A DNA stretch of 26,037 nucleotides from positions 1-26,037 of the IMG/VR virus record IMGVR_UViG_3300009518_000015. One strand, given 5' to 3'. Shown here piece after piece: positions 1 to 26,037 of the stretch; position 1 is the first letter of the stretch; every line of letters starts with the position of its first letter. The stretch is from a virus. A model generated the notes under the pieces. It was not told where the DNA came from. It saw only the letters and a list, made by a program, of their open reading frames with translations, and did no database searches. Position numbers and translations under genes: made by a program.

Positions 1-7
1 ACTGAAA

Positions 8-1126
8 ATGTACGAGAACTTTCAACGACAAGTAGTGGCATCCGCTGACTACGAGGAGAAGCTAAAGGACCTACCAAAGCTCTCCAAGAAACAGAAGATT
101 GGTCGCCTCGAAGCTATCCTTGCAGATAAGGGTAACGCGATGCGTCGAATCGGCCAGGGTATGATTGGTCCAATCCAGATTCGTCTACGCTATGAGGGTA
201 TTGTTCGCAACGTCCTTGTAGAGGATACGCTAGAGCGCGGTCCGCTTATGCCGTACGACATCCTGGACGACCTAGGCCGTGCGTATGTGCTTAACAGCAC
301 TGACGCAGAGGTCAAGATTACTCCGTTCGAGGGCAAGCAAGCATTCCCGACTTTGTTCAGGCTTGCTACTTTCCCCCGCATCCGCAAGGAGGACTTGTAT
401 TACCTCCGTGTGAACGCAGTCGAATATGCTCAGGACGAGTCTCGACAGGCTATTCAGAAGCAGGAGGACGCACGTCTAGTCCTACTTCTTGAGCAGTCTA
501 TTGTTGGACTCGGAACGGCACTAACGAACGCACAGGCTGGCGAAGGTCCAATCGGACTAGCACCAACTGGCGGTAGAGCAGTAGGAGTGGCATCAGGACC
601 AGAAGCCAACGTCAATGAACATACCGTTCTACTTGGCGAAGGTAACCCTCTGGAGCCTGCCGACTTCTACAACGCTGTTTCACAAATCGAAATCAACCAG
701 CTAGAGGCGCGTCGTGTGCTTGCCCACCCGGCAGACATTCGAGACCTCTATAACTGGGACTTGAACGTCACTGGATTCCGATTCAAGGACGAGGTATTCG
801 CAGGAGGCCGTATTACTAGCTTCGGCGAGTTCCAGATTCAGCGTTCGATTATCATCCCCCAGGGTGAGGTATTCCTCGCGGCTGAGCCAGAGTTCATCGG
901 GGTATTCCCTGTTATGTACTCTCTCGATGTTGAGGAGAATCACCAGGTAGAGCAGTTTATGAAGGGCTGGGTGCTCGACGAGATGATAGGAATGCTTGTA
1001 CTTAATCCGAGAGGACTCTCAAGGATTGTCAAGTCTAGCTCTAATGCAGCACCTGCAAAGCTCAACATCAGCGGCCTTGGAACAGGCGAAGGTGTTACGA
1101 GTGGCTCAGGAGAATGGCGTTTGTAG
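8..1126 (+). CDS. major capsid protein, HK97-fold type (5' end possibly cut)
   Basis: This 372-residue protein most likely forms the icosahedral head shell. The C-terminal half has the look of HK97-type capsid proteins: a long helix rich in Gln and Glu around residues 140-165 (the spine-helix position), then a beta-rich part with 'VLAHPADIRDLYNWD' and 'QGEVFLAAEPEFIGVFPV', ending in a 'GMLVLNPRG' segment. Its place at the head of a sheath/tube tail cluster fits. The frame is open to the window edge (codons CTG AAA precede the ATG), so an upstream start cannot be excluded and no ribosome binding site can be judged. The gene ends at a strong hairpin terminator and is followed by opposite-strand genes. 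The family call rests on pattern recognition; a comparison with HK97-fold models would settle it. Confidence 0.8.
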   Translation: MYENFQRQVVASADYEEKLKDLPKLSKKQKIGRLEAILADKGNAMRRIGQGMIGPIQIRLRYEGIVRNVLVEDTLERGPLMPYDILDDLGRAYVLNSTDAEVKITPFEGKQAFPTLFRLATFPRIRKEDLYYLRVNAVEYAQDESRQAIQKQEDARLVLLLEQSIVGLGTALTNAQAGEGPIGLAPTGGRAVGVASGPEANVNEHTVLLGEGNPLEPADFYNAVSQIEINQLEARRVLAHPADIRDLYNWDLNVTGFRFKDEVFAGGRITSFGEFQIQRSIIIPQGEVFLAAEPEFIGVFPVMYSLDVEENHQVEQFMKGWVLDEMIGMLVLNPRGLSRIVKSSSNAAPAKLNISGLGTGEGVTSGSGEWRL

Positions 1127-1146
1127 GCCAAACCAAAACGAATTAC

Positions 1147-2406
1147 TTAAGAGCCGCCTTTGGGCGGCTCTTTTGTTTGGTCATACGGGAGAGAAGGCCA
1201 TTCACACATTGAACGTAAAATCTTCTTCTCTTTTTTGTTTCCTGTAACGGTCCAAAATCTATTCTTAGGCGTGACCTCATGACAAATTGACCCAGGAGTT
1301 TTCTTTCCTACGTTACGCGTAGATCCTGGTAAACGCCAATCCTTTGATGGCTTAGATTGTCCAGCGTAGTTAAAAGATAGAGCGCGATAGATACTACCAT
1401 CGTGCGACCTACCGTTTCGCGTGTCCGTAATTCCCGTATCGGCATAAGCAACTACGATATAAGGAGGAAGCGACTTTAGTGCTTTAGAGACTAGCCATGA
1501 AGCGGCACCAAAAGGTGCATCATCATGGCACCAAAGACGATTCAATTCTATTACCTTTGTAAGGTCTATAGAACAAATAGATTTCGTAATACGACCCGAC
1601 GAGGGACTACCAAAAATTACGATTCCTTGAGGATCTTTATCGCCGTCTTGGAACAAACCAAAAGCATAGGATGTATTAGGAGCCCGATGAAGATAATGCT
1701 TATCCTTAGCAATCTGTCGAGCTAATTGGTTTGTGATAGGAGTGACACTCCATCCTTTAGCAAATACGAATGTATATTTGTCTTTATTTTTATTATTACA
1801 TTGACTATGAGCTAATGCTACATTCTTTGGTATGTTTGGTCCATGCTTTGCAAAGGGATGAATGTGATGGATTACTTCAGATCGTAAATCGGGATATATT
1901 AAAGAAGGATCTACCCATTCTTTACAAAAATAGCATAGACCTTGGTCTCGATCACGTATTTGCTCGTCTGTATATGATTCGTGTCGTACGCGGTTCTTAC
2001 GAGCTAGACGCTTACGTCCAGCTTTTCGATGGGTCTCTGGTTTGCGTTTTCGGTAATCTCGCTTATTTTCCCGAATCGACTCTCGATGCGTTTCATTATA
2101 CTCGACTAGATTTTTAGCCCGTATCCGCCCTACACAATCGTGACACCTTGACTCGCGCCTATCTGGACGATCATATCGAAAAGGAAAATCATCAATCGGC
2201 TTGGTCTTTTTACATACAGTACAAGTTTGCTCCGTGCGACTCTCGTATTCAGCCTTCTTCTCAGCTACTTCGGCTTTGATTGGCGCATATTCCTTACGAC
2301 TATTCTCATTACGCCCCTCTATACACCAAGAATCCAATTTTCCGTTTTTCTTTATACGGAAGTTTTTATCCGGCTCATCTTGCAAGTGATAGGCGCACCA
2401 ATGCAT
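1147..2406 (-). CDS. HNH nuclease fused to Mom-like DNA-adenine modification domain
   Basis: This 419-residue protein has three parts. Residues 1-100 hold Cys pairs of zinc-ribbon type (C62/C65 and C88/C91). Residues 155-212 form an HNH nuclease: C158/C161, the HH pair 180-181, 'NVALAHSQCN' with H200 and C203. Residues 225-365 resemble the Mom family (phage Mu Mom; a GNAT-like fold that makes a carbamoylmethyl adenine): 'KHYLHR' near 236-241, 'ELNRLW' 287-292, 'ASWLVSKALKSLPP' 302-315, 'YADTG' 321-325, 'GSIYRALSFNYAG' 337-349. The start overlaps the stop of the upstream 98-residue gene as TAATG, so the two are probably co-translated from the promoter at 2742-2770. The coding sequence looks AT-richer than the capsid gene. 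Both domain calls come from motifs seen here; what the fusion does is unknown. It could be a homing nuclease attached to a Mom gene, or a modification enzyme with a nuclease arm. Confidence 0.75.
   Translation of the reverse strand: MHWCAYHLQDEPDKNFRIKKNGKLDSWCIEGRNENSRKEYAPIKAEVAEKKAEYESRTEQTCTVCKKTKPIDDFPFRYDRPDRRESRCHDCVGRIRAKNLVEYNETHRESIRENKRDYRKRKPETHRKAGRKRLARKNRVRHESYTDEQIRDRDQGLCYFCKEWVDPSLIYPDLRSEVIHHIHPFAKHGPNIPKNVALAHSQCNNKNKDKYTFVFAKGWSVTPITNQLARQIAKDKHYLHRAPNTSYAFGLFQDGDKDPQGIVIFGSPSSGRITKSICSIDLTKVIELNRLWCHDDAPFGAASWLVSKALKSLPPYIVVAYADTGITDTRNGRSHDGSIYRALSFNYAGQSKPSKDWRLPGSTRNVGKKTPGSICHEVTPKNRFWTVTGNKKEKKILRSMCEWPSLPYDQTKEPPKGGS
1150..1175 (+). terminator. Rho-independent terminator after the capsid gene
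   Basis: A perfect 8-bp stem (GAGCCGCC, 1151-1158, with GGCGGCTC, 1163-1170) closes a 4-nt loop TTTG and is followed by TTTTG. It lies 24 nt after the capsid stop codon. The stem also encodes the last residues and stop of the minus-strand HNH-Mom gene (stop at 1147-1149), so the same hairpin may end transcription from both sides. On the minus strand the following tract is only moderately T-rich. Confidence 0.85.
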
Positions 2407-2702
2407 TACAACATTTTCTCAAAAGAGGCAATGCCAGCCAAACCCATAATGACATCGGATGCATACTCCTTGTCATCAAGGTTATAAGTTATATCAACCA
2501 TTTCATCCCAAAGCTTTTGACCCTCGTCTTTTTCTGAGTCGTCTGCTTCCATAGCGCGCTGATATTTGTCTACAATATCTGCGGCTATCTCTCCGCCAAG
2601 TTTCTCGTTTTCTACGCGCGCTTCGTCCATTTCTGCACAACACTCGGGACAAAGTTGGTCGGTATGGTTGGTTGTTTGATCGTGGTCGTCATGAAACGGC
2701 AT
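2406..2702 (-). CDS. small acidic Cys-motif protein, paralogue of the upstream gene
   Basis: A 98-residue protein of unknown function. After a His/Asp-rich start it has 'LCPECCAEMDEARVENE' (a CxxC knuckle) and then an acidic helical region ending in 'ASDVIMGLAGIASFE'. Both blocks line up with the next gene upstream (2774-3097), which has 'MCPDCRAEMEQ' and 'AIDVILALSGIAV', so the two are tandem paralogues. A TTG at 2741 in the same frame was rejected as start because it lies inside the -10 box of the promoter; transcription should begin near 2735, leaving the ATG at 2702 as the first good start. Its stop overlaps the HNH-Mom start (TAATG). No strong Shine-Dalgarno sequence is seen. Confidence 0.65.
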   Translation of the reverse strand: MPFHDDHDQTTNHTDQLCPECCAEMDEARVENEKLGGEIAADIVDKYQRAMEADDSEKDEGQKLWDEMVDITYNLDDKEYASDVIMGLAGIASFEKML

Positions 2703-2741
2703 GATAGACTCGCTTTCGTATTGGAATTGTATCCAACCCAA

Positions 2742-2770
2742 AGCATATCACAAAGCGTAGCCTATGTCAA
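2742..2770 (-). promoter_or_regulatory. sigma70-type promoter for the 98-aa gene and HNH-Mom
   Basis: On the minus strand there is a perfect -35 TTGACA (2765-2770), a 17-nt spacer and -10 TATGCT (2742-2747). It sits directly after the stop codon of the 107-residue gene (2774-2776). The predicted transcript start is near 2735, giving a leader of about 33 nt before the ATG at 2702. Confidence 0.85.
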
Positions 2771-2773
2771 GGG

Positions 2774-3097
2774 TCAATCAGCAACGGCTATCCCCGACAA
2801 AGCCAGTATGACATCTATAGCCAAACCCGTCTCTACGGCTCTGAAGGCTAAACCGATGACTGTATCCCAATCATCTTGGCTCTCGGTCTCCTCGTGCTTT
2901 GCTCGGGCTTCTACGAGGATCTCTGCTAGCTCATGACCGCGTGCTCTATCGTCCTCAAATACTTGCTCCATCTCTGCGCGGCAATCGGGGCACATTTCGT
3001 CATCTAGGGCCTGAGTAGTCTCGTGCAGGTCAATGAAGGGGTGGCAGGCGGGACAATCTGGGTCGTTGCACTTTCCTGTTGCTGTCTGGGCGCTCAT
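2774..3097 (-). CDS. small Cys-rich protein, first of two tandem paralogues
   Basis: A 107-residue protein of unknown function. It carries two Cys clusters, 'KCNDPDCPACHPF' near the N terminus and 'MCPDCRAEME' further on, which could bind zinc, followed by a charged helical segment and a hydrophobic C-terminal helix 'AIDVILALSGIAVAD'. The ATG at 3097 is well supported by the Shine-Dalgarno sequence AGGAGG (3102-3107) four nt upstream and by a strong promoter (3126-3155). It resembles the gene that follows it (2406-2702), so a duplication is likely. No enzymatic motif is visible. Confidence 0.75.
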   Translation of the reverse strand: MSAQTATGKCNDPDCPACHPFIDLHETTQALDDEMCPDCRAEMEQVFEDDRARGHELAEILVEARAKHEETESQDDWDTVIGLAFRAVETGLAIDVILALSGIAVAD

Positions 3098-3125
3098 ATT
3101 TCCTCCTGGTTGGGGTTGCGTATGC

Positions 3126-3155
3126 AGTATAGCATGCCGCCTCGGCGGAGGTCAA
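3126..3155 (-). promoter_or_regulatory. promoter with a palindrome in its spacer
   Basis: Minus strand -35 TTGACC (3150-3155), an 18-nt spacer and -10 TATACT (3126-3131, preceded by TGC, an extended -10). The spacer holds the inverted repeat CCGCC-TC-GGCGG (3137-3148). A repressor could bind between the two boxes, but this is only an inference. The transcript would carry a leader of about 22 nt with an AGGAGG ribosome site. Confidence 0.8.
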
Positions 3156-3232
3156 GTCTTTTTCAAGCGTTCTTGCTCAAGCACCCATCTCGCCAGGATA
3201 GCCTCGACTGCGCGTTTGTCTCTCGATGTCAT
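3152..3232 (-). CDS. possible 26-aa peptide
   Basis: A minus-strand frame of 26 codons encodes a charged, helical-looking peptide starting 'MTSRDKRAVEAILARW'. Its TGA stop lies inside the -35 box of the next promoter (TTGACC), an arrangement also seen at 16463, where a real gene ends inside TTGACA. There is no Shine-Dalgarno sequence and no clear -10 box at the right distance, so this is only a candidate. Confidence 0.25.
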   Translation of the reverse strand: MTSRDKRAVEAILARWVLEQERLKKT

Positions 3233-3311
3233 TGTACATACTATCTAGCCGAAAGTAGCTAGCTAGTAGTTGTGCGTTTGTCTAAGGTTTTGTCTATATA
3301 TTTAGACAAAC
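3212..3311. repeat. TTTGTCTA half-site cluster with inverted repeat
   Basis: The 10-mer GCGTTTGTCT occurs at 3212-3221 and 3274-3283. GTTTGTCTAA (3276-3285) has a perfect inverted partner TTAGACAAAC (3302-3311) across a 16-nt gap that holds another TTTGTCTA; a further TTAGACA follows at 3312-3318. Four half-sites within about 45 nt immediately downstream of the papain-like gene suggest a protein-binding site or an RNA hairpin. It lacks the GC-rich stem and T-run of a standard terminator. Confidence 0.55.
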
Positions 3312-4043
3312 TTAGACATTAGCAAGATCCGCTTTAAGTGAAGCGATATCTATACCCAAGCTATCTTTCTTCTGCGCTACTAGGATGCCTGAAATGAGAC
3401 ACCATACCTCAGTCAGATAGTGGGCGCAGAAGCCATATGTCACTTCGGCTATGCCACCCCACGTAGCACAAAGCAGGCCATTCTGTGTAAAACCGAGAGC
3501 AACAATGCAATGTCCGCCCTCAACTTCTGAACCCGTGTATGTCCATGGTTCTCCGTTGGCGAACTGTTCTTGAGCTGATGCGGGACATTCGATTCCAAGA
3601 TATGCGCCATCATAGAACGCTACGGCCTGGTGAATGCCGAGAATGTTAGTTGGTTGTACTGGAGCATAAGCGATGAGCTTTGACCCAAACAATCCTTCCG
3701 TCTGCCAAGTCTTGAGAACGTCTGCCTCAACTAGACCAGTGTCTTCGCCGCCACTTAGCTTACGATACTCGGTTTTGATTTCAAGTTCGGTTGGTGGCGT
3801 ATATTGTAAATTATACTTAGCGTGCCAAGCTTCCTTAAGGTGCGGAATTGCCGCAATCGTACAATCGCCTTCAACGTCGTTACAATCAATCGGATACTTA
3901 GCCTTTGGTACGGTTACCTTTGCTGGTGGCGTTGGTAACTTACCTGTTGCATATACATCAAGGTCCTTTAGTGCCGCAGGACGAACAGCAGGCAAAGCGC
4001 CTAGCTTGTACGGTTTAGGCGTTATTGTATTGATTATGGGCAT
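3312..4043 (-). CDS. papain-like cysteine peptidase-type protein
   Basis: A protein of 243 residues from ATG 4043 (a GTG one codon upstream is an alternative). 'GDCTIAA' offers a nucleophile Cys (about residue 61), 'GGHCIVALGF' a His (about 178) and 'ATWGG' occupies the place of the 'NSWG' motif of papain-like enzymes, with Thr instead of Asn. This order and spacing fit papain-fold cysteine peptidases or inactive relatives. The N-terminal 50 residues are Pro-rich ('KLPTPPAKVTVPKAKYP') and there is no signal peptide. It is transcribed away from the plus-strand gene at 4153. A role in virion assembly or in acting on host proteins is possible; nothing in the sequence decides. The catalytic assignment is an inference from motifs. 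Confidence 0.55.
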   Translation of the reverse strand: MPIINTITPKPYKLGALPAVRPAALKDLDVYATGKLPTPPAKVTVPKAKYPIDCNDVEGDCTIAAIPHLKEAWHAKYNLQYTPPTELEIKTEYRKLSGGEDTGLVEADVLKTWQTEGLFGSKLIAYAPVQPTNILGIHQAVAFYDGAYLGIECPASAQEQFANGEPWTYTGSEVEGGHCIVALGFTQNGLLCATWGGIAEVTYGFCAHYLTEVWCLISGILVAQKKDSLGIDIASLKADLANV

Positions 4044-4048
4044 CACCT

Positions 4049-4054
4049 CTTATA
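4049..4054 (-). promoter_or_regulatory. weak candidate -10 box for the papain-like gene
   Basis: TATAAG on the minus strand lies 5 nt from the ATG at 4043. No convincing -35 box is present 16-18 nt upstream. The placement resembles the leaderless -10 boxes elsewhere in the window, but AGAGGTG next to the ATG could also act as a ribosome site. Confidence 0.35.
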
Positions 4055-4152
4055 ACCAAGGTGGCTATGTTTTGTACGCCTTCCGTTGGGTAAAGATTAA
4101 GTGAAGTACCCGCAGCGCAAGTAAAAGTTCACATATAGAAATGGAGGCCATT

Positions 4153-5037
4153 ATGGCTACAGCAACAAAAACACCTGCAAAGCGCAAAACAACTAAAACG
4201 CGCGCTAGCAAAGCAGCACCGAAGGTCGAGACCGTAACTCACGAGTTCACCGAAGAGCAGTGGGCGGCATTGTTAGAGACTTATACCACGCTCAAGGCGG
4301 CAGGATTGCCTATCCCGACAGAGGTATCTGCACCAGTAGACGCATGGCTTGCTCAGCAGAAGTCAGTTGAGACGGTAGAGGCAGAGGCACAAGAGGCCGA
4401 GGCCGCAGAGATTGCGGAGGAAGATGCAACGGGTCCTAAATGGATTCGTAACCTCTATACCTCACCATTTTCGCTCAGACTTCAGCGCCAGTCGGATATG
4501 AAAACGCGCCGTATCGAGCTTAAACCTCGCGGAGTCCGTGGAGATATGTTTCCACTTGAAGATGGCGACGAGAAAGACCATGTTCTGATTGCCAATCTTG
4601 GACGTATCGAGATAATCGGTAATGGCGCTGCAAAGAGAGTGGCCGCAGGACAGACACACAACATTCAAAAGACCAATACGACATTGGCTTTAATCCGAAA
4701 CGAGAATGATAAGCCGATTACAAAGCTCACTGTTGCGACAGAGCACAACAAACAAGGCGTCGTGGTCGGATATATCGACCCTAATTACCAAGCAAAGAAC
4801 GAAGAAGGTGCGGGTGGTAAAGCTAAAGCTGCGCTAGGAGACCTTAATCGCCAGCCAGAGCTTGTACAACAGTTTGTTCCAACGGGAGGCAATCCAGCCA
4901 TTGTTTCGCAGGGTCCTTTGACTGATAATGCTAGGTTAGCCATATCAGATAAGCTTGCGCGAATCAAAGGCAAGCAGGGTCGCCCCGAGGAGGTTATGGG
5001 GCTTACTGTATCTGTCGAGCCTACGAGGACATTGTGA
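4153..5037 (+). CDS. putative head-associated structural protein
   Basis: A 294-residue protein of unknown function. Residues 1-30 are Lys/Ala/Thr-rich, residues 30-95 are helical and end in an acidic Glu/Ala stretch, and from 'GPKWIRNLYTSPFSLRLQ' onward it looks beta-rich, with 'IELKPRGVRGDMFPLEDGD' and 'LIANLGRIEIIGNGAAKRV', followed by a flexible C terminus. It is the next plus-strand gene after the capsid gene, so a capsid-decorating or head-joining role is a reasonable guess. The start at 4153 is preferred over the ATG at 4141 because GGAGG (4143-4147) stands 5 nt before it. Its stop overlaps the GTG start of the next gene as GTGA. Confidence 0.6.
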   Translation: MATATKTPAKRKTTKTRASKAAPKVETVTHEFTEEQWAALLETYTTLKAAGLPIPTEVSAPVDAWLAQQKSVETVEAEAQEAEAAEIAEEDATGPKWIRNLYTSPFSLRLQRQSDMKTRRIELKPRGVRGDMFPLEDGDEKDHVLIANLGRIEIIGNGAAKRVAAGQTHNIQKTNTTLALIRNENDKPITKLTVATEHNKQGVVVGYIDPNYQAKNEEGAGGKAKAALGDLNRQPELVQQFVPTGGNPAIVSQGPLTDNARLAISDKLARIKGKQGRPEEVMGLTVSVEPTRTL

Positions 5038-5270
5038 ACCCTTTTAGATTGGTCAAGGCGTACATCGTCAAGCGTAAATTCATTCGAGCCGTTTGGTCAG
5101 GACTAAATCCTGGAGGTATAGCCTTTGATGGAAACACTAAATACATGAATATATCAAAGCATTATGTTCCGTATGAAGGTCCTCATGTGGCTTTGGCGGT
5201 TATAAAAAATGAAAAGGCCCTGAAGGAACATTATAGAGCAACTAAGCCACCTTCGCTTTCGATTTTTTAG
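5034..5270 (+). CDS. small basic protein coupled to the upstream gene
   Basis: A 78-residue, Lys/Arg-rich protein with no recognised family ('LVKAYIVKRKFIRAVWSG' at the N terminus). It starts with GTG inside the GTGA overlap with the preceding stop, with GAGGA just upstream, which points to translational coupling. Its TAG stop (5268-5270) overlaps the TAA stop (5267-5269) of the convergent minus-strand gene, leaving no intergenic space and no visible terminator. The function is unknown. Confidence 0.6.
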   Translation: MNPFRLVKAYIVKRKFIRAVWSGLNPGGIAFDGNTKYMNISKHYVPYEGPHVALAVIKNEKALKEHYRATKPPSLSIF

Positions 5271-5440
5271 TATCCGTGTTTCTTAGCGGCTTCCATTTGT
5301 CGTCGGCTGAGCTTCTTGCCGCGTTCTAATCTACGCTGCTCATACCAGCCCTCAAGGTCATAATGTATGACGACCACCCATGCGCATAGGCTACCCACAA
5401 TACTAGATAAAAACGAAAGTAAAATAATCCAAACATCCAT
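5267..5440 (-). CDS. 57-aa single-span membrane peptide
   Basis: An N-terminal hydrophobic segment of about 25 residues ('WIILLSFLSSIVGSLCAWVV') is followed by a strongly basic tail ('RRLERGKKLSRRQ'), the layout of a small inner-membrane protein with a cytoplasmic tail. The ATG overlaps the stop of the helix-turn-helix-like gene as TAATG, so it is the last gene of the minus-strand operon. Holin-like or host-membrane-modifying roles are possible, but nothing specific is seen. Confidence 0.7.
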   Translation of the reverse strand: MDVWIILLSFLSSIVGSLCAWVVVIHYDLEGWYEQRRLERGKKLSRRQMEAAKKHGY

Positions 5441-5703
5441 TAATTAAGGGCCTTTGCAATTCTTTCGGCATTATTTGCGCTGATATGCGTTTGCCAAGTC
5501 ACATCAAGCTCCCAGCTTCGTTTGGGAATTGGGAGGATACCTAGTCTGCGCTTCATAGAGAGTGTGTCTACGAACTTTCCTCGTGTAAAGCCAGCGCGTC
5601 GTGCAATATCAATGTATTTATCGCCACGTTTTACGGCGTCCATTACCTCTTGACGAAGTAGGTCATTTTTCACCACACCTACTGTATCATCAGTAAATCT
5701 CAT
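5440..5703 (-). CDS. helix-turn-helix-like small protein
   Basis: An 87-residue basic protein. Residues 20-55 ('VKRGDKYIDIARRAGFTRGKFVDTL') read as a helix-turn-helix of the kind in sigma region 4 or small phage regulators, suggesting DNA binding and perhaps control of this operon. The start at 5703 shares its A with the TGA of the upstream membrane-peptide gene (TGATG), supporting coupling. A -10-like TACAGT inside the first ten codons could allow a shorter leaderless product, but its -35 is poor. The family is not identified. Confidence 0.6.
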   Translation of the reverse strand: MRFTDDTVGVVKNDLLRQEVMDAVKRGDKYIDIARRAGFTRGKFVDTLSMKRRLGILPIPKRSWELDVTWQTHISANNAERIAKALN

Positions 5704-5882
5704 CAGGAAGTTATGAGCTTGATAGCCTCACCAATACCAATGGCGAGCCAAAGGAAAACATTTATCTCAAGCATTACTCCGAAAAGAACAAACATCCATG
5801 CTGGAATGCTCAAATTTCCTGTTAGTCCATCAGCCGTCTTGCGCGTTACATAAACTGGGATTTGTTGATTCCAAACTTGCAT
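5703..5882 (-). CDS. 59-aa membrane peptide
   Basis: This peptide has a polar N terminus of about 25 residues and then one or two closely spaced hydrophobic stretches ('IPAWMFVLFGVMLEINVFLW' and 'LAIGIGEAIKLI'), so it is probably a small membrane protein. The ATG at 5882 is preceded by TTAGGAGAT, where AGGAG (5888-5892) is a good Shine-Dalgarno sequence made partly from the stop codon of the phosphatase gene. The stop overlaps the next start (TGATG). The function is unknown. Confidence 0.7.
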   Translation of the reverse strand: MQVWNQQIPVYVTRKTADGLTGNLSIPAWMFVLFGVMLEINVFLWLAIGIGEAIKLITS

Positions 5883-5890
5883 TTTATCTC

Positions 5891-6688
5891 CTAAATGACT
5901 AGTTGTCGCCGATCATCGGTCGGTAATTTATCTTCCTCTAATTTTACTTCAACAAACTTCTCTGAGGGTAACCAAATCGCCCCTAGACGACCGTTGAATT
6001 GCTGACCTACATCTATGCAATAAGAGTCGCCCGTCTTACCAGTCTGATACGTACGCATCTTGTCCTTAGCCGAATGCCCAAAGACCTGTCTCACGGGTTT
6101 GTAGAGGCTCTCAGAAGCGTCGCGCCATAGGATGCCCCCATTAGTGCTGTAACCGCCTCTAGAGCGGCTTATCGCGTCTCTAATGGCAAGGAAATCCTCG
6201 ACTTGACTATCTTCATCCTCATGGCCGTTCAACCACGCCGCTATCGTTGCAGCATCTTCATGAGGCGCATTGTTGTACTTGTATGAAGCATGTAATCCAG
6301 CATGTGTAAGTAGAAAGTCATGTGCCTCATAAGCTAGTCGTAGCTGTTTACTTTTGCGAGCCCGTTCAATAGCCTCTATCGTCTCGGGAAACGGCTTCTT
6401 ATAACCCATGAAGAAATGACGGCCATCTATAACGGCGCGGTCGTGATTACCCCAGAGGATTATGTCGAACCATTTAGCCGCATATTCCCAGATGACACGG
6501 TCACGTGCTTGTGTGTCGTCTCCGTAGTGTCCGACATCGCCAAGAGATACAACCTCGACATCGCGATTACGACGAACGACTCCGCCGTCTGGGCAATCCT
6601 CAAGAATACCCTCTTGCTTGAGTAACGCCTCTAGTCTGTCCACGTGACCATGTGAATCTGCGACTACGAGTGTGTGCTTTTTAGACAT
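5891..6688 (-). CDS. calcineurin-like metallophosphatase
   Basis: A 265-residue protein with the ordered metal-binding motifs of calcineurin-like phosphoesterases: 'VVADSHGH' (D-x-H, residues 8-15), 'SLGDVGHYGDD' (GD motif), 'LWGNHDRA' (GNHD), 'LLTHAGLHA' and 'QVFGHSAKD' (GH motif). It resembles PPP or ApaH-type enzymes and should be a soluble hydrolase of phosphate esters; the substrate (protein, dinucleotide or other nucleotide) cannot be told. Its start overlaps the preceding stop as TAATG, and its own stop lies in the ribosome site of the next gene. In a phage accessory operon such an enzyme could reverse a host signal or defence reaction, which is an inference. Confidence 0.85.
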   Translation of the reverse strand: MSKKHTLVVADSHGHVDRLEALLKQEGILEDCPDGGVVRRNRDVEVVSLGDVGHYGDDTQARDRVIWEYAAKWFDIILWGNHDRAVIDGRHFFMGYKKPFPETIEAIERARKSKQLRLAYEAHDFLLTHAGLHASYKYNNAPHEDAATIAAWLNGHEDEDSQVEDFLAIRDAISRSRGGYSTNGGILWRDASESLYKPVRQVFGHSAKDKMRTYQTGKTGDSYCIDVGQQFNGRLGAIWLPSEKFVEVKLEEDKLPTDDRRQLVI

Positions 6689-7134
6689 TATACTTTGCTC
6701 GCACGTTGACGGGCTATGGTTTCACAAGCAGTCTTTGTACGTTTCATGTAGTCAGAGGGGCGTAGAGGAACTTTAGCTGTTTTGTACTTCAGAACCGAAG
6801 CCTCTTGGTCGATATCGAAAGTGTCCTCACCCTCGGCGTCTTTGAGATAGACGATGTAGCTATTCTCGGTATCCATGACCTCTTCCTCGGTCATCTCGAT
6901 AGGCTCAAAGGAAGGATCATTCACGAGAGCCTGGACCTCTGGGTCTCGGGCGTCAGGCCATACGGACGTAATCGCTTGCTTCTCGTTTAGCTCCTGCAAG
7001 CGTTTCGCAAGCTCTTGCTCCTCCGCCTCGGCGTACAGATGCGTGGATTGGAGCCTATTGACCCTATCTTGCTTGATTGAGTACCCTAAAAATTGACCGT
7101 CCAACTCGAAAACGGCTACGTGGTGGTATGCCAT
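6688..7134 (-). CDS. hypothetical acidic protein, first gene of the phosphatase operon
   Basis: A 148-residue acidic protein without a recognised domain. It has a beta-like N terminus ('HHVAVFELDGQFLGYSI'), a charged helix ('LYAEAEEQELAKRLQELNEK') and a basic C terminus. An extended -10 box TGCTATACT stands 7 nt before the ATG, so the message may begin at or next to the start codon. Four downstream genes are coupled to it by stop/start overlaps or a very short gap. Confidence 0.6.
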   Translation of the reverse strand: MAYHHVAVFELDGQFLGYSIKQDRVNRLQSTHLYAEAEEQELAKRLQELNEKQAITSVWPDARDPEVQALVNDPSFEPIEMTEEEVMDTENSYIVYLKDAEGEDTFDIDQEASVLKYKTAKVPLRPSDYMKRTKTACETIARQRASKV

Positions 7135-7141
7135 GTCTCGC

Positions 7142-7150
7142 AGTATAGCA
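7142..7150 (-). promoter_or_regulatory. extended -10 promoter, leaderless layout
   Basis: Minus strand TGC-TATACT (-10 at 7142-7147) lies 7 nt from the ATG at 7134. The -35 position holds only a weak match (TTCGGC). A transcript starting 7 nt after the -10 box would begin at the start codon. Confidence 0.65.
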
Positions 7151-7152
7151 GA

Positions 7153-7416
7153 CTAGGTGCGTTCGCCGAACACGACAAACCAACCTGCGCTAAGTCCAAG
7201 CTGCTCAAGCTCGGCTTGGTCTAGATGACCGAGGATAGCTCGGTCTACGACATCGGGCGGCGAATCGGGAATTGCTTCGGCCAGGACTCTACCATCAACT
7301 GAAGCCTTGAGAGGTATGTCAACCTTGCCACCTAGTCGTCTTTCGCATTTGCTTTTGTACTTTGCCAAGTTAATACGCTGCTTGCCTGTCAAATTTGTCT
7401 CGTTTAGAATTCGCAT
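7153..7416 (-). CDS. 87-aa hypothetical protein
   Basis: A protein of unknown function, basic in its first third ('KQRINLAKYKSKCERRLGG') and acidic/hydrophobic later ('DVVDRAILGHLDQAELEQLG'). A longer frame beginning at 7446 exists, but a -10 box (TACAAT, 7423-7428, preceded by TGC) lies within its first codons, 6 nt before the internal ATG at 7416. The shorter form is therefore the better call. It is divergent from the plus-strand gene at 7458. Confidence 0.6.
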   Translation of the reverse strand: MRILNETNLTGKQRINLAKYKSKCERRLGGKVDIPLKASVDGRVLAEAIPDSPPDVVDRAILGHLDQAELEQLGLSAGWFVVFGERT

Positions 7417-7422
7417 TAGCTC

Positions 7423-7431
7423 ATTGTAGCA
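7423..7431 (-). promoter_or_regulatory. extended -10 promoter, leaderless layout
   Basis: Minus strand TGC-TACAAT (-10 at 7423-7428) with 6 nt to the ATG at 7416. The -35 region (TTCTTA) is a partial match. The promoter decides the start codon of the 87-residue gene. Confidence 0.65.
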
Positions 7432-7457
7432 TGACTTCGCAGACATAAGAAGTAGGC

Positions 7458-8561
7458 ATGCTAGGAGTACGGTACCAACTCAATCCAATCAACGTTAGCG
7501 ATACCGCTGAGCTACGCGCTGCGCTGCGCGAACGTGAAGGCGTTGTGCCCCAGGAAGACATTGCAGGAGTCGAATTCACGATTCAGGGTCCTAACGGCAT
7601 TCTGATTGGTAACCCCTCTACGGTCAAAACAACTTCTGGAATTATCCACAAAAAAGAAGGGACCGTTAGCGGGCTTGAAATCACTGACATTCCATCGACC
7701 GTGGGCTTGGTCGCAGGTAAGACGCTCGTCAGAGGGCCGCATATTGAACCTGGAGCGATAGTAACGAAGGTCGTTGACGGCGAAACCGTCTTAATCGACT
7801 ATTCGTCGTTAATCACAGAACCTAAAGTTGCCGAAGAAGAAGTTGCGCTCGAATTCGAAAGTACACAATGGCCTGGCGAAATAGAAGAAAACGGAGAAGG
7901 GTATCTCCAATGGACTAACACGGAACAATCTGGAGAGTATCTTGTACAGGCTCAGTTCACGTTAGTCACCCAAGAGGTCAAATCAGTAATGATTAATTTC
8001 GCCGTTCTTGACCCGTTCAATATTCCGCCGCCAACAGAACCGCAACTTGTGGCCGAAGAAGTATGGTTGCGATTCGAGGATTCCTTTGACTCTGTCGAGG
8101 GTGGCCCAGTTCTACGCGATTATACACTTGCTCATTTCGACCTTAAGAAAATCGAACGTTTCATTCCCGAAGCGCTACTCGATATCAACGTTCAGATGCC
8201 CCCAACTCAATACGATGTTTCATACTTTGCTCGGCGTAGCGGAGATGGAGAAATCAATCCCCTTATGCCGCTCCTGTCCAAGGGCGTTATGTGTAAGGTT
8301 CTTTTACACATGATTCGTTCGTACATAGAGCAACCTGTACCACAAGGCGCACAAATCGCTTATGAGGACCGCACGCGGTATGCGCAAGCGTGGCAAACTG
8401 CGTATGCGACAGAGCGCGAAGATTGGATCAGCATGGTGAGATTGTTCAAGCGTCAAGAATTGAGACTTGGCCATTCGGCGCTTTTGGTCGGCTCAAAGGC
8501 TGGACGCCTTTTCTATTCAGGAACCTGGAGAACTCAAAATATTGGCAGAGGCTTTTTTTAG
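7458..8561 (+). CDS. putative head-tail connector/neck protein with an inserted beta module
   Basis: A 367-residue protein placed where the adaptor or neck gene of a contractile-tail phage sits. Residues 35-185 look like a beta-sandwich ('GVEFTIQGPNG' to 'GEYLVQAQFTLVTQE') that is interrupted at about 57-134 by a module with 'GTVSGLEITDIPSTVGLVAG' and 'GPHIEPGAIVTKV'. Related modules occur in the tail-completion protein and the sheath. The C-terminal part (200-367) is mostly alpha-helical. No Shine-Dalgarno sequence better than AAGTAGG is present; CATAAG lies 8 nt before the ATG. The structural role is inferred from position. Confidence 0.55.
   Translation: MLGVRYQLNPINVSDTAELRAALREREGVVPQEDIAGVEFTIQGPNGILIGNPSTVKTTSGIIHKKEGTVSGLEITDIPSTVGLVAGKTLVRGPHIEPGAIVTKVVDGETVLIDYSSLITEPKVAEEEVALEFESTQWPGEIEENGEGYLQWTNTEQSGEYLVQAQFTLVTQEVKSVMINFAVLDPFNIPPPTEPQLVAEEVWLRFEDSFDSVEGGPVLRDYTLAHFDLKKIERFIPEALLDINVQMPPTQYDVSYFARRSGDGEINPLMPLLSKGVMCKVLLHMIRSYIEQPVPQGAQIAYEDRTRYAQAWQTAYATEREDWISMVRLFKRQELRLGHSALLVGSKAGRLFYSGTWRTQNIGRGFF
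7626..7859 (+). other. inserted beta module, copy 1 (residues about 57-134)
   Basis: This segment follows the pattern 'sGL...(D)...vG..v.G..I.p...v..v....v.l' shared with copies in the genes at 9876 and 11005. It interrupts a beta-sandwich region of the connector protein, so it is likely a surface insertion. Confidence 0.5.
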
Positions 8562-8612
8562 AAGAATCCGTAAGTTGGTTTCTTTTTATTCGATATCGGT
8601 GATTTCATATGT

Positions 8613-9041
8613 ATGATACGAGTTTGCTACAAATGCAAAAAACCGAAGGATTTGGAAACCGAGTTCTACAAACACCCTAACGGTAAGCAAGGGTATGACA
8701 CTAAGTGTAAGCAATGCGCCAAGGAAAATGCAAAAGGCGCTTATGATCGCACCCCTCAACGCACTCTAGAAAAAGTCTACGAACGACGACAGCGCAATCG
8801 TCAATTCATCTGGGATTACTATAATGCGCACCCCTGTGTTGATTGCGACGAGGACGATCCGCTTGTTCTAGAGCTAGATCATGTGCGAGATAAGAAGACG
8901 GCCAATGTTTCGCAACTCGTACATAACACACGATCCTTGAAAGTAATAGAAGATGAGATCGCCAAGTGTGAAGTCGTTTGCGCCAACTGCCATAAGCGTC
9001 GTACGGCCGTCACCCAAGGCTGGTACGCAGACGTGATTTAG
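8613..9041 (+). CDS. free-standing HNH endonuclease
   Basis: A 142-residue protein with an N-terminal zinc ribbon (C5/C8 and C32/C35, 'CYKCKKPKDLETEFY') and an HNH core: C75/C78, 'LELDHVRDKK' with D89-H90, and 'CEVVCANCHKRR' with C123, C126 and H127. This is the common small phage HNH family, usually a selfish homing nuclease, though some take part in packaging. It sits alone between two connector genes, with 51 nt before and 65 nt after it that hold nothing recognisable. No clear Shine-Dalgarno sequence precedes the ATG. Confidence 0.85.
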   Translation: MIRVCYKCKKPKDLETEFYKHPNGKQGYDTKCKQCAKENAKGAYDRTPQRTLEKVYERRQRNRQFIWDYYNAHPCVDCDEDDPLVLELDHVRDKKTANVSQLVHNTRSLKVIEDEIAKCEVVCANCHKRRTAVTQGWYADVI

Positions 9042-9106
9042 AGGTCAAATATGATTCATTTTTTGATAGGTCGCGGGTTCTTCTGATATATGGAATTGTT
9101 CTAATT

Positions 9107-9874
9107 ATGCCAACAGCATTGCTAAAACCTATTTATAAAAATGTGATTAGGTTTACAGGAGAAATGGGAATTTCGCAGGATATACTCCGTCGCCGTCGTC
9201 TCTCGTTAGAAACAATGCGGCGGATGGGAACTCCAGTGTTGCTCAAGCACATGTATACGATTCAGGACGTGGAAAAGGGAATTGCCGAACCAAGCGTAGG
9301 ACTAGATACTATTTATCAGCAGCCGATTCATGATGACCAACTCTCATACGGAATTGGATATGTTTCGGTTGAGAAATCTACGCGCGGAGAATGGATAAAG
9401 CCAGCTACCGAAACAGAACCAGCAGAACTTGTCATCCAAGAAGAACCTGAACCCGAATGGGAGGCAGCCCCGCTTTATCGCGGTTTTGGTCCTGGTTATC
9501 TGACATACGCCATTCTTCCAGACGCACCAGAAGACGTATATAAGCTGACAGAAGAGGGGGCGCTCATAAGGACCCAAATAGCGCGTCTTAACCTGCCCTG
9601 GTACCCACAAGTGGGCGATAATGACTTGCTAATTACTTGCGAAATCGACGGCTCGGAGAACATCCTTCAGACGTTTGAGCGATATCAACTCAAGCAGGTA
9701 TCTCCGACTACTATGAGAGGCGCAGCAGCTCTTCAACGCGATGGTTATGGACGACGCGAGACAGATACCGCAAATCTAACGGCTGGAGGAAATAGGCACC
9801 TAGTTTCGCAGCAAGCGGAATCTTCATTAATCCCGAAAACGGACCCAATCTATTTGGTTGAGGTGGACCGCTGA
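9107..9874 (+). CDS. putative head-closure/neck protein
   Basis: A 255-residue protein located between the connector and tail-completion genes. Its N terminus is basic ('QDILRRRRLSLETMRRMGT'), the middle is beta-rich ('SYGIGYVSVEKS', 'YRGFGPGYLTYAIL'), and an acidic 'EPEPEWEAAP' segment lies between. 'DNDLLITCEID' near residue 180 is reminiscent of head-closure proteins, but the family is not certain. No Shine-Dalgarno sequence is evident. The assignment depends mainly on gene order. Confidence 0.5.
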   Translation: MPTALLKPIYKNVIRFTGEMGISQDILRRRRLSLETMRRMGTPVLLKHMYTIQDVEKGIAEPSVGLDTIYQQPIHDDQLSYGIGYVSVEKSTRGEWIKPATETEPAELVIQEEPEPEWEAAPLYRGFGPGYLTYAILPDAPEDVYKLTEEGALIRTQIARLNLPWYPQVGDNDLLITCEIDGSENILQTFERYQLKQVSPTTMRGAAALQRDGYGRRETDTANLTAGGNRHLVSQQAESSLIPKTDPIYLVEVDR

Positions 9875-9875
9875 A

Positions 9876-10967
9876 ATGGCTAAACAAAAAGACCAGCAAT
9901 CAGTTGTACCAAATCCGCGCAAAGTCAAACCGCAATACGTCGCGCAGCAAACTTTACAATACAAGACCTTTTTGAAGCGAACAGTAACCGAGGCCCTTCA
10001 GAATGCATTTGCGCTTTACGAAGACCCAACGTTGCTCAAAGCAAAAATCGGTCCTGACTATCAAACAACAAGAGTTAATTTTCCATCCATCGTTGTCAAG
10101 TTCTATGAGCAGCAACTCAAGAATGCAGGCGTAGGCCACAAAGAGTGGGGTCCTGAAGTAGACGTAATTGAACTTGAAGGTAAAGGAAAAATTACTGAAG
10201 GGTCTGGCGTACTATCTGGGCTGAATACGGTTGATGACTTATATCCTGGCGTTACTGAAGTCAAAGGTAATGGTATTCCTGCAAAAGCTATTATTATTCG
10301 TATACTTAGCGAGACAAGTGTCTTACTTAGTCAAAATGCATTCGAAACGCGAGAAACGAATCTGTCACTTCGCGGCGAACTTAGCATCAACGAAAAATTC
10401 ATTGAGTACCACCACAGTATTTATCATGGCGACATAGCGCTAGAGGTCTACGGACTAAGTTCTGTGGACCGTGACAAGATTACCGATGCTCTTGTTGAAG
10501 TCGTACAAATGGGTACGGTTGGAGAAGAGGGAAAGAGCTTTCAGGAACGCATTTATGACACGATTGGATTAAGTCCCTACTCGAATTGGCATTTCATCGC
10601 CGTCAACACCGATTTATTTTCAGGTTATGGTGAGCGCGAGGAAATGGCTCCATGGATGGCGGAAGATACCTGGGTCTATCGCTGCGAGTATCGCGTTCCG
10701 ATTCTTGGAGAGTTCTATAGTATCACGCCAAAAGAGGATAAGGGCTCGCTTGGTCTTGTCAAGCGCGTCAAGGTATATCCATGGAATACAGAAGGTATTT
10801 CAGATACGCCAGAGGGTAAATATGGCGAAGTTGAACCCGATGAATTTCCCGAAGGCAAAGTACCAAACGAAGATTATTACAACTTTCCTCCTTTAGGGCG
10901 AGATAGAGAGCGCGCCTTTGATGGTCAAATGGGAATGTCGGCTTCTTTAGAACCAATCAAGTTATAA
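9876..10967 (+). CDS. putative tail-completion/terminator protein with an inserted beta module
   Basis: A 363-residue protein directly upstream of the sheath gene, where tail terminator or completion genes lie. An alpha/beta body ('VTEALQNAFALYEDPTL', 'VNFPSIVVKFYEQQLKN') is interrupted at about 105-168 by a module ('GVLSGLNTVDDLYPG', 'KGNGIPAKAIIIRI') related to segments in the connector and sheath proteins. It resumes with 'FIEYHHSIYHGDIALEVYGL', typical of tail-completion proteins that end a tube. The ATG at 9876 is preferred over a TTG at 9858 that overlaps the previous gene; GAGGTGG lies 9 nt upstream. Confidence 0.55.
   Translation: MAKQKDQQSVVPNPRKVKPQYVAQQTLQYKTFLKRTVTEALQNAFALYEDPTLLKAKIGPDYQTTRVNFPSIVVKFYEQQLKNAGVGHKEWGPEVDVIELEGKGKITEGSGVLSGLNTVDDLYPGVTEVKGNGIPAKAIIIRILSETSVLLSQNAFETRETNLSLRGELSINEKFIEYHHSIYHGDIALEVYGLSSVDRDKITDALVEVVQMGTVGEEGKSFQERIYDTIGLSPYSNWHFIAVNTDLFSGYGEREEMAPWMAEDTWVYRCEYRVPILGEFYSITPKEDKGSLGLVKRVKVYPWNTEGISDTPEGKYGEVEPDEFPEGKVPNEDYYNFPPLGRDRERAFDGQMGMSASLEPIKL
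10188..10379 (+). other. inserted beta module, copy 2 (residues about 105-168)
   Basis: This copy contains 'SGVLSGLNTVDDL', 'GNGIPAKAII' and 'SVLLSQNAF'. It is closest to the widespread phage repeat with a 'G.GIP..T' core and lies inside an otherwise continuous tail-completion domain. Confidence 0.55.
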
Positions 10968-11004
10968 CTTACAAAGCCAGCGGTTCTGCGTCATAACGAA
11001 TAGA

Positions 11005-12765
11005 ATGGCAACTCCGTATGTACCACCTGGCGTAACTATCACTGAGGCGGTAGCCCCGCAGGTGGTTCCGCTTATTGCCTCAACCTCTGAAGTAGTACTT
11101 GTTGGGCTTACTTTGGGCCATCAGACACGCACAGACCAGGTACGCCTTGGCGGCGGCGCGTTTATCGGCGAAGGCACAATCGAAAAAGGGAAAAAAGTCA
11201 AAATCACCAAAAAAAAAGCAGAACTCGAAGCGTTGATTTCAGTGGGCTCGACGGTTAGTGGTTCGGGTATCGAACCGAAAACCGTCGTGGAAACCATCGG
11301 CGAAGAAGAACTTGCACTCAGTATCGCCGCAACCGCAGCAGAAAAAACGATGCTCACATTTGAAAAGGAACCAACTCCGCTTCCGTTCTTGGCCTCTCTG
11401 CCTGGGTCTAAACTTGAATCGGTCATTTCCGTTTACAGCGCAACTAATCCTTCCGAAGGGGCAAATAACGGTAAAGGATTCAAAGAAACCACAGCCTATA
11501 AAGTAGATAAAGAACTTGGTGCGGTCATCCGTATCAATGGTGGCTTGATTGGAGCCAACCAGCTAGTAAACATCACCTATACCTACGTTCCAGCGGGCTA
11601 CTACAACCCAATCCGTCTCTACAACTTTAACGAAGTCCAGAATCGCTTTGGTAGCGCGCTTGAAAAGAATGAAAAAGGTGAATATACTTCACCGCTTAGC
11701 CTCGGTGCACAAAAGGCATTCGAAAGCGGCGCTGGAAACGTCATTCTTCAGCCGCTCTTTCATCTAAGTAGCGGTACCGAACCAGAATATAGCGCAGGAG
11801 GCTTTATTACAAATGCAGCGCAGCCGACTGCGGCACAGGTCGCGGAAGTAGCGGTTTGGGAAGGTACACTCAAAGCCCTAAACCTCGTTGAAGCTATTGA
11901 CATCATTACTCCTGTTGTCGGCCAAGGAGATGCCGAAGGTAAAGTAACAGATCCCGTAATGAACCAAATCATCAGCGCTATTCTCGGTTATGAGCAATAT
12001 CGCGCCGTTGAAGAGCAGTTCATTTACGGAGTATTTGGAGAGAACTCAACGGGTACCGAAGGTACGGAGTTAAAGCTTCAAGAACATGCTCGTAACGTTC
12101 GCTCATATGCGGGCGGAGCGCTTGCTGCACAGAACCTTCTTATCAATGGCGGCAACTACGGTATCTCTCTTCCAGAAGGCGGAGAAACCTCTATCGGCGG
12201 CGAGTACATGGCAGCAGCAATCGCAGGAGCGCTTGCTTCGCGCCCAGTTGCATCGTCATTGACGCGAAAGGGCATTACTGGATTCACGAAAGTCAATGAC
12301 CTTCGGACCCCAGCGCAGAAGAACGAAGACGCGGGCGAAGGACTCTTTGTTATTGAGCAAAACAAAGGCAAAATCCAATGCCGTCACGCAATCTCGCTCG
12401 ATAACACACATGGCGCATCTCGCTCTGAGGTTTCTGTGGTTCGCGCCAAGTTCCTGATGATTGAATCGGTCAAAGAGACTCTTGAAAATCAGATTATTGG
12501 ACAAATTATTGCAGATGGAAACTCCCCAATCATCGTACGCTCCGCAATCGTCGGCGTTTTGAGCGCTCTCCAGTCGGCGGGAGACCTCGTAGACTTCAAG
12601 ACTCCTGTGGTAGCAATTGCATCTCTCGAACCGACCACAATCACGGCGAGCTTCTCATACCGACCTGCATTTACACTCAACTACATCGACATTGTATTCT
12701 CGCTCGACCTTTCAAGCCAGACGGTTTCGATTACGGAAAACAGTTCACAGGGCGAAACGGTATAG
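11005..12765 (+). CDS. tail sheath protein
   Basis: This 586-residue protein forms the contractile outer layer of the tail. The N-terminal 'ATPYVPPGVTITE' followed by a beta strand 'STSEVVLVGLT' is typical of phage sheath proteins, as is the C-terminal domain with 'TITASFSYRPAFTLNYIDIV'. A module at about 60-120 ('ISVGSTVSGSGIEPKTVV') is inserted near the N terminus and matches those in the two upstream proteins. The middle contains the variable outer domains. No Shine-Dalgarno sequence is seen; CATAAC lies 7 nt before the ATG. The tube gene follows 9 nt later, the normal sheath-tube order. Confidence 0.88.
   Translation: MATPYVPPGVTITEAVAPQVVPLIASTSEVVLVGLTLGHQTRTDQVRLGGGAFIGEGTIEKGKKVKITKKKAELEALISVGSTVSGSGIEPKTVVETIGEEELALSIAATAAEKTMLTFEKEPTPLPFLASLPGSKLESVISVYSATNPSEGANNGKGFKETTAYKVDKELGAVIRINGGLIGANQLVNITYTYVPAGYYNPIRLYNFNEVQNRFGSALEKNEKGEYTSPLSLGAQKAFESGAGNVILQPLFHLSSGTEPEYSAGGFITNAAQPTAAQVAEVAVWEGTLKALNLVEAIDIITPVVGQGDAEGKVTDPVMNQIISAILGYEQYRAVEEQFIYGVFGENSTGTEGTELKLQEHARNVRSYAGGALAAQNLLINGGNYGISLPEGGETSIGGEYMAAAIAGALASRPVASSLTRKGITGFTKVNDLRTPAQKNEDAGEGLFVIEQNKGKIQCRHAISLDNTHGASRSEVSVVRAKFLMIESVKETLENQIIGQIIADGNSPIIVRSAIVGVLSALQSAGDLVDFKTPVVAIASLEPTTITASFSYRPAFTLNYIDIVFSLDLSSQTVSITENSSQGETV
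11182..11364 (+). other. inserted beta module, copy 3 (residues about 60-120 of the sheath)
   Basis: A Lys/Glu-rich version of the shared module with 'VGSTVSGSGIEPKTVVETIG' and 'LALSIAATAAE'. It lies after the first beta strand of the sheath, so it probably projects from the tail surface. Confidence 0.5.
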
Positions 12766-12774
12766 TAATTTACG

Positions 12775-14394
12775 ATGGCATCCGTTGACCCAACATTCCA
12801 ATCCAGAGTCCGCGTAGGCGGAGTATTCACCGTCTTTACGTTCGGTGGATTTCCCATTACATTCTGTCAGCAGGTCTCTTACACATCGCCGCAGCCTGTA
12901 GGCGGCGGGATGTCGGCAATTCAGCCAATGGACGAGCCGTACCCTATCGAGATTATCACACCAGTCGCGGCGGGACCAGGACAAATCGTATTGAACATGT
13001 TCGAGCTTTTCGGTAGCGGTGGAACGGCATCTAAGGTCTGGGACCGACTAGGTCTTAGCCTCGGAGCCAAGAACGGTCCATTCGGTTCTGAAACTCCTGA
13101 AAACCAGAGTACCAACTTTAAACTCACTGGGCCAAATAACGGCGGCATCTTTATGGGCGCGGTAGACATCGTAGACATCTTCATTCGTCAGGCTCAAGCT
13201 TCACCCGCTAAGACAGAAATCGTCAAGATTATCCGTCCTCTTGGAGCGTCAGGACCTGCGGGTTCTCCGATTACTCCGTACACAGAGGAGTACCATGGAT
13301 GCTTTGCTGGCCATGAAACCTATATTACAGATGAAGGTATACGATCATTTGAGGATTCGGTTGGCGAGACCGTGCATGCGCTTACAAAGAGTGGATTTGT
13401 AACCTCAAAGGTCAATTATCTTGGAAAACAACCACTCAATCGTATCCGACTAAAGCCGATGAGCAAAATGCGCCATCCTAGCGGTGGTAATATGTGGCGT
13501 ACCGCACCAAAGAGCAATTTCTCAATTGAGATAGAAGCGACCCCTAACCATCGTTGGATCAAAGCTAATGGATCAATTACCGATAATCTTGCGGTTGGGG
13601 ACAGATTGATGGCTCATTGTAATACTATTGATACCTTTTCTGAGAGTTATCAAGATGGTATGCGTCACGGATTAGTCTTTGGCGACGGAACTCATGAGTA
13701 TCAACAAAAGACCAAGAAGCAACTACATAGACATGCACTGCGTATTTATGGCGACAGTATGAAGGCGGCCGCAAATGATCTCTTTGATGATATTCATATT
13801 GAGCAATCTAATGTTGGTCCCGAGAAGGGAATAGGTTATGGTGGAACTGCTATCGCCTATGCTACACAAAACTTCAAGGAGCTACCTGAGCGCACAGACA
13901 ATGCAGATTACTTGGCTGGGTTTATCGCTGGTTGGGGTATAGCGGATGCTCATTATCTTGAGTCGGGGCGTATTAAGATAAACTCAAGTAATCATGAAGC
14001 TCTTGAATGGCTGGAAGAATATGCAGCCTTTGCTGGATATGTGGTTATCGGTAAGGGAGAGGACCCAACCGATGAGACTAATTATGGTAAACGAACATCT
14101 CGTATGCGCTACGTAACATTAGCAGACGCTTCAACCGTTTGTTGGAAGGTTGATTCAATTGAAAGTACGGGTCATTCTGAGAATGTATATTGCCTCGATG
14201 TTCCCGACGAGCACGCCTTTACACTTTCTAACGGAGTTTACACAGGAAACTGCGTAATCACGGGCGTACAGGACGGCGAGCAGATTGCCGTAGGAACGAT
14301 GGAAGTGCTTAAGCAGGTGACTGTGTCGTTCAGGTACGTAACACGCAACTCGAATCCAAGTCTTGCCTTCCGCGTACGCGACAACCCTCTTTAG
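12775..14394 (+). CDS. tail tube protein interrupted by an intein
   Basis: The host protein is a T4 gp19-like tail tube subunit. Residues 1-175 and 493-539 join to give a 222-residue product in which 'EEYHG' is followed by 'CVITGVQDGEQIAVGTM' and a final strand 'KQVTVSFRYVTR', the conserved C-terminal pattern of tube proteins. Residues 176-492 are an intein. The gene follows the sheath gene by 9 nt. TATAGT lies 8 nt upstream of the ATG and there is no clear Shine-Dalgarno sequence. Without splicing the insertion would disrupt the tube subunit, so splicing is presumably essential. Confidence 0.88.
   Translation: MASVDPTFQSRVRVGGVFTVFTFGGFPITFCQQVSYTSPQPVGGGMSAIQPMDEPYPIEIITPVAAGPGQIVLNMFELFGSGGTASKVWDRLGLSLGAKNGPFGSETPENQSTNFKLTGPNNGGIFMGAVDIVDIFIRQAQASPAKTEIVKIIRPLGASGPAGSPITPYTEEYHGCFAGHETYITDEGIRSFEDSVGETVHALTKSGFVTSKVNYLGKQPLNRIRLKPMSKMRHPSGGNMWRTAPKSNFSIEIEATPNHRWIKANGSITDNLAVGDRLMAHCNTIDTFSESYQDGMRHGLVFGDGTHEYQQKTKKQLHRHALRIYGDSMKAAANDLFDDIHIEQSNVGPEKGIGYGGTAIAYATQNFKELPERTDNADYLAGFIAGWGIADAHYLESGRIKINSSNHEALEWLEEYAAFAGYVVIGKGEDPTDETNYGKRTSRMRYVTLADASTVCWKVDSIESTGHSENVYCLDVPDEHAFTLSNGVYTGNCVITGVQDGEQIAVGTMEVLKQVTVSFRYVTRNSNPSLAFRVRDNPL
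13300..14250 (+). mobile_element. LAGLIDADG-type intein in the tail tube gene
   Basis: A 317-residue in-frame intein. Block A is 'CFAGHETYI' with C176 as first residue; block B is 'EATPNHRWI' (T-x-x-H); two LAGLIDADG-like motifs are 'GLVFGDGTHE' (about 299-308) and 'LAGFIAGWGIADA' (380-392); block F is 'VYCLDVPDEHAFTL' (471-484); the C end is 'GVYTGN' followed by Cys 493. The usual penultimate His is Gly here, a known but less common variant. The DNA looks AT-richer than the exteins. The junctions are inferred from block A and the restored tube motif. Confidence 0.88.
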
Positions 14395-14442
14395 ACCGAT
14401 TCAAGTAGGTAATGTGTAGTACCAACAACAAGTGAGGTAAGT

Positions 14443-14979
14443 ATGGCAGATACAGCAGCACCACCAGAGGAAGAGCGCATTGACCCTTTCTCGCTATTTA
14501 CGGAGCAGATTCGACTCCCCGTACGCGGACTCGTATTTCTCGGTCAGATTGAGAAGACGGTCGAGTTCTGTGGACACACATTTTCTCTGCGTACATTGTA
14601 CCCGTCGGAGAAGGCCGCCGTCTCTATCGTCATTCAACCTTGGCGCGGTTCAATCTCCGAGGGAGAGGTATGGGCAAATGCACAAGTCGGTTTGAGTCTT
14701 ACGTCGGTAGACGACGATAACGAGTTTTGCATTAAGGCGGGTCCCGACCTCAATGATTTCGCAAAAGCGCGTTTGAATTACGTCACTCAAAAGTGGTACC
14801 AACCCACACTATCGTTTCTCTATGCTCGGTATCTAGAGTTAGAGCAAGAAGCACTCGCTGGGATACGAGAGCTTCGGGATTTATCCGAGAGGGACCTGGA
14901 CCCTTCGCAGCCCTTGCCAGGTTCCTTGATTCCGCCGGGTATCTCCACCGCATTGACCGATTTGGGTATCCAGCCCTGA
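14443..14979 (+). CDS. tail assembly chaperone, short form
   Basis: A 178-residue protein between tube and tape measure genes, where the lambda gpG-like chaperone lies. It starts from a good Shine-Dalgarno sequence (GTGAGG, 7-8 nt before the ATG). The protein is acidic at the N terminus ('PPEEERIDPFSLF') and alpha-helical later ('SFLYARYLELEQEALAGIRE'). Chaperones of this kind coat the tape measure during tail assembly and are not found in the finished virion. The gene ends at 14979 unless ribosomes shift frame at the signal at 14961-14967. Confidence 0.82.
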   Translation: MADTAAPPEEERIDPFSLFTEQIRLPVRGLVFLGQIEKTVEFCGHTFSLRTLYPSEKAAVSIVIQPWRGSISEGEVWANAQVGLSLTSVDDDNEFCIKAGPDLNDFAKARLNYVTQKWYQPTLSFLYARYLELEQEALAGIRELRDLSERDLDPSQPLPGSLIPPGISTALTDLGIQP

Positions 14980-15281
14980 ATGACCTTCAGGGCGAGCTTG
15001 TCATGTGCTTACATGACGAGGAAAACCGAATCGAGAATGACAACGACCAAGTAGACCTTGAACGGTCAATGTTGATTTCCAATCCCGATATGTGGCGCGA
15101 GCTGTATGGCAAGGATTTGGTAGCCGATGGTCCTGGAATGCAGCTATGGCAGCCGACTACAGAGGAGGAGTTTGAGGAGATGATAAAGGCGTGGCAAGGA
15201 GAGGACTATACGCCGCCCGATATAGGCGCGCCCGATGGGATGCCCGAAGGATACAGCCACCTATTGATGAATGGCGGCTAG
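14443..15281 (+). CDS. tail assembly chaperone, long form by -1 frameshift
   Basis: If ribosomes slip back one base at TTTGGGT the product continues in the -1 frame from 14967 ('YPALNDLQGELVMCLHDEEN') to the TAG at 15279, giving about 279 residues. The added 104 residues are acidic ('TTEEEFEEMIKAWQGED') and end in 'LLMNGG'. This corresponds to lambda gpGT, the rarer form that contacts the tail tube. No separate start with a ribosome site is visible for the downstream frame, and it has no other evident way to be expressed. The last four bases overlap the stop of the convergent methyltransferase gene. Confidence 0.78.
14961..14993 (+). promoter_or_regulatory. -1 programmed frameshift signal
   Basis: The heptamer TTTGGGT (14961-14967) is read T-TTG-GGT in the zero frame and fits X-XXY-YYZ. 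After a 5-nt spacer comes a perfect 8-bp hairpin: GCCCTGAA (14973-14980), loop TGACC, TTCAGGGC (14986-14993). The zero-frame stop TGA (14977-14979) lies inside the stem. Position, spacing and gene context are those of the G/GT frameshift of tail chaperones. Confidence 0.8.
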
Positions 15282-15892
15282 ACGCCTGAATTATAATGTT
15301 GATTCCAATCGTATTCAGAATCTATTAACTTGGCGCGCTCGCGGATGTCTAGACCGTCGCCATCGGCCTCATCACCAAGCGAGTACCATTCAGGTTGTGA
15401 ACGGCGTGCAAATAACTCAAGTCGCGGAGCAGGATACATCTCCGCGACTTGATAGAGAGAATCTGGCTTTCGAGAATGTCCAAGGGTCTCGCAAAGAATG
15501 TTAATCATGTTAGTGCGCACGGCTTTGGCCTCTGGCTTTTGAGCCATAAGAATCGGCTCGACAGCCCCTCGAAAATGATAGCCAACTCCGTAAGCTGGCT
15601 TTGTATAGTCGCTTTTCTGGACCTTTACCCAGGCGAGTCCAGTCTTATACGTAAATCCCCAAGCGTCTATCACTCTTAACGCATCTGGCAAGAAAGGCAT
15701 CGTAGTCCAAAGCAGAAGTGTCGCATCTTCGTCGGTCCAATCATCCACAGGAAGTTCGCAAAGCGTGTCTGTTGATAACGCTGGATACTCCCAGTCGCCG
15801 CGTTCTGAACTAGTGGAGAAACCTGTTAGCTTTTTGTGATTGCTTGCCGCAGCATATGCCCACGGAGGATCGGCGATTATTGTCTTGAACAT
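15278..15892 (-). CDS. MT-A70-type DNA adenine methyltransferase
   Basis: A 204-residue protein beginning 'MFKTIIADPPWAYAAAS': the DPPW catalytic motif (residues 8-11) is that of MT-A70 family N6-adenine methyltransferases. 'ATLLLWTTMPFLPDALRVI', 'GFTYKTGLAWVKVQK' and 'GYHFRGAVEPILMAQK' are further family blocks. In phages such enzymes methylate the genome and can block host restriction. The gene has an extended -10 box 7 nt before its ATG and is convergent with the tail chaperone, sharing the bases CTAG as both stop codons. No recognition domain is evident, so the target sequence is unknown. Confidence 0.88.
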   Translation of the reverse strand: MFKTIIADPPWAYAAASNHKKLTGFSTSSERGDWEYPALSTDTLCELPVDDWTDEDATLLLWTTMPFLPDALRVIDAWGFTYKTGLAWVKVQKSDYTKPAYGVGYHFRGAVEPILMAQKPEAKAVRTNMINILCETLGHSRKPDSLYQVAEMYPAPRLELFARRSQPEWYSLGDEADGDGLDIRERAKLIDSEYDWNQHYNSGV

Positions 15893-15895
15893 TAC

Positions 15896-16031
15896 CTACA
15901 GTATAGCAAGTTGACGATTTTTAGGGTTATCCGCCCAAGTAAGCAACAGAATCACTGGAAGAAAAGGAAGAACGGGAAGAGCCATGATGGTCCAGAAGAT
16001 ACATAAAATTGTTTTTCTTAGGAGGTTCATA
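15896..16031 (-). pseudogene. small membrane-peptide gene with apparent 1-nt frameshift
   Basis: A perfect promoter places the first ATG at 16031, but that frame gives a polar 34-residue peptide that stops early. The frame one base away encodes a clear membrane segment ('ILCIFWTIMALPVLPFLPV', then 'LLLTWADNPKN') and runs to a TAG at 15896-15898. Removing one A from the run of five at 16012-16016 joins both into a 44-residue peptide with Lys-Lys before the membrane span, like the neighbouring small genes. It may be a sequencing error, a broken gene or a phase-variable switch. An independent start at ATG 15985 would give 29 residues. Confidence 0.5.
15900..15908 (-). promoter_or_regulatory. extended -10 promoter, leaderless layout
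   Basis: Minus strand TGC-TATACT (-10 at 15900-15905) lies 7 nt from the methyltransferase ATG at 15892. It is nearly identical to the element before the gene at 7134. The -35 position (AACCCT) is poor. The box lies at the 3' end of the small gene upstream. Confidence 0.65.
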
Positions 16032-16087
16032 CCTATAACATATCAGGTCGAAAGCATCTTGTCAAGGGCTACTGGACGTTTGTACTA
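16029..16087 (-). repeat. promoter repeat unit 1
   Basis: This 59-nt unit runs from the TAG stop of the upstream gene through CGTCCAG and CCCTTGACA to TGATAT and the next ATG. Units 2 (16283-16341) and 3 (16429-16488) share the same blocks at nearly the same spacing. Confidence 0.75.
16038..16066 (-). promoter_or_regulatory. promoter of repeat unit 1, leaderless layout
   Basis: TTGACA (16061-16066), 17-nt spacer, TATGTT (16038-16043), then 6 nt to the ATG at 16031. Almost the same arrangement recurs at 16292 and 16438. Confidence 0.85.
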
Positions 16088-16285
16088 TAGCCAGTTCTTG
16101 CCGTTTGGATGTAGTACGGGGCGCTTGTTCTGATTACGGGCCACGGATTGTCGCGCGATAATCCGTGCGCTTTCCTCTTCCATGGCGTCTTGTGTACAAT
16201 GTAACTGCCATAGCGCCGACGGATCGGAGATGAGCGCCCAAATGATAATCGGCAACAAAATAAATGTGGAAACAAAGAAGATCAT
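16085..16285 (-). CDS. 66-aa membrane peptide
   Basis: A peptide with an N-terminal membrane segment ('MIFFVSTFILLPIIIWALIS') followed by a polar, later basic tail ('ARIIARQSVARNQNKRP'). It has no recognised family. The ATG at 16285 is chosen over one at 16291 because it lies 6 nt from the -10 box, as in the neighbouring copies, while the earlier ATG directly abuts the box. No Shine-Dalgarno sequence is present, fitting a leaderless message. A role in the host membrane (superinfection block, lysis aid or defence) is a guess. Confidence 0.65.
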   Translation of the reverse strand: MIFFVSTFILLPIIIWALISDPSALWQLHCTQDAMEEESARIIARQSVARNQNKRPVLHPNGKNWL

Positions 16286-16341
16286 ACCCATAAGATATCA
16301 GTTCGCGAGCACTTTGTCAAGGGCTCTGGACGAACGTACTA
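16283..16341 (-). repeat. promoter repeat unit 2
   Basis: This copy has the same length as unit 1 and the same blocks: TAGTAC, CGTCCAG, CCCTTGACA, TGATAT and ATG. It links the end of the 30-residue gene to the start of the 66-residue gene. Confidence 0.75.
16292..16320 (-). promoter_or_regulatory. promoter of repeat unit 2, leaderless layout
   Basis: TTGACA (16315-16320), 17-nt spacer, TATCTT (16292-16297), then 6 nt to the ATG at 16285. Confidence 0.85.
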
Positions 16342-16431
16342 ACGCCAAGGGGTCCTTGAGCCACACCAAGCAACCCAAGCAAAGGGAGCAAGTATCGTTG
16401 CCCACATAATGAAGAAAAGAAGAACGATCAT
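16339..16431 (-). CDS. 30-aa membrane peptide
   Basis: A very short gene whose product is mostly one hydrophobic span ('MIVLLFFIMWATILAPFAWV') with a short basic tail ending 'SRTPWR'. It begins 6 nt after a consensus promoter and has no Shine-Dalgarno sequence. The same ATGATC start and N-terminal hydrophobic pattern occur in the 66-residue gene. The promoter and stop/promoter spacing make it a likely real gene despite its size. The function is unknown. Confidence 0.6.
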   Translation of the reverse strand: MIVLLFFIMWATILAPFAWVAWCGSRTPWR

Positions 16432-16488
16432 GCTTATAGCATATCAGCTTCTAAGCTTCGTGTCAAGAAGCTCTGGACGCTTGTTCTA
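16429..16488 (-). repeat. promoter repeat unit 3
   Basis: The most divergent copy, one nt longer than units 1 and 2. It keeps TAGAAC, CGTCCAGAGC, TTGACA, TGATAT and ATGATC. Here the upstream gene does not stop at the TAG but reads into the unit, which encodes its last residues 'QASRAS'. Confidence 0.7.
16438..16466 (-). promoter_or_regulatory. promoter of repeat unit 3, leaderless layout
   Basis: TTGACA (16461-16466), 17-nt spacer, TATGCT (16438-16443), then 6 nt to the ATG at 16431. The TGA stop of the upstream HNH-type gene (16463-16465) lies inside the -35 box. Confidence 0.85.
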
Positions 16489-17041
16489 GCTGCTTTTCAA
16501 GATCGCGTATCTTAGCTTCTAGCGGGCCGACGGTGCGCTTATTTTTAGCTTGTTCTGATGAAGTTGCCCAACGACAATTCCCCGGTTCGTAGTGGCCTTC
16601 ATTGTTGATCCGATCAAGGGTTAGTCCTTCGGGTCGCTCACCCATGTCGGCGAGGAAGTTCTCAAAGTCTTTCCATCTATCGCAAACTTTGATTCCTCGT
16701 TCAATATAATCACATGCGTGAGCATAGATGGGGCTACAGCGCGATTTCATATTTTGCCAACTCCGATAAGTTGGGGTCCGGCTACGTCCGGAGGAATATC
16801 CATGGGTACGATTGGTTGAACGCCCTGATGCGTCATACTCACGCTTTAGACAACCGCAAGATTTCGTTTTGCCTTTTATCAATTCGGAACGTCCTTTGAG
16901 CTTTTCAACCCCGCAATCACAAAGGCACCACCATTGCGTCCATTCGGACTTTATTCCCGGCCCCTGACGAGTGGGTCCTTGACTCAGCACAATCAGTCTA
17001 CCAAACCGTTGCCCAGTAAGATCTTTTGCCTTTCCAGCCAT
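16463..17041 (-). CDS. HNH-type endonuclease with zinc ribbon
   Basis: A 192-residue protein of a common phage endonuclease family. It opens with 'LTGQRFGRLIVL', followed by Cys residues 39/41/43 and 62/64 ('CLCDCG', 'SCGC') of a zinc ribbon. A middle block is 'TYRSWQNMKSRC', and the HNH-like core is 'LDRINNEGHYEPGNCRWAT' (142-160). A helical tail follows. The second of two adjacent ATGs (17041) is preferred because it is 6 nt from an extended -10 box. It is the most upstream gene of island 3 and divergent from the tape measure gene. It may be a selfish element that carried or gathered the small genes. Confidence 0.82.
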   Translation of the reverse strand: MAGKAKDLTGQRFGRLIVLSQGPTRQGPGIKSEWTQWWCLCDCGVEKLKGRSELIKGKTKSCGCLKREYDASGRSTNRTHGYSSGRSRTPTYRSWQNMKSRCSPIYAHACDYIERGIKVCDRWKDFENFLADMGERPEGLTLDRINNEGHYEPGNCRWATSSEQAKNKRTVGPLEAKIRDLEKQLEQASRAS

Positions 17042-17047
17042 CATCTT

Positions 17048-17056
17048 AGTCTAGCA
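17048..17056 (-). promoter_or_regulatory. extended -10 promoter, leaderless layout
   Basis: Minus strand TGC-TAGACT (-10 at 17048-17053) is 6 nt from the ATG at 17041. The -35 is weak. A plus-strand CATAAT (17075-17080) lies 5 nt before the tape measure ATG, so the 44-nt gap may hold two divergent promoters. Confidence 0.55.
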
Positions 17057-17085
17057 CAATAGGCCCAAACGCGCCATAATAGTCG

Positions 17086-19392
17086 ATGGCTACAGATGAC
17101 ATCGATCCAGCACAAGCGTCTCGCCGCGCGATGGAAGGGCTTCAGCACGCGGTAGAAGATTTGAACCGTCACGTAGAACAGATGGCAATTCCGACTATGG
17201 AGCAGGCTTTAGCTCGCGCCAAAGCAAACGCCTCTTCAGAAGGTGGCCTCGGCGAACTTCCTGTCAGTGCTTTGTCCAAGCAATTTATATCTCAAGCCTG
17301 GGAGCCGGAGCCTAAACAAATTCCTGGTATGCTCAGCCAGTTTGATTCCTCGCCCCCCGAATCCCGTAAACCTATTTATGACGAAGGGCTTCCCGGTAGT
17401 CAAGGTAGGAGAGGACCAAGCGTTCTTCCTGGGGGAGTAAGCGCCGACGCTAGTAGCCCAATTCCAGGGCTCAACTGGGGACAAGCAACCAACATGAACG
17501 AAGAACCGATGCGCATTCCGGTCTTCGGATCGTGGCAATTAGACGCTTTATTGAAACTTGGAGAGCAGGCCGCAGGTAAGAGTGCGATGGGTAAATACAA
17601 ACAATATGCTTCGCAAGCAAGTGAAGCTGGTGAAACTCCTACCGTTGAAGCATTTCAAGCAACACAAGGCCCTCTTGCAGCAGGAAATATCGCTCATGTT
17701 CTCAATACTGCCTCTTCTATGGCGACCTATGGAAGCGCTATAAAAGCTAAAATACTTCAACCCGCCTTTGATTTTGGAATTGGCGCATCGCGTTTGGGAA
17801 CCTCGCTAGGTTATTCTCCGCAGGCAGGCACGGGTATCAATGCTTCGCATATTGCCGGGCTAATCAATCCAATCGCCTTAGCAACATCCCCGGCCGCTAA
17901 GGTCGGGCTTGGGGCTACCACGAACGCTCTTGAACAAAGTCTCCTTGGCACGGGCATTGGGGTGGAGGAAGCAAAAAACCTTAGTAATGCCCTAGCCTCT
18001 CAGGGTTGGTCGAATCAGAGAGAAGGAGGGGCCTTTGGATTCGATGTTGGCGGAAATCAAGCCACATTAGAAAATACTTTAGCGCCCCTTGTCAAGAAAG
18101 GCTTCAACAGTCCGACTTCAATTGAGCAACTTGCCGAATCGACAAATGCATTAAAGCTTGGCCAAGCAAATCCAGAAGAACTAAAAAAAGTTCTTGAACA
18201 ACTGCCCGAAGCGGCAAAGACCCTTCATAAAACGCTTGAAGAGGTCACAAGCGGTATGGAAGAGTTTGCAGCCAAGACCGCAGAGGGAGGGGGTACACTA
18301 ATTGCAGGTATGAAACATTATGGAGAAATCGCTCAAAGTACGGGTATGAACCCAACAATCATTCAGGGCATAAACGAAGGTAAGTTTGGTAAGGCCCAGG
18401 CGATTACTAAGGGTGTCATGCCTTGGGGGGTCCAGAGTATGTCTGGTTCTGCTTCTGCAATGAACGCCATGGAAACTGTGGAAAAAGTAGCAGGGTTTGC
18501 TAAATCTATGGGACCGTTTACCAATACGACAAGAATCAATAAAGTGACGGGTAAGGAAGAAATAGTTGAGAGCGCGGCTACTAAGGAAGCAAGCGCAATC
18601 CATATGATGGAACCAAACATTACCGCCGAACATGCAGAACGCTTAAAAGAAATTGGAAAGCCGCGACTTGAAGCTCAAATAGGTGCTCGCCAAGAGGCTG
18701 AAAACATCCAAAAGCACCGCTATGAAATGGAACGCAGTAAGGGAATGGTCGATCGTCCTTCTGAAGAAAAGGCTGGTCATGAATATTATGGTGCATTAAA
18801 CCAAGTAAAACAGCTTGAAGAAGGACTCGCACTAACACGAAAGCATGGGGGATATTTCGAAGGAAAAAATAGTCCTCAGCTTGAACAAGAATTACAACAT
18901 GCAAAGGAAAGTCTCTCTAATCGTCATGAATCATTAGAAAATACAATTAAAAAGGCAAAAAAGGCAGGACAATTAGGAGAACATGATCAAAACCTTCTTC
19001 GTGCGGAACTTGAAGGTTCTCAGGGTTTGTACGCATCGGCTGAAAAAGCGGGGGTTAGTTCTGCGCAGGTTGCGAGCATCAAGAAGGAGGGTGTGACTAA
19101 ACAGGCTGGCGAACTTTGGAAAGCCCTTGAACAGGTCAATAAGGTAAACATTGAAAAAGAAAATGAAGAAAATGCCAAAATTGAACTAACAGGAGAAGCT
19201 GCAAGATGGTTCAAGCTCAAGTTCCCGACTGCAAAATCTCCTAAGAAAGAAGAACAAAACGCTGGAGGTAAACAAACAAGTAGTGCAGCGGCTAGCCCTC
19301 AAGGTTCCTCGGCATCGGCTCAAGAATCGGCTATACATAACGAATATGCACAATTAACGCGTACTGAACCAAAGGTATATAATAACGGATAA
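17086..19392 (+). CDS. tape measure protein
   Basis: A 768-residue, mostly helical, Ala/Glu/Lys/Gln-rich protein following the tail chaperone locus, the standard place of the tape measure that sets tail length. The N terminus is coiled-coil-like ('MEGLQHAVEDLNRHVEQM'), the middle is Gly/Ala-rich with hydrophobic stretches ('IAGLINPIALATSPAAKVG'), and 550-720 has long charged helices ('LEGSQGLYASAEKAG', 'NIEKENEENAKIEL'). At about 0.15 nm per residue this predicts a tail of roughly 115 nm, an inference from the general rule. No lytic domain is seen in it. The gene is separated from the chaperone by island 3. Confidence 0.8.
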   Translation: MATDDIDPAQASRRAMEGLQHAVEDLNRHVEQMAIPTMEQALARAKANASSEGGLGELPVSALSKQFISQAWEPEPKQIPGMLSQFDSSPPESRKPIYDEGLPGSQGRRGPSVLPGGVSADASSPIPGLNWGQATNMNEEPMRIPVFGSWQLDALLKLGEQAAGKSAMGKYKQYASQASEAGETPTVEAFQATQGPLAAGNIAHVLNTASSMATYGSAIKAKILQPAFDFGIGASRLGTSLGYSPQAGTGINASHIAGLINPIALATSPAAKVGLGATTNALEQSLLGTGIGVEEAKNLSNALASQGWSNQREGGAFGFDVGGNQATLENTLAPLVKKGFNSPTSIEQLAESTNALKLGQANPEELKKVLEQLPEAAKTLHKTLEEVTSGMEEFAAKTAEGGGTLIAGMKHYGEIAQSTGMNPTIIQGINEGKFGKAQAITKGVMPWGVQSMSGSASAMNAMETVEKVAGFAKSMGPFTNTTRINKVTGKEEIVESAATKEASAIHMMEPNITAEHAERLKEIGKPRLEAQIGARQEAENIQKHRYEMERSKGMVDRPSEEKAGHEYYGALNQVKQLEEGLALTRKHGGYFEGKNSPQLEQELQHAKESLSNRHESLENTIKKAKKAGQLGEHDQNLLRAELEGSQGLYASAEKAGVSSAQVASIKKEGVTKQAGELWKALEQVNKVNIEKENEENAKIELTGEAARWFKLKFPTAKSPKKEEQNAGGKQTSSAAASPQGSSASAQESAIHNEYAQLTRTEPKVYNNG

Positions 19393-19394
19393 TT

Positions 19395-20204
19395 ATGGAA
19401 GCTACAGAACTCATTTTTCAGCACGAACTTGTAAACGGCGGAGCACCTTTATCCGTACTTACGGGCGCAGACGAAGTTGGATGGGCATATGCGCTTAATA
19501 CCGCTCAATTTCCGACCTATGGCGGAGAAGTCGTACAAGTTCTAAGTGTTTATATTGATGATGTAACTATTCAAGGCACAATTCGCCAATATAGCGAAGC
19601 CGAGAAAATCTATTCTTTTTTTATGAAGTATTTTACGATTGCCTCCCAAGGTAGCGAAGCAGCAAGCGCGGATAAATATACGCAGGTTCCAATGACTATG
19701 GAGTATGCACATCGAGGTTGGCGCTTTGAAATCCAACCACTTGAAACTCCTGGTTTCACATATTCTCTTGAAACGATTGCACCAAAATGGCAAATGAAAG
19801 CACACATGGTTGATAAATCGCCAGATGTAAGTAAGCTCCAGGAACTCGTTGTAAAAGAATTAGAAGTCGGAAATATCGAAACAATCAATGGAAAAAATAA
19901 TCCAAGCGAGTTCTTGACTCTCAAAGGTACTATTTCCCCAGAGTCAGGAAACCCCGCTCAGAATCCATATATCGCGCCAGGTACGTTTGCTGGCGATACG
20001 TTTGTAGAATCCACTGCTAAGCAAGCAATTGAAGGTGCTACTAAGATTGGTGATTACTACAATTCGCTTTTGCCATCTTATCTTGACGATACTTTTTTCC
20101 AAACAATGACGGCGGTCGGAGCTAAACCCAATTTTGGAAATGAAACCTTCGGTGAAAGCGGAACGCCTACTACACCAGGAACTAAAATCTCAAACAAAGA
20201 ATAG
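19395..20204 (+). CDS. putative baseplate/distal tail protein 1
   Basis: A 269-residue protein with a beta-rich first half ('GGEVVQVLSVYIDDVTIQG', 'YAHRGWRFEIQPLETPGF') followed by a helical and Gly/Thr-rich tail. The location just after the tape measure, with 2 nt between genes, fits a baseplate-hub or distal-tail component. 'EAEKIYSFFMKYFT' before the central strands recalls proteins that link tube and hub. No family can be named with confidence, and no Shine-Dalgarno sequence is seen. Confidence 0.5.
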   Translation: MEATELIFQHELVNGGAPLSVLTGADEVGWAYALNTAQFPTYGGEVVQVLSVYIDDVTIQGTIRQYSEAEKIYSFFMKYFTIASQGSEAASADKYTQVPMTMEYAHRGWRFEIQPLETPGFTYSLETIAPKWQMKAHMVDKSPDVSKLQELVVKELEVGNIETINGKNNPSEFLTLKGTISPESGNPAQNPYIAPGTFAGDTFVESTAKQAIEGATKIGDYYNSLLPSYLDDTFFQTMTAVGAKPNFGNETFGESGTPTTPGTKISNKE

Positions 20205-20229
20205 AGCATAGCGTAGTCTAATCAGTAGG

Positions 20230-21015
20230 ATGTCAGCCGAATTCAACACTTCTTCGTTGCCCATTTTCAAACCTACGTCTTGGGTTGGGGTGACCCAGGA
20301 AACGGAACAGGGATATGATATTCGCGCTCCGCGTATTAGCGAAGCTAGACGTACCGCAGCCTTTGCTCGGGCCAATGGGATTCTTTCTGACGGTGAAACA
20401 AAGGTGCTCTTTTTCGTCTCTGAAACGTCTCTGAACATAGGAATCAGCGGAACCACATCACAAGCGCGCTATACACGTGATTTCTACGCGCATAATATCG
20501 TGCTTCCATCGCTTACGGTTAAGGCTCAATGTCTTGACCAAAGAGATTATGGAGTGCTTACCGAATTTGTACACCAAGCTCAAAAGAAGGCTGTAGGTAA
20601 TACTGACTTTAATGTCACACAGCTAGAGGTTACAGAAGGTTGGGGGATACCCCATGCGAAACAACCAATCACGAGGGGTACACATAAACGAACCTGCGCG
20701 CAGGGGTTTATACCACGTATCGAACGAAAATACAAACAAGGAGAATATGCACCAATCTTTAGTTTCAACTTTACAGTGATACAATCGTTTGCGGGAATTT
20801 ACAAAGCTATTGAGAAGAACGTATACGAAAACGAACAAGCAAGTTGGGTTGAGATTCTTGAAGGTCTTACAACGCCGTATCAACCGACCTACCGTAAACA
20901 AGAAACGGCTACTAATTCTAAACCTACGTCTAATCCTTCTCCACTACCAGAAGCACCTCCAGAACTAAAAGAAGTTCCACTTGTAGAAGCATTACCTGGG
21001 GGAGGTGGATTCTAA
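20230..21015 (+). CDS. putative baseplate/distal tail protein 2
   Basis: A 261-residue protein with a beta-rich central part ('TSQARYTRDFYAHNIVLPSL', 'YAPIFSFNFTVIQSF') and a Pro-rich C-terminal tail ('SNPSPLPEAPPELKEVP') ending in GGGGF. It lies between two hub-region genes and overlaps the large lytic hub gene as TAATG, so the two proteins are probably made in step and may contact each other. The GGAGGTGG that serves as ribosome site of the next gene encodes its Gly-rich end. The family is uncertain. Confidence 0.5.
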   Translation: MSAEFNTSSLPIFKPTSWVGVTQETEQGYDIRAPRISEARRTAAFARANGILSDGETKVLFFVSETSLNIGISGTTSQARYTRDFYAHNIVLPSLTVKAQCLDQRDYGVLTEFVHQAQKKAVGNTDFNVTQLEVTEGWGIPHAKQPITRGTHKRTCAQGFIPRIERKYKQGEYAPIFSFNFTVIQSFAGIYKAIEKNVYENEQASWVEILEGLTTPYQPTYRKQETATNSKPTSNPSPLPEAPPELKEVPLVEALPGGGGF

Positions 21016-23936
21016 TGGCACAACAAGGTGTAGCGCGAATTGTGTATTCACCCAAGTGCTGGGCGTTTGTGAAGAATACAAACGAAGAAATAATGGACCT
21101 CACGGAATATATAATTGGCGGAGAAATCCATCGACTACTTAATCAAGTATCCACCGCCAAGATAACATTGCGCAATCCAGACCGTATCTTTACTCGACCT
21201 GGAGAAGTAGCTTTCCACCCTCAAGACCCGATTACAATTTTTCTAGAGCGCACACCAGGACATCCTGTACAGGTCTTTACAGGTTTCTTAGACAAATCTC
21301 CGTACTATCAGATGCGCCCAGGTCCGATTACACTTGAAGCGTCATGTACTCTCAAGCGACTTCTCTATAACTGGTATCAGCTTGCACAACCATACACCCT
21401 TAGCCTGCTTGAAAACTTTGGCTGGGTTCAGGGCATACCTAATGAAACGGGAGAACCTGGCATTGGTCCTGGTGAGGTCGCTGGTCCAACATCGCCGACA
21501 ACAAAGAATACGACAACCAATAAATGGGAGGAAACGGTTGGTCAAGCGGGATTCAAAAATAGTACCAACGGAGTACCCTTTGGACTTGAAACGGAAGGTA
21601 AGTATTCATCGAATGATGGTGCCTTTGCCAACTTACTTTGGGCTATTCTTTATTTTATTGGCGATTGGCAAGATGAGAAGATTTGGATTGAGAATGTACC
21701 TGCTTCAGTACCTAAGCTAATCAACAAGCTATGGAACGACTATGAACAAAACGATAAAGACTCCCAAGCAATCATTACTCGTTTCTTTGAAGCAGCTATC
21801 GGTACACATTCTTATGGTAAAGGGGGAGGTCCAGGCGGAGGCGAAGGAAAAAACCAACCAACTGGAAATCTCACAACTCTCAAGCCAATTGTAGAAACAA
21901 TGACCGAAGAAGCAAACCGTTTTAATGTGCCACCTGAATTTGTTATCTGTACAGCTCTTTGCGAGGAGGGATTCGACCAAGAAGAGATAACTAAAGAAAG
22001 TGGAGGGGCTTTAGGATGGTTTCAATTTCAATTCAATGGCGCTCAAACCGATACTCCTTATTCGGGAAAGGGAAATAGCAAGTCATATACCCGCGAAGAA
22101 GCAATAGATACCTCTATTGCAACAGCGGCCTTTTGCAAGGCCGCTATATCCGTTGCGGCGGAAAACCCAAATCTAAAGATTGAAGGAAATTGGGAACAAT
22201 GGGCAACAAAGGTACAGGGTAGCGTAGGATATGCGGATCGTTGGAATACAGAACTTGCCAAGGCTAAGGGGTATGTATCACAGTATCCAATTTCCTCTAA
22301 ACCGCCATTATCAAAAGGGCTTGGCGAAGAAAATCCAGAAGAAATCCAACGCGCAGGTAAAAAAGAAAAGACAAGCGCTGGACAGAGGACTCGGCTCGAT
22401 GTAATGATTTCGCGAGCCTCTGAAATCAGTAACAAGAATTATCCTTACTCCTATGGAGGGGGACATCCTTCCGTTGGTACGCCTAGCATGGGCACCGAAC
22501 ATGAGTCTGGTGGGGCTCTAGTCAACGGATTTGACTGCTCTGGTTCAGTATTAGCCGTACTTGCCGCTGGAGGGTTTGTCCCAACAGGTTCATCATTTGG
22601 AACCTCTGGCGAAATGATGCATGTTTATGGCTCTATCGGTGAACCTGGACCAGGACCAAAGGGTAAAGGGGTAACGATTTATGCCAATAGTGAACATGAG
22701 TGGATGACTATCAATGGTCGTTATTTTAGTACGGGTTGGAATAAGAATCCAAAGGGAGGAGCGGGATGGGGAGGCGAACAAGAAAGTGAATGGCCGTCTA
22801 CAAGTGGAACTTATGAATCAATGCACCTAAGCGCTAAGCAACTTGAAGAACCTTATACAGGAGGACCAGCGCCGTCACTTGCGGGTACAGAAGGAGAAAC
22901 TGGAAGCGAAGCAGAACAGAAAGGCGCTAAAGGAGCCTCAATGCTTAGCGAAGCTACCGCTGCTGCGTTTGCTTCTAGGATGAGCCTGCCAAGCGAAGAA
23001 GAACGAATTAGAGCAGAGGCTTTTAAAGGTCAAAAGGCGCTCATGAATGCGCAGCCCCTTATGCCTTTTGTACAACAAGTTTGTGAATCCTCTTTACGTA
23101 GCTTTCAATCGTTGCCAAATGGAGACTTCTATGCCTTTTATCCCGATTATTTTGGCGAATTTGGTCATCATGATGCGTATTGGCTTATCTACGATATCGA
23201 GATACTTGATGGGGGTATAGAACTTAGCGATACCAACCTTGTGACACACGTTTTCTCTCTTGGAAACCCTATGTATCCTGCGCCCCCCTCAAGCACCCCA
23301 CTAGTACTCGAAGAGAAGGCAGGTGTTATGACCATCTTTGAAGCAATGGACTCGGAAGGTGTGCTTTACAATCTCGAACAAGAAGAAATTGACCAAAAGA
23401 GACCTGGCGTAGCTAACCTCATGAATAGTAAAGAGGCTGTTGAATTCCTTCAACGCTATGGACCTCGCGTATTAAAGGAATCCTATCCAATGGTTACGAG
23501 TACAATTTATGAGTGTCTCTTGGCATACCAACAGTTTCTTCTTGGTTGGTCGCGTCAATTCGAAACACCGTTTTCATTCACATTTATGCCCGAGCTATTT
23601 CCTGGAGGCAAGGTCGGATTCCCTGAGCACGGTATACAAATGTATATCGAGGAAGTTACGCATACTTGGGATACGACTAACGGATACCAAACATATGCCA
23701 AGCTTACTGCGCCATCGGTTCTTTACGTCAATGGTCAACCCTCTACGGAAACACAAGAATTACCACCAAATATGGTAGACGCGCTCATCGAGCCTCTTCG
23801 TAATGAAACAAAGAAAGAAGCTACGGCTCCACCACAACGACCTGCTCTACCTCAAAAGACAAAACCATCAAAAACAAATGCCGAAAATAGCAATGCTTTT
23901 GGCGGAAACAATGCGTTTCAGAAAACAGGATTCTAA
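21015..23936 (+). CDS. baseplate hub protein with lysozyme-like and NlpC/P60-like domains
   Basis: A 973-residue multi-domain tail protein. Residues 1-130 look like a hub domain ('EEIMDLTEYIIGGEIHRLLN'). Residues 285-425 resemble a lytic transglycosylase or lysozyme fold ('RFNVPPEFVICTALCEEGF' with Glu317 as candidate acid, 'GALGWFQFQ', 'GYADRWNTELAKAKGY'). Residues 455-605 resemble NlpC/P60: 'YPYSYGGGH', 'GFDCSGSVLAVL' with Cys508 and 'SEHEWMTI' with His561. Residues 680-930 return to a beta-rich hub-like region. Gly/Ser/Thr-rich linkers separate the parts. Such proteins open the cell wall during DNA entry, here possibly by cutting both glycan and peptide. The ATG follows GGAGGTGG and overlaps the previous stop. 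Confidence 0.8.
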   Translation: MAQQGVARIVYSPKCWAFVKNTNEEIMDLTEYIIGGEIHRLLNQVSTAKITLRNPDRIFTRPGEVAFHPQDPITIFLERTPGHPVQVFTGFLDKSPYYQMRPGPITLEASCTLKRLLYNWYQLAQPYTLSLLENFGWVQGIPNETGEPGIGPGEVAGPTSPTTKNTTTNKWEETVGQAGFKNSTNGVPFGLETEGKYSSNDGAFANLLWAILYFIGDWQDEKIWIENVPASVPKLINKLWNDYEQNDKDSQAIITRFFEAAIGTHSYGKGGGPGGGEGKNQPTGNLTTLKPIVETMTEEANRFNVPPEFVICTALCEEGFDQEEITKESGGALGWFQFQFNGAQTDTPYSGKGNSKSYTREEAIDTSIATAAFCKAAISVAAENPNLKIEGNWEQWATKVQGSVGYADRWNTELAKAKGYVSQYPISSKPPLSKGLGEENPEEIQRAGKKEKTSAGQRTRLDVMISRASEISNKNYPYSYGGGHPSVGTPSMGTEHESGGALVNGFDCSGSVLAVLAAGGFVPTGSSFGTSGEMMHVYGSIGEPGPGPKGKGVTIYANSEHEWMTINGRYFSTGWNKNPKGGAGWGGEQESEWPSTSGTYESMHLSAKQLEEPYTGGPAPSLAGTEGETGSEAEQKGAKGASMLSEATAAAFASRMSLPSEEERIRAEAFKGQKALMNAQPLMPFVQQVCESSLRSFQSLPNGDFYAFYPDYFGEFGHHDAYWLIYDIEILDGGIELSDTNLVTHVFSLGNPMYPAPPSSTPLVLEEKAGVMTIFEAMDSEGVLYNLEQEEIDQKRPGVANLMNSKEAVEFLQRYGPRVLKESYPMVTSTIYECLLAYQQFLLGWSRQFETPFSFTFMPELFPGGKVGFPEHGIQMYIEEVTHTWDTTNGYQTYAKLTAPSVLYVNGQPSTETQELPPNMVDALIEPLRNETKKEATAPPQRPALPQKTKPSKTNAENSNAFGGNNAFQKTGF

Positions 23937-24190
23937 TGGGACTCGGAGACCATGTAAACATACAACTCAAGCGCGGAGTGAAGATAATCACCTGCGACCC
24001 CTCTCAGCGCCTTATCGAAGCAGAAACTCGAAACGGCGAGGTAATATCTATCAACGCTTACTATTATACTCCCATTTTTCGTTGGCCTATGTCTGGAGAG
24101 TCATGGACCGTTCGTGAAGAAAATGGTTCATGGTTTCTAGAGGGTATTTATGAGGCACAGGAACCAACCGAAGAAAAAGGAATATCATGA
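23936..24190 (+). CDS. small OB-fold-like baseplate/spike protein
   Basis: An 84-residue beta-rich protein ('VNIQLKRGVKIITCDPSQ', 'YTPIFRWPMSGESWTV', 'SWFLEGIYE') that reads like the OB-fold N-terminal part of spike or gpV-type baseplate proteins, without the needle repeat. It overlaps the hub gene stop (TAATG) and the next start (ATGA). The role is inferred from context and strand pattern. Confidence 0.5.
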   Translation: MGLGDHVNIQLKRGVKIITCDPSQRLIEAETRNGEVISINAYYYTPIFRWPMSGESWTVREENGSWFLEGIYEAQEPTEEKGIS

Positions 24191-24558
24191 GTACAATCAT
24201 TGAAGCGGAACCCGGTGATGCGGTGATAAGTACAGCGAGTGGCCGAGTTTTACTAAATCAGCAAGGTAAACTAAGCTTGCTAATTAAAGAAGAAGCCAAA
24301 GCAGAAACAAAATGGGCTAAAAACTATACCGAAGTAAAACATATACGCAATTCTGAACAATTTTACAAAGTAGAAGCTGATACTTTTGTATTCTTGATAT
24401 CGAGTCAACCAATCGAACACATCTTCATAGGTACAGAAGAAATTCTAACGACGACACCGCGACTTGATAGCTACTCTTTTATATGCCCCAAGGGCAAAAG
24501 GTGGAAGGTAAAGACTGAAGGTACGCTTTATTCATCCTATCTTATTTTCGAATCATAG
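24187..24558 (+). CDS. hypothetical baseplate-region protein
   Basis: A 123-residue, beta-rich protein of unknown family ('DAVISTASGRVLLNQQGKL', 'QPIEHIFIGTEEILTTTPR', 'KGKRWKVKTEGTLYSSY'). It starts in an ATGA overlap with the preceding gene and has AAGGA upstream. The place between spike-like and gp25-like genes suggests a baseplate part. Confidence 0.6.
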   Translation: MSTIIEAEPGDAVISTASGRVLLNQQGKLSLLIKEEAKAETKWAKNYTEVKHIRNSEQFYKVEADTFVFLISSQPIEHIFIGTEEILTTTPRLDSYSFICPKGKRWKVKTEGTLYSSYLIFES

Positions 24559-24583
24559 ATGAAAACGACGTTGTAATAGACGA

Positions 24584-25036
24584 ATGTCATTCTCACTCGA
24601 ACTCAAAAATGGTGATCTCGGTCTGAGTGGTACCTCGTTTGGTACTGTAGTGAATGCCGCTAAGCTACAACAAGACCTAGTATGCGCCATTTTGACGCCG
24701 CTAGGGTTTGAGGAAAATCATCCTGAATTTGGTTCTATCTTAGAGGAAGACCTAATCAATCCAGAAACCACTGTTATCGGCACAAAAGACTTCAATCATG
24801 CCGCCGCCGTCGTACGCTCTGAGCTATTGCGCATCTGTCAGAACTACCAAGCTCAGCAAATTGCACGAAATGAAAATGACGCAATCAAATTCGGCAAGGC
24901 GACTCTCACGCCAGGAGAGATTTTACTTCGTGTAGTGGGAGTAAACTTTGCGGCCGCAGAAGACCACCTTATGTGTAACCTTGCCCTTGAAATCGGCAAC
25001 GATACATTAGAACTCAACATCCCCGTTTCTCAATGA
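24584..25036 (+). CDS. gp25-like baseplate wedge protein
   Basis: A 150-residue protein with the gp25/GPW pattern: 'SGTSFGTVVNAAKLQQDLVC', 'ILTPLGFEENHPEFGSILEE' and a C-terminal beta segment. In T4-like and P2-like phages this protein belongs to the baseplate wedge and contacts the sheath. The expected partner, a Baseplate_J protein, follows after the inserted HNH gene. TGTAAT lies 6 nt before the ATG. Confidence 0.85.
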   Translation: MSFSLELKNGDLGLSGTSFGTVVNAAKLQQDLVCAILTPLGFEENHPEFGSILEEDLINPETTVIGTKDFNHAAAVVRSELLRICQNYQAQQIARNENDAIKFGKATLTPGEILLRVVGVNFAAAEDHLMCNLALEIGNDTLELNIPVSQ

Positions 25037-25623
25037 CCGATATACAAACCAATAGTAAAACGTGTAAGGTTTTGGAATGTGATCGCGAGAATTCGCGACA
25101 AGGTTATTGTGCTGCTCATTATGCCCGTGTTTATACTCATGGAAATCCTCAATTAGATAAGCCTTTGAAGCCGTCTAAACCGTGCCAAGCTAAAGGTTGT
25201 GAAAGAAGAGTAGGTAGAGAAAAATATTGTAAAACTCATCAACGACGCATATACAAGTATGGAACACCAAAAGAGAATGAGCCAATTTTATCTCGGTTTT
25301 ATGGCAACGGTAAGATCAACACGGGATATCTAGAAATTTGTTCTCCTCCAGAACACCCTTTTTATCCTAGTCAGAAAATTTTAGAACATCGACTAATAAT
25401 GTCAGATTATTTGGGTCGCACATTACAAAATAACGAGACAGTTCATCATAAGAATGGAAATAAGCGAGACAATCGCCTTGAGAACCTTGAGCTTTGGTCT
25501 TCCCGTCATCCGAGAGGTCAAAAAGTTGAAGATCAAATCGTATATGCTCTTGAGATATTAGAGCAATACCGTAATCAAATTTCAGATGATATGTATTTAC
25601 GTCTACGAAAGATAATTGAATAA
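25033..25623 (+). CDS. HNH endonuclease inserted in the baseplate operon
   Basis: A 196-residue protein with two copies of a small zinc motif (C11/C16/C26/H29 and C51/C56/C66/H69, each ending in '.R.Y..G.P') followed by an HNH core: 'EHRLIMSDYLGR' (119-130), 'VHHKNGNKRDN' (137-147) and 'RLENLELWS'. This pattern belongs to HNH homing endonucleases. It starts in an ATGA overlap with gp25 and ends in a TAATG overlap with the Baseplate_J gene. The coding sequence looks AT-richer than its neighbours, supporting recent arrival. Confidence 0.87.
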   Translation: MTDIQTNSKTCKVLECDRENSRQGYCAAHYARVYTHGNPQLDKPLKPSKPCQAKGCERRVGREKYCKTHQRRIYKYGTPKENEPILSRFYGNGKINTGYLEICSPPEHPFYPSQKILEHRLIMSDYLGRTLQNNETVHHKNGNKRDNRLENLELWSSRHPRGQKVEDQIVYALEILEQYRNQISDDMYLRLRKIIE

Positions 25624-26037
25624 TGCCCGTCCTGAGTCAAAGTCAAATAGCTGAAGCTATGGTACAGCAGATTCGTCTGCTCAAGCCAACCATCTCTGCC
25701 GAAGTAGGAACGCCCGAGCGTCTTATATTCGATACAGTATCGAACGCCATCGCCGAAAGCTCTATCGACCTTATAGGGCTCCAGGAAGCTCTTAACGTGG
25801 ATAGCAAGTTTGGTGCAAACCTAACCAACTTCATGTCGCTCTTTGGATTCGAACGACAAAAGGCTACTATTGCTACGGGGTTTGTCAAGTTCAAGCGCAA
25901 TTCTCCCGCGACTGTCAATATCGTTATTCCATCTGGTGTAATCCTCAAGTCTCATATATCGACGGCTACAGATGGCATCCTGCCCGAATTCGTAACTACT
26001 TCAACGGTCACATTACATGTTGGTGAATCTGAAACAG
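25623..26037 (+). CDS. Baseplate_J-like protein (3' end outside the window)
   Basis: The first 138 codons of a baseplate wedge protein. The helical N-terminal part ('AIAESSIDLIGLQEALNVDS', 'NFMSLFGFERQKATIATGFV') and the following beta stretch ('ATVNIVIPSGVILKS') are typical of the gpJ/gp6-like family, as is its position after gp25. It starts in a TAATG overlap with the HNH gene and runs off the window. Confidence 0.85.
   Translation, partial: MPVLSQSQIAEAMVQQIRLLKPTISAEVGTPERLIFDTVSNAIAESSIDLIGLQEALNVDSKFGANLTNFMSLFGFERQKATIATGFVKFKRNSPATVNIVIPSGVILKSHISTATDGILPEFVTTSTVTLHVGESET

Follow-up and report, generated by a model that had tools for sequence, protein, structure and literature searches.

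An HNH nuclease joined to a Mom-type DNA modification domain in a phage gene beside the major capsid gene

The window, a 26,037-nucleotide (26-kb) fragment of a large tailed phage, encodes next to its major capsid gene a protein in which an HNH nuclease is joined to a Mom-type domain. The first-pass annotation had read the gene in this way, and that reading is supported overall. From the domain assignments, the structural model and the comparison with related phages, we regard it as an even call that the gene is mobile and of homing type and encodes a bifunctional phage protein, in which a putative nuclease would be paired with a self-shielding modifier. The phage that carries it is of soil type; relatives with a shared capsid protein are up to 140-170 kb long, and among named phages Mycobacterium phage Myrna (54% capsid identity) and Rhodococcus phage Finch (52%) come closest.

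Domain composition of the HNH-Mom protein

The gene, its parts and its upstream neighbours are:

1147..2406 (minus strand): HNH-Mom fusion gene, 419 aa, stop codon counted in the coordinates
2296..2406 (minus strand): N-terminal Cys/His ribbon, residues 1-37 (C4, H7, C28), from alignments
2122..2232 (minus strand): CxxC-CxxC ribbon of endonuclease VII type, residues 59-95 (C62, C65, C88, C91), from phrog_1035
1774..1938 (minus strand): HNH core, residues 157-211 (C158, C161, H181, N195, H200, C203, N204), from Pfam HNH
1171..1752 (minus strand): Mom acyltransferase domain, residues 219-412, from Pfam Mom, PDB 8bv8 by sequence and fold, and alignment
2404..2408 (minus strand): TAATG, in which the stop of the 111-aa gene and the start of HNH-Mom overlap (sequence ...TTGTAATGCATTGG)
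2406..2741 (minus strand): small upstream gene, 111 aa, with a single CPECC motif
2774..3097 (minus strand): small gene with Cys residues, 107 aa, sharing ~32% identity with the 111-aa one

A single unbroken reading frame of 419 aa was confirmed at 1147-2406, on the minus strand, which the first-pass annotation had not given. The chain runs from the Cys/His ribbon through the CxxC-CxxC ribbon and the HNH core to the Mom domain. The residues previously assigned to the nuclease (C158/C161, H180/H181, H200, C203) and the motifs assigned to Mom (KHYLHR, ELNRLW, YADTG and GSIYRALSFNYAG) all lie where they had been placed. A zinc ribbon had also been described; it is present, but as two N-terminal metal-binding regions (C4/H7...C28 and C62/C65...C88/C91) rather than one. 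The AlphaFold2 model of the protein has a mean pLDDT of 83, with a confident CxxC-CxxC ribbon region and a poorly modelled HNH loop (170-195). An assembly chimera was ruled out, since the gene is 100% identical in three other contigs (four near-identical contigs in all) and the fusion recurs in divergent phages.

The N-terminal half matches endonuclease VII in PHROGs (phrog_1035, 2.2e-15 over residues 11-215) and Pfam HNH (PF01844, E 4.8e-6 over residues 178-209, above the gathering cut-off). The predicted catalytic His, the middle Asn and the zinc knuckle of the HNH family are all present, and H181, N195, C158/C161, H200/C203 and N204 are kept in the divergent orthologues L147 and L157. Alignments showed that the N-terminal Cys/His ribbon is common to L147, L157, L162 and L166, and a search keyed on this ribbon found it in related phages only in this gene family, bar weak CxxC-ribbon matches. 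PADLOC returned no defence system for the window protein and only weak PtuB (HNH) matches for its relatives.

The C-terminal part falls inside the Mom family by every search that bears on it, and the first-pass assignment thus withstood the check that could have overturned it. Pfam Mom (PF25680) matches residues 219-354 with E 3.7e-21 (76.2 bits against a cut-off of 27.1), and PHROGs places Mom (phrog_1384) over residues 205-412 at 1.8e-32. A PDB sequence search with the window protein found a sole chain, phage Mu Mom (8bv8), and Foldseek with the AlphaFold2 model returned 8bv8_B as the top match (E 2.3e-11, TMt 0.66). None of the key Mom residues has been lost: window S303 is aligned with Mu S124, the residue whose S124A change the 8bv8 title in the PDB describes as an inactive mutant, and H58-Y59, R62, E108-L109, R111 and D149 of Mu, which are likewise family-wide, correspond to H237-Y238, R241, E287-L288, R290 and D323. 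By sequence and model, the C-terminal half of the window protein is a true Mom domain, a predicted acyltransferase.

The genes upstream of the fusion offer less. The first-pass annotation had taken the TAATG coupling to a Cys-rich small gene as a sign of a functional operon. The overlap is real, but the 111-aa gene has only three Cys and was found in no phage other than this one and the contigs nearly identical to it. The coupling is thus not conserved, and the operon argument is weak. The two small genes (2406-2741 and 2774-3097, minus strand) are paralogues with CPxC motifs, and of the relatives searched only the near-identical contigs of this phage have them. Com, the activator of Mu mom, is a four-Cys zinc finger of ~62 aa (PMC6483171); a Com-Mom operon was ruled out, since the 111-aa gene encodes no finger with four Cys and is itself not conserved.

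Recurrence at the 3' flank of the capsid gene

The fusion lies tail-to-tail with the capsid gene, separated from it by 20 bp:

8..1126 (plus strand): major capsid protein gene (phrog_2522 major head protein, 5.4e-90)

Related contigs were gathered via this gene, so the comparison is biased to this phage group, and it covers only fragments of these phages. Among them HNH, HNH-Mom and HNH-GNAT genes turn up repeatedly at the 3' flank of the capsid gene. The search for other HNH-Mom fusions and their neighbours, which the first-pass annotation had proposed, found the fusion beside the capsid gene in L147 and L157 and its halves as neighbours in L345. In both L147 (58% identity, capsid 83%) and L157 (~40% identity, capsid 80%) the gene is directly 3' of the capsid gene on the minus strand, and the capsid-to-fusion distance is 20-55 bp across the window, L147 and L157. 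Between the window and L147 the HNH region is 54% and the Mom region 66% identical; neither half looks decayed, since the two diverge together.

Other relatives carry something else at this site. In four contigs with a 95% identical capsid (L134, L135, L137, L204) the fusion is absent and other genes occupy the site, and in L162 (capsid 96% identical) an HNH gene with a closely similar N-terminal ribbon stands there alone. Unrelated HNH genes occupy the site on the plus strand in L136, L142/L144 and L187. A crude pattern finds an HNH-like frame at the site in 8 of the 49 relatives with enough sequence, and a Pfam HNH match was obtained for 8/60 reading frames from the post-capsid region, where other accessory genes are found too. 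No Mom was detected at any other place in ~34 related contigs, indicating that Mom here always travels with the nuclease.

The fusion is thus patchy at one conserved site, present in some close relatives and absent in others, as is looked for in a homing gene. Location, patchy distribution, a switch of orientation (in L345, below) and the replacement by other HNH genes favour a mobile homing-type gene, as support from sequence comparison and not as proof; location alone is no proof of homing, because the stretch after the capsid gene is a hotspot for accessory genes in general. An exact empty-site junction or co-conversion tract was not seen among these contigs, the closest relatives of which carry other genes and are too diverged at the DNA level.

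Two relatives depart from the simple fusion:

L345:2222-3758 (plus strand): TnpB-type gene (PF07282), between HNH and Mom, exactly on the domain boundary
L166:1062-2450 (minus strand): HNH-GNAT fusion, the C-terminal 160 residues of which are phrog_24928

In L345, whose capsid shows 48% identity, HNH and Mom begin ~66 bp past the capsid gene and are read along the plus strand, so that their orientation with respect to the capsid is the reverse of that in the fusions. The HNH gene is 39% identical to the window HNH region and the Mom gene 55% to its counterpart. Because the residues flanking the TnpB gene match the L147 linker in length and a TTTCA repeat, read directly from the sequence, stands at both TnpB borders, the arrangement suggests a formerly continuous HNH-Mom gene that was probably split by a TnpB element. 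That element would be one mobile gene nested in another, with the HNH-Mom junction as its possible target; Rfam gave no RNA element match at the insertion.

In L166 the same ribbon-endonuclease VII-HNH architecture as in the window is fused not to Mom but to phrog_24928, annotated as of 'unknown function'. The model of this domain (pLDDT 91) has a GNAT fold, and against the PDB Mu Mom ranks fourth by E-value (E 2.8e-3, TMq 0.60), behind generic GNATs. A profile comparison between phrog_24928 and Mom was weak (P 0.003, with controls at 0.027 for reversed and 0.09-0.8 for shuffled profiles); in that comparison an invariant Ser of phrog_24928 falls in the register of Mom S124. The family also has stand-alone members: that of Paenibacillus phage Lily immediately precedes two DNA methyltransferase genes, and others are found in Micromonospora pMLP1 and Salinibacter phage M8CR30-2. 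These data point to phrog_24928 as a putative DNA-modifying acyltransferase without proving it, and the locus offers a handle on this widespread phage family, found in some 390 viral stretches, as a candidate DNA modifier.

Possible roles of the nuclease and the modifier

Elsewhere in the window there are:

8613-9041 (plus strand), 16463-17044 (minus strand) and 25033-25623 (plus strand): further HNH nuclease genes between structural genes
12775-14394 (plus strand): intein (Intein_splicing, E 2.8e-6) in a structural gene after a sheath-like gene
15278-15892 (minus strand): MT-A70 adenine methyltransferase (E 2e-24)

The intein-bearing gene probably encodes the tail tube. L199 carries a homologue of the HNH gene at 8613-9041 in the corresponding position (49% identity), and the MT-A70 gene is a second potential adenine modifier beside Mom in this phage.

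In the reading that we prefer, the ribbons and the HNH core would bind and cut DNA, most likely that of competing phages, at the major capsid gene or close to it, or else other DNA that lacks the modification. Mom, joined to them, would move an acyl-derived group onto adenines of the phage's own DNA, and the modified DNA should then resist host restriction enzymes and, by extension, the attached HNH nuclease. A gene bearing attack and shield in one chain could spread among related phages by inserting beside the capsid gene. Any of the three roles offered by the first-pass annotation may apply: a homing nuclease that guards its site, a self-contained unit of modification and cleavage, or an attack on unmodified DNA. 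This self-shielding mobile nuclease is favoured because one nuclease platform pairs with two different GNAT domains; the two GNAT partners, together with the Mom-REase fusions of jumbo phages, suggest that nuclease and modifier are selected as a pair.

The main rival keeps the homing HNH and makes Mom a passenger, a beneficial anti-restriction cargo without control of the nuclease, with self-tolerance achieved through altered or disrupted target sites, as in other free-standing homing nucleases of phages. It is a serious possibility, if in our view a somewhat doubtful one. HNH alone (L162) and the unrelated HNH genes without Mom show that a nuclease is tolerated at the site without a modifier, and the three further HNH genes and the intein mark this phage as rich in homing-type elements. 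Since nearly all Mom enzymes in the loci surveyed are stand-alone anti-restriction proteins, the Mom half may serve anti-restriction only. Against a passenger, the recurrence of one nuclease platform with two GNAT domains and the jumbo-phage Mom-REase favour a selected pair over accident. We think it unlikely that the ribbon and HNH half is a DNA-binding or targeting module with little or no cutting, which would make the protein an anti-restriction modifier: ribbons and HNH folds do bind DNA, and Mom has other DNA-binding partners beside it, such as the ParB-like genes of Arthrobacter phage LeeroyJ and of actinobacterial contigs, but the HNH catalytic and zinc residues are all kept in the divergent orthologues, which is unexpected had cutting been lost. 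Recent fusion by chance, or decay of the gene, with no joint function in either case, would agree with the rarity of the arrangement, as no HNH-fused Mom was found elsewhere in ~88 + 59 Mom loci (some overlap; ~145 in all), and with the L345 halves separated by a TnpB gene; it is very improbable given that the domains are fused in three phages down to ~40% identity with both conserved, and that the gene is identical in four contigs.

Free-standing homing nucleases must not cut their own genome. A bolder form of the self-shielding nuclease, which we put forward tentatively as possible, is a one-gene self-immune homing weapon, the HNH of which would cut only unmodified competitor or host DNA, and in which phages would swap Mom for phrog_24928. 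If so, a fused base modifier would be a general chemical answer to self-cutting by homing nucleases, a homing gene so equipped would act like a restriction-modification unit, and phrog_24928 would be a second family of DNA-base acyltransferases.

Comparison with known systems

A search with PF25680 of ~800 genomes from two bacterial phyla gave no HNH-fused Mom, and no mention of an HNH-Mom fusion was found in a literature search largely confined to papers free of subscription. The long frames of L334 and L416, read by eye, do not look like nuclease fusions; that of L416 (846-2885, plus strand) is 679 aa long and opens with a Mom domain, which is followed by a C-terminal extension of 477 aa. 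A second recurring Mom partner is a ParB-like gene, with Mom directly or nearly directly downstream of it in actinobacterial contigs and in Arthrobacter phage LeeroyJ (L324:597-2085; L325:1375-3050, minus strand; L323:1178-2561). In Mycobacterium phages Pita2 and PSullivan the Mom match is split over two annotated genes (L007:3998-4655) and mom seems to be broken by a frameshift; in Ohno789 it is whole.

Phage Mu Mom (8bv8, a methylcarbamoylase, PF25680) belongs to the same family as the window Mom by profile, sequence and fold. The Mu enzyme is a separate protein under the control of Com, a zinc-finger activator; the window Mom makes up the C-terminal half of a chain with a nuclease at its front, and the small gene coupled to it does not resemble Com. 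Free-standing HNH homing endonucleases of phages (phrog_338 and the endonuclease VII-like phrog_1035) share the nuclease core and, like the window gene, lie beside a conserved structural gene and are patchy among sister phages; unlike the window protein, they have no DNA-modifying domain. Type II and IIG-like restriction-modification enzymes unite modification and cleavage in one system or chain, as predicted for the window protein, but they use methyltransferases and are mostly host-encoded, whereas the modifier here is a predicted GNAT acyltransferase of a phage. A precedent comes from jumbo phages: in their Mom-REase proteins (Iyer et al. 2021, PMC7824862) a phage Mom is likewise fused to a nuclease and the modification is predicted to shield the phage while the nuclease attacks other DNA; the Mom genes of jumbo phages RaK2 and AS-szw, the two inspected, are stand-alone. 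Judged by their published description, the jumbo fusions carry a REase-fold nuclease, and that of the window is of the HNH/endonuclease VII type. Given this precedent, the window fusion is a variant of the same theme; new in it is a different nuclease class, HNH, joined to Mom in a homing-like setting.
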